Below, in pieces: positions 1 to 64,000 of a stretch of 64,000 nt of DNA; positions within the stretch are counted from its first letter, which is position 1, and each line of letters begins with the position of its first letter. The stretch lies in contig OZ005689.1 in the NCBI GenBank assembly GCA_963930775.1, forward strand, positions 13,268,923 through 13,332,922, written 5' to 3'. Source of the DNA: Cliona cf. orientalis. Its lineage: Eukaryota > Porifera > Demospongiae > Clionaida > Clionaidae. The position numbers and the translations under genes were made by a program. The notes below the pieces were generated by a model that made no database searches, had not been told where the DNA came from, and saw only the letters and a program-made list of their open reading frames with translations.

Positions 1-955
1 AACAAACATTAATTCTGGGTGGACTTAGGTTTGGAGATTAAAGACTTAATTGTAATATCATTGCTAATTATAGCTTAAGTGTACTCAAGAAGAATGTACA
101 TGTAGCTAGTTCAATATCCAGGAATAACAACAAAAATCTAGATACTATATTATAGGGATGAGTATCATTGAGAGCAAAGAAATAGTACGTAATATTATCC
201 ATTAATGAGCACAATCATAAGGTGCATGGAGGCTATATAGTTAGTATAAGTTCTTGTTCTATTGTGATGATCACATATTGAGTAGGAAATAGCAAAGTTT
301 GGATCACTTATCCACCACAGTCCTATCATGCTTCCCAAAACATAGCATTTCCTATGCATAATAATCTAGGACAATTTTGATGCAAACGAATGCTTTATGG
401 TAGTGATACGTGATGTATCATAATTATTATGATCTATAGTATGCTAGTCAAAATACATTACTATAAATATTTATTCAACCTGCTAGTAATCAGTGTTTTT
501 TGTTTTTCTCGGTTTTCCTGCTAGCTATTTCATAATATTTCCTACATGCACATGCATCAGATACTGTTTTCGTTTCAAGCAATAAAAATTTTATTGCTTG
601 AAACAATAATTATAATCCTGCAGGCATGTAGCTATTTTGTAAGGATAAACATACGTATTACTATGTTAAAGTAATACTTTTGTATCAGTATAATCATATA
701 AGGTTTACAATTTATTATGATCAAACTAAAAACTCAACAGAAAACATTGTCATTCCTTATTATTATAGTTCCGTACGATAAAATGCACAGTTTCTTCCTT
801 GAAATTCAGTGTGCATGGAGTAATTAATGTATAAGATTAATTTAATGTGGCTTGAATATAAGAGATTAATTTTAACCATTACAAGTAAAGCTTATTAAGT
901 CTGATAATCACTGATAAGGTTCTGAATTCTGGCAGTATGTCAGATTCTTGTTGCA
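1..955. other. AT-rich upstream region of the Frizzled-like gene
   Basis: No coding region is recognisable. A perfect palindrome lies at 572-604, with two 16-bp arms (gtttcaagcaataaaa and its complement) around one central base. The stretch from about 707 to 955 is the template of the decayed copy at 13692-13910; both contain actcaacagaaaa and tccgtacgataaaa. The promoter is probably here, but no convincing TATA box was assigned. Confidence 0.5.
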
Positions 956-2596
956 ATGAGAATCAAGTGCCGCCGTCCACTGAACCCTCTGATTCAGGCT
1001 AAGTGCAAACGCTTTGCAAGTCTTAGCATTTTAATTGTGGCTATAATTGGAGTCTGGGTACTGTTTTCAGTACCTGCCATCGTGTATAGTACTCGACCAG
1101 TTGAGAATGTAAGTTAGTAAATTGAAGACAATTAAATTTTGACAGTGTTATCTAATTTTGTTCAGGAAAGCTCTGTCCAAGGCTCAATAAATGAATCAAT
1201 TATTTATAGTGGCTTGGCTATAATTGTTATACCTCTGAATTGTTCACCGCACTTTTTACTGAGCAAGAAACCTGGGCTACCACTGTCAGTATGCTCTCCC
1301 ATTTGTGGTCAGTGGGAAGAGTTCTCAGAGGATCAAGTAGTAGCATTTACAGTTACTACTGCTCTTTCCCACGTCATTCATATCGTGGGATCAATTATTG
1401 CAGTCTTCTTTTCCTGCTACAATTACAAAATCATGCAAGTATTATAATAATTATTGTCGTTGCCATGCACATGCTATAGCTAAGGTTAAAAAGCAGATAG
1501 CTAATAATAATAATAATATAACTGTATTAAACAGACTCAATTACAATTGGCCTTGTCTGTGCATATTATTATACATGTGATTATTGATTTATTGTTAGGT
1601 TAAAGTTTCCATCAATTCTTCTCCTATACTACATACTGTATCCTATAATTCTTGATGTTTCATTTTTCATTCGCTTAATTGGGCGGAAGCACTTGCTTTG
1701 TTCTTCTTCAGATCTAAGAGAGGCTATGGATCATTCAACCCCATTTTGTACCTTTTCAGGTGAGTTATAGTTATAGACAACATAACTATTAATAACAATT
1801 ATTGCATGTCAAATAAATTTTAGGTATAATTAACACTTTCATATTTGCATCCATTGGCTACTGGTGGTTATTTCTCACCATTATGATCTTTTGGAAGGTG
1901 TGGTTTCCTACCAATGCCAAGAATGCAGAAGTCAAGGGATATATGAAATTCATACACCTTGCCATTGTGGTGATTTCCATTGTGCTCTCAGTTATTCCTG
2001 TTGCTGCTGCAATTGGAACTGGAGGCTATACATTATCTATGTTTCCAGTACATCTCAGCTTTTGCGGGCCACGAAACTTAGATGTATTATTCTATGCCTT
2101 CATTCTACCTTTCTGCATTAATCAGCCTGCTGGAAGCACCTTTAATCTACTCACACTTTACAAAGTTCTGAATTTAAAACAACAGCTCATCAACAAGGTA
2201 TGCATGGCTATAATTTTGAATAAGTGAAAATAATTATTGATGTAATTATTATGTTTGTTTAAATGATTATTGTAGGGAGGCAACCTAAGAGCAGAATTTA
2301 GGCTTCTAGTTTTTCTTTTCTACTTTGCCTTTGCTGTGGTACTGAACTTGATTCTGTATACAAATGGATTGAGGTATGCGTTTCAAAATCAGCAAGAATT
2401 TGAAGATTATTTCATGTGTGAAGCATTTGGTTCAAACCCTGATGATCCATGTGTCCTTGAAGTGGATCGACATATAGATCATGCTCTCACACTTCTCGCA
2501 ATCACTATTCAAAATTTCGCTCCTTGTGTTGCCTTGGTGTACATCTTACCAGTGGACAAAGTAAAAGCTCAATGCATTGGAATAAATCACTTTTAG
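956..2596 (+). CDS. Frizzled-class seven-transmembrane receptor lacking a CRD
   Basis: I join five exons: 956-1108, 1166-1438, 1606-1759, 1824-2197 and 2276-2596, giving 424 residues with consistent phases and GT..AG introns. The ATG at 956 starts a basic N-terminus followed by one hydrophobic stretch (SLSILIVAIIGVWVLF), read as a signal peptide. A short ectodomain with CSPICGQW follows, then seven helices. TM3 contains IGYWWLFLTI and the loop before TM5 has SFCGPRNL; both match the Frizzled/Smoothened pattern (WW in TM3, loop cysteine). The protein stops about 14 residues after TM7, so there is no room for the KTxxxW Dishevelled-binding tail, and no 10-cysteine Wnt-binding domain precedes TM1 in the called exons. 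It should sit in the plasma membrane; the ligand is unknown. A wider cAMP-receptor-like or Frizzled-like class is the alternative. An overlapping ATG at 937 reads a different, quickly closed frame. Confidence 0.72.
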
Positions 2597-3044
2597 ACTT
2601 GAAATTAGCAACATTTGTAAGCAATAGTAATTAGCTATATACCTGGAGTAGCAACAAGACTTAGTTTTGCACAATTGAGTATGTATGTGTGCATGAACTT
2701 CTTAGATTAGTTTGATAATAATATTGTTAGCTAATTGTTAACAGACCTATAATAATTATAGTTAATACAATGTAGGTATGTAGTTACCGTATTTCTTCTA
2801 AAATTTCGGCATGAAAATAATAATATTGCTTTAGCTTTGCCGAATTAATGAATGCAGAAAAGTACATTACCACTGATTCAAAGCACTTACGTAGCTACAT
2901 TATATTAATTGTCAAAAAATTTGCACCAATAATTTTAGCTCCCACCCCACTAGCCTTCTCCACATCCCTCCCACTCACTCTTTTCTTCCCTCCCTCTCCC
3001 TCTTTTTTGAAACCAGAAACTCGATTAAGAGTTTACTGCGTGCA
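2597..3044. other. Spacer between receptor gene and pogo-like transposon
   Basis: AT-rich 3' flank of the receptor gene. It contains a pyrimidine-rich tract at about 2940-3006. No gene or structured repeat was seen. Confidence 0.5.
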
Positions 3045-3190
3045 TAGCGGTAATTACCGAATATCGACCAGTACCTAATATCGACCAGCTATATTCGACC
3101 TCCTGTACCTATTTTCGACCATCGTAGTATCCCTCAATAAACGGGAATTTACGGATACTTGTCAATACACCTGAAGCGCTCAAGAGTATC

Positions 3191-5344
3191 ATGGCTGGAA
3201 AGCGCAAAAGGAGGCGCCGAAAGGGAGCACCGAAGCCTAAAGTTAGTAACAACCGACCGAAAAAGTATCGTCAGTGGACAAAAGAATCAATGGCTGGCGC
3301 AATGAAGAGCTATTTGGACGGGAAAATGGGAATGAACAGGGCAGCTGACCAGTATGGCGTGCCAAGGACAACGTTGAAAGATAGGTTGTCTGGGAGAGTG
3401 ACTTTGGGCACCAACCCTGGACCTGTACCTTATTTGACACCCGAAGAAGAAGACGAGCTCTTGCTGACGTGTGCTGATATCGGATACCCGAAGACAAAGC
3501 AAGAAGTATTAGCGATCGTTCGACAGGCTATCCACAAGAAAAGAGGAGAAGATGCTGCAAAAGAATTTACAGGGAAGGGGTGGTGGAATCGATTTGTTGA
3601 AACATAGATAATAGAGGGGGGAGGAGGGATTGGAAACGTTGTACAGTACTATGGGCGCATGCTTGACACCGTCACGTGACTCTATCAAAAGTTCGCGCGA
3701 GTCGCACAATTTCGTTACACCGCAAGGCTGTATTTTTTTGCCTGAGAGAGAGTCTTTGTGCACTGTAGCCGAGTCGCCCGAGGTCCTGAAGTCAAAAGAA
3801 GCAAGAATCAGGCGACTTTCCTAAATAGACTTATAGGTGGGCTGCCGTTCGGCTTTGTGGAATTTTCCTGGGACCTGCGAGAGGTGTAGGCCTTCGTTAA
3901 ACGCCTCGATGGATCCAGCGTCAGCCAACGAGTGCTAACGATGACCTGAAGTGTAGTGCTTCTTTATAAAGCAAGCGCAACAAGGGCCAAACAAGCTCAG
4001 GTAAGTTCAATCTGAGCATGACTCGTGCTATTAAATAAAGCTAGCATACCCGAGTGCTACCCCCAGAAAGCTCGCGGATGCTTCTAAAGCACATGGTAGA
4101 CATCCATAGACACTGCCCAATCGCTCTCACTTCGAGTTCTCTCGCTGATAGCGAAAGAAAATTCCTCCAAGTTTTATACGAGGTAAAACATAAAAAAGAC
4201 AGTTCAAAATCGCGTTTCAATTTCTCCCCATGCTTGGTTTAGCCATAGATCTAGGTTTAGTCTAGCTATAAGGCCACATGATGCCATATAAGGCCCTAGC
4301 TGTACTGTAGTGTACTGTCTGTATTATCATCGCGAAGGGGGCGTGCCGTGGCGAGCATGCGCCGTCGCATCCCCATACTTTGTACACGCGTTTCCAATCC
4401 CTCCTCCCCCCTCTATTATCTATGGTTGAAAGAAGGCCAGATATCAGGCTCCGAAAAGGTGATGCTCTGGCAATTCCTCGAGCCAATGCTATCACGGCAG
4501 CGAATATTGCACAGTATTACAGCCTACTCAAGAAGACACTGGAGGAGAACAGTCTCATGGGATGCCCCAACAGAATTTACAACATGGATGAATCAGGAAT
4601 GCCTTTAGATCATAAGCCGCCAAAGGCTGTGGCTCGAAAGGGCACAAGAAAAGTACATTACTGTACTTCTGGAAACAAATCACAGATAACTGTGCTTGTG
4701 TGTGCCAATGCCGCAGGGTCAATTGTTCCTCCTATGGTAATTTTCGAGGGTCAACGCTTTAACCCAGAATGGAGCAAAGGTGAAGTGCCAGACACTCTCT
4801 ACGGTATGTCCAAGAAGGGTTGGACAGATCAAGAGCTGATGCTATTGCAATGATGGAGGAAAAGCAGAGAAAAAAGCGCGAAGAGGAAGAAGCTAAGGAG
4901 CAGCGGAAGAGGGAGCGAGAGGAAAAAAAGGAGGAAGAAAAACGAAAGAAAGCCGAAGAAAGGCAGAAACGAGAGGCAGAACGAAAGAGAAAGGCAGAAG
5001 AGAAGGAGATAGAAAAGAAGAAGAAAGCGGAGTTAAGGGAGGCTGAACGGAAGAGAAAAACTGAACTCAAGGAGCATCGTCAAGCCAACAAAGAGAACTA
5101 CACATGTAACAGAAAGTACCCTACAAGAAGCACCGGTGACGGGCTCCAACAGGGAGAGATCAGCAGCAATGAATGTGCAATATGTTTTGGTGCGTATGAA
5201 GATGACCTCATCGATGGCGAATTAAGTCAAGAATGGATTCAGTGCACCAATGAGAGGTGTGAAAAATGGATACATGTCGAATGCCTCTCTACTAATGATG
5301 ACGGACTGTATGTGTGTCAGGTATGCAACAATACCTTTGCTTAG
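3191..5344 (+). pseudogene. pogo/Tigger-like transposase with PHD-type C-terminus, broken
   Basis: The N-terminal part (3191-3602) has a basic tail and a helix-turn-helix DNA-binding region (MNRAADQYGVPRTTLKDRLS), as in the CENP-B/pogo/Jerky families. It is cut after residues RFVE by the 822-bp element at 3603-4424. The DDE domain resumes at 4425 with YNMDESGMPLDHKP, which supplies the first catalytic Asp, and runs to SKKGWTDQE. There an internal deletion with a frame change near 4835-4850 removes the region that should hold the second and third acidic residues. The sequence then enters a long Lys/Arg/Glu-rich coiled coil (about 4855-5095) and a C-terminal Cys/His segment (CAICFGAYED, CEKWIHVECLS, CQVC) that looks like a PHD finger. 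Neither half can be catalytic. Confidence 0.78.
3603..4424. mobile_element. 822-bp non-autonomous TIR element with 7-bp TSD
   Basis: Perfect 36-bp terminal inverted repeats (3603-3638 and 4389-4424) begin catagataatagaggggg. The flanking 7 bases gttgaaa are duplicated on both sides (3596-3602 and 4425-4431). Collapsing one copy restores the transposase frame exactly, so this is a clean insertion. The interior has no transposase-like protein. The 7-bp duplication and purine-rich ends do not let me name the superfamily. Confidence 0.85.
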
Positions 5345-5862
5345 AACCATATCATGCTACACTAACTAATAGCTATTATTATTGTGTAGAAGTACATACT
5401 TATGTATTGAATCATTCTTATTATAATCCAACGATTATTTCATTTCCTTATTTCAACAGTCTATTACTATTGCTAACATTGATATTGCAACACAGAATTT
5501 ATTGTGCATTGATCTATATGTGTGCAGCATCTGTGTGTGTACTGGGGTCAATAGTGTATGTACTATAGTCCCTCTATGGCCTCTTCAAAGGGCAGCTGTT
5601 CCTGCGTGGTCGACAATATGTCTATAGGAAGTAAACACAAGGTCGATTAATACGTACACATGGTCGATTATTGGTTCAAAACACTATAGTACATAAATGG
5701 TCATAACGTATAGCCCACAAGGGCTTTTCCCCTGGAAGTTGCATATGTTGTTGGTAAGTGGTCGCTCTTTCTGCTGGTGTTTGTTCGGTGCAAAGGTCAC
5801 GTTCTGAAGCAGAGATACAGCTCCAAGTACGTTAAATGGTCGATAATCGGTAATCTACGCTA

Positions 5863-7417
5863 CTAAAAATTTAGTAGTTACTGTAGCAAGGCCTATAGCT
5901 AGCAAGTTACTTTTTTAGTAGCTATAGATCGTCTGTCACAGCATTAAATGGTCATATTAATTAGTTATGTTACTTGTAGTAAAGTAGGTAAACATGACTG
6001 TATACAAGAAGAGCTCTTTTAGTGTCCAATATGATATAATAGCTGCCGCAATAACGGCTATACACCATATATTGTACGCATGCATGTTTGATAGGTGGCG
6101 CCGGTAAAACTATAGAAGATATCGTTCGAGTATTAAAGTTTCTACAGATGGCACAGTTTCCCTATATTCTGCTTCATCATGCATGGAGCCTTGTTTTAAA
6201 CAAAAAAAAAGCGTCAATCCAGTAGTCCAGTCCACCGACTGACGACAACTTATGATTAATATACATTGTTGAATGATTTAAAATACTCGAGGCTCAAGGT
6301 ATCCTTCATTACAAAGTTCTGTTTCGCTTTTGTTTCATTTCAGGTTTCTTGGTTTCTTACTATCCAAATTATGCACTTGAGAGCCACTGCCTGTTTACAC
6401 GATCACATTGATATGACTGCATTGACAACTGACAGCATGCAAAAGTATAATCAGTATAGCTGAGGTAAGTGCACTGTAAACACAAACGGGCAACCGCTGA
6501 AGGCTATGCCTCTGAGAATGACCACTATTCCTTTATGCGCACTTTCTCTCAGACTACCTTTACCATTGATTTTAACACAGGAGGGTTAGATTTCAATTGC
6601 AACAATATCATTAATTTTTATTAAAGTGATACACTCATCTACAGAGTTTAAGGGTTGTATATTGATCACACTACTATAGCTAATGCTGCATACATGTACT
6701 CATCTAGTATACTGAGTTACCATAATACTAAAGTTAATCACACTTTATTGTAATTATTGAACATAAATTTCAAGCAATTCAATTGGAGTGTCTTCATTAT
6801 CAGTGCCTTCTGAGCCCATAATGCGTACTTCGATATCATCACTTGTTGGATTGCTGAAATTCACACTGAACCACCATGGATAACACGTACATGGATAGGA
6901 AACGCATACGTATACGGAGTCACGTTAAGTCCTGCCCAGTGGTATAGTAGTGTGCAGCTGTGGTTGCCATTCTGCGCCTTGCTGGTCAGTTGTCCATGCA
7001 GTGACAGTGTAAACAGGCAGTGGCTCTGAAGTGCATAATTCAGTTTAAGCAGTCACAGAGGCTTTCAGTTAATGCAGTGACATAGGCAGGTGCCTTTCCC
7101 CTATGCCTATATCATGCACTGACTCTAAAGAAAACTGGAGTACCTCAGGTGCAGGGTATGTACATGGTAGTATGTATCTAGTTCAATAGGAACAGGCAAT
7201 ATTCACTGAGATATGCTATAGATCTAGCTACATGTGCATGAGTCATGCATGCGTGTAGCGGTGAGGGTTCTGCACTCCTGTGCATTTATTAAGACTTCTA
7301 TACTGAGATATTGCCACTTTTCATAAAGTAAAAGCAATTATTGATGGAAATTTACTACAAAAACCTTGTTGTGGCATATCTATCAATATTATGTTCCATC
7401 AATGTTCCATAGTCAAA
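5863..7417. repeat. Dispersed repeat R, copies in both orientations
   Basis: Two related blocks lie in opposite orientation. The block at about 6366-6570 has ttatgcacttgagagccact and tgcctgtttacac; the block at about 6885-7290 carries the reverse complement. The same unit recurs at 32820-33157 plus 38663-38840, where it is split by a transposon. No coding capacity was recognised. A perfect gcatgcatg-type tract and AT-rich filler make up the rest. Confidence 0.6.
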
Positions 7418-10400
7418 TTATCCATTGCATCGGCTCTCTTGAGGGTCGTAGCTAACATCAATCACTCGATACAGGGTGCTGCAGCACCTTCTGGAGCAGC
7501 AACAGCTCTTTGGTGCACTGCAGTAGTACACGGTCACGCCGTATGAAGCACAGTATTTTGGGTACTGGTGAGTAACTTGGAAGGATTCAAAATGGTCTAG
7601 GTATTCATATGACGACATTCCATCACCCCAGTCCACATAGTATCTGCATCCGGGTACACCAACATAATAATTATAATAATATTATTATACAAGCATCCAA
7701 GCATAATAATAATAATAATAATTAATTTTATTTTGTGACCATCCACAAGAAACCATGCATAATGCACTGGAAAATAATGTTAAGACCACCATTAATTACC
7801 AATCAAGCTTGTGAGAACAAGGTATTGAAATTGAACCTCGTAATGATATTTCCTGGATTGTTTTGAAAGAAAGTATGGCAGACATTAATTTTGTCCACTC
7901 TGGCTTAAGTAGTTTGAATACCCCACAGTCCAGTTGCTGACTAGCATGACTAGTGTGGGGTGGGAGGCAAAGCATTATTATGGTATGCTCTCTGGCAAAT
8001 TTTATCACATTGATCTGGCTGGTAGTGAATACTATGGCCATCCAGTAGTAGCTATAAAAGCAGAGGACTACCAGGGACTGCATAGCGAATAAAAAGCTCA
8101 TGCACCCAACTTTCAAATAGCTCTATATTTATCCAGACTAGGACCAACCATTATCGTTCAAGCCATATTTGGTAACAGGGACTTCATTTTTTGTCCAAGA
8201 ATGATTAAGATTCTTGGCGTCAAATATGACCATGGGTGGTAAAGTTTGGCCCATCGCATTAGTGCACGGACCACGCTACAATCCTAACCTGCCCCTTACA
8301 ACCTGATTGTCAGTAGCTAGCTACCTGACATTCTTGGAGCCTTTCTCTGTAATAATGTTGGGTGCCTTAAGTAATTGGGATCAAGTGGGAGACCACTTTC
8401 ATCGACATTGTAGATTTGCTCTGGCTTGGTTATGTGCGTCAAGGGTATACTTATCCTTCGATAGCGAAAAATAATGATCCATCGTTTCCTTATTTACTGC
8501 ATCCATTTTAGCTGACATGAGAAATGCTCTCACCACGCCTTAAGCTCAAGTCCTTCTACCGTTCCATAAATCGATTCCACCATCCTTGATTTATCCGCTC
8601 CCTCTGAAGGATGCCCTTCTCCTTAGCCACTTACTCAGCTATTATCATGACTTCCTTCCTTGTCTTTCCATACCCTATTTAGCTTAAATTAATTCTTGAT
8701 AAAACTATCAGTCAGTTCATGAGCACTTACTTAACGCTTATGAATCCTCTATGTGACGAAACACAATGCAACTCATTTTTATATTATGCAGATCCAGTAA
8801 TTTGCTTGTATTCCAAGCAATAAACAGTACTCAACCATGATGTACAATTATGAATCCTCTTTGGAATTTTCATTATTGTTACACACACGTTCAATATATA
8901 TACCGTATCCTCCCGAAAATAAGCTCCCTCCCCTCTTTGACCCTCAAGTTCTTGCACAGGTATGTTTGCCTTGTCTATAAGCCCCCCTCCCACCAAGTAG
9001 ACTGCACACGTACACGCACACGCGAGCGCGTACGTATGTACGTAACCCTGCCCTTCAATTGACTACAAGTACAAAGAGGAATCTTTTGTATTATGGTGGT
9101 GGCTTTTAGATTGGCAAAGACACTTAGCTATGAGCCGGTCAAGATGTTTTGCTTTCCTCTAAAGACGTACACACACAAACAATAAGTCCTTTCCCCACTG
9201 CTGATCGTCATCTGTTGCCGTCTAGCTACTTGACAGCTAGGTCATCTCGTTGACGCTCTTTTGGAGAAAAAAAAACAGACAACTCTGGATACTTCCGGCT
9301 GTACGTGATCAACAGTGGTGTCGTCCTTCCACACAGCTACAACAGCTAGTAAACCACTGGCCAAGGGGGGGGGGGCCTATATTTGAAAATAAGCCCGGGC
9401 CCCTTGCCAGTCTAGGTCATGTCTACTGCTTAAAAAATGGGGGGGGGGGGGGGGGGGGGCTTATTTTCGGGATGATACGGTATTACTTGCATAATATGCT
9501 TAAGTAGCTATCCAGTGATTATTATTATGAGATGAAGTTTCAGATGTTGAAGGGTAGTTCAAGTTGTGCTGAAATACTGACTTCTAAGTTGGTGTATACA
9601 TGTAGTAGCTAATTTACTTGTCCTGTGAGTACAAGTAGCTAGCCCTGTGTAACAGCAGCTGTTAGTTAAATCTATGATACAAAGCATCATCAATCAATTT
9701 CAACGATCCATCAATCGTGGATGCATATGTTATAATTCTTGTACTAAAGGGGTTAAATGTGACCTTTGACCTGCCAAATTTGCCGAAAATCAAAAATCGT
9801 CAGTGAGACCTATTCAGTGATACATGAAAAGTTGAAATTGCTCGATTTCGCCCCGATTGTAAGTTTTCCATACATTTTTCATCAGGCTAAATATTGAATC
9901 TGCAAGGCTTGTAGCTAGCTAGCTTGTCAATCTCCTCCATTGCTAAGTTATAGCTGCAGTCAATCATCCAGAATCGCTACTAAAAGCTACGAAGCAGATT
10001 TTTGTGTAAAGGAATGATTCCTCTATCAATCTAGCTATCTAGCTATATCAAAAAGTGAAATCGATGATCATCACCATAGGCGACATTTTGGCCTGTATCT
10101 CAGATTGATATCCAGCGCATTATGCATAGTTTTCTCGTGGATGGTCACATATTATTGTTGTTAACTTACATGAATCCATTATCATCACTGACTCCAGTGC
10201 AATTGCGCCTCCAGTCACAATTCTGGTTCCAAGGAGAGTTCCTATCTACTACGATGTCAACATTTCCTCCGTAGCCTGTAAATGCTTGAATGACAGATCC
10301 CTTGGGTCCAGGACGAACAATGTAGGGACAGCACCCCCTCTGATCCTGATCACAAGGTGTGGGAGTAGGTGCTGCGTATACACATTTGTCCACAGTGATT

Positions 10401-10568
10401 ACATTGTTGCTTAATGAGAACCTGATTCAGAAGCTTACGGCATGTTGCATTCAGGTAGAGCTCATGGGTATATACTGCCTGTTCCATTGCCTGGTCCATA
10501 GATACCATTGGGATGCTGGCTACAGTGCCAACAATGGCACCTACTATCATGACCAGCAAAGCTTTCAT
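7418..10568 (-). CDS. Small secreted cysteine-rich protein
   Basis: Three exons read on the minus strand, 10568-10439, 10371-10170 and 7643-7418, give 185 residues with matching phases (1 and 2). The N-terminus MKALLVMIVGAIVGTVAS is a clear signal peptide. An upstream in-frame ATG at 10604 would put charged residues before it, so 10568 is preferred. The mature chain has about sixteen cysteines, a PTPTP stretch, a CDWRRNC motif, a YYVDWGDG strand reminiscent of PKD folds, and a cysteine cluster SCCCSRRCCS near the end. It should be secreted and disulphide-rich. I do not recognise the family; no enzyme motif is seen. The second intron is 2.5 kb and contains a pogo-like relic and a MITE, while the first is 67 bp. 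Confidence 0.7.
7796..8640 (-). pseudogene. pogo-like transposase relic in the intron
   Basis: The minus-strand translation of about 8430-8370 gives YNVDESGLPLD, the first DDE aspartate motif. About 8060-7870 gives INVIKFAREHTIIMLCLPPH followed by TSHASQQLDCGVFK, the conserved block near the end of pogo/Tigger DDE domains. Stops and frameshifts separate the pieces. It lies within the large intron of the secreted cysteine-rich gene, in the same orientation, and is clearly non-functional. Confidence 0.72.
8901..9482. mobile_element. MITE with taccgtatc...cccgaaaataag ends
   Basis: Inverted termini of about 23 bp (8901-8923 and 9460-9482) pair with few mismatches. The flanking/terminal TA suggests a TA target. 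The interior has two G runs (9366-9376 and 9439-9459) and no transposase. Confidence 0.72.
9483..10169. other. Intron DNA of the secreted cysteine-rich gene
   Basis: Remaining part of the long intron. No coding or strong repeat signal was found apart from short gctagcta tracts. Confidence 0.4.
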
Positions 10569-10640
10569 CTTGATGCTGTCCTCAGTCCACAAGGATCTTA
10601 GCACTCTACAGATGAAGCAAATGCTTCCTGATCAAACACC

Positions 10641-10648
10641 TTTTTATA
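10641..10648 (-). promoter_or_regulatory. TATA box of the secreted cysteine-rich gene
   Basis: The minus strand reads ctataaaaagg about 75 bases upstream of the chosen start codon. This would place initiation near 10615 and give a short 5' leader. Confidence 0.55.
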
Positions 10649-10731
10649 GTAGATCTTGCTACTACCGGTATATTTAAACGGGAATTATTGGCAGAAACAT
10701 ATTATAATATTATATATAGCTATGTACAAAT

Positions 10732-10970
10732 CATGTGATCCTACTCCAGCACTAAACGTCACTAGCTCTAGTTGGAGGGTTTCAGTAGCTTAAACTGTTC
10801 GTATGTAGCTAGGGTATTTGGATTCGGTGGACTTCATGATTTGTATTTGTATATATATAGCTAGCATGTGATCCCACTCCAGCACAAAAGATCACTAGCT
10901 ATAGCTCTAGTTGGTGGTTTAAAATGTTTGTAATACGGTATGTAGGGTGTTTGTATTCGGTGGACTGGAA
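10732..10970. repeat. Degenerate two-copy tandem duplication
   Basis: Two diverged copies at about 10732-10842 and 10864-10970 share catgtgatcc.actccagcac, ctctagttgg and attcggtggact. They lie just upstream of the secreted-protein promoter. Confidence 0.6.
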
Positions 10971-12243
10971 TGATGGAATGGAACAGTGGAATGATAAAGG
11001 ATCGGTCAGTACTATAATATAATCTATGGTCAGCCACGCGCATAGTTCATGGCTCAAGTCTCAATCGTATTGCAAGCCATGTAAACAACATTCTGATCAT
11101 CCTAGTATGTATGGGGGCACAATACGCATAAAGAGAAAGTTTAGTCCAATTTTCTGAAAGGTTGGTTAGTACATAGCTACATACCAACACTGTACTTGTG
11201 AGCATATACATTTGTAGTAGGTGAGTTACTGGTCCAAGTGGTTAGCGAGGTTAATTATCCTTACTTGTAATTTACTACTTGGATGATAATTACGTTAAAA
11301 ATTGCCATGAAATTAGTACTATGTTTAGCGTATGCTTATTATTCAACACATACCTTGAATATGTCACTATGAGTCTGCCAGACTCATCCATGTAAACATG
11401 GGTGTGATTGAAAGTTGCTGATTGCCCTATACATAGTACGTAATAATATTATGGAGTTGTATTTAATTGCTACACTTGCATTATGGTGCATGCATTTGTA
11501 TAGATTGTACTAACTTAGCACTTGCTAGTGCATGGCTGATGTATTGTGTTGTCACTTAATATGTTTTATTAATATGGTGTGCATTTGCGTATGTGTGTTA
11601 TGTGAGATGCTATTTCACAATTTATTTAATTTTGAATGATCATAATAATTATTATCTGTGTGTATAGTCAGACTATAACGTGTAGTTGATCCTTGCGTAA
11701 TAATCTATCTATCATTAAACATTAAATCAACAGGTAAAAAGAGGGATTCAAAATGACAATACTATGTTAGATTTCCACATGATCCAAGTTGTATGTCACA
11801 CCCCCTAATTGCTAAGCTGTATTGCCAAGTGGAGTACAATACCAGCTGTTAGCTCATGCCCTGGGAAAATTAAAGGAGTGCTCCAATCCCCTGAGCCCAT
11901 CTCCCCTTCAATATCCTAATGATACAGCACCAAGTCTTTATGAGCACTTTTGGCTTTAGTGAATTAATAACACTGACTATAATAATATTATAATAGAGCA
12001 ATATTTCCAGACTTATGACTTACCAGGATTATTAATAATTTTTATAGGCATGCATGCATACTACAATAATTATACTGTAGCTATATAGATGTTAGCACTT
12101 GCAAAGTAAACTAATTCAGCAAAAATATAGTCTAAGATTCTATGCAATACTTATAGTAAACTACATTAAGCTATATTGAGTTTGAGTCATGCACTTACTG
12201 ATGCACCTGTATGAAGTTTATTTTGTTTCAAAATAATAATACT
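10971..12243. other. Intergenic, no gene seen
   Basis: AT-rich sequence with no recognisable protein, RNA or structured repeat on either strand. Confidence 0.5.
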
Positions 12244-12790
12244 CAATGTGACCTGCAAACAACAATGTAACCTTCTAACTTCAGTTTTCAATAATATAAA
12301 AATTAATTTTATTAAAATTTGGATGCAATGTGAACTCCAAACATGAATGTAGCTAACCTGCAAACACGAGCTTTGAATGCAGTGTTTTGGGCAGTCTATA
12401 ATTCAGAAGCTTACATATTTTGTGTCAAAATAATAACACTCAATGTGACCTGCAAACAACAATGTAATTTTCTAACTTCAGTTTTCAATAATATGAAAAT
12501 TTGTTAAAGTTTGGATGCAATGTGAACTCCAAACATGAATGTAGCTAACCTGCAAACACGAGCTTGGAATACAGCATTTTGGGCAGTCTATATGCAGCTT
12601 ATTATAATAATAATCAATGTGACCTGCAGACAACAATGTAATTTTCTAACTACAGTTTTCAATAGTATGAAAATTTGTGAAAATCTGGATGCAATGTGAA
12701 CTCCAAACATGAATGTAGCTAACCTGCAAACATGAGCTTTGAATGCAGCGTTTTGGACAATGGCAACTCTAGAGTTTGGACACCGATTCA
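12244..12790. repeat. Three-copy tandem repeat, unit about 175-197 bp
   Basis: The unit starts caatgtgacctgcaaacaac at 12244, 12441 and 12615. Each copy also contains ggatgcaatgtgaactccaa and gtagctaacctgcaaaca. The copies are diverged by small indels. Confidence 0.8.
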
Positions 12791-12905
12791 TGTAGTGGCT
12801 AGGACTCGCTCCAGACTGAAGCATCCTAAATAACGTAATTATTACAATTTACTACTAACTGTCACTATGAATACTGCTGCACCTATTGTGGTGTGTTTTT
12901 ACAAA

Positions 12906-12906
<1 letters not shown>

Positions 12907-12945
<39 letters not shown>

Positions 12946-12959
12946 TATAATAATAATAA
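12907..12959. repeat. TAA/ATA microsatellite
   Basis: An almost uninterrupted run of taa triplets. Confidence 0.9.
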
Positions 12960-13691
12960 CATACCATGACAAATGCATTCTTAGGCCTTACTGTCTTGGT
13001 CTCTTAGTAGCTGGATTACTCCTTGCAGTATGATGACAGTTGGACCTGAGCTAGCAGCTGTGCCCAAGTTAAAACCTCCCTGAAGAAGGTTCAAGTGAGG
13101 AGGTATCACTATAATCCTATGGAGCAGGAGCTCTCCAACATCTTACTGATAAGTATACTCATTCAGGTCCAGGCCTTAGGCATTGGGATAACAAGATCTT
13201 GACAGAATGATTAGGGAATGTACATGTGCCAAGAGAGGATGCATATGATAGGATAAGAAAATACGTGTGCAAGGAATGCATATAGCTACATGCTTTAGGT
13301 CAGGCCAGCAGATTCAGCTACTGGATCACCTCATTGCAGGTAAAATTCATATATCCAACAGCAGTTCACACAGAATCATCCTGAAATGCTCAGCCAAAGC
13401 CTGCGAAAAAAATTTATAACCAAGATCAGCAGGAGATGCTGATACCTGAAAGTAGCTAGCCTAAGCCTCCACTATCTCATCACCCTTATGGAACTTCCTA
13501 AACACATTTGTAGGCTCATGGGAAAAAAATTTGCCTGGATCTTTAGAGTCAACATCAAGATTGCAAAAGAATTCTCTTTGCCATGGTCTCTAGGTTTCCT
13601 TATATAGCAACCCAGAAGACAGTTCTTGCCTTTGCAATACATGCATGGTGCTACTATGTTAGAGTAGCTAATATTTTTGTAATCAACATGC
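12960..13691. other. Intergenic; weak dispersed repeat
   Basis: No gene seen. About 13164-13225 (cattgggataacaagatctt and following) resembles 21617-21668, so a short dispersed repeat is likely. Confidence 0.4.
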
Positions 13692-14270
13692 ATAGGTTTA
13701 TATTATCATCAAACTAGAAACTCAACAGAAAATATTATGTAGCTAGCTAGCTCCGTACGATAAAAAAGTTAATGCACAGTTTCTTCCATAAAATTCAGTA
13801 AGCATGGAGAATGTAAGATTTACTGTACATGTGGCTGCATGCAAAAGATTCATATCAACAGTAAGTAAATCTTAATCACCGACAAGGTTCTGCCTGAATT
13901 CCGATAGCATGTCAGATTTTGTTGCAGTGAAAAGCAAGTGCCATCATCCACTGAGAGCTCTGATTCTAAGTGCATAGGCTTTGCAAATGTTAGCATTTTA
14001 ATGATCATAGTGGTTGTAATTTGGAATCTGGGTACTGTTTCCAATACCTGTCATCTTGTATAGTACTCAACCAGTTGAGAATATAAGTCAATAAAACTAA
14101 TTAAAGAAAAGCTGTGTCCTAGGCTCAGTAAATGGATCGATAAATTTGTAGTGGCTATAGCTATCGCTATAAATTATATACCGTAATTTGAAAAACGGTG
14201 GACTGTCAGTATGCTCTCCCAATTGTGGTCAGTACGTAGGGAGAATTCTCCAAGTATCTATACAACCCCA
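13692..14270 (+). pseudogene. Decayed partial copy of the Frizzled-like receptor
   Basis: This stretch matches about 707-1335 throughout. It covers the upstream region, exon 1 (remnants of the signal-anchor segment at about 13970-14075, now with stops and small indels), the first intron and the start of exon 2, where cagtatgctctccca and ttgtggtcagta are kept. The TM helices are absent. It is a truncated duplicate, not an expressed receptor. Confidence 0.75.
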
Positions 14271-15302
14271 CTTACTAATATGCGGATGAGATAGCCCACC
14301 ACAACCCATGCATTGGAAAGCATCTTAGATATGCCTGTTGAAGCTGGTGATTCCAGGCTGATTTAAGATTAGATCAGTGATTCACTGAATTATATCCCTT
14401 GATTTAAGTAAGTGAGAAGGTATGGACTTCCACATAGGGCAGTGTGGCTGGTGTAAGGTTGTAGGTTAACAAATGAAGAAGGGGGAACCCCTCTCCCCCC
14501 CCCCCCCCCCCCCCCAAAAAAAACGTGGGATGATTAGGCTGATCAATAGTAATTAAGGGAAAGACATTATTAATTATTTTGTAGCTCTATATATGGTTCA
14601 TTGTTACCATAATAATATTATTGAGAATCACTTATAGAGATATGCTTGCATAAAGCCATGCAATGATGTAGCAGCACTATATATTCACAATGGTGAAGCC
14701 AATAGTTACTGAACAGTTTGTATGCAATGTCACTAGATTCATGCAGGTATTGCTGCAACTTTGAAGAGAATTATATTCCGTTCCGGCTAATCAATACCAG
14801 CCAGAGGCCCTATCAGAAACGCCATTCATGCTTGACCTACAGCCTAAGATGCACCTCTGTGGAACTTTTATAGCATTATATTAATTTTGTAGCATTAGAT
14901 TAATTTTGTATATTCATACAGGAATGTATGTACACGGATATGATTTCGAAGTCGGAAGATAATAGATTAACCTAGCTAGCTATATACAGCTGCCACCCCC
15001 TAGCTCCCTGATGTTTTTAGTATTTCAGCGTATGTACTGAAAGCTGGGAATAGGCCAGCCTGCCATGGCAACCGTAATCTCCATTAATGTGCATGCAAGT
15101 AAGCACCAAATTTCCGATCTGTATTTGTTTGAAAACGCTCGCTGTATCAAGAGCATTTCTAAAGAAATCATAAAGCATATTATAAGTTTAGATGATTGAT
15201 CTCTGATAATTAGTCCCACGATGCTCTACTCCATAGTATCTCTGTACTGCTTGCATACGAGAGAAGGACTATTATGGCTGATACATCAGAGCCTCAACTA
15301 GC
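14271..15302. other. Intergenic left of the retroelement
   Basis: No gene recognised. A C homopolymer run lies at about 14495-14515. Confidence 0.45.
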
Positions 15303-15482
15303 TAAATAGTATTTAAAGCATCTTTAGATACAGTTAACACGTACTGGAAGGGGCCACTCCCCGTGGTAGGCGGTAACTAGGTGGAGTTAGTCAAGGACTG
15401 CTGCGCATGCGTGGCATCATAACTGCCTCGTGCTACTACTGACTGAGTTACTGTGCAGTGAGTGAATTTTTGAGTCTTCTTC
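15303..15482 (+). repeat. Split direct repeat A1
   Basis: 180 bp, nearly identical to 20612-20791. It starts taaatagtatttaaagcatc and ends gagtcttcttc. Confidence 0.9.
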
Positions 15483-15514
15483 TACGCTTCCTACCTGCTC
15501 ATCAGCTTGTAGAC

Positions 15515-16510
15515 ATGCCCAAAACCAAGTCTACGTGTCGCTCAACTACCACTGCGCGGCGAGCGGCTGGGCCTTCCACCTCCTCTGTTCGGCGATCGGC
15601 CTGATCTTCCACGGCCGCTGCCGCTGGCTCCAATTCTTCCCAGCAGCTACCTCCTTCGTCCTCTACCCCTGCCGACCCTCAGCTATCATCTGTCGGCGAG
15701 TCCTGCAGGCACAGCAATTAGCCGGCCAATCCACCAACGCCACAACCGCTGACGCCACTACGACGCCCAACACTGCCCCTGGAGGTACGCCACTGACCGC
15801 TGCTACCAATCCGGAGCCTGGCCAACAGCAAGTTATACGCTATATTTGTTTCGGTAAATACTTATTATGTGGGTAGAGCTGGCAAGCATGCACCCTGCCC
15901 GGTAACGGCCCCTTTTGCGCACCTCAACCCCCTCATGCACATACACACACCCTATTGTTTGTGACCCCATGTCCCATCTAACATCTACCTGGTGGCGCAG
16001 CTTGGCGCACTTCCCCCGCCTAGTCTGCTGACCTCGGTGGCACTTCTGGCTGGCACTCAGGCCGCTCCTTCAGCATCTCACCTGCCCCACAACAAGAGAT
16101 CAGCTCGCATATGCCTGGCTCATCATCAGGGAGGCTTTACGCTACGGTGGACAAGGTGGCGAGATTATGACCGTGCCTTCCACCAACAGAAAGCAGCGGA
16201 CCACACCCTCCCATGGAATACCCTCCTCCCCGGACCGCAGGCAAGGTATTGATCACATTTGGTCCCAGTGTGCCTCGCTCTACCTTCAGCCACTTCCTAG
16301 CGGGACCACACCTCCTGATCCTGTCGCGGGCACCGAGCGGACCATTTGTATGTCCTGGAGCAAATGTGCGTGCATCTTCCCCTCCAGCTACTCCTATAGG
16401 CACATATGCGCTACCTGTCAGCTTCAGCACAAGGCAAAGACTTCCCCCGCACACCCTGGAAGCTCTATCTATAAACGTCCAAACCAACGACCGCCCATGA
16501 ACCCCAGCCA
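15515..16510 (+). pseudogene. Degenerate 5' ORF (gag-like) of the YR retroelement
   Basis: A start at 15515 opens MPKTKSTCRSTTTARRAAGP and is closed after about 29 codons; Pro/Thr/Ala-rich frames continue with shifts to about 16510. The local base composition is GC-rich compared with the surroundings. By position it should be the gag-like ORF of the element, but no zinc knuckle or named domain is visible, so function is inferred only from location. Confidence 0.4.
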
Positions 16511-16689
16511 GTAACCAGTCTACTGGCGTAATGCGATCCTAGTCACCGCTACGTCGTAACTCTGCTACCTGGCTAACTATTAGGCGTCATTACCCTTAGC
16601 CTCAGTCTGTTTGCTTATGGCCATACATCCATATTAGTATTGGTTGTATCGCCGCTGCGTGCATTTCCTCCTCATTTTGCTTCCTTTTT

Positions 16690-18440
16690 TTGGCGGTGTG
16701 TGTGGCTGTTTGCATGTTACCTGGCTTAGTTGTTTATGACCCCATGCAATTTTCAATGCTGCATAAAGTTGTATTAGTTGTATTATTGCTGCTTGCATTT
16801 ACTCCCCGTTCTGCTGTTTTTGTGTGTGTGGCTGTTTGCATTTACCTGGCGTGGTTGAGTATGACCCTATGCAATTTCAATGCTGCATAAATTCGCATTA
16901 GTTGGATCATTGCTGCAGGCATTTACTCCCCATGTTGCTTTTGCTGTGTGTGTAGCTGTTCGCATTTTACCTGGCTTTGTTGATTATGACCCCATGCAAT
17001 TTCATGCTGCATAAATTTGTATTAGTTGTATCACTGCTGCGGGCATTTACTCCCCATTTTGCTTTTGCTGCGTGTGTGGCTGTTCGCATTTTACGTAACT
17101 TGGTTCATTATGACCCCACGCAATGTCCTTGCTGCATAAATTTGTATCTTTGCTGCTTGCATTTATTCCCCGTTCTGTTTTGTTTTTTTGTTTTTTTTGT
17201 TTTTTTGTTCTTTTTTTGTGTGTGTGTGTGTGGCTATTTGCAAGTTACCTGGCTTGGTTGATGATGACCCAGTGCAATTTCACTGCTGCATAAAATTTAT
17301 ATTGGTTGTATCATTGCTGCGTGCATCTACTCCCCATTTGCTTTGTGTGTGTGGCTGTTCGCATTTTACCTGGTTTTGTTGACTATGACCCCATGCAATT
17401 TCAATGCTGCATAAATTTGTATTAGTTGTATCATTGCTGCGTGCATTTACCCCCCATTTCCTTTTGCTGTGTGTGTGGCTGTTTGCATTTTACCGGACTG
17501 GGTTCATTATGACCCCATGCACTGTCATTGCTGCATAAATTTATATCATTGCGGCTTGCGTTTATTCCCCGTTCTGCTGTTTTTTTTTTGTGTGGGTGGC
17601 TGTTTGCATTTTACCTGGCTTGGTTGATTATGACCCAATGCACTGTCATTGCTGCATAAATTTATATCATTGCTGCTTGCATTTATTCCCCGTTCTGCTG
17701 TTTTTTTTTTGTTTTTTTTTTTTTGTGTGGGTGGCTGTTTGCATTTTACCTGGCTTGGTTGATTATGACCCAATGCAATTTCATTGCTGCATAAATTTGT
17801 ATTGGTTGTATCATTGCTGCGTGCCTCTACTCCCCATTTTGCTTTTTGTGTGTGTGGCTGTTCGCTTGCATTTTACCTGGCTTTGTTGATTATGACCCCA
17901 TGCAATTTCATTGCTGCATAAAATTTGTATTGATTGCATCATTGCTGCATGCATTTACTTCCCATTTTGCTTTGCCTGTGTATGTGGCTGTTCGCTTGCA
18001 TTTTACCTGGCTTTGTTGATTATGACCCCATGCGATTTCATTGCCGCATAAAATTTGTATTGAGTGCATCATTGCTGCGTGCATTTACTCCCCATTTTGC
18101 TTTGCCTGCGTATGTGGCTGTTCGCTTGCATTTTACCTGGCTTTATTGATTATGACCCCATGCGATTTCATTGCCGCATAAAATTTGTATTGATTGCATC
18201 ATTGCTGCATGCGTGCATTTACTCCCCATTTTGCTTTGCCTGTGTGTGTGGCTGTTCGCTTGCATTTTACCTGGCTTTGTTGATTGTGACCCCATGCAAT
18301 TTCATTGCTGCATAACTTTGTATTGGTTGTATGTTTACTGCGTGCATTTACTCCCCATTTTGCTTTTTTTTGTGTTTGTGGCTATTCGCATTTCACCCGG
18401 CTTCGTTGATTATGACCCCATGCAATTTCGTTGCTGCATA
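16690..18440 (+). repeat. Minisatellite of about 14 units of ~125-135 bp
   Basis: Each unit contains tttacctggcttngttgatt, atgaccccatgcaattt, attgctgcataaa and gcatttactccccattttgc. Copies of atgaccc recur near 16735, 16860, 16986, 17110, 17263, 17385, 17510, 17630, 17765, 17893, 18022, 18152, 18287 and 18411. The array sits where the reverse transcriptase core of the retroelement should be. Confidence 0.88.
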
Positions 18441-18689
18441 AACAGTATACGTCAGGACTTAGCATCTTATTTCTACGCTGCATATCTACTCATACACAAT
18501 TAATTTGTGATAGGCTTCTTTCTCAATTACTGTGGCATGGTGCAGCCTTTAGTGCAGAATGTCTGTTGCATGCGTATGTGTACCTGGGTGCCTTATGGCA
18601 GCTTACCATGTTGTATTGTATGCTATTACATTGGGGTATTTACTGCGCGCACTGTGTATTTTACCACTTCCCCTGCTGCACCACCGTCC

Positions 18690-19960
18690 TTTTCTGGCCG
18701 CAGGTCCACACACTCACCCAGCATTGGCACTACCCCTCCCGTCCGCAATTTAGTATCAGGACCACTACCGCTACATGGAGACCCGTCCACAGCACTAACT
18801 TTCTTGGGGATAGTGGTCAACGCGAGTACGTTCGAGCTACACCTCCCAGGTGACCAGCTCACGCGCCTCCAACATGCAATACAGCAATGGGCATTCATGT
18901 AAGCATGCATGCATACAAAGGGATCTCGAGTCTCTTCTAGGCCACTTATCCCATGCGGCCACTGTAACCCCTCAGGGTCGTGTTTTTCTCCATCAACTGT
19001 TCCCAATTCTATCACATGGCTGAGCTCCCTGCCACTACATCTCTCTCAACCTTGGCGCCCGGACTGACTTGTTGTGATGGCAGGCATTCTTGCAGGATTG
19101 GAATGGAACATCATTCTTTCCAGTCACTTCTACCCACCAGTGGTTCCAAATCACATGGCCAGAAGACTGGCAGCCAATCCACTTTACGGCTGAGGAGCTC
19201 CCTCCAATGGTTGTTGCGGCCGCTATCTGGGGCTCCCGCTGGAGCCAACAACGGAGTTGTTGCAGATGTGATAATATGGCTGTAATCGAGCTACTCAAGT
19301 TCCGGACATCACAGGATCAACTGCTGATGCATTTTCTGCCCTGTTTGTCATTTTACGCCGCCTATTTCAGATTCCAGTTTTGCGCAACCCAGGTCCCAGG
19401 CATCCAAAATGCAGCGGCTGATGCATTATCTCGCAACAACATGTTACGCCTTAACTCTGCTGTACCACAGGGCCAACAGTTCCTCATTCCATCAGCAATA
19501 TTGGACCTGCTAGTTCACAGCAGGCCAGACTCCTGGACAAGCTTGTTCAGACGCTCTTTGACGGGGGTATCTCCCCAGCAACAAGAGCAGTCTACGATTC
19601 AGAGTGGAGGCAGTACATAAGTCTGCAACCAGTACCACATAACACCCCTACCAGCAAGCGAGGTGTCATAAACTGCTTTCGCTGCTCACCTTTCTCAGTC
19701 AGAAAGTCCATGAACTGTCCAGTCTTACCTCTGCGCTGTCAGATTTTTTCCACATATGAGCTGGTCTACCATAGCCTGCAGGGAGTTCTCCTCGGCTCAG
19801 TTATGTGTTGAAGGGAATTCAGAGGACATCACCTGGTCCCAGTAAATCAAAGCGTCTCCCTATCACACCACACCTGCTCGAGGGGATTCACGCCCTGTGG
19901 TCAAAAGATCAATTGTCCTTCGACAAAACCATGCTTTGGGTAGCATCTTGCTTGGGTTGT
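18690..19960 (+). pseudogene. RT thumb, RNase H and tyrosine-recombinase remains
   Basis: About 18780-18900 reads LTFLGIVVNASTFELHLPGD, the segment just after the RT palm in DIRS-type elements. About 18920-19000, in a shifted frame, gives RDLESLLGHLSHAATVTPQG. From 19090 a frame of about 176 codons encodes RNase H: WFQITWPEDWQPI, the acidic-Asn block CRCDNMAVIELL, and VPGIQNAAADALSRN. After a further shift near 19550, GISPATRAVYDSEWRQYISL is typical of the start of the tyrosine recombinase. Multiple frameshifts and the missing RT active site show it is dead. Confidence 0.78.
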
Positions 19961-20157
19961 TTTTTTTTTTTTTTCGGGTTCATGTGATCAGGGGAGTTCA
20001 TACACGTACATATATGCTATTCTGTCTACTAGCGTCTCTTTTGGTTTATTTGTTCTTTTATGATATTATGTTAATACGTGATCCATATTGAGGTACTCAG
20101 TAAGTCATACTGTATTCTTTAGTACTCTTATGTCATCTGGGAGTGTAGTGTATACTA

Positions 20158-20614
20158 CACTTTGGGGATGTCGCTGACATACACTCCCAGTTCTATGCAA
20201 GCATAGCTGTATCTATATGATTGCCTTCATGAATGCTCATGCAAACGGGTTCCTGTAAGCAGTACAATGTTATGTTGCTGGCTGGCAATGTGCTGAATAT
20301 CAATAATATTGTGTATTGGCTGTATTATCTGTATTGGCTGTATTAGCTGTATTGGCTGTATTATCTGTATTGGCTGTATTGGCTGTATTGGCTGTATTAG
20401 CTGTATTGGCTGTATTATCTGTATTGGCTGTATTTTGGCTGCTTTATTATTTGCTGGGGCCGTGCGGCCCCATTGCTGTTTGGCACTAATGGGGGAGTGG
20501 CTCCTGCAGTACTACCAACCACTCATTCCCCTTATGGGGAAGCAGTAGAGTAAGACATAAGACTTAGTGCATGGTGTGGCAGCTGCTATTGTTAAACCCT
20601 GTAAGGAGTGTTAA
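20158..20614 (+). repeat. Split direct repeat B1
   Basis: Matches 21041-21544. Both contain ggggatgtcgctgacataca, an array of tgtattggc units (expanded in B2), a ggggccgtgcggcccc inverted repeat, and the end ctgtaaggagtgttaa. Confidence 0.88.
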
Positions 20615-20791
20615 ATAGTATTTAAAGCATCTTTAGATACAGTTAACACGTACTGGAAGGGGCCACTCCCCGTGGTAGGCGGTAACTAGGTGGAGTTAGT
20701 CAAGGACTGCTGCGCATGCGTGGCATCATAACTGCCTCGTGCTACTACTGACTGAGTTACTGTGCAGTGAGTGAATTTTTGAGTCTTCTTC
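20612..20791 (+). repeat. Split direct repeat A2
   Basis: 180-bp copy of A1, directly abutting B1. The spacer that follows has a 2x direct repeat of actaggacctggacacaggt at about 20822-20882. Confidence 0.9.
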
Positions 20792-21040
20792 CCCAGCCCA
20801 CCCACCCATGATCTCATGATTACTAGGACCTGGACACAGGTGAGTTGATATGTACTAGGACCTGGACACAGGTGAGTTGATATGTAGTATACACTAGTAT
20901 TTTATTTTATTTTTTTTTATGTCGTTTCTGATTTATGTTTCTTATTCTCCGCCTTCGGGCGTGACAACTGCAGGGGCATTGCACTCACTCCCCCATTCTT
21001 TTTATTAATTTTATTTATTTATTTATTTTTTTCTCTTGGC

Positions 21041-21544
21041 CACTCTGGGGATGTCGCTGACATACACTCCCAGTTCTATGCAAGCATAGCTGTATCTATA
21101 TGATTGCCTTCATGAATGCTCATGCAAACGGGTTCCTGTAAGCAGTACAATGTTATGTTGCTGGCTGGCAATGTGCTGAATATCAATAATATTGTGTATT
21201 GGCTGTATTGGCTGTATTGGCTGTATTAGCTGTATTGGCTGTATTATCTGTATTGGCTGTATTGGCTGTATTAGCTGTATTGGCTGTATTATCTGTATTG
21301 GCTGTATTGGCTGTATTGGCTGTATTAGCTGTATTGGCTGTATTATCTGTATTGGCTGTATTTTGGCTGCTTTATTATTTGCTGGGGCCGTGCGGCCCCA
21401 TTGCTGTTTGGCACTAATGGGGGAGTGGCTCCTGCAGTACTACCAACCACTCATTCCCCTTATGGGGAAGCAGTAGAGTAAGACATAAGACTTAGTGCAT
21501 GGTGTGGCAGCTGCTATTGTTAAACCCTGTAAGGAGTGTTAACT
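21041..21544 (+). repeat. Split direct repeat B2 (right terminus)
   Basis: Copy of B1, longer because the tgtattggc microsatellite has more units. It ends ggagtgttaa at the inferred right boundary of the element. Confidence 0.85.
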
Positions 21545-21684
21545 TTACATACACGTATGCGTCACCCATTCAATGTGTGTATACTGACTCTGTAGGTAGG
21601 ATTGGTAGGTAACTGTTCAGGCCCTTAGGGATTGGGATCATAAGACCTTGGAAAAGTGATTAGAGAATGTAGTGAGAGTGCGTG

Positions 21685-21960
21685 TCAGTAGATGTGTAAC
21701 AATGCATACGTGATAATTAAAGGGTAATTACCATAAGTCTGGTAAAGCAGGTGTTGAAACAGGCGATTGAGAATTAAGTGAAGGAAGAGAAAATATCTCA
21801 GGACTAAGCCGGGATTTGAACCCAGGACCTTCTGAATTCTATAGTCAGACATTCTTACTAACTGAGCTACTGAGCCCTGATGGCAGGGGAGTGTGGCCCC
21901 AACCATGTTCCCCCCCCCCCCCCCCCCTTTGGAAACATCTACATGCAACAATTGTTTATA
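21685..21960 (-). repeat. tRNA-derived SINE-like element
   Basis: On the minus strand, 21877-21803 resembles a tRNA: A-box tagctcagttagtaagaa, an anticodon-arm-like segment, B-box ggttcaaatcc, and an imperfect acceptor stem. The anticodon loop does not fold to seven bases and the acceptor has a mismatch, so a functional tRNA is unlikely. A poly(C)/poly(G) run and an unrelated tail flank it. I read it as a Pol III SINE head. Confidence 0.6.
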
Positions 21961-23217
21961 CTAATAATGGTGGGAGATGGAAATTATGATTATGAAAGCT
22001 AGAAATTTCATAACATTATACTTTCTCTTTAAGATTCTGTGTAGTGTCAAGGCCATCCCTATACTTACCGTGTTTATGTTAATAAAACGCAATTAGCGCA
22101 AGAAAATTCGCGTTTTAGGATTTTTCATAGTGCATCTTAATGGAGCGGGTGACGACCTTTGCCAGAAAATTGCGCGAAATTTAAAATCATAATTATTTTT
22201 TAAGCTTGCATTCTATTTGCATGAACATGCAGTTTATATGGTTATCTGTTTGTTTCGCTTATGTTACATTTTATCACCTCACAGTAAAATTAATGATAAT
22301 TTGTCACATTTTGCACACATTAAGTTTATCACCTCATAGTTAATGACACATTTTTTCACACATTGTGTTTAGCACCTCAGGGTAAATGAAAAGTAGTACT
22401 ATTTGTAATCATAGGCTAGCCCTTTCCTAGTGAACTGGGAATTTAACAACTTTGTAGTGATTAACCATAAAGCTGTTGCTATGTGGTGTAGTGATCACTT
22501 GTTTGTACTATTATCACTTTTACTTGTAAATTGGTGGGCTAGTTGTGTAATGTTGCATTATTGTGGGTCTGTTTTCTATAAAAATAATAAGTATTATTGA
22601 GTAAAGAAGAGATAAGATTTAAGAGAATCTGATCATACTAATCTCTGCACAGAGCGTTTAAACCCTTCTGGCAAGACTCAAAATAGTTTTATTGCTACTG
22701 CTCTCAAGATAGTCTAGCTGAATCGTACTTGAAAGGTATGTTTATAGTAATCTGGATGTTTTTCCTGTGATTATTGTAAGAATTATACGGTACATAAACT
22801 CAAACTTACATAGCCTTGTCTCAAGGCATGTTTCTGTATGACTTGTGTATGTAGCCAGGTAAGTCTGTATCAGCTAGCATATAGCTAATTTTATTGAAGT
22901 CATGCAAACATAAAGTAGCCGCAATCATAGCTATGAATAGAAGATAGCTGCAATTTCCACTATAGTCTCAACAAGTTATATTATTAGTTATGTGAATCAA
23001 AACAAAGCTATAGAAACTGTAAGGGCCAGGGCTTTGACACCTGTTGTTGCTCTACTGTGATACTGAAACTGCATGAGCAAACACATGGCATGCACCCAAA
23101 TTTTATTGGAAGATTGTATACTGGTATGTGTTTCTAGACAGTTCTGCCTTCATTCAGATTAATTTTATTCTCTTGCAGGTGTGTGATTGTATAGTCAAGG
23201 GTGAATGATCTGAAACG
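21961..23217. other. Upstream region of the adhesion GPCR gene
   Basis: No coding sequence recognised. A GT donor at 22736 and an acceptor cag at 23178 could bound a 5'UTR intron. Around 22072-22150 (accgtgtttatgtt, aaaattcgcgtttt) resembles one end of a TA-type MITE. Confidence 0.4.
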
Positions 23218-26200
23218 ATGGTTGTACGAATCTGGCTACTCCTTGTTGGAGTGACTCTTCTCCCGAGTGCTGTACACTTGTGTAAGTGCTATTATAATAT
23301 TATGACTACTATATACTTGGTCCTTGTATGCCTATAGATATCCCCTGGCCCTTTCAAGTTTTATATTAACAGCAAGGCACTATATTATTATGCCGCATAC
23401 ACATACGTACATGGCTATATCTAGTAGCACATAAGTTGAAGATATAACAGTCTGATATCAGTTTAAAATCTGGAACTTTAAATTAGTAGCTATACTTGTC
23501 TCGATCTCTGATTGGTACATTAGCTAATAATTGTTCATAATAATATTAATATTATATGCTATGCTCTAAGTGGTTGCTGTAGGGATAGTATCTGCCATAA
23601 TTTTATGCATCTGACCCTCCATATTAATATTGTCTCCTTCCCTCTCTCTTGCTCTTTTTCTCCTTCTTTCTTACTATCTCACTCTCTCTTCTAGCTGATG
23701 TAGCACCAATCATTATTGATCCTCCTGTGAGCCAAGCATTCTTACTTCATGATACTGTAAACCTTAAATGTCTTGCTGTCGGAAAGCCTGCACCAACTTA
23801 TCAGTGGTTCTTCAATAATGCCGAGATTGAGGGAGAAAATCTGCCAAAGTTGGTCATTCATTTCATTAGACCAGAACACAGGGGAGTCTATCACTGTATT
23901 GCAACCAATACAGCTGGATCAGATAAGTCAGAAAAAGTTCAAGTTACTATTAAAGGTATAGCATATCACTTAGTATCATTATCATTGTCTATGATCTAAT
24001 TACATGTATTAATATCTATAAAATTGATCAGATGTACGGCAGTACACAATGACATTTGAAGTCCTGGAGTCATATGCCGATATTTTTGGGGTGAGGATGA
24101 TACCAAGGGTTCATAATAGTACTTCATACATTGTTACCAATTATTATCATTTTAGTTTCTTATATAGTCTGCCTTTAGCACCCGCATGGGACAACGGAAT
24201 CACAAGAGTCGATGCAGAACTCAGAGCGTATGTTAAATATGTAATTATTATGCATTCAAGCATTAATTAATTTTTTAATAATATTATTAGTGAGTCCATC
24301 CTTGTCACTCTGAACACTGATGGCGGAGAATTTCCTACGGAGGGACTGACTACCAGTGTGCAGGCATCTGCCAATGGAGTGGCTCAGGGCTTTGGCATTA
24401 TTATTACTGGCGTTCAAAGATTCGGTTGGTAATTTACCATAATCTAGCTAAACTAAGTCTAAGAGCTGAGCATAATCGGTACAAGTTCCACAGTGTAACT
24501 CTGCCAATGCTTAAACTCTGCTATATTATTGTAGACGGTTGTCCATCAGAAGAGATAGATGGCCTTACGTGGCCTGAGTCAGATATAGATCTCCTTGGGC
24601 CGACCATTCGTGTCTCCTGCACCTGTGGTAGTCTGGATACCACCATGCTCAAACTCCAGGCAATCAGAAACTGCACAGGTAGCTACACAGATGGAGCTGA
24701 GTGGATGGGTCCTGGTAACTCAACGGCCTGCCAATTTTCTAATGTTGCTATGAATTTATGTTCACTGTATGATGTAAGTTGTTTATTCATAATAATTCTT
24801 ACCATAGGGGCATTATTATTATTATTATTATTGTGATAGGTTAAGCCTGAAGATGCTGTACATTATTATCTTAATCTAACTGAGGATGAGATTGATCCAA
24901 CCGTTGCTGCTCTTTCTATCATCATTCTCTCCCAGAATATAACAGCTACTACAATGTCGTCTGAAAAGGTGATATTGATATTAAATTTTGTAGTTACAAA
25001 GAAAATTAAAATGAATTGCATAGTAGAAATTCATTTGTTTAATGGCTTAGCTATATAGACCACATTAATAATGTACAGCCTTGGGATTTTTTTCTTATCT
25101 CTTTCTTGCAAAGGATTTTTTAATTACCAAAACAAAATATAATAATTAACCTTGAAGAAATTAAGATAATAATAATTATAATCAAAACCCAAATTCATCA
25201 CACATAACATAAAAATTAATGGTAACCCTCACTGTGGATATATATTATGTGGTGGTCATCATGATAATTATTATACATACTGAGGTTTAAAAAACACAAC
25301 AACAGCTAATTTAAACTGTAGGTGGTACAGATTAGTATTTGCAATGAGTATCACGACATACATAGTCACAGGATACATCTTTTAAAGCACTTAGCATGCA
25401 TGAATGATTTCCCATCATGCAAACTATTGTTTAAGGAATGAAATTATTGTGATGAATGCACAATGCTGCTTGTGTATGTACCGAGAGTGTTTCATTATAG
25501 AGATGATTATCTATAAATACAGATGTTAGGAGCTGTTAATGTAATCAGTACAATGCAGAGGCTTAATCATTCGCTACTAGAACATATTCAGGATCTTCTT
25601 CGCGATGATACCAGTATGACAGACCAGTGAGTATTTGTACTAGTATAGCTATTATAGTATTATTCATAACATTGATATTCTTTCAAGAGTATTGACCATC
25701 GTTGATGCTGTGACAAATGATCTACTGACTGAGTGTGATAGGATGATGTCAATGTCATTGACTGTCATGGCAGATGACCATGGGCTTGCTATCACTGTCA
25801 TGACAGAGAATGCTAGCAATTTTCAGGGATTATCATTTGATGTTGATACCAACAATGATGGATCTATCAATGGAATAAACACTTCACCCTTTGCATCTAA
25901 TTCTTTCATCTATCTCTATTCCAGAAACACTGTTTATGGATCTTGAAATTAATCCACCCACTAATATTAAGGCAGCTGTTACTGTGTTCGAGAATGGTAA
26001 TCTATTCCCGGATCCAGAGCCTCGTTCATCGGATGGAACATCAACTATTGCATCACACATAGTCTCTGTTGATGTACCGGGAGTAGACGTGTATGGCCTT
26101 TCTGAACCTGTCACAATTACATATGAAATACAGGAATCAGAACTAGATGTAACTCAGAAATAATATCATTTTATAATGCACTTCACTTCAATTTTATACA

Positions 26201-29200
26201 GTTATTTAGGTCTGCAGGGCTGCTTCCGACTTGTACTTTTTATGAAAAAGAAATTAGTCCATATAATAATGTGTACTCCACTAGTGGCTGCAACCTCATA
26301 GAAATTGTGAACAGTACTGTTAGGTGTGAGTGCTCTCATCTAACCACCTTTGCTATACTGATGGTATGTTCATTTAGAAGTCATAAGCACGAGGCATTAT
26401 CAGATATTGATTTATTGTTTAGGAAGCGAGTCGTCATGAACAGCTTTCTGATCATGAAAAAGCTCACAGTACTTTTGTTCTTGAGATCATCACATACGGT
26501 TGTCTCGCAGTTTCCATCAGTGGACTACTTCTCACAATATTCACTTACCTTCTCATTACGTATGCAGTAATTTAAGCAGATTACACTTTATACAGTAAAG
26601 CTCTACCATGACGATATTTTGGTATGCGGGTCCTTGGACTTATATTTGCTCCCCTTCTCTTGAAATTAAATTTTGGCAATAATAATAATTATAGCTATTC
26701 ACTAATACCGTATAGCGGGAAATTTTGCGAGGGAGAAAACTTTCGCGAATCGGTAAGAAAGGAGCATTTCGCGGAATGTTAAGACTGGTCACATAATGGA
26801 TGTGGCATGCCTAGAATTTCGTGGAGAAAACTTTCGCGGATGGCTGAAAAATCGCGAAATTCGTGAAAGTTTTCTCCCTCGAAAATTTCCCCGCTATACG
26901 GTAATTCATCAATTGAGCATAAAATTTCTGAAAAAGTAAAGATAGCACATAATGATGATTCTAATGCTATTTTATTAGGAAACTGCGCACTTCTGATCTT
27001 GGTCAGATGCTCCTGAACCTTTGCTTTGCCCTGCTTGGTCTCTATGTTGCCTTCCTCATTTCCACATCTGCCGATAGCCTTGCAAAAACTAAACCAGGGA
27101 GAAAAGTCTGTGGACTCTTCTCTGCTCTTCTTCACTACTTCATGCTGGCCTATTTCTTTTGGACAGCTGCTGAGTCCCTCTTTCTCTTCGTCAAACTATT
27201 CAAGATTCATCATGGTAGAATGACTACCTATATCTATGTGGCCATGGCCATCTGTTGGAGTAAGTTCAGTCAGTTATCACCAGTATTAATTTTAGAATTC
27301 ATGTGATACAATAAATAAGGCAATGCCGCTTGCATTCATCCTAATTATTAATAGCTGACATCAAGGGCTTATAGACCCCAAAGGGGGAGAGGGCATGTAA
27401 CTGGCACCTGGCAAAATTCAAATCCATAGGCTAAAAAATTAGTGAAATCCACATTACCAGTCCATAGCACTAATGCAGTCCAGACAGCAGCTGTTACTAT
27501 AATTAGTTACAAACCACTGTCTGATTTGAATTTTGCTAGGTACACTATCATGTATGGCAGTTACATGCCCTCTCCCCCTTTAGGGTCTATAAACCCTTGC
27601 TGACATCCAATACTACAAAAAACCCTTCATTTGTGGTGACCAAACAGAATTATTAGAATATACAGAGTGTGATTGAGTATTACGGTATTGTGAAACATGG
27701 TCCACTATGAATTATCTGCACATTCCAAATTCAATTTTCCTAGAATCCCTGCTAAGGTCAGGATTTTAATTGAACGAGAGTCCCACCTGGTGCACTCTCT
27801 AACAAGCCTAAGAATTTGTACTGGTTTACACTTATATACACGGCAAGGTGCAAAGATCAATGCATGCACCTGCACATTCCATGTGGTGTGAGTAGAGTTA
27901 GCTAACGATATTTATTATGCAGGCATTCCCATGGTCATCGTTGCCATCTCTCTCGGTGGATATCAGTACTATACCAGTGATACTTTGTAAGTGCTTCCTT
28001 GATGGTATTATTATATTATGATCAGAAGCAAATTAGACTAACCCACAAAATTAATGTTACTTTAGCCCCCCAATTCTAGAAAATGGTATGACATTGTTAA
28101 AAATGTGTTTCATGAGTAATAGATGATTGATATTTTTGAAAATTTGGCAATTAATTTTGGTAGAGTACAATATTATAAATTTTTAGTCCATCAGATGATT
28201 CTTTGAGCTATTTAGACAATTCTTCGAATTCGGTTCGGAGTGAGCGCACTTTGATTCTGAGCCCTTGAATTATTATAATAATAATTATTGTGATGCTAAT
28301 ATTATTGCAATTTGATTAACAGTTTATTACTGCTTTTTAATGTACTGCAGCTGTCGTCCAACACAGTGGCCATTCTGGTTTGGATTTGTTGCATCATTTG
28401 CTCTAATTTATATCTTCAACTGGGTCATGTTTATCATCACCACAGCTACCCTCTGTATTTACTCGAGAAGGAATACCGTTAAGACTGCTAAAAACACCAA
28501 TGTTTACGTGATATCAATCATAGAGCGGCACCTTCTCGTTGCTGTTATTCTCTCTCTTCTGTTTGGCCTCGGTTGGGCCTTTGGACTGATCGGGACGAGT
28601 AGCCAGCTGCCAGAAGAAGCTCACACTCCAGCTCAGTACATCTTCAGCATCTTCATGGGTATCCAGGGAGTTCTGATATAGAGTAGATCATCAAAATCCG
28701 GACGGTTTTTATAAAGCAACCCATAACTTTCGGACATAACAATGATTTTAAATGATAGAGTACTCAGTAGATAGAACTACCAGTCAGCTAACGAATGACG
28801 CAAACCGTATATCCCAATCTTTGTTGCAACGCGTGCAAATTGTGCTCAAAGATACAGTGTTACAAATTTACAAACCGGACCTCCGCTTCAAATCTCGGAC
28901 ATGCTTGCATATTCTATCTTGGTGATGATCAGAATCGGTCAACGCTGCTACAGGTACATGCACTAGCAGCTAACTCCGGTCCACCATTTCGATCGTGTTT
29001 AGCCACGCCCACCAGTGGGACTCCACCCAATCATTTTCGATGAATCGGACGCAAATAGAGGATGACTACTGGCTAGCTCCACTTGTAAGCTAAAGAAAGT
29101 TGTAGGAAGCATGGAATCATTTAGTATATGGCCTACCATGACTGTGATTCCGACCAAACTCATCTAAAACCGCATGTCCGGGATTCGACGATATCCGATG

Positions 29201-29350
29201 TTTGGTAAATTACTCTACCTACTGCATGCTGTTCGATCTCGTGAAGCCAGGAAGGAATGGAAAAAGTGGTGGTACACAGCAACTTGTCGAAGTAACACAC
29301 AATTTCATGACCAAAAGTTGACCGGCCTTTCATTTAATAAGACAAAATAG
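23218..29350 (+). CDS. Adhesion GPCR (Ig-HormR-GAIN-7TM), disrupted
   Basis: Thirteen exons: 23218-23281, 23695-23955, 24032-24227, 24291-24424, 24535-24773, 24840-24968, 25523-25626, 25688-26148, 26202-26363, 26423-26559, 26979-27259, 27923-27986 and 28351-28681. The order is signal peptide (MVVRIWLLLVGVTLLPSA), an Ig domain with its cysteine pair and GVYHC, a spacer, a HormR-like Cys-rich segment (GCPSEEIDGLTWPES to SLYD), a GAIN region, and a GPS (GCNLIEI, CECSHLTTFAILM) with the HL/T cleavage site intact. TM1-TM6 follow, then a TM7 that stops at GVLI. Exon 8 carries one extra base near 25890, so two frames must be joined to reach ISIPETLF. The in-frame TAG at 28679-28681 comes from a TA-flanked insertion. 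The missing tail resumes at 29216 (YLLHAVRSREARKEW) and ends at 29350. Ig plus HormR recalls the ADGRA group, but no leucine-rich repeats are seen. It may be a pseudogene or a polymorphic broken allele. Confidence 0.75.
26706..26903. mobile_element. MITE, taccgtatagcggg family, copy 1
   Basis: 198 bp with about 40-bp inverted ends (taccgtatagcgggaaattt and complement) and interior copies of gagaaaactttcgcg. It lies in intron 10 of the adhesion GPCR. TA target inferred from the ends. Confidence 0.85.
27362..27599. mobile_element. TIR MITE with 7-bp TSD in GPCR intron
   Basis: Inverted ends of about 45 bp (caagggcttatagacccc versus the complement of aaacccttg) enclose 238 bp. The flanking ctgacat is present on both sides (27355-27361 and 27600-27606), giving a 7-bp target duplication. 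Confidence 0.8.
28681..29215. mobile_element. 535-bp TA-flanked element inside GPCR TM7
   Basis: Imperfect inverted ends (gagtagatcatcaaaatccg and the complement of cggatgtttggtaaattactc-like sequence) are bracketed by TA at 28679-28680 and 29216-29217. Removing the element and one TA joins ...CTGATA to TACCTACTG in frame and continues TM7 into a normal cytoplasmic tail. No transposase is encoded. Confidence 0.75.
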
Positions 29351-30007
29351 ATGCAACCTATGCCAACCATAGTGGAGAATGTCCAATGGCATGCATGTGA
29401 TTGATCCCACTGAAAGCGGGAAATGAAGGATTGAAAGTTGACAACACTTAACATTGTATGGATAGGCTAAACGTTTTTGATATTAAAACCATGCAGGAAG
29501 GATAGAGGCATTAAATTTTATTATTACAGTTGTAATTAATTTTGATATAGAACTACTTTAAGAGAAGTCTAGACTAGAGCTAACAATCAACTCTAACTGG
29601 CATTAGAATTTTACTTTTCTATAATCTAATTGGTCAATAGGAGCCCTAGATATCTAAGTAGCTTGCATAGCTACTTATAGGTTTATTATTGATGATAAAT
29701 TTCTCACCTAAAGAAACTCATGAAAACATGGACTTTATTAATTTTGCTTATTATAGAAGCTGCAGAATAGGCCTGGGCCATAATATTCGTGAATAAGTTT
29801 TTGAATAATAGGCAGCTTCTTGAAGAAGTTGAATAATGGCCATGGGGTGTTCAACTGCTCAAGGAAGTAGTGTACATACACAAAATAGAAAACTTCTTGT
29901 CTTGTGATATGAGTCTGTGGTCAAATAGAGGAAGCACTTGAGCAAACAAATCAAACAGCCAATTGTCAATTATTTTTGGGAGTACTGTATACCTTAGCCT
30001 CAGAACA
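29351..30007. other. Intergenic, no gene seen
   Basis: AT-rich 3' flank of the adhesion GPCR gene. No coding or structured feature was noticed. Confidence 0.45.
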
Positions 30008-30213
30008 TACCGTATAGCGGGAAATTTTCGAGGGAGAAAACTTTCGCGGATCGGTAGGAGCATTTCGCGGAGAAAACTTTCGCGGAATGTTAAAACTGGT
30101 TGCATAATGGGCGTGACATGCCTAGAATTTCGTGGAGAAAACTTTCTCGGATGGCTAAACAATCGCAAAATTCGTGAAAGTTTTCTCCCTCGAAAATTTC
30201 CCGCTATACGGTA
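30008..30213. mobile_element. MITE, taccgtatagcggg family, copy 2
   Basis: 206 bp with inverted ends of about 40 bp, closely similar to copies at 26706 and 48196. Confidence 0.87.
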
Positions 30214-30642
30214 CCAGGAGCACATGAAGGGAAGGAGCGTACATCTAGAAATTATCGAAAAATAAAGTAAATTGTATCAATATCTCGTGATAGCCTTAAC
30301 AAATAAATCTAACTACACCTAGAGATAATTGTAGTGGGTGCTATACTATACCAAGAATAGCATAATGTGCCATGAATACTGTAACCACAAGTTATTGGTA
30401 AAATGTTCAAAAACTTCCATATATGGAAGTTTTCTAACTTGCCAACCACAACATATTGTGGTCATTTTTGCTACTCCCATTACTAGTCACGTCGTTTGGA
30501 TTATGGAATTTTAGTCAAGATGTTTCTACCTGCTGTGCATTAGCAGAAATGAGAATCTGCCAGTGTTACTTTATTTTTCGATATTACCACTGTATGTATG
30601 CAACTTATACGCTCCTTCTCTTCATGTGCTCCTGACGGTACA
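30211..30642. mobile_element. Foldback MITE abutting the previous MITE
   Basis: The ends (about 30213-30270 and 30560-30641) are inverted copies: aggagcacatgaagggaagg versus the complement of ccttctcttcatgtgctcct, and aaaaataaagtaa versus its complement. The terminal gta overlaps the preceding MITE's end. An inner ttccatatatggaa palindrome lies at about 30415. Confidence 0.7.
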
Positions 30643-30971
30643 ATAAAGAGAAAATTTGCATGTAGCACTCGTGGGCCAAAATGTATGTTATTCTGGTCAT
30701 ATTCATGTTTTATTTCCATTTTATCAGCTTTTTAAGGTAATTTTCTCTTGAATAATGGGGTAGATAAGTGAAGAATAATTATTTGAATAAAGGAATGCTT
30801 GGCCCAGGCCTACTGCACTGAGAAATATGTTTTAATGTCACTTTTACTCATAATAATAATTATTAATTCAACCTCGTCCAGTGTAAATTTTTAGTTACTT
30901 GGCCTATATAGGATCCATGGACCATGGTATTATGAGAGGTCCAAGGCATATAATTAATAATTAAAAGCTGT

Positions 30972-31657
30972 CTCAGTGCAGTTAAGGACTGTCTCACCGG
31001 TGTTCGTCAATGAAATATGCACATTTCCAGGAGCTAATACTAGTGCTTGTGTGACAATTGAGTACTGATTATGGTATTGAAATTGAAGCCCCACTCTAGT
31101 ACTTTTATAATATGAAACAGTAAACCACAAATATCTAATCAATTAAGCGGTATAACCGCGATTAACCACGCCCTCTGTAACACTATTTGTAGTTTTCCAA
31201 CATTGTTCCCGTCAGATTTTTGTTACCTTAACTAGACAAGGTTAAATCTAAGCTGCTTTTCTTGATTTTCACCGAGGGATATTCGTAAATAACATCGTGG
31301 TAAGAAAAAAATCGCAAAAAACGCCATTTCAGCTACCCTGACGGGACGATCTTTCGCACACGCCCACAAAGCGGAGCGAGCAGTCAACTTATCCCTCGGC
31401 AGATTGTCGATAAATATCTCAAAGTTTAGCTTTCCATCATTCAAACTGCGAAATAACCCCTGGAACAATGTTGGAACTCGCAGAACGAAAAAAATCGCTC
31501 GAATGCTGCAGCTATGCGGCTACACAGCCGTGGCTTGTACTATGCCACTATCGGGTGACGTCACGTCTAACCGCTAATTGGCCACAAATTTGCACGCTAA
31601 GTGGCCGTTAGTACGGCGCGCGCGATAAGCCTTGAGACAGTCCTTAAACGCACTGAG
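30972..31657. mobile_element. TIR element of about 686 bp
   Basis: Inverted ends of about 24 bp, ctcagtgcagttaaggactg and the complement of cagtccttaaacgcactgag. Interior includes ccacgcccnc-type motifs and ataaccgcgattaacc. No transposase is recognised. Confidence 0.65.
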
Positions 31658-32085
31658 GTATTACTATAGCAATTACCATGTGAATAGTGACATAATAATA
31701 TTATTATAATAAATATTATATAATAATATAATTATTATATACCCCCAAAGGAGGAAAGGGTCTGGTATACACAATTATACATTGCATGAATGGTTTACAG
31801 CAGCTCAGTGTGATTGTCATAGTGTGTTGTTAACTTTTGGCATGGTAACATACGTAATATCAAGAGCTCTCATGCACAGCATTAGTTGGTGAATCTGATT
31901 GTGAATGGTAACTTGGTGAGAATTCTGGTGTATCTATGAGAAGATAGTATTAATGTCCCTTCATAATGTTGTAAAAGCAGCAATAATTGTTGTATGATTG
32001 TATAATATACAAGTATTATAATAAATACTGTATATCATAATATAATATACCATCAATATTATTTTCAAGCAGACATAAATAAAAT
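31658..32085. other. Intergenic AT-rich spacer
   Basis: Simple ataat repeats near 31690-31740. Nothing else was seen. Confidence 0.4.
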
Positions 32086-32515
32086 TAATATGTGAGCGGA
32101 TTTGAGAAAAGGGCCCACTTCGCGCAAAACGCGAATTTTTGGCACTTTTCAAGCTGTCACCACGCAAAAACTATAAGAGCCTTAGGCTTCTGGCTCGGTT
32201 TGTAAGCAGATCAGGCCTTCTACTAAATATATCCAACGTTAGAGAGTCTGGCTAAGCTCCTGTCCAAAGCACTGAACGCTTGAAGTGAGGCATAAAACGG
32301 CCGATTTCGAACGCGATCGATACGCGCGGGCGCCACGCCCACACCGGATGTGGGCGGGGCGCGAAATTTACAGCGAGTGTTGACTAATGACTGAAGAATG
32401 TTTGCTCCAAGTCTGAAGCTCATAGCTACTATAGTTCAGAAGTTATGCGCGATTTAAAACGAAATTTCGGAAAATGCGCGAAGTGGGCCCTTTTCTCAAA
32501 TCCGCTCACATATTA
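32086..32515. mobile_element. MITE with 40-bp perfect TIRs
   Basis: The ends taatatgtgagcggatttga...cttcgcgc and their inverted copy (32476-32515) match essentially perfectly over 40 bp. The total length is 430 bp. It lies about 80 bp beyond the cathepsin stop codon, so it may fall in that gene's 3'UTR or flank. Confidence 0.87.
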
Positions 32516-32595
32516 TAAACTTGCAATGGAAAAATAACGATAATAGTAGTGTCATAATTACATGTAATGTCATAATAAATTCCATTAAACGTTTA

Positions 32596-35500
32596 CTACA
32601 ACTTTGCTGGAACTGCCCAATCACAGTCACTCTCAACTCCAAGGTTATTGGTTCCACGAACAATTCTAAAGACAAAATTTATTGCTATGAGTTATGAGGT
32701 GCACACCTATGATAATAATTTTGCCTTGTGACGTACCTGAACCATCCCATTTCTCCCCAGTAGGTCCCCCCTGTACAAAGACACATGCAAAAGACATAAT
32801 AAAAGAAAATTAAAATGAATGCACAGGAGTGCAGAACCCTCACTGCTACACGTATGCATGACTCATGCACAATATCATGTAGATCTATAGCATGTCTCAA
32901 TGTGTATGCCTGCTCAATATCAGGAGTATTGAACTAGCTACATGTACATGCCCTGCACCTGAATAGGGTTCTGGTACTCAGGTCTTCTTCAGAGTCAGTG
33001 CATGATATAGGCCTATATAGGGGGAAGGCACCTGGCTATATCACTATATTAATAAACTGAAAGCCTCTGCCGTGACTACTAACTGAATTATGCACTTGAG
33101 AGCCACTGCCTGTTTACACTGTCACTGCATTGCAATTGATGATTGACCAGCAAGGCATCATAGGTGCCAACTGTCCCGGAACGTCCGGGACAGTCCCGAA
33201 ATTGGAGGCCTTGTCCCGTGTCCCGCACGGAAGTTGCTTTTTGGCTTAAATGTCCCGGAATTTCTACCTGACTGAGCTGATTAACAATTACAGCTTACCA
33301 ATTGCACTTGTAAATGCCTGAGCAACCTTCAAAACTACTAGTAGCGATTTCGGACCTATCAAAATTGAGGGTGATAAGAAAAGTCCCTGTTTTACTTTGT
33401 TTATCGAACTGCGCTTTTTCTCACTTGCGTGGCCTAAAATGTGACTTGATCGAGCTTTCAAACGCATGTTGTCCGGGATCAATCCGTTGAGTAGTTTTGG
33501 AGATACACGGGGTTAAAATTTCTCAAACGTTTATGCCCATATATACTGCGTAGAAAAAATTACGTACGGATATTTTAGCGCTACACGTGGCACCGCACTT
33601 GTTTGGGTTCAGGCGACCTGTGAGTGTCGATTTCGACCACTCGAATTGGTTCTTAGGAAATCGGGGGTGCTGAGTTCGAATTTGCAGCTCTTTTTTCCTG
33701 AAAAGGCACTGAAACCTCGATACTGGCAGCCGTAGGTGAGTCTGAATCGTGGGAACGCATGTGTACTAAATAGATGAAATAAGTGGGCCATATTTTGAAC
33801 CTAAAATTCCAGTTTAGACCAATAATTATGTAGCGGAAACGTGCGTATCGGCTGTAATGGCCCTATAAACAATGAAATATTGCTGTAAGCCTGAGCTTAA
33901 CCCTTTAACTGGTGTAGGCGCCATATGGCGCCCGGAAAGGGTCGTTTGTTAAAAAAATCACAAAAAAAGACCAGAACGAGCTATGCTCTTTTTAAACGTA
34001 CCAGTAGATAGAGAAAAAGTTTCTCTACCTCGTGGTATTTTTTGCGAGGTCAAAAAGTGCACGTTGCTATATAGTACGAGCTATTGAAAATCGATCGAAA
34101 TTTTTCCGAGTTCTTTGTAACGATGGCTAGTCGCTTGAGCGTCTACGATGTGCTTGAGAGGCTAGATGACGATGATGATGGATTGTATTCAGGGGATGAG
34201 AGTGACTGTGAGGCAGAAGGGATCTCTGGGTACATGCCCGAGACCGATGACGGCCTCATGGCGGATATTGCCAGCGGAGAAGCGCTGGATGACGAGGAAG
34301 AAGAAGGCAGTATGGACGCTGATGATGCCTCTTCTTCAGCAATCACTACTGGTCCGGTTTCAGGTCAGTATTTGTAACTAATAGCTACTTCTAGATGTAT
34401 AGCTACCCTTAGCTCATAGTACATGAAGTGAATCAGAGTAACTGAAGTTTATAAAGTATCATAAACTGTCTCATTACTAGATGACAATGATGATGATGAT
34501 GATGGAGACTCTACGTCGTGTACTTCACCAGTACACTCAGATGCTGGCTCTGACAGTGGCAGGTCCAGAAGTGGTAGGAGCAGGGGTCATTCTGGTAGTG
34601 ACAGTGAGTCTGATTTGAGTGATACTGGTAGAGGTAGGAGTAGGATTCGAGGACGTGTGGAATAGGGCCAATGGTTTACTGCCAGAGGCGATACCACAAT
34701 AAAAAAAGCGAGTCCATGACTGCACCTCCTGGGTGGACATGGAAGCAGTCACATGGAAGCAGTCACCATAGTACATGTAGCAATGTGTGGAAAGGCACCA
34801 TATTGTGGTTATTGTTCAACTTTGATCCTTCTGTGCATCCCTGTGTTGTACCGTTCTGGTAAAAAGACTATTCCGCCATACTTCAAATGGCCATATCTCT
34901 GGCATCTTTTGAGTTACAACACTCAAAAAAATTTTTTCTTGTTCAGAAGGTGTGCTAGATTTAGAAAAAAAAATAAAAAAAATTTTTATACTAAGTTTTG
35001 TACCCATGATCCCTCACTTTCGAATAAATTAGCGTCGACGGCAGGGTTACGGGGTTGCCATGGCAACGAAAGTTTCACCATAATTTTCTCTGGCCTGTGT
35101 ACTTTCTAAAAATATATGGTTGCTAAGGACTTTATTAAAGTGTAGGCTCTCTATGATTTTTTGAAACTATTCTATTTTTTCCTCAAACATATTCACCAAT
35201 TAAAGGGAGATACATGAAGGCCCATTGTGTGGGACGGGTTATGACGTCATATCGATCACGTGATGTCTTACTGACGTGTATGTGTATAAATGTAGGGTGA
35301 AATGGCTAAATCATTACCTCTTCTTGGTGATAACTGTGCACAGGTGGGGATATCTGCTGAAGCTATTGTCTCTGGCCGTGAGCTACCAGTGCTTCCATGC
35401 TCCTTAATTACAAAAGGAATTGTCTATGAGCTGAACACTTTTAGAAGTAAGTGTGATTACTCGTGGGATAACTTTTACGAGTGGTTAATGAGGATATGCA

Positions 35501-38500
35501 AAAACGAAGTTCCATAAACTCTACCTTGTGTTAAGTTTGCATTATCTAGACTAAGTAAAAAGAGATCTGAACTCTCTCGAAACAAGCAACGTCAGCAGAT
35601 AGCAGACTTATTTAAGGAGCCTTTTTTCCCCCAAAGAAACCCGTCAGAGCTTGAAAAAGGTACCATAGAATCTGTTGACCCAGCACCTGTATCTAAACCA
35701 AGTCTTAGTGTTAGAAATGTCAATAAGAGATTGAAGCGTAGGGACGAAAAAATAAGACAGTACAAATCTGATGTTGCCGATCTCTCCAAAGAAAATCAGG
35801 TCCTTCAACATCGCTTAACATCCGCTCAGCAAACTGGTGAAAAAAAACGCTTAGCTGTATATAGAATGAATCAGAAAATGGAAATGACAGCTATGGAAAA
35901 CCTACATTTACATTGAACTTTTAAGCTTAAATGTTGGCATGAAGAACATAGAGCCGGTAATCACGTCTGTACTGCGACATATGGTACATATGGAGGTTGA
36001 TACCCTTCCAAAATCTACCACTTTGGTGGATATGATGGCAGAAATGAAGGGGCTAGCATGCCAACAAATAGCTGAGCAGCTGACTGCCTCAGAAAAATTA
36101 ACATTGCATAGTGACGGAACTTCAAAATTCGGTCAGCATTATGGAGGATTTCAGGTATCAATGCCTGATAGTGCATACTCTTTGGGATTATCAGAAATGT
36201 TAACAGGATCTGCTGAAGTAACCCTCAGTACTTTGAAAGTAATACTATCGGATATTGATCTAGTTGTTGGTGAGGGCACAGGAAATAAAATTTTGAGTTG
36301 CATAAAGAATACTATGTCAGATCGTCATATCGTAGAAAAGAAATTTAACTGTTTGCTGGAAGACTATCGGGCACAAATTTTGCCTATGGTTGTAGCAGAT
36401 TGGGACAAGCTCTCCATTGATGAGCAGTCTAATTTGTCTTCTCTGAACAACTTTTTCTGTGGAATGCATGTCATTGTTGGCCTGGCAGATGCTGCATCAG
36501 CTACATTACTGAATTGGGAAAAGACGCATTCTGATCCAAGTATCCCTCCATTTGGTCCTGTGATTGCACGAAAGACTGAACCGGGCATTATCAGGCTAAT
36601 CCGAACAGCGTGCAAGGCCCTTAGTAAGCATGGCTGTGAGCAGAGCGGTGTCTATCTACCCTTTACCACATTTTTGAAATCTAATGGTGTGTGCAGAAAC
36701 CCACTGGCGTCCTTTAGGGGAAATAGGTTTAACATCGTTTTCTATGATGCAGGTGCCCTCTTTTATATCGCCCCATTAGTTCAAAAATTTTTCAAGGAGG
36801 TGTGGCAAACCCCAAATCAGCTACTGAAAGCAGTTTCAGCTGATCTTTCCGTACATGAGTATGTGGCTGGATGCAAAGCACTTGGGATAGTCAATAAAGT
36901 GATCACAGGACCACTCTGGCGAGTGCTTGAATGCAAAGAGATAACTATTCTTGACATGAATCAGCGATTTAGGACCCTGTTATCATGCCTGAATGATTGG
37001 TCTGTTAATGCATCCTCTGTAATAGCTGGAGAAGCTGTAGTTTTTGATGATTTTCCTCCCACAGTAGATTCAATCCATGCTAGCCTGTTTGCACCAAGTG
37101 AGTATGATGCTGTTGTAGAAGAACTTTTGTGTGTTCTATTCAGTGCTTTCTCTTCCCTGCTTCTGCGACTTGTTGAGGATCATCTCCCTGGAGGAAAATT
37201 TGACAATGCAGATGAAACCCTTGTCACAGACACTACTTCAGTTCCAAAGCGTATACAGTGAGTGAAAGAGATTTTGCCCAGCTTGACCGTTTGCTAAGGG
37301 AAAAACCAAATGCATCTATTCTGTCACTCGAAGCAATGATCTTGTTTAGCAATAACAAAACTGCCAAGTGGTTGAATGAGAAATCTGAAGCTGAACGGTC
37401 GAAATTGCTTCAGAAAGCCAGAGCTTGTGGACCAGAATTGAAAAACCAGTATCAAGCTCGCAAAAAGCAACTCGTAGAAGAACGTGCTGGTATTTTGCAA
37501 GCAAAACAAGCTGCTCTAATGCGTTTACAAGAGAAGAGAGTACAAGAGAAAGAGAAACTGACACAAACAATGATGATTTATGGCCTATGGCAAAATGAGC
37601 AGCAAATGCAGGCAGGTTTGATGAAGCTAAAGACTAAAACTAGCAAATTTCAAGCCCTGAAAGCTCAGCTAGACTTCAGAAAAAAAGTTTTGGAGCAAAA
37701 TCCCGCAGACAAGAGTGTTTTTTGCCTTTCAAAAAACAAAAAAAAACTATCGATCGAGGAGGTATGCAGCAACCTTTGTGAACTATTTCCACCCACACCT
37801 GGGTATGATAAGGAAGGTCTCATTGGCAAAAGAATTAAGCATAAATGGAGTGTGGATGGGAGCGACAAGTGGTACTTGGGAACGATTCTTGATGTAGTTG
37901 CTGGTACCAGTGATTGGTACAACGTGAGATATGACGACGAACAAGAAGTGCTATCCTTAAATTTACTCCTCGATATTGAAAAAGGAGACCTCGAATTTAT
38001 TGATACTGATTTTATTGAGCTCTGAATTTGTCATTTTGTCTATGTACACTGTTTCTTATTCATTCTAAATATGGAGACCCTTTATGTAATAAAATTTGAT
38101 TTACTTCCGGTGAAACCGGATGTGGGTGTGGCCTATAATTTAATTACTAGTGACCTAGAACTTCAAACACACTCATTTCAAAGTTTGGTGGTTTAATTCC
38201 ATAAAATGAGAAAGTTACAACCAGTTTTATCTATTGATCATCTGCGGTGCCATATATCCCTATAGCAAAATCCGTACGATAAAATTGAAACCCTGTCAAG
38301 TAATTTCAATTTATAACTCTTGATTAGAACAACATATTGGAGTGATTCTTGCACCAAAATGGAGCGCAATTAATGTACTATTTTGGGATGGGCAACATTG
38401 TACTACTACTTGTAATTTTAATTTTAGTCTGAAATCGCTACTACTAGTAAATCGCTATAGAATCTCTTTACAGTGGATTGATTGTTGACTTGACCCAAAC

Positions 38501-41500
38501 AGCTGGCTTGGGGGTGGAGTCAACCATTAATAACTAGTGGCACTAAGGTCACATTCTTGGATTTAATTAGTCCTAGTGGGTGTGGTATGGGCGTGGAATG
38601 GGTGTGTTTGGGGCGTGGTCCTTGTGTCCCTGCTGTCCACCAAAAAAAGTTGGCATCTATGAGGCATAGAATGGCAATCAGTCATGTAGCTGAGGTAGGT
38701 GCCATGTAAACACAGACTGGCAACAGCTGCACACTACTACACCACTGGGCAGGACGTAACGTGACCACTCTTCCTTGATGCTAGTAAACTTCAGATGCGT
38801 ACTTTCTCTCAGACGACCCTTACCAAACGGACGGACGGACGGACAAAAATCACCAAACGATTGCAGTAACCCTCCCCCTACGCTTTGCGGCAGGGGTTTA
38901 CTAGTATTGTGAAATGTCTGCAAGTGAGAAATTAAACACCCAGCTGCAGTGCAGGATAGTTTCCCAGGTTACAGGCTCTCTTTTGTACAAGAATGGCTGA
39001 GGGCATCGGAACTATCAGGACGAGATACGGAATCTTTTCAAAGAAAAACAGAGGGTGTCTAGCTACATGTATTATAAAATAACTATGTACATGCATCCCT
39101 TGACAAATTATCTCCTCATTGGCAACCAAGCACTGTATAGCGGAGTAATTTTTGTTATTTTCGTGACTGCTCTAACAGTCACAAAGATTAGCCCCCCGCA
39201 AAACTTTGCCAAAATAGGTAAAGGTCGTCTGGTAACAGTAGCCGTGAGTGTGCATGTGATCATGGTCAAATGCATGGCATCTGCCTCCAACCTATTAAGC
39301 ATCTGCGACCATCCATTTTTTTATCCCTACAGTAGGCATAATATAATTATTATGGTGGCCAAGCACTACGTGTAAAACTCATGGGCCTTTCCAATGGATT
39401 CAAAGTCAGTTTTTCGCCAAATTCAATGGGTTGGGTGTTAACAATCCACTTTCACTCAAGTACCAAGATTTCCTGAATTGGTAATTTCTGTGTGGGCAAC
39501 GACAACAGTGATAGAACCGATTATTTCACTCCCTTGGTGGGCCAAATTCCAGAAAAGCGACAAAGTAAGGCAGAATATGACACAAATAAATAGCATGCTA
39601 GCTACTCAAGTTAACAGTAATCATGGTATTGTATGGTAATATGTTCTGTGACCCACAAAAGAGATAAAAATATCCCGCCTCTTAAAAAATTTCTCACTAT
39701 TATAAGTATTATCAAGGTGTCTTATTAGGGGTGGGATAAACTACATGTATACATAAAGCAGCTCACATGAGTTCCTTCCAATCCAATACTTGGTTCCATT
39801 CTCCACACCCCAGCCAGCAATGGATACCTCATGGTCCAGGGACTGGGAGAACATTCAATGATATATTATTGCATAGACGGTACATACATGTACATTGTAC
39901 ACAAAACCCACCATCCACTACAAGTTACCTAACATCAACACAGGGATTCCCCCAGAACAGAATCCAAACTGGGTGATTAATGATATTCATAGGCTTTTAA
40001 TTATGTTGTGGCTTTAAACTCCACCCATTTCTTTGATGTATATATATCCAATCAGCCCAAAGTCAAACTGGGTGGCCCATCCTGATTCAGGTATGCTGGG
40101 GGAAACACCGTCAACATACCGTGGCATTCGTATTATCGTTGAAGATTCCTCCCGAGTATTCAACGAATGCCTTAGTGACAGCAACGCCGCAGCCTATTGG
40201 ACCACGGGCGTAGATCTCTGCCATCATGTTCTGCTCCCCCTTCACCTCACCATGCTCACTTATGGAATACTGAAACAAAAAATATCCACAGTTAACATAC
40301 ATGTACATGTATATGTATTGTGTAGCTCCAATCATAGTGGCATATTTTAGTATCTTTCAATATTAACAGTATCAAGTTCCCAGGTGCTACTAAAAAAAAC
40401 CTTAATCACATTAACCACAGACATGATACATCGTAGGGTAAGGGCACCAGGCCAGTATATACATGTATACATGTGTAGAATCTGATGTGGGTGCAATGAA
40501 CCACAATCATCATAAGGAGTGTACACTATGTACATGTAAATAATAACATTCTCTCTCTCTTCAGGGGGCCTCAAAAGGTAGTACACCCACAGGTGGGGAA
40601 GAGATATAGATAAGACTTACTTCAGGATATTTAGTGACGGCAAAACATCCTTTGCCTGGAGCACAGTTCCTACATACATTCTCTGGTACACACTTCTGAT
40701 CAGCAGCGAGGTAGTTGGTGCATGTATCATCACCAATGCCTCCGTTCTGAAGGATCCAGGCATAGGCAGCAGTGGGGTCACCACCTTCACAGCCGTGTGA
40801 ATTGTTGGCCTTCATGTAGGACATGGGGCGAATCAATAGCATGTAATTATCAGAACTACATAAACACCTGTACTTAGTTACTTCACTCATACATATACAT
40901 GTATATGTGACCCAACCTACATGTATTCCTACTTGATCTAGATACATGTACACATGCAGGTGCATGTTCTAGCCAAAGCACAGACTCAGTGGTAAGCGCT
41001 GATCGGAATTATAGCATGAGGCTAAGTGTCGTGCTGTATTGGCTTCTAGATCGACACACTCCGAGTAACTAGGTTATACTTTTTATTCATCACTACAGAG
41101 TACTAAACCACATCATAATTAGTCTCACAGGAAGACATATATTATTGGTGGTAGAGGATTGTTCTACTTTAAATTTTCTGGTCCAAAAACTACAATGTCA
41201 TGCTATCCAGCTATACATATTACATAAATTTCTTCATTCAATGCACTTCTAAGGTAAATGTCAGGATAGCAGTGATTGCAGGCCCGTAACCAGACCGTGA
41301 GCTAGAGGGGTTCTATTTATTTTCACATGGAGGGCATGCTCCCCAGCTTTTTATGTCATTGTTCATATCTATATAATTATAGACAGTATGCTACACTGCT
41401 CATAGGTGTTGATTTGGTGGAATGTAGCAGTTTACATAAGTAACCACTTATCAACTAAGTGCTGTGAATATCATTAACGTTCATTCAATCAGTGTACAAG

Positions 41501-44500
41501 CTCGAGTGCAGCTCCTTGGTGGACCTCAACAGCCAGGCTAGGGGGTTCAATCGAACCCCCTGAAACCCCCCTCCCCCCCCCCCCCCCCCCCCCTCCGGCT
41601 ACGGGCCTGTGATTATGTTTTGACAGTGGTGGACTAACAAACAGGACTTACTGAAATCTAAAGATACATCAACTTTCAACAGTATAACTTTTTAAGGATT
41701 GCTCATTCTATCGCAACAAGTCCATGTCCATAATACACAGTGCCAGGATTCGCTCCTCCAAGGCTTTTTCTAATTATGTACACATGTAAATGTAATGGTC
41801 ATGTATATGTGTATATCCATGGCATTATAGTACTGAACTGTCCACAGAGCGTGACTTCTAACACATTATCACTAGGTTACCAGGAGAATTATTATTATTA
41901 TAGTGACAAGTGGGAGTGGTATGGAGTGTTAGGCTAACACAAATTAAAGTCATAATATCATCAATAAACTCACAGTGACACAGTCCATGAGTACTTGTGG
42001 GGAGAGATTGATGTCAGGAAAACTGGCCTTTCTCATCAACTTGATGCGATCGCTCAGAGCAGAGGTGGTCCCCATAGCCCAGCATGACCCACAGTCTGCA
42101 AACACATCATTGTGAAATTATAATTATATGACATTGTAATACTAAGTTACATGTACACCACAAGATAAAAGAACTTCCATGTGAGTTCTTCGCTGACACT
42201 GTAATCATTATTATGTAAAAACAATCGACCTTTCTAGCCATAGGAATTTGTACGTACGTTAAAAATTAATGAAAAATGGTGCAGTTTAGATATAGGTAAA
42301 TATTTCATGGAGGAGAGGGGGTTGGGGGTACCATAGGCCATACAATGAAGTATCAATAGTCCAAGTCCTACATTGTGGTATATGCTGGTTCCTGTTGACA
42401 GTGGTAAAGTCGACTCCATTGATGTTCCTGGGGTCATAGGAGTCGGGCAGGTCACTGGGGTTCAGGTAGGTGTGAGGCAGAGCTGAGACGATGTGTGTTG
42501 GGACAGGAACCTGGTCGGAGAAGAGTTTACATGATTTGTGAATATTATTAACCAGGGTGAAAAGGACTGCACAAAATTAATATGTAGTTAGTATCAAGGG
42601 TTTCCCCAGAAATTTTGAGTAGAGCAGTATTCTTTGTTCATTTTGGTCAAAGATCAAAAGTTTTAGCATTCCTGTATACATTTTACTGACAACATCAAAG
42701 GGAACTGAATGCAAGTTGGCCTACGGAAACCCCTGAGCATGAGTGTTGGCGCGGATATCCAGTGCCACGGTTATACATGAATATTGATCGTTCAAGTACC
42801 AGTTATGCCCAAATATATATACTGGTGCAAGCAGTTCAAAATTAATGACGACAGCGTTTTGATATTGAAGTGGGACATATTCAGGGTCGTTGAAGCTTAG
42901 TAGCCGAAGGTTTGAACACGCACGGAATTGAAATACTTCGATCTTTATTAATTTTATTTTCAATGGCACTGAAAATAATGGTTTGGGGTGGTACCATGCG
43001 GTAATTTGGTGTAAAACCACGTGTTTTCAAGTCGACAATAAACTGCACATACACGTTCCTTTTTGCCCAGAAATTGATTACAGTTCAGATAGTTCACTAG
43101 CAAAATAGTTTACTAAATCTTCATTCTATAGTAGCAATTCTAGATAACTGACCAGGGGCGTAGCCAAGATTTTCTGAGGGGGTTTCCTAAGAGTTGCGCG
43201 CGAAGCATGTGCAAAAAATTTAATGACCACGCCCACGTTTTTGGCCACGCCCTCTAATTAACGATCGCCATTTTCAGCAAGAGCTGGCTAGATTCTCGAG
43301 ATTTTGGCAGGGAAAAGCACAAAGGGAGGAGATCTAGGCTAAATTTCAGGAGATTTTAGTGCCTACACATTGAATTTGGAAACCAAGGGGGGTTTCCTGA
43401 TTGCTAAATCATATTAACATAATACTGAATCTGACTGCCAGGGGGGGTTTCCGGGCAACAAAGAAACAACTAAGCTACGCCCCTGCTGACCTAGGCACAT
43501 ATTATATAAAAACAGTTATGGATACAAAAGCAAAAACCACAAGATAGTCGTATTCAGTCACGAGGCTAGACCATGTTACAATAACATTATTTTTCTCAAC
43601 AAAGAATAATCATAATGCCACAACAAAATTTAATGCCTCAAACCAAGCATATTGGTTGAGTATTGCTCGTAAGCTATCAATAGCTTAACCGTATAAAAAT
43701 TGCTATTGCGCCAGTTTGCGCTATCGATCTGAAAAATAGGGCATCACATTCAATCGCTATCTACATACATAGTCATATCTGCTTCATCACACACACACAC
43801 ACATACATGTATAATGTACGTACCAACGCACATACATATACACGTGCCTACATATGTAGTAGACACACATGCATACTCACTTCACTTTCTCTTCTGCAGC
43901 GAAGTCCATCAAGATTAAGAGATGGTTTGGCTGAGACTTGCTCCGTTTGTTTCTTCAACAGTGGCACCCCCCAGTCACAGTCGTTCTCAAGACCAAGATT
44001 GTCCTGGGAGGAGAGGGAGAGACTGATGCCATCATGGCAGGAATAATAATTATTCGTGGTATGGCTTCCAGTGTTCTCCCCAAGCTAAATTCAAGGTATG
44101 ACAGATTGGCATATATACTTTGGGTGGAGCCTGTAGCCACAACAAAGCTTATGGAATATCCCTCTTTCCACATCAAAGGAAACTCTATACTGAAGACTTG
44201 TTGGGCCGACATGCCTTAGGGACAACACTGGCTTCATATGTGATAATGTATGGCTATAGCTTTCAGAGTTGCAAAACTAGTGAAATCTCTCATGTAGCTG
44301 CAAGTGTAGCTATAGCCAAGAATCTTGCAAACAAATGTACAAGTACATAAAATTAAGGCGTTTTTAGGATTTTCTACCCACCCTTTTGTCAAACTTTCAT
44401 TGGAAGGAGGTGATTTGTATATACCGCATCGATCAAAGACTTGTCCAGATCTCCTCACACAGACGCAATATTAATAATTATTAGTAGAAAGATAACTCTC

Positions 44501-47500
44501 CTGAGCCATCGTATACTGCATTTGTTATGATAAGCTCACTTATATAATATTATGGGTTTCCTATTCTTGTATGCATTCATCATGTGCAATGATATTATTA
44601 TTCATTTTTGGTCAAGTGTTAACCATTGCATGTAATTATTTCCACTCACCTTGTGCATCATGACACGAGCATAGCCATTCTCTCCCCAGTAGGTACCCCA
44701 GGAGTTGCGCACGTGCCAGAACTCAACACCTTTCTCCACACCCCACCCCACCACCTGCAACACAATACCAAAACAAAAAATAGTTCTAGGAAATATTAAT
44801 TTAGTAAACTTTGATCGTAGCAGATAGAGGGTTTTCTACACATGCATATAATTTAAGATTTGTGGGTCTTTTTCAACTGATAAACTGAACTATCCACTGA
44901 GAGCACAAACCATAACAAACCTGTAGGTGCATGCAGGGGGTATCTTTAGGTGGGATTAACTACTAAGATAGGTGATAGAATAAATACATGTACAAGGTGG
45001 GGGATGCTAAAGGGCCCCTCAGCATCAGGATCATAACTTGAAGGCTCAGTCATCCAGCATCATCAAAACACTTATTACTGTGGTTTGTTACATTATTCAT
45101 TGAAAGGTTTCTGTTAGGGCTACCAGTGGAAGCAAGAGCTTCAATCCAAACAGAGCAAGTACATGCAATTAGTGGGCATGGTGGCAAAATATTAATGTGA
45201 GAAAAGAGAGAGCCTGGGAATGAGGACATTGTATCATAATTTTCAATACAATGGATTAAAAAATTTGCCAAGTCCAGCTACATTTTGTTGCAGAAATATT
45301 CTGTGCAATAAAATTTTCGCTAGTTAATCATACATTACATGTACCAGGTCTAATGCAGGACAAAAAGTTCATGTGATAAAAAAATCACCAATGAGACTGC
45401 ATGGACAGTGAAATTGGCAGAAAATTTCTGCATGTACGGTATAACAACTCACAGAAACTTCGTGGTTTATCATGATAAGAAACTTTTCTTGAGAGAAAAT
45501 GCCACCAGTGTAGTGCTCAAACTGGGAGGTGACATCAATCCCACAGCCAATGGGTCCTCTGGCGTAGATCTCAGCCTTCATCTTATCAGCACCCCTCACT
45601 CCTCCGTAGTCACCCACCCAGTAGGTAGGGTGCTGCTCAACTGGAGAGCACTGCAGTATTATAGCAAAGTACATGTACATGTCGGTACACACATCTAAGC
45701 ACAATGTACACGTACATGTACAATGTATGCTTGTAGGCTCACTATAATATTATAGTTGCTGCATAGTGTGCATTTCCTTAGGATAGGAAGAATCACATTA
45801 TTCACTCTAATAATAATATTTACCCTACAGGTACATGTAACTGTAACCCAAAAAATATAGGTACTTACAGATTTAGAAGGAGAACAGTTCTCACACACAC
45901 CAAGAGGCTTGCATTCACCGTCCTTGGCCTGAATACCAAATAGAACAAACATTAATAACTAAAAATCCAAAGGAAGATACATATTTATGAAATTAACCTC
46001 ATATTCCAGGAACCCACATTATACACATGTACATGTACATGCACATGTGAATTGAGTAATAATGCGTTATTACTGATCTGTTCAATCAAGACATTATTAT
46101 CGTTCTGCAGTCATCAAACAGAAACACTACATCAACCTTTTCACTGACCACTACCGCAGTTGAAGTCATGCTCCATCATGCAGAAGCAACACACTACATA
46201 ACAGAAATGGTATATTATACATACTGTGGCAAGACTGTACTACATATATGTACATGTATACTATGTCAGGAAATACATATATACTATATACCAGTACTAC
46301 ATAGTAATCAGAAATAAAAACAAAACTCCAGTCCCACAAAGCACTATTCGTGATATGCCCGGGTCATGATGCCTCTCCTCTTACATGGTATATTGTCGCT
46401 GGTCATCATCGTTATACTGATCCTCGGACATCAGCTAGTGCTTCAAGCCATGATGTCATCAAATTCTACAAATCATTTACACCCATAAATACTCGCCTAA
46501 GATAGTAGCCATGCCTTGTGACAGTACATGTACTTGTACATGTATGTAACTGTTACACTGTAGTACACACTTCATACATGTATATAGTTTGTGGTCACAG
46601 CACATCTGCTGCTGCATATAATAGTTATCTGTCAGTGAGCGAGCAATATGAGCCCTGCAAGGGCTCATATTGCTCACTCACTGACAGATAACTATTTTGT
46701 TGTATCTAGCACTGTTGGTAATGTAGGATTATGTAATCCTGCACACCTAATTGGATTGTGGCTAGAGTGTATGGCGTGTACTCTGGGTGACTGCTCAACA
46801 ACCAGTTTTATAAAACTCTTGAACACTACTCTACTGTACTTGGTTGCTTAGTAACTTACAACAAACATGTTCAAGAGTTTTATAAAACTGGTTGTTGAGC
46901 AGTCACCCAGAGTATATACATGCCATACACTCTAGCCACAATCCAATTAGGTGTGCAGGATTACATAATCCTACATTACCAACAGTGCTAGATACAACAA
47001 AATAGTTATCTGTCAGTGAGTGAGCAATATGAGCCCCATAACTATTATATACAACTCACTTCATAATTTTGGCAGGTTTCATCGGGAATACCATTCTGGT
47101 GGATGTACTCATACACCCCTCCCGGGTTGCCTCCCTCACAGCTACCTCCTCCATGGCAGTTGATGATGACTTGGGGGGAAAGGTGGATCTGAGGAAATGC
47201 CTTCTTCCTCATAATGGAGAGTCTGTCACTGAGAGCAGACGTTGGACCCATCGCCCAGCAAGATCCACAGTCTGTGGATAGATGGTGGAACCACAGCATA
47301 ATATTATATAGATAGAATAGGTCACACAGACCCCCTAGCCTGTCTGTACATGTAAGAGACCCAAAGGCATGAGGCTCTTAGCGTATTGATATAATTATTG
47401 TCCACCTCCTCTCCATATGCATGAATTCCACGTGCTGCATGTACATGTGCATGTATGTATTCACAACTGTACACGCATACATGTACGTGGACACGGACAT

Positions 47501-49051
47501 GGATGGACCATTCTAGTTCTTAATTGAAAGATACCCAGGTTCTACGAGTTAGTGTAGATAATGGCTGGGTGCTACTTCCAGCTACGGGCCTAGCACGAAG
47601 CTAGCACGAGAACAACCCCACTACAGCAGGGCCATTAACCGTAGGATCATTACCGTGATAAACCCTGGATCACTTCACACGACCCACGGCCATATTCCCA
47701 CAAACAGTGATCGTGTCCATCCTACTACACAAGGCCAGGCACCCATTGGATTGGTTGAAGGATTATGGATGAAGTATATAACTTGCTCAAAGTCACAACA
47801 ACAAGGCCCAGGTGGGACTCGAACCCCCAATCCTGGGATTGGGAGCACAAGGCCTTAACAACAGCACCAATCTGCCCTACCACACACACTCATACAAAGA
47901 GCACAAAATTAGAGAGATTACTAATCCAGATTAAAGGGGTATCTCCTGCATGCACAGTGCATCTATAGACTGATGTTTTACGTTCTAAAGTACATACGTA
48001 CATGTATGAATCAAAATGTCGCGTGCAGGGGGAGAGAGAGGGAGAGAGGGAGAGAGAGGGAGATTATAGGCCACTTTAATTTAATACTCTGTTTCTCGGG
48101 CCCGACTGACTCTACTTTTGAAGAAACTTTTGAGGTCACAGGTCGGGTTTAATTTAATACGTATATGTAATAGATTTATTGAGAAAAGATTCAATTACCG
48201 TGTAGCGGGAAACAGTTACTTTCAAGGGAGAAAACTTTCACGAATTTCGCAATTTTTCAGCCATGCACGAAAGTTTTCTCCACAAAATTCTAGGCATGCC
48301 ACACCCATTATGCGACCAGTTTTAACATTCCGCGAAAGTTTTCTCCGCAAAATGCTCCTTTCCTACCGATCCGCAAAAGTTTTCTCCCTCAAAAATTTCC
48401 CGCTATACGGTATTTACCTAGGACACGCCCATTTATTTTCATTTATAAGCTGACCTATCGACCCTATCCTGAGGAAACGCCACCCCGAGAAATAGAATAT
48501 TCAAATTGAAGAGGCCTTAACATACACTGTGGAATGTGTTGGTTGGTTGAAGCAGTGAGGTAGTTGACTCCATCCTTGTCTCCCCACGTGAAGTTGGCGG
48601 GCAGATCCTTCACACTGACGTACGTGTGAGGCAGGGGGTCTGTGATCCTCTCCCCCTGGGAAAACGTAGCTGCAGATGAACAAGCATGATAAAATTAACA
48701 ACAATAGAGGGGTGATAAACTAGCTAGGTGGTGATCTTGCAGGCCAGCCCCTCCTACTCACAGAGGGACTGGCCCGCCAGACTAATGGCGCCGCTGGCAG
48801 TCGTAGTGTTGTGTGTAAAGTAAGTCTGCCAGAAAACACATACATGTACAGTTCAGACACTAATACTATCTACTATATCATAATATTACATGTAAATCAT
48901 GTACGATTTGGATTACAAGCCCATGTCATGTACTAGGAATAAATAAATTCTTACTTTTTTCTACCCTGCAAGGAGTATGAGCGCCCTCTGCAACATACTG
49001 CGCGAGGACAAGCGCTATCGCAACGGTCACTCCAGCCCTGTGAAACACCAT
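32596..49051 (-). CDS. Tandem-domain cathepsin X/Z (bicatalytic papain-family protease)
   Basis: Fifteen minus-strand exons in phase encode 590 residues: 49051-48965, 48825-48762, 48669-48526, 47271-47060, 45928-45869, 45650-45453, 44754-44650, 44003-43881, 42510-42372, 42095-41974, 40809-40621, 40269-40120, 39842-39767, 32770-32737 and 32665-32596. A signal peptide ([16 protein letters not shown]) and a short propeptide come first. Each half has the cathepsin X hallmark [15 protein letters not shown] (catalytic Cys with the HIP mini-loop), [24 protein letters not shown], the catalytic His (INHEVSV; LDHEVSI) and Asn in [10 protein letters not shown]. Human cathepsin Z has one such domain in about 300 residues and is a lysosomal carboxypeptidase. 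Joining exon 8 to exon 9 (both phase 0, no new signal peptide seen between) is my inference; two adjacent genes are the alternative. Introns hold many transposons, including a 5.5-kb one before the last two exons. Confidence 0.8.
32820..33157. repeat. Dispersed repeat R, left part (split copy)
   Basis: Reverse complement of about 6970-7290. It shares ttatgcacttgagagccact, gcacaggagtgcagaaccct and gaccagcaaggc. It is interrupted after ggca by the 5.5-kb element and resumes at 38663. Confidence 0.8.
34123..34678 (+). pseudogene. Acidic N-terminal ORF, possibly piggyBac-type remnant
   Basis: Two exons (34123-34366 and 34481-34678, with a GT..AG intron) encode a very Asp/Glu-rich then Ser/Arg-rich chain ([19 protein letters not shown] and later [17 protein letters not shown]) ending at a TAG. 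Acidic N-termini followed by an RG-rich stretch occur in piggyBac transposases, and TTAACCCTTTAA at 33897 resembles a piggyBac end. No DDD domain follows, so it is at most a fragment nested in, or belonging to, the 5.5-kb element. Confidence 0.4.
35302..38025 (+). pseudogene. Large transposon protein, putative DDE-type transposase, three lesions
   Basis: One protein of about 900 residues appears to run from [20 protein letters not shown] to DTDFIEL. It is interrupted by an in-frame TAA at 35515-35517, a frameshift near 35905 and another near 37258, where the 440-codon block (35939-37261) meets the next frame. The first part has a coiled coil (about 35700-35910). The middle has [47 protein letters not shown] and [13 protein letters not shown]; the conserved-looking acidic and His positions suggest a nuclease/transposase core, but I cannot name the family. 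The C-terminal part has a second coiled coil and a Tudor/Agenet-like segment ([26 protein letters not shown]). Its position between the TIRs supports a transposase role. Confidence 0.6.
38088..38093 (+). terminator. Poly(A) signal aataaa of the transposon gene
   Basis: An aataaa hexamer lies 63 bases after the last stop codon of the transposon protein, on its strand. Confidence 0.5.
38663..38840. repeat. Dispersed repeat R, right part (split copy)
   Basis: Continues the interrupted repeat with ggcatagaatggcaa, then cagctgcacactacta and cactgggcaggac, matching the complement of about 6885-6975. A 45-bp extra segment related to 6465-6510 is inserted, and a (ggac)n run follows at about 38835. 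Confidence 0.75.
41279..41612. mobile_element. MITE with caggcccgtaacc ends
   Basis: The ends caggcccgtaaccag and ctacgggcctg are inverted relative to each other. A poly(C) run (about 41570-41593) lies near the right end, and tgatt occurs on both flanks. It sits in an intron of the cathepsin gene. Confidence 0.65.
43153..43489. mobile_element. MITE with caggggcgtagc ends
   Basis: The ends caggggcgtagcc and gctacgcccctg are inverted, about 337 bp apart, with ctgac on both flanks. The interior has repeated gggggtttcc. It lies in the intron that separates the two cathepsin domains. Confidence 0.72.
46620..47037. mobile_element. Giant foldback element in cathepsin intron
   Basis: Two arms of about 165 bp (46661-46826 and 46869-47037) are near-perfect inverted copies (gggctcatattgctcactca ... 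ttataaaactcttgaac). In addition 46620-46695 is its own palindrome built from the same terminal sequence. The right arm ends about 23 bases from the exon border at 47060. Confidence 0.87.
47540..47884 (-). repeat. SINE-like element with tRNA-like segment
   Basis: On the minus strand, 47884-47806 has a B-box ggttcgagtcc preceded by a tRNA-like region (gtagggcagattggtgctgt) and a strong hairpin ccaatcccaggattgg. The unit extends leftwards to about 47540 with gctagcacgaagctagcac-like sequence. A tRNA gene with a long variable arm was considered but the acceptor stem is not convincing. Confidence 0.45.
48196..48412. mobile_element. MITE, taccgtatagcggg family, copy 3
   Basis: 217 bp, inverted ends taccgtgtagcgggaaa and complement of the right end; interior gaaagttttctcc motifs as in copies at 26706 and 30008. 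It lies in intron 3 of the cathepsin gene. Confidence 0.83.
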
Positions 49052-50344
49052 CTTCGATCACTCCGATCTTCGAAAGGCTTCCACAATCACATGATATTAT
49101 ATAGGCTTAATTATTGTGGGCGTGGTTACGATTCTGCGTTGACCTACGGCGCATGCGCGAACTCCGGTTTTGTTTGGCGGGAATTATTCAACTGATGACG
49201 TTCACTGGTCATATCCATGTGTGATTCTTCAGCTCCACCTGCTCTCTGGATAAACAGGTAAGCCTCAGAGTAGCTACAAAAGGATGCATACAGGAATGGT
49301 AAGGTAGCAATAGCTATATAGCTAATAATTAAGCCAATCCAAACTGAAAAGGAAGTACATTTGAGGAAGATGGTAAATAAAGAAGACAATTAAGGAGAGG
49401 TAACAGAGTTATGAGGCAGATGAATAATGTTTTGAGATAGCTACATGTACGAAAATATTATTATTTGAAGGAGGACACACTGGGACTATTTGGCTACAAC
49501 ATCAAGACTCTTAGAGGGAGTGAATTCCATAAAGGTAGCTATGACATCGACAGCAAAGAAAACGTATATGCATAGGTACTGGTAGCTAGCTATATGGAAT
49601 AAAAAGGATTCTTGAGTGAGGGTGCCTGGGCCCTGGGGATGGGTGTGTGTGTGGGGGGGGGGGGGCGGGTAAAGGTTGTAGCTAGCGGGAATGATTGACA
49701 AATTATTTAAGATAATGTAACACACTTTGAATTTTAGAATCTTTCTCTCGGTAGCTATTCAGAGTTTTCCAATTCAGTTTTGAGCACAAGGAGGGATAGT
49801 CTGATCCACTTGTGCGTTATTACTCTGGCAGCAAACTTTTGCACGTTCTCATTGGCAATGCATGGTGTCCTTCAAGGCAGATGGTATGAGTCCCAGACTG
49901 AGGTGCAATATTCAAGTTTGGAGGATTTGGTCAGGGGCTGGTGGAGCTTCCCATGCTCTGAATCAGGCCAAGATCTGGTTTATCTTTCTGGAAAGTCAGT
50001 GCAATGTATGTGCTGAGACCAGGACGCATTGGCTAAGATGGTAATACCAAGGTACTTCGAATCGTTGATTCGCACGGTTGAATGCGCTCATCATTGTTAT
50101 AATATATCCAGAGCTTTCTGGTGACATGCCCAAATCCTTTCAGTTTCAACTTTGAGCCATCAGAGTCAATATTTTCTATGGTTATCTTTAATACGTTACT
50201 TTTACACGTACTGTACATAACTTAAAGGCAGTTGGTGAATTCTTATCATGTAAACTGTGCATTGTAAGGTCCCAAAAAGATAACAATAAACATCCAGTGC
50301 ACAAGGAAATAATATAATACTAATGATAATCATAGTACAAAGTC
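49052..50344. other. Upstream region of the cathepsin gene
   Basis: No coding region recognised. A G run lies at about 49653-49664. The core promoter of the cathepsin gene should be just right of 49051; gggcgtggttac at about 49120 could be a GC-box-like site, which is weak evidence. Confidence 0.4.
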
Positions 50345-50830
50345 ACTATGTGCAGGTAGTCACTTGTCTTTCTCTTCAGAGAGGAGAACCAGGGTCTGGT
50401 GACAAAGACATATTCAGCGAAAGGGGGTTTACTGTGTGCGTAGCCTAGTTTCCAGGCTCTCCACCCTTCTTCTTGTTTTTATACTATTATAATATGGCTA
50501 TGTGTGATCAATTAACGCGGAATTATCGCTCATGGAAAGAGAGGGGAGAGCCTGGGAGGCTTTAATTACATGTGCATGGACACTGATGACGCATTCAGTG
50601 ACCATTATGTCTGAGATTTAAGAGCATAAGGCGTCAAAATGTTGGCTGTTGGTCTTGGTGTTCTGCTAAATTTAATGTGCACATGCATTTAAGCTTCTAA
50701 CTTTTTACTTTATTATAGCATTGAATTATCTTGCATTCTCGGATTGTATTCATTAATTAATTTTAATCTGTGTCAGCGGTGTACTTCTTAGGGGTGCAGT
50801 CTCTATTTCACCTAAGCCACTGATCCACAA
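50345..50830. repeat. Segmental duplicate, copy A (partner 62450-63060)
   Basis: Shares gtagtcacttg, ttactgtgtgcgtagcc and ggggtgcagtctctatttca with 62450-63060. Together with matches at 51966-52260 and 55715-56600, it shows that the whole upstream region of the Pmp-like gene was duplicated. Confidence 0.75.
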
Positions 50831-50869
50831 ATTCACTCTTAGACTATCTCCGATCCTTACGGTGGCCCA

Positions 50870-51700
50870 GAAGGTCACTCGAGATTGCATATTAGCCATT
50901 TGATTGTGCTAAGAGATTGCACAGTAGTGACTCGAACCTCAAATCTCCAATCTCTTAGGAAACTGTGCTAAGAGATTGCACATTGGCGATTTGAATCCCG
51001 AATATCCAACTCTAATAGCTATATATATGACACTGTGGAATCCCGAAATTATGTCCAAATTCTTAGGATGCTGAGATTGCACATTGGTAACATGCATCAT
51101 TCAAACTACGAATGTCTAATCCCCTAGAACCCTGTGCTAACAGATTGCACATGCATTGGCAACTAGAATCCCCAATCTCTTAGCACTAGCTACTGTGCTA
51201 AGAGATTATACATTCATGATTCAAACCTCGAATCTCCATAGTAGTGCAAAGAGAATGTACATTGGGGATTTGAATCCCCTATCTCTAATCTCTTAGGATA
51301 CTAAGATATTGCACATTGGGGATTTGAATCTCTTATCTCCTATATAGCTCTTAAGAGATGGTGTGCAAAGAGATTGCATATTGGGGATTTGAATATCTTA
51401 AGCATCATTTACACTAGGCCCTTAATCCAGATTAGAATCCGGGGCGATTAAAGTAATCCAGTCTCTGAGCATGCGTAAACACCTTAATCCCCTTTTAAGA
51501 ATCCACATTATAGAACAGTATCCTAAGAGATTGGAGATTCGGAATTTGAATCACCAATGTGTAACCTCTTAGCATGTTATTCGAATCACCAATCTCTTAG
51601 CATGGGGTGCTAAGAGATTGGTGATTGGAGCCAGTGTGCAATCTCTTAGCACAGTATAATATCCTAAGACATTGGATATTCACCAATGTGCAAACTTTGT
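50870..51700. repeat. Degenerate minisatellite ctaagagattgcacattgg
   Basis: Units of about 55-75 bp containing gtgctaagagattgcacatt followed by gggatttgaatcccnaatct recur about ten times, some in inverted form (aatctcttagca). The array is absent from the paralogous region at 63060-63085, so it is an insertion or a local expansion. Confidence 0.72.
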
Positions 51701-51767
51701 GCACAATCACAGCAAGAAAGACTTGAGTGCACAAGAGTTCCATGGCTTGTTCACTGAGGATTTCCAA

Positions 51768-51895
51768 CCAGTTTACAAGTTTGGGAAATGAACTCAGTGT
51801 ACAAGCTTGGACACTCAGGAAGTTAATGTTATCATACATTTGTGGTTGCTTGTACACTGAGTTCATTTCCCAAGTTTGGAAACTGCTTGTAAACT
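51768..51895. repeat. Inverted repeat (about 40-48 bp arms)
   Basis: The arm 51768-51807 (accagtttacaagtttggga...tgtacaagc) pairs with 51848-51895. Confidence 0.75.
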
Positions 51896-52266
51896 ACAAG
51901 TGAACAAGGAGTGTAACACTTGCACACTGCAGTCGATCGTGCAGTGAATTAAATGGCTAATGTGCAATCTAGCTATATCCTCACCAACCGCTATAATCCT
52001 CAATGTGTATACTATCCAACTTCACAGATTCTCCCAACCTGATATCCGTACCACTCAAAACTGATCACCTTGCGATTTGTATTATGTGACAAACTTGTAT
52101 TTTACTGTGTACATGCAGAATAAAAGTCAGATTGTAAACAGAAGTTTCCCAAATAAATTTATTGTGAATCTACGTATGATGTCTCCAGACAATAATTCAG
52201 CATTGACTGTGTGAACGTAAAATAAATTTGCACTAATTTTAATTGAAGACTGATTTGTAGTTTGCT

Positions 52267-52521
52267 GCATGGGAGTAAATTGCGAGTTGTAACATAACCG
52301 AGCATTGTGTATCTAATAGATTACCTTACCATTACAGCAACCGTTGGTTTGCCACACAATGGTTGCTATTATAATGGTAAGGAAGTCTATTAGATACACA
52401 ATGCTTGGTTATGTTACAACTTGCAATTTACTCCCATGCAGTGCATCTGACTTCAGCGGTTCTCCTGTGAGGGATATAGCTATAGAGAACACGTGTTCTC
52501 TATAGCTATATCCCACACAGG
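52267..52521. repeat. Two consecutive hairpins
   Basis: The first, 52267-52439, has arms of about 80 bp (gcatgggagtaaattgcgag ... inverted copy ending catgc). The second, 52464-52521, has arms cctgtg..ggatatagctatagagaac around acgt. Both would fold into strong cruciforms; they may be foldback MITEs. Confidence 0.82.
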
Positions 52522-52762
52522 AGGTGATTTATGTATGCATGACCTCTGACCTCATGCATAATATGATTGTGTGTATACGTAGCATTTATCACTAAAATAA
52601 TGGTGTGATATTATCACACTAGCACCTAGCTACAAATGTGTTGCTACAAACTTCATTAAGTATACGTGCAGATGTGTCACTCAGTCCTGTAGTAAATTGT
52701 CTGGGAGACACCATAGATTCACAACAAATGAATAAATTTTGGGAAACCTCGATTTACAATCT

Positions 52763-53629
52763 TAGCGTAAGACCTCGACTATCGGCCGAGTTATCAGTCC
52801 GGCTCATAAGTCGACTTAGGAACACTTTCAGACCTTACTTCAAAGTTCTACAGACAGATCTTCACCTCCTCTACAAGACGATATCCAGATGAAGACAACA
52901 CAACAATCAGAGACGACGCTATAGTCCTCCAAATCCCGATGATCGGGCCTCGGTTACCGTCCACGGACATTTATTATCGGCCGCTCATACAGCATGAACG
53001 TAGCAATTATCGGCCAAATCGAGCCTTTTTGTCTGTCGACACTTACCAGTTCAAAATTGTCACTTCTAATCAACAGTACTGAAACCAGCAGGTGTGATTA
53101 CCCTTTACCAATTACAACAGCTCGTTCTTATGCAGCAATACTGAGATACAGTGAAAACGAGCTATGAATAATCATTATACAATACATTTTATGATTGATA
53201 ATGGCATGATATAAATGCTAATATTAACTTCGGCGATGCTTTCTGGGGTTCATATGAGTACTGTCTCCTTCCTTCTGATCTGGAAAAAGGTAAGTAAAGT
53301 GTCTAATATCAGATTAGGCCATGTAGCTAGCTTCCAGCCCTCACGATCTGCCACCGTTCAGTACGCCATATCACGCCCATTCAAATTGGTTCAACACCAT
53401 TCTATACCCTTCTCTCCAATGTATTTTCATTGTAGAAGTAAGTTAAGCCTACCTGGTATCTTCAAACGAGTCTAAAACCTCTGATCCATTCTTTGAGCAT
53501 AAACGGAGCTCCGCATCACCTTTGTAAATTTTTCCGTATAAACGCGTAAATGTCCGTAAAATATAGGTCGATAATCGATGTGCGTTCAGCCGATAATCGA
53601 GGTCGGCCGGTAATCGAGGTCTTACGCTA
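52763..53629. mobile_element. Non-autonomous pogo-like element
   Basis: The ends TAGCGTAAGACCTCGA.TA.CGGCC (52763-52787 and the complement at 53604-53629) are inverted and start with TA. Inner copies of ataatcga and ccgataatcgagg flank both ends. The TAGCG start and the cgata subterminal repeats resemble the element at 3045-5862. No transposase is encoded. Confidence 0.75.
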
Positions 53630-53729
53630 CTTGTGTTCTGCATGTGCACAACAAAAACAACCTTGCCATAATTATGAACACAGATAACTGTATGTGTAGC
53701 TACTGGTGTATTTAGTGGGTTATATATTA

Positions 53730-55621
53730 GATTGATACCTGGTTCGTCTACTTTTGTTTCGTCTACTACTGGGTCCGTCTACTCTTTTTTCGTCTACTCC
53801 TGTTATGTCTACTATTGTATAAATACTTCAATTTGGTACTTAAAAAGTGTTTTAGTATGTTCAAATGACAGTTCAAAGATTAAAATAGTAGCTGTGTGGT
53901 ACTGCTGTCCATAGATTATGGTACAAAGAATGAAAGTTCAAAGGTTAATAGTAGGTATTTGAATGACCTTTTGATGAATTAAAATGTCCCACAATTGATG
54001 GGTGTTGAGTAGACTAGCTCTGTATATAAGTGAGCAATCACAAGCATGCATTTCACATTCTCAATTTAACTGAGTCAACCATGGAGCAACAAGTGGAGTT
54101 TATCACTACCAAACGAGGAGCAAGATCCCTTGTCATCAATGGGTACCAGTATACCCTCAACCGACGAGGCAGAGAAGGGCAGTCCTACTGGAGGTGTACC
54201 AACAGACTGTGCAGAGGAAGAGCTGTTACCAGTGAAGATGAAGTGATATCAGTCAACAACCTCCACGACCACGAACCAGATTGTGTTGAGGTGGCTGTGA
54301 AGAAAGTAGTTCAGGAAATGAAGACAAGAGCCAGATCAGAAGCAACGTCGATTCCCAAGATCTATGCCCAGACTATAAGGACCGCTTGCGAAGACGAAGA
54401 AGTGACAGCCACCCTGCCTACCTTTAACTCGATAAGAACATCACTCTACCAAAGCCGTCAACAGAGATACCCTCCAATACCAGAGTCAGTTGATGACCTC
54501 GACTTCAGTGGAGAGTGGGCAGTGACTGACAAGAACGAGATCTTCTACCATGGGTGCAGAGACGGAGTTTTCTTGTTCACAACAGAGAACAATCTTGACA
54601 CCCTATCAAGAGCAGAAATGTTCTGTTGCGATGGCACATTCTCCATATGTCCACGCCTGTTTTACCAGGTCTTCACTATCCATTGCTTCAAGCATCCCTT
54701 GAAAGCACAACTAGGGAAGCTAATCTGGACTGACTGGACTAGAGCAAGCTCATAGTCAGCTTTGACACATGCGGGCATTAGTGTGAAGCCATAGTTTTGG
54801 CTAACTTCCTTCAGTAGAAGGAAAGCATTGTTGTAAGTCTCCCTTGTTTTGTTTGGTAACAAAAAGTACACCATAGGGAACAACTTACCATGCTACTATC
54901 ACTTTGCTCAAGCTATTTGGCGTAAAGTTCAGAATCTAGGCCTTGCTTCAGCCTATAGACATCCACAAAGTGAGGATAACAAGTTTTTTAGAAAAGTTAT
55001 TTCACTGCCTTTTGTGCCTGTTAGTTACGTAAGAATGGCCTGGGATGGTTTAAAGCATTGCATGCCTAGTGGCCAAGCATATGATCACTTTGTTGATTAT
55101 TTTGAGGGGACATTAGCCTAAGTCATTGGAATGTCCACCTTATTGATGGACCGCGTACAAATAACAACCTTGAAGGTTGGCACAGCAGAGTTAAAACTCT
55201 GGCTGGTAAAACCCACCTGAACATTTTCGAAATCGTTGAACTGTTCAAGACTGAACAGTCTAACATGGAAGCCAGCATCCTGCAGCTCGCTTCAGGAGGA
55301 ACATTGAGAAGCAAAGGAGTCAGCAGGAAGAGAAAAGAAGAAAGAATAAGAAAGATACAGGAGAAGTTTGACGAAGGAGACTATACTCTGATGGAGTACC
55401 TTGGTGCCTTGTACAGATGGGTTGGATTTTAAACTGTCAAACACTTGGACACTATACTCTGATTCATTTCATTCTCGAACACTGATTATGTTATTATTGT
55501 TTTGCACTGTATTGATTATTTTTATAGACATAACAGGAGTAGACGAAATGAGAGTAGACGAAAAAAGAGTAGACGAACCAAGTAGTAGACGAAACAAAAG
55601 TAGACGAACCAGGTACACAGG
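53730..55621 (+). mobile_element. Mutator-like (MULE) transposon with repeated TIRs
   Basis: Long inverted ends of about 75 bp (53736-53815 and 55535-55615) are built from repeated ttcgtctact or its complement agtagacgaa. The target duplication is probably atatatta (53722-53729 and 55622-55629), 8 bp, extendable to 9 bp with one mismatch, which fits MULEs. The interior holds a FLYWCH-MULE transposase with an inverted segment. Confidence 0.78.
54081..55434 (+). pseudogene. FLYWCH + MULE transposase with internal inversion
   Basis: From 54081 (or the in-frame 54030) the protein has a FLYWCH zinc finger (TKRGARSLVINGYQYTL, YWRCTNRLCRGRA, HDHEPD). The MULE domain start follows (CCDGTFSICPRLFYQVFTIH), with the first catalytic Asp. 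At about 54690 the sense flips: the next block, FPMVYFLLPNKTRETYNNAF through PACVKADYE to FPSCAFKGC, is encoded on the minus strand between about 54889 and 54690. After 54890 the plus strand resumes with YYHFAQAIWRKVQNLGL, and, after a frameshift at 55121, RTNNNLEGWHSRVKTL and a basic C-terminus to the TAA at 55432. So a 200-bp inversion in place has killed the gene; all conserved blocks remain. Confidence 0.82.
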
Positions 55622-55972
55622 ATATATTAATATAACACACGAAGGCGTATTATAGCCTCAAACTGTGCTGTATGCCTGCATGGCATTTATATTAAATTAT
55701 GTTTAACATGCACTTATAAGGCTAATGAACTTCCAAAACAGTCAGTTGCACTAATTTTAATTGAAAACTGGTTTGTAGTAGCTACGCTACCAGCGCTCTT
55801 CATAGTCTTGTCATTGTGGTAAATATCAATGGTAAGTACATGTAATAGATATACTACATGTATAATGCATTAATTATTGTTCATGTTCATTTACGATAAT
55901 ATTATAGTTTGAAATTTACTCCTATGTATATGTATGCACTGCAGCAATACATTTGACTTTTGATGTCCTCCC
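55622..55972. other. Immediate upstream DNA of the Pmp-like gene
   Basis: Matches 63330-63570 upstream of the paralogue (aattgaa.actggtttgtag and aatggtgaactcc-like stretches). A fragment cactaattttaattgaa also repeats at 52230. Probable promoter region; no TATA box assigned. Confidence 0.45.
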
Positions 55973-58900
55973 ATGAGTGATACATATATAACATTCTGTA
56001 TTCCACTCATGATCATGATCCTCTGGTTTAGATTGGTGGATAACTGTCAGATGGCTAGTCAGCTACTCCTGATTCTGGCTTGCACCTGCAGCTTGGCCAG
56101 TGGGGAGGTGTATTTCATCAAGCCCTCACAGAACTCTTCATGTCCTCCTGAGCAAACTTGCATCACTCTCTCTCATCTGGCTGACAATTTCAATAGGATA
56201 CTTGAAAACAGCAACTTAGCCCTCCTCTTTCTATCAGGAAACCACATGATTAACGACAAGCTTTTGTTTTGGGATTTAGACATCTTCTCAATGTCAAACT
56301 TTAATTTAGAAACTGTAAATATAACGTGTCTTAGTCAGTCAGGTAGCTTTGACATCAGCCAGACCACTACTGTTTTAGTCAAGAATTTACACATCATCGG
56401 ATGTGGCGGTATTCATATTAAACATGTGAGTCGGTTTATACTTGAGAACACCACCTTCCAAGGAAGCAATGGCACAGCATTAGTATTTAATCAAACAAAT
56501 GAAGCTTACATAGTCAACTGTTTCTTTATTAATTGCAGGAGCAGCTTTTACTCCTCACTGAATCAATCATTTGGTGGAGTTGTCGTAGCATTAAGCAGTA
56601 GCATTTGGGTGGAAGACACAACGTTCGAGAAAAATACTGCTGAAATTGGTGCTGCTATTTATGGGCAGGAGGGTAACATTACAACATACAAGAGTAACTT
56701 CCTATACAATGAAGCTTCTAGTCAAGGTGGGGCACTAGCTGCTTTCAGATGTTTGGTCCATGTTGTTATTTGCACATTTATTGGAAATGGAGCTGTAGAT
56801 GAAGGTGGTGTCATTTTCACTGCTGAAAGTTCATTCTACATTGTAGACAGTTTTTTTAGTACCAATTCAGCTGACTATAATGGTGGCGTCATTTATTCTG
56901 AAAGAGACTTATTTCATATTGTTGACAGCACATTTAGTGATAATACAGCTCCCCTTAGCGGAGTTATTTATATACAAGACGGTTCCTTCTACATTGCTGA
57001 CAGCTCATTTAGTAATACTTACAATGGTGGAGTCATTGTCTCAGACACAAGTTTATTCGAGGTCGATGTCTTTAATAGCTCATTTAATAACAACTCAGCT
57101 AACAATGGTGGAGTCATTTACTCATTAAAAAGTTCATTCTATATTACTGATAGCACCTTCAACAATAATTCAGCTACTTTGGGTGGTGCCATTCATTCAG
57201 ACAGAAGCTCATTCTTTATTATCCACTGCATATTTACAACTAACAAAGCTTCTACTCAAGGTGGAGTCATTGCTGCTACATCAGGAAGCTCTTTCCATGT
57301 TGCTAATAGTTCTTTTAGTAGCAACTCTGTTGATATTTGTGTGAACATAACTAACAATAATAGCTCTGCATTCGGCGCCATTACAGTAACTGTTACAGTA
57401 GCTATAGACTATAACTGTACATGTTATAGTAATATACTTTCATTTGATCACTCTTCTCTTAACCTTTCTGGAAACACATCTTTTGTGAATAATGCTGGAT
57501 CACAAGTTTATGCTGCAATAAGCAATATAACATTCAGCGGTTTCACCAGATTTGAAAACTGTGGGAACATGAGTCTTGGTGGAGGTGCTATCAATAGTAT
57601 TCTCTCAAACGTGTATATTTCAGGCAGAACTCATATGATCGGGAACCTCGCAATATCTGGTGGTGCCATCTTTGGTAGGGACAGTGTGTTTTCCGTATCA
57701 GATGATACAATAATTGCCAACAACGAGGCAAATATAGGTGGTGGTGTTTTCCTCCAACAAAGTAGTTTGGAGATTAATGGAATGAATATTTCCTGTGACA
57801 TCTTCGATAACAATGCTATGGTGTGGGGTGGGGGAATCTATGGGTTTGCTTCAACTATCACTGTCAATCAGCCAAGTGCTCTTCGTCTGATGAACAATAG
57901 TGCAGAGCGGGGAGGTGGGGTTTACTTTGAAGATAACACAAAAATACTGATAAAAAAGCACTATAAAGAACAATTATTTTTTCCAGAAGTGATAACAAAC
58001 TTTACAGGTAATCGTGCAACATTTGGAGGAGCAATATACGTAGAGGACAACACCTACTATGGTGCGTGCGTAACATCCACAGAATGTTTCATTCAAGTTC
58101 GTGCATTGTACACCAGGACCACTAATCGTAATTGCATCCTTGACTCTGATCTTCGGCAACAGAACATTAATATTTACTTCTCGGATAACAAAGCTACAAG
58201 GAGTGGAGACAACATCTTTGGTGGATTACTACATGGATGTATCACAGATTTACTTTCTGAAAGTGGTTGTTACGGTACTACAGTTGGCATTGACAATATA
58301 GTAGACGGTATAAGCAATGCTTCGCCTGAATCCATCTCTTCTCTACCAGTTAGAGTTTGTTTTTGCAACAATTGGGGCCAACCACACTGTAATCACCAGC
58401 CACCAGCTATCTATGTCAAGAAGGGAGAGACCTTTAAATTGTCACTTATTGCTCTTGATCAGGCTAACAATCCAGTAGAGGCCAACATCACCACTCTCCT
58501 TTCTCCATCTGATGGCAGGTTCAGTGAAGGCCAGCAGACCCAGACAGTACAACAACACTGTACACAGCTACCATTCAACCTCTTTTCCCCTAGCAACTTT
58601 GGAATACTGACTCCAATAGCTGTGGATAGTCCATGCAGAAATTTAAAGCTTCTCACAACGTCAAATATACATATTAACTTCTTAAACTGTACCTGCCCAA
58701 TTGGTTTTGAGCCATCGGGTGATAATGTGAACTGTGAATGCATTTGTGATTCAGCACTTTATCCCTATATCACTCGCTGTAATTCTACCACCTCTTCACT
58801 TCTGAGAGAGGGCACCAACTCCTGGATCATGTACGTGAATGACACCGATCCCTATCGTTACGTCATTTACCCTTACTGCCCTTATGGCTACTGCCACCCT

Positions 58901-60241
58901 GCTGATGATAATGTCAGCATCAACCTCACCATTCCCAATGGGGCAGATGCACAGTGTGTAAATAGACGTACAGGAGTGCTCTGTGGAGGCTGTCAACCAA
59001 ACTTCAGCCTCTCCCTGGGAAGTTCACAATGCTTACCTTGTACTATTTACTGGCCTGCTCAGTTGCTTGGTATTCTCCTAGCTGGCATCGTAGCTGGAGT
59101 CCTGCTGGTTGCTACACTTTTAGCTCTCAACTTAACGGTTGCCACTGGACTGCTCAATGGATTCATCTTCTACGCTAACATTGTAGGAGCTAGTAGTAGT
59201 GCATTCTTCCCATCTTCAGAACCAAGCTTTCCTATGCTGTTTGTGGCCTGGCTGAATCTGGATATAGGATTTGATGTCTGCTTTATTCGTGAACTAGATG
59301 CATACACTAAAACTTGGCTTCAATTGGCATTTCCTACTTATATCATAACTCTAGTTGTCCTAGTGATCTTCATCAGTGAGCGCTCCCCTAGATTTACTAG
59401 ACTAATTGGAAGGAGAGATCCAGTTGCAACTCTGGCTACACTTGTTCTGCTATCCTATTCTAGGCTGCTCTCAACGACAATTGTAGTGTTGTCCTTTGCC
59501 ATCCTTGACTACCCTGATGGCCCTCATGTGGTATGGCTTCTAGATGGAAATGTTAAATACCTTAAGGGAAAGCATACTGGTCTTTTCACTGTAGCCATTT
59601 TGATAATCTTGCTTGGTATTCCCTATACACTTTTCCTCTTTCTTTGGCAGTGGTGCATTCGAACTCCACACTGGAAGATTTTTGGATGGATTAGGAACAC
59701 CAGACTCAATACCTTCATCACCACCTACCATGCCCCATACAGCATAAAGCATCGCTATTGGACTGGACTGCTGCTGCTTGTGAGGGTGATCTTGTACATC
59801 ACTGCTTCAGTGACTACATCCAGTGATCTCCAAGTCCCACTTTTAGTGATAAATGTTTTGGTAGGGGGGCTTTTCTTTCTCAAGGGAATCATTGGAAGTG
59901 TATACAAGGATTTGCCAGTGGACATTGTTGAGACATTGATATACCTCAATCTTCTTATCTTTGCTGCGTCAAGTCTGTACCACTTCAACTCTGACAGTAC
60001 AAAGCAGGCAGCCATTGCATACACATCAACCACCATGGTCCTTATCCTTCTAATTGGAGTGGTTCTCGTTCATGGGATACTCTTTATGAAAAAGAAGTAT
60101 TGTGAAACTCGTGCAGTAGAGGAAGACATAGCTCCCACTAAACCTGATGGATCTGATACTAATGGACATGCTAAGGTCACCTACTCCTATGTGGAGTTTC
60201 AAAGTCTCCCATCAGAATCCGAAGTTAACAAGACTGCATGA
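55973..60241 (+). CDS. Pmp-type beta-helix multi-pass membrane protein
   Basis: An intact single-exon frame of 1422 codons. The used start is uncertain: MSDTYITF at 55973, an in-frame MIMILWF, or MASQLLLILACTCSLASG at 56051, which looks like the signal peptide. Next come CPPEQTCITLSHLADNF and a parallel-beta-helix region (residues about 120-800) with Chlamydial-Pmp-like repeats of about 22-25 residues (GGVIYS, FxxNSAxxGG; e.g. SSFYITDSTFNNNSATLGG), and many N-glycosylation sites. A Cys-rich stretch (CTCPIGFEPSG, CECICDSALYP, GVLCGGCQPNFS) precedes a C-terminal half with about nine hydrophobic helices from residue ~1022 to ~1390, then an acidic cytoplasmic tail. It should be a cell-surface receptor or adhesion protein with a large extracellular solenoid. 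Such architectures are expanded in sponges (family knowledge); the molecular function is unknown. A tandem paralogue follows at 63571. Confidence 0.85.
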   Translation: MSDTYITFCIPLMIMILWFRLVDNCQMASQLLLILACTCSLASGEVYFIKPSQNSSCPPEQTCITLSHLADNFNRILENSNLALLFLSGNHMINDKLLFWDLDIFSMSNFNLETVNITCLSQSGSFDISQTTTVLVKNLHIIGCGGIHIKHVSRFILENTTFQGSNGTALVFNQTNEAYIVNCFFINCRSSFYSSLNQSFGGVVVALSSSIWVEDTTFEKNTAEIGAAIYGQEGNITTYKSNFLYNEASSQGGALAAFRCLVHVVICTFIGNGAVDEGGVIFTAESSFYIVDSFFSTNSADYNGGVIYSERDLFHIVDSTFSDNTAPLSGVIYIQDGSFYIADSSFSNTYNGGVIVSDTSLFEVDVFNSSFNNNSANNGGVIYSLKSSFYITDSTFNNNSATLGGAIHSDRSSFFIIHCIFTTNKASTQGGVIAATSGSSFHVANSSFSSNSVDICVNITNNNSSAFGAITVTVTVAIDYNCTCYSNILSFDHSSLNLSGNTSFVNNAGSQVYAAISNITFSGFTRFENCGNMSLGGGAINSILSNVYISGRTHMIGNLAISGGAIFGRDSVFSVSDDTIIANNEANIGGGVFLQQSSLEINGMNISCDIFDNNAMVWGGGIYGFASTITVNQPSALRLMNNSAERGGGVYFEDNTKILIKKHYKEQLFFPEVITNFTGNRATFGGAIYVEDNTYYGACVTSTECFIQVRALYTRTTNRNCILDSDLRQQNINIYFSDNKATRSGDNIFGGLLHGCITDLLSESGCYGTTVGIDNIVDGISNASPESISSLPVRVCFCNNWGQPHCNHQPPAIYVKKGETFKLSLIALDQANNPVEANITTLLSPSDGRFSEGQQTQTVQQHCTQLPFNLFSPSNFGILTPIAVDSPCRNLKLLTTSNIHINFLNCTCPIGFEPSGDNVNCECICDSALYPYITRCNSTTSSLLREGTNSWIMYVNDTDPYRYVIYPYCPYGYCHPADDNVSINLTIPNGADAQCVNRRTGVLCGGCQPNFSLSLGSSQCLPCTIYWPAQLLGILLAGIVAGVLLVATLLALNLTVATGLLNGFIFYANIVGASSSAFFPSSEPSFPMLFVAWLNLDIGFDVCFIRELDAYTKTWLQLAFPTYIITLVVLVIFISERSPRFTRLIGRRDPVATLATLVLLSYSRLLSTTIVVLSFAILDYPDGPHVVWLLDGNVKYLKGKHTGLFTVAILIILLGIPYTLFLFLWQWCIRTPHWKIFGWIRNTRLNTFITTYHAPYSIKHRYWTGLLLLVRVILYITASVTTSSDLQVPLLVINVLVGGLFFLKGIIGSVYKDLPVDIVETLIYLNLLIFAASSLYHFNSDSTKQAAIAYTSTTMVLILLIGVVLVHGILFMKKKYCETRAVEEDIAPTKPDGSDTNGHAKVTYSYVEFQSLPSESEVNKTA

Positions 60242-60769
60242 TGAACTTCAACAGAAACTCATAATCTGAGTAGTGTGTGCAATAATAGTGTAAGCGTTAG
60301 TATGGATTGTTCAAAAACTCGCTTATAGCTAGCTAGGCTACTCAACTAGCTATAGTAGCTACCATAGTTATATATTATAATAATTATTATGGTATGAATT
60401 TTTGTATATATGCACGTGTGATCAATAACATTATGAAGCATCAGGCAGGCGTGTGATCAACACTAAAGTAAATTCAAAGTACATAATATATTATGATAGT
60501 GTAGATGCTTATTGCTACATGTTGAATGTAGGTTCGTTAGTGAGCTTGTCGTAGTAGTTTGAGACAATCATTCAATTGTTAGGACATTTTGGTCTGTAGA
60601 CCTTCATCGGCTGTGATAATACATATCAAAACACAGGATTAAATAACCACACGAGAATTGTGAAAAGTGACGTAGCATGAAATGGTGCTGATTGGAATAT
60701 ATTAGTTCAGGAATGGTGAGAATAGGGGGAGTGAAGGGGAAATAGTACTAAATGTAATGCACTGAATCA
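60242..60769. other. 3' flank of the Pmp-like gene
   Basis: AT-rich, no gene. Contains gctagctaggctactcaact and a taattatta palindrome near 60382; no convincing poly(A) signal selected. Confidence 0.4.
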
Positions 60770-61440
60770 GGAGTGGTGAGTTGTCTGGAGGAAAGGTTGC
60801 CAGATGTGACTGAGTTGTAGTCCACTGTCCAGGTGGCAATTGTTATTGCTCTCTTGAGCTTGGCTGTGGATGGCGTCAAGGACTTGCCTCTTTCAAACAG
60901 TGATAGGTTGGGTTCAGTGTCTCTGAGTCACCTTTGCACCCTCCCAGTCGACATGGTATTGTGCTTCCCATGCGTGAACTGTGATTCCATTGTTGGTATA
61001 TATCCCTTCGCTTCACCGCCAGCTTGTGCTCAGTTATCCTCTTCTTCCTGTCTCTCCTATGTATCACTTATCACACTCTTTGCAAGGCATCTCATACACT
61101 ACTCCTTTTTTCTTGACGTCAGGGGTGGGAGTCTTCACTCTGACCAGGGATTCTCTAAGGGTTTTGGGTAACTTGAAAATTGTTCACCAAGATCAATGTC
61201 AACGGCGCAATGGAAATTGAATCCTCACTACTACACAGCGATGACAATCTGGAGGACTGCACCAGCATCCCATCCGCAGACGTTTGCCACCTCACAGCAC
61301 TCTGCTTGAAATCCACATAGCTACTTTCAATTGGACAAGTTCTTCGAACAGACACAAGGAGCAGACATGGGCTCCCCGCTCTCACCCGTTGTTGCCAACC
61401 TGTTCATGGAGTCCCTCAGCAAGCCATCTTCACCTGTGAG
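60770..61440. pseudogene. Penelope-like element relics in opposite orientation
   Basis: On the minus strand, 61110-60770 reads YEMPCKEC, then YIGETGR, and later AWEAQYHVDWEGAKVTQ: the GIY-YIG endonuclease of Penelope-like elements. On the plus strand, 61235-61430 reads TYFQLDKFFEQTQGADMGSP and LSPVVANLFME, the RT block that should lie upstream on the same strand. The two pieces therefore face each other; both carry stops and shifts, so this is a rearranged dead fragment. Confidence 0.68.
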
Positions 61441-62449
61441 TTGAAGCCGAGGATCTGGCTATGAGTGACGAAGGATTTACATCACCAAACCCATGAGTGA
61501 CACATGGGATTGATTTACGTCACTTTTCCCATGAGTCACTCATGGGAAGGATTTATGTTTCTCTTGAATGGCGTAAATTCCCCAAAAGTTAATATTTTAA
61601 GATTAAAATACATGGGAATGATTTACATACTTTTCATTAAGGAGTAAAATCCCATTTAACTGGTATTTAACAAGAAATGCGTAAATCCTCCCCATGTAGC
61701 TATAGACACACATCTAAGAAATTATTAAGGAAGGATTTATACCATGAAGTGCCCCTATTAGTTGAATTTATTCCTATGTGTTTAACAAAGGACCAAGGAT
61801 TTCCAAGCACATGCATAGAAACTTTCACAACAAGAAGTGCATAAATCCATCCGCCACCCACCCTTCCCCCCCCCCCCCCCCCCGAGCAGCCCTGTGTATA
61901 GTATTATTATGCCACTGCACCATTGAAAATGAAGTTAAGAGTTAATGAGAACATCATAATAGATAGCATTGATGAGTTACGCTAAAGAGGCCTAGGAACA
62001 AAAACAAAACAATGAAATTGAAGGATTAAGTAGGGATGGGAGAGCCAAAATATACACAAACAAGACTAAGTAGGGATATCATGTCCACTATCAATTAAGA
62101 ATTAACTAGCTAACCAGGCAGTAATGTGACGGTCAATCCCCCCACCCCTACAAGCCATAATAATAGGGATACATGAATTTCTCTCAGTTAAGGGTAGCAT
62201 CAACCAATCACCGTCAACAGGCACATGATAGCTAATCGAAAAAGAGTCTATAAGCTAGGTATTATGACCGTAATTGTTTGATTTTGGTATCTTATCAATG
62301 AGTTAGTATCCTGCCTGGTCACATAGTTTAGCTATATCTAAACATAGAATGGATGATTAAAATTAAGGGTATAGTTTTATAGCTGCTAGTGCCCCCTAGC
62401 TCTACTTCCGATATTTATCTCTGCCTATGAACAATCATAATATGCAGTG
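61441..62449. other. Intergenic spacer with ggatttac motifs
   Basis: The region 61470-61740 repeats ggatttac/gtaaatcc in both orientations and has the palindrome cccatgagtcactcatggg at about 61530-61548, perhaps an old foldback element. A C run lies at 61866-61882. No gene. Confidence 0.45.
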
Positions 62450-63570
62450 ATCTGGTAGTCACTTGTGCTTCTCTTTAGAGAAGAGACATGGTCGATGCAT
62501 TCAACAAAAAGAGGTTTTCTGTGTACGTAGCCCAGTTTCCAAGCTCTCTCCCCTCTTCTTGGTTTTATCGCCATGCATGATTATCAATGCGGAATTCTTA
62601 TTCATGGCATAGGAGGGGGAGAGCCTGGGAGGCTTTGATCACGCGCGGATACTGATGACACTTTGAGTGTCCATGCAATATATCCACGTATGAGAGTCCA
62701 AAAAAAGACGATAATGAACCCCAGATAAGCATGCACATGCAGCTATTGGCCTTTTTAGAGATGGCTTGAGACTAGCTACCAGTGCACATTTGCACTCTTG
62801 AATCTCTGAGAATAATCATGATTGGATCATGGCAGCCAACTCATGCACTATATATTACTGTCTGAGATTCAAGAGCACAAGGCATCAAAATGTTCATTGC
62901 TAGTCTTGGAGCTAAATGTGCACACGTTCTAAATTTTATGTAAGCATCAAATCATTTTGCATTAATTTCTTGGATTACACTTAATTAGCTACTGTGTCGG
63001 CGAAGTATGTTTTTGGGGTGCAGTCTCTATTTCACCTAAGCCTCTGATCCATAAAATTTAATTTGCTCTCTTTCTCTCTCGTCCTCATCAACACCCTCAA
63101 TTTAGAAGCTATCCAACTTCACAGACTCTCCCACCCAGCCTGGTATCGATACCGCTCAAAAACTGATCACAGCCGCTTATGATAAATATTCATGTGACAA
63201 ATTAAGTTATTTTTTACTGTGGTATATGTGCAGAACGTAGTTATTATTGTAAACAGAGATTTCCCAAATTTATTTCGATTATATGGTGTCTCCAGACAAT
63301 TATTATTGACTATAAAATATTGATAGCCTCTTTGCTGTACAAGGCTCGTGAACGTACAAAACAGTTTACCCTAATCTTAATTGAAGACTGGTTTATAGAG
63401 CTCTACAGGTTTGTGGCAAACCAAAAGTTGCTGTTCAGAGGCTCCGTAAGTAATACATAGCTAATAATATTATAGAGAATTGAACTAGCTGGCAATATTC
63501 TGCACCACATGCAGAATTACCAATCACTAACTATAATAGCAGCCTACTGTGCACGAACGTACTCGTGGTC
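62450..63570. repeat. Segmental duplicate, copy B (upstream of second Pmp-like gene)
   Basis: Parallels 50345-50830, 51966-52260 and 55715-55972 in the same order, including gtctccagacaat, aagctatccaacttcacaga and ttaattgaagactggttt. Copy A carries extra insertions (minisatellite, hairpins, pogo-like and MULE elements). Confidence 0.72.
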
Positions 63571-64000
63571 ATGATCTTCTTGCTTGCAATTGGATTGGTG
63601 GATAACTCTCAGGTGGCTGGTCAGCTACTCCTGGTTATGGCATGCATCTGCAGGTTGGCCAGTGGGGAATTGTACTTCATCAAACCCTCACAGAACTCCT
63701 CATGCCCCCCTGAGCAAATCTGCCTCACTCTTTCTCATTTGGCTGATAATTCCACTAGGATTCTTGAAAACAGAAATCTAACCCTCCGCTTTTTATCAGG
63801 AAACCACATGATTAATGGCAAGCTTTCAGTTGGGAATCTAGACGTCTTCTCAATGTCAAACTTTAATGTAGAAACTGTAAATGTAACGTGTACTAATCAG
63901 TCAGGAAGCTTTGACATCAGCCAGACCACTACTGTTTCAATAAGAAATTTACACCTTATTGATTGTGGAGAGATTTTTATTGAACATGTGAGTCAGTTTA
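63571..64000 (+). CDS. Second Pmp-type membrane protein, 5' end only
   Basis: Open from ATG at 63571 (MIFLLAIGLVDNSQVAGQLL) to the window edge. It aligns closely with the start of the gene at 55973: signal peptide, GELYFIKPSQNSSCPPEQIC, SFDISQTTTV. The internal Met used as the likely start in the first gene (56051) is GTG here, so the upstream Met must serve. Truncated by the window, not by mutation. Same inferred cell-surface solenoid role. Confidence 0.8.
   Translation, partial: MIFLLAIGLVDNSQVAGQLLLVMACICRLASGELYFIKPSQNSSCPPEQICLTLSHLADNSTRILENRNLTLRFLSGNHMINGKLSVGNLDVFSMSNFNVETVNVTCTNQSGSFDISQTTTVSIRNLHLIDCGEIFIEHVSQF

Follow-up and report, generated by a model that had tools for sequence, protein, structure and literature searches.

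Cathepsin X has been described as a carboxypeptidase with a single module, and a locus of the sponge Cliona cf. orientalis raises the question whether two such modules are encoded in one chain or belong to two adjacent genes. The locus lies in a stretch of 64,000 nt of contig OZ005689.1, here called the window, to which all positions given without a contig label refer. As judged from the sequence, it is quite probable that one gene encodes a preproprotein consisting of a signal peptide, propeptide 1, module 1, a spacer, propeptide 2 and module 2, and that this gene arose by a fusion within an exon.

Two cathepsin X modules in a single open frame

A sequence-only reading of this DNA had placed a cathepsin X gene on the minus strand at 49051-32596, and its position and orientation were found to be correct. 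In this interval 14 exons give an open chain of 572 residues followed by a stop codon, with GT-AG borders at 13 of 13 introns, and Pfam Peptidase_C1 matches two stretches of the chain (whole-protein E 2.1e-99). That two complete cathepsin X modules lie in one open frame is well supported by the genome sequence; the 572-residue chain exceeds the one catalytic module per chain of an ordinary cathepsin X.

All exons are located on the minus strand. Exon 1 (48955..49051) carries the start codon, a hydrophobic, signal-peptide-like stretch (score 2.94) and the start of propeptide 1 with Cys28, and exon 2 (48526..48669) encodes the remainder of propeptide 1 and the start of mature module 1 up to HIPQ. 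The active site YCGSCW of module 1 (Cys85) lies in exon 3 (47060..47271), followed by exon 4 (45869..45928), exon 5 (45453..45650) with His234 and exon 6 (44650..44754) with Asn254. Exon 7 (43881..44003), the fusion exon, holds the C-terminus of module 1, the spacer and the start of propeptide 2 with Cys308, and is separated by the intron between the modules (42511..43880, hereafter the fusion intron) from exon 8 (42372..42510), which encodes the remainder of propeptide 2 and the start of mature module 2, again up to HIPQ. Module 2 continues with exon 9 (41974..42095; YCGSCW, Cys364), exon 10 (40621..40809), exon 11 (40120..40269) and exon 12 (39767..39842), in which both His517 and Asn537 are found. 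Exon 13 (32737..32770), 3' of a 7 kb intron, encodes 11 residues, and exon 14 (32596..32665) the C-terminus of module 2 and the stop codon. Within the 7 kb intron two ORFs lie on the opposite strand (35939-38025, plus strand), one of 440 aa without a Pfam match and one of 255 aa with a Spin/Ssty match; they may represent a nested gene or a mobile element that was inserted.

The chain of 590 residues and 14 introns proposed earlier gave way to this model. When the longer version was rebuilt by hand, it was obtained by moving the donor of exon 1 upstream by 10 nt and adding an exon at 48826-48763. This 64-nt stretch on the minus strand is probably not an exon and was rejected with fair, not full, confidence, since it would place 36 residues (hand count) between the propeptide Cys and the PH(T/L/E)Y motif, as compared with 18 in the 572-residue model, 17 in module 2, 17 in a single-module gene of the same genome (the C6 gene, see below) and 20 in human cathepsin X (1DEU), and since it carries an in-frame 9-nt deletion, with AG and GT kept, in a second copy of the locus (copy A, see below).

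Cathepsin X identity of both modules

The papain-fold set of Gln, Cys, His and Asn is complete in each module. The key residues are Q76, H77, Y81, C85, H234 and N254 in module 1 and Q355, H356, Y360, C364, H517 and N537 in module 2; the doubling of catalytic motifs that had been claimed was thereby confirmed, as both NQHIPQYCGSCW, both His and both Asn motifs were found. The HIPQY mini-loop in front of the catalytic Cys is the same in module 1, module 2 and human cathepsin X. Each module is furthermore preceded by a short propeptide with a Cys (Cys28 and Cys308) that aligns with the propeptide Cys of the C6 gene, which phmmer in turn aligned with a Cys of human 1DEU. By alignment, Cys28 and Cys308 are candidate partners of the catalytic Cys.

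The best solved relatives of the whole chain are 1DEU (1.9e-83) and 1EF7 (1.6e-77), for both of which the best stretch falls in module 1. The next match reached 1.3e-29, and cathepsin B, dipeptidyl peptidase I and cathepsin K were far behind. Identity is 52-53% between modules 1 and 2 and 51% between module 1 and human cathepsin X.

The C6 gene (C6:11085701-11086525, L012:1495-2394, minus strand) is intronless, cathepsin X-like and encodes 299 residues in a single frame. It differs from the window gene in having one module, one open frame, its own signal-peptide-like start (hydrophobic score 3.25) and an altered mini-loop, NQFLPSPCGCCW, in which the His of HIPQY is replaced; because of this replacement the exopeptidase specificity of the predicted product may differ. 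It is 46-47% identical to module 2 and 40% to module 1, and by eye its propeptide and C-terminus resemble those of module 2 most. Elsewhere in the genome papain-family sequences are frequent: PF00112 gave 116 matches, 11 of which are near-complete, readable in one frame and located on contig C16 in two arrays (G000:C16:190354-197654 with 6 near-complete matches and 4848102-4863163 with 5). Judging from their motifs, these C16 genes may be cathepsin L-like. In a look for silicateins among the papain-family loci, CGSCW was seen at L001, L002, L003, L006 and L030, and none was seen at L019.

A probable join of the modules within exon 7

Exon 7 encodes, in this order, the C-terminal 14 residues of module 1, a spacer of 21 residues and the propeptide start CRRESE, after which the donor GTGAGT follows. 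The spacer can be counted as 17-21 residues, as the last 17 of the 21 extend past LLKK. Propeptide 2 resumes in exon 8 with 22 residues after CRRESE, and the resulting 28 residues align with the C6 propeptide CYRE-LKEPLPSQILTKPPHLYLNPADIP. In a shuffle test of the 27-residue exon 7 tail against the C6 propeptide, 1 of 1000 shuffled sequences scored as high, whereas the same test was not significant against 1DEU (322/1000) or propeptide 1 (401/1000). The propeptide reading of the exon 7 tail therefore rests on the C6 gene. The linker had been called both propeptide-like and unusually short; the former holds, but the latter does not, as the prodomain of human procathepsin X is reported to have only 38 residues (PMC13257197).

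Measured from the first base of the propeptide Cys codon, the first intron of module 1 begins after 16 nt and the intron behind CRRESE after 18 nt. With this near-equal placement relative to the Cys, exon 7 looks as if a last exon had been merged with a first one. The consensus GTRAGT has a density of 0.4375 per kb on the strand of the gene, and an in-phase consensus donor in the approximately 100 nt from a normal module end to the next in-frame stop would be expected about 0.015 times (hand arithmetic).

A second, incomplete copy of the locus

On the same contig, 243 kb away, exons 1-11 are present a second time (copy A, C1:13074644-13064313). Over these exons (1539 nt) the window gene and copy A differ by 27 substitutions, 21 synonymous and 6 nonsynonymous, with 0 indels and 0 stops; exon 1 has 0 mismatches. 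The dN/dS is 0.078 for exons 1-11, 0.098 for module 1 and 0.059 for the module 2 part (exons 8-11), and the linker with propeptide 2 shows 1 synonymous change and, in 97 sites, 0 nonsynonymous changes. This comparison indicates that both modules evolved as coding sequence, and constraint before or outside copy A may account for the low dN/dS.

In copy A GT/AG is retained at 11 donors and 10 acceptors, including the donor of exon 7 and the acceptor of exon 8, and the fusion intron between the latter two is 547 nt shorter (823 nt, as compared with 1370 nt in the window). Exon 7 together with 40 nt of flank on each side is identical in both copies, which leaves the comparison uninformative about selection on the spacer. 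Exons 12, 13 and 14 were not found in the 28 kb searched downstream of copy A, so that copy A as assembled cannot encode a complete module 2, which leaves the window gene as the only intact one known with two modules. A third place (C1:13442222-13444924) has broken pieces of module 1 only.

Window 60361-40043 and G000:C1:13083177-13064245 form a duplicate of about 20 kb, 243 kb apart on one contig, which is 78-99% identical by block, is interrupted by insertions and may be a retained haplotype. A stretch missing from copy A (about 53730-55621) contains an ORF of 241 aa with a FLYWCH zinc finger (54030-54755, plus strand), which may be an inserted mobile element. At 55973-60241 (plus strand) an ORF of 1422 residues matches Chlam_PMP and beta-helix and is hydrophobic in its C-terminal part; diverged copies of it lie near C1:13438756-13451597.

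Alternative explanations

We consider it unlikely that two cathepsin X genes lie side by side at this locus, or that a single gene ends at either of two places. In that case the first gene would read through the exon 7 donor to an in-frame TAG 10 residues beyond it and use the AATAAA motifs at 42958 and 42949 (two ATTAAA motifs are also present in the fusion intron), and the second gene would have its own start exon upstream of 42566 or 42510. Such an arrangement would fit the AG acceptor at 42566, which is preceded by TACTAAC, and the frame of exon 8, which is open back to a stop at 42579; that neither AATAAA nor ATTAAA occurs within 1.1 kb 3' of exon 14 likewise counts against a single gene. 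However, AATAAA is common on the strand of the gene (0.98 per kb, which about matches the two in the fusion intron), and both motifs are missing in copy A. The acceptor at 42566, the sole other AG between the stop at 42579 and exon 8, is lost there as well, where GCGG is read in place of GCAG. No ATG is present in the frame of exon 8 between that stop and the exon. A scan confined to the intron 43880-42511, in which each ATG was extended to every GT no less than 36 nt further on, gave no convincing and no signal-peptide-like start exon for module 2: a hydrophobic score of 2.0 was attained by three candidates, which share the ATG 43833 in a TG repeat, and the best of them scored 2.46, below exon 1 (2.94) and the C6 gene (3.25). 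A further candidate, ATG 42740, falls in a part of the intron that is missing from copy A. Exon 7 itself, finally, carries the in-frame propeptide-like segment, which speaks for one continuous chain, and a module-1-only isoform that ends at the TAG 10 residues past the donor is possible.

If the fused frame is real, module 2 might still be a decaying passenger behind a working module 1. Copy A, which without exons 12-14 is devoid of the module 2 His and Asn, and the third place with its broken module 1 pieces could be understood in this way, but the active-site and mini-loop residues of module 2 are intact in the window and the dN/dS of the module 2 part is as low as that of module 1, which makes decay very improbable. 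Least credible of all is an error of the assembly by which two unrelated genes were fused. The region is indeed repeated on one contig and interrupted by insertions, but the join of exons 7 and 8 and its splice sites are the same at both loci despite the different length of the intron between them, which renders a local assembly accident unlikely. One gene with two modules thus remains the preferred reading.

Proposed origin of the two-module gene

A tree was calculated with module 1, module 2, the C6 gene, human cathepsin X (1DEU) and 6 other rows. The four cathepsin X rows fall together, with support, apart from the 6 others (98/97), and the order within this group is not settled by the tree. 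The best tree pairs module 1 with the human protein (70/72, not supported), and none of the alternatives was rejected, neither the modules as sisters (p-AU 0.418) nor module 2 with C6 (0.186) nor the modules and C6 without human (0.189). By eye, the modules share the intron before YCGSC and nearly also the one in the propeptide; other positions differ. Differing intron positions and an identity of only about one half indicate that the modules are old paralogs which were joined later.

One cathepsin X gene would have contributed its last coding exon, and a second gene, long diverged from it, the propeptide part of its own first exon, the two being joined in frame and within an exon. Such a fusion would have cost the first gene its stop codon and the second its signal peptide. 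Relatives in a set of genome contigs (3 loci, in bacterial and archaeal MAGs) and in a set of viral contigs (2), whose best segments are 26-32% identical, were uninformative for the fusion.

Proposed product and processing

The likeliest product, as predicted from the gene model, is one secretory precursor that gives rise to two carboxypeptidase units, either released or as a tethered pair. Its single signal peptide would direct the whole precursor, with both modules, to the secretory/lysosomal route. A bond between the propeptide Cys C10P and C31 is reported for human procathepsin X (PMC7863939), and in a similar manner each propeptide of the sponge protein could keep its own module inactive via its Cys (Cys28 and Cys308, respectively). 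The human proenzyme is regarded as incapable of self-activation, and its in vitro processing by cathepsin L or S is reported (PMC4842899); in the sponge, a cathepsin L-type endopeptidase might cut the propeptides. Two carboxypeptidase units at a ratio of 1:1 would result, and the tail left on module 1 could be trimmed. If the spacer survived, a tethered pair would be formed instead of free units. A mature covalent pair is nevertheless doubtful, because the propeptide-like segment in the linker is expected to be cleaved on activation.

An in-frame tandem of natural origin, in which each module has its propeptide, would allow one to test whether pairing matters for the enzyme. As propeptide 2 is internal and does not stand at the start of the chain, it also lets one ask how a carboxypeptidase zymogen copes with such a position, and the locus would present a case in which genes were fused within an exon and a signal peptide was lost.

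Comparison with known papain-family proteins

Among the matches listed from the open-licence literature, judged by title and the start of the abstract, no two-module cathepsin X was recognised. Two Peptidase_C1 matches in one predicted protein, as found here, are reported for a papain-like protease of grapevine, a plant papain-like enzyme that is mentioned there without particulars of its active sites and not as a cathepsin X (PMC8556938). The cathepsin Z of Ceratonova shasta, unlike the two-module chain, is reported with one peptidase C1 domain in an ORF of 286 residues (PMC8777295).

Human cathepsin X/Z (CTSZ; 1DEU, 1EF7) shares with both modules the oxyanion Gln, the HIPQY loop, the catalytic Cys, His and Asn and a short Cys-bearing propeptide. 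It differs from the sponge protein in having a single module per chain (277 residues in the 1DEU chain) and in the RGD of its propeptide, which is missing in the two-module protein. Eight residues close to the human C-terminus (8 alignment columns) are also missing from both modules and from the C6 gene; a 14-residue insertion in the C-terminal region is described from the human enzyme and is not known to be a defining feature of the family. For the mature human enzyme, an active homodimer is reported (PMC13257197). Measured against it, the sponge protein could be a built-in heterodimer, in which two diverged subunits of one chain are paired in cis and activated together and propeptide 2 serves also as a hinge, a tentative proposal to which we give limited credence.
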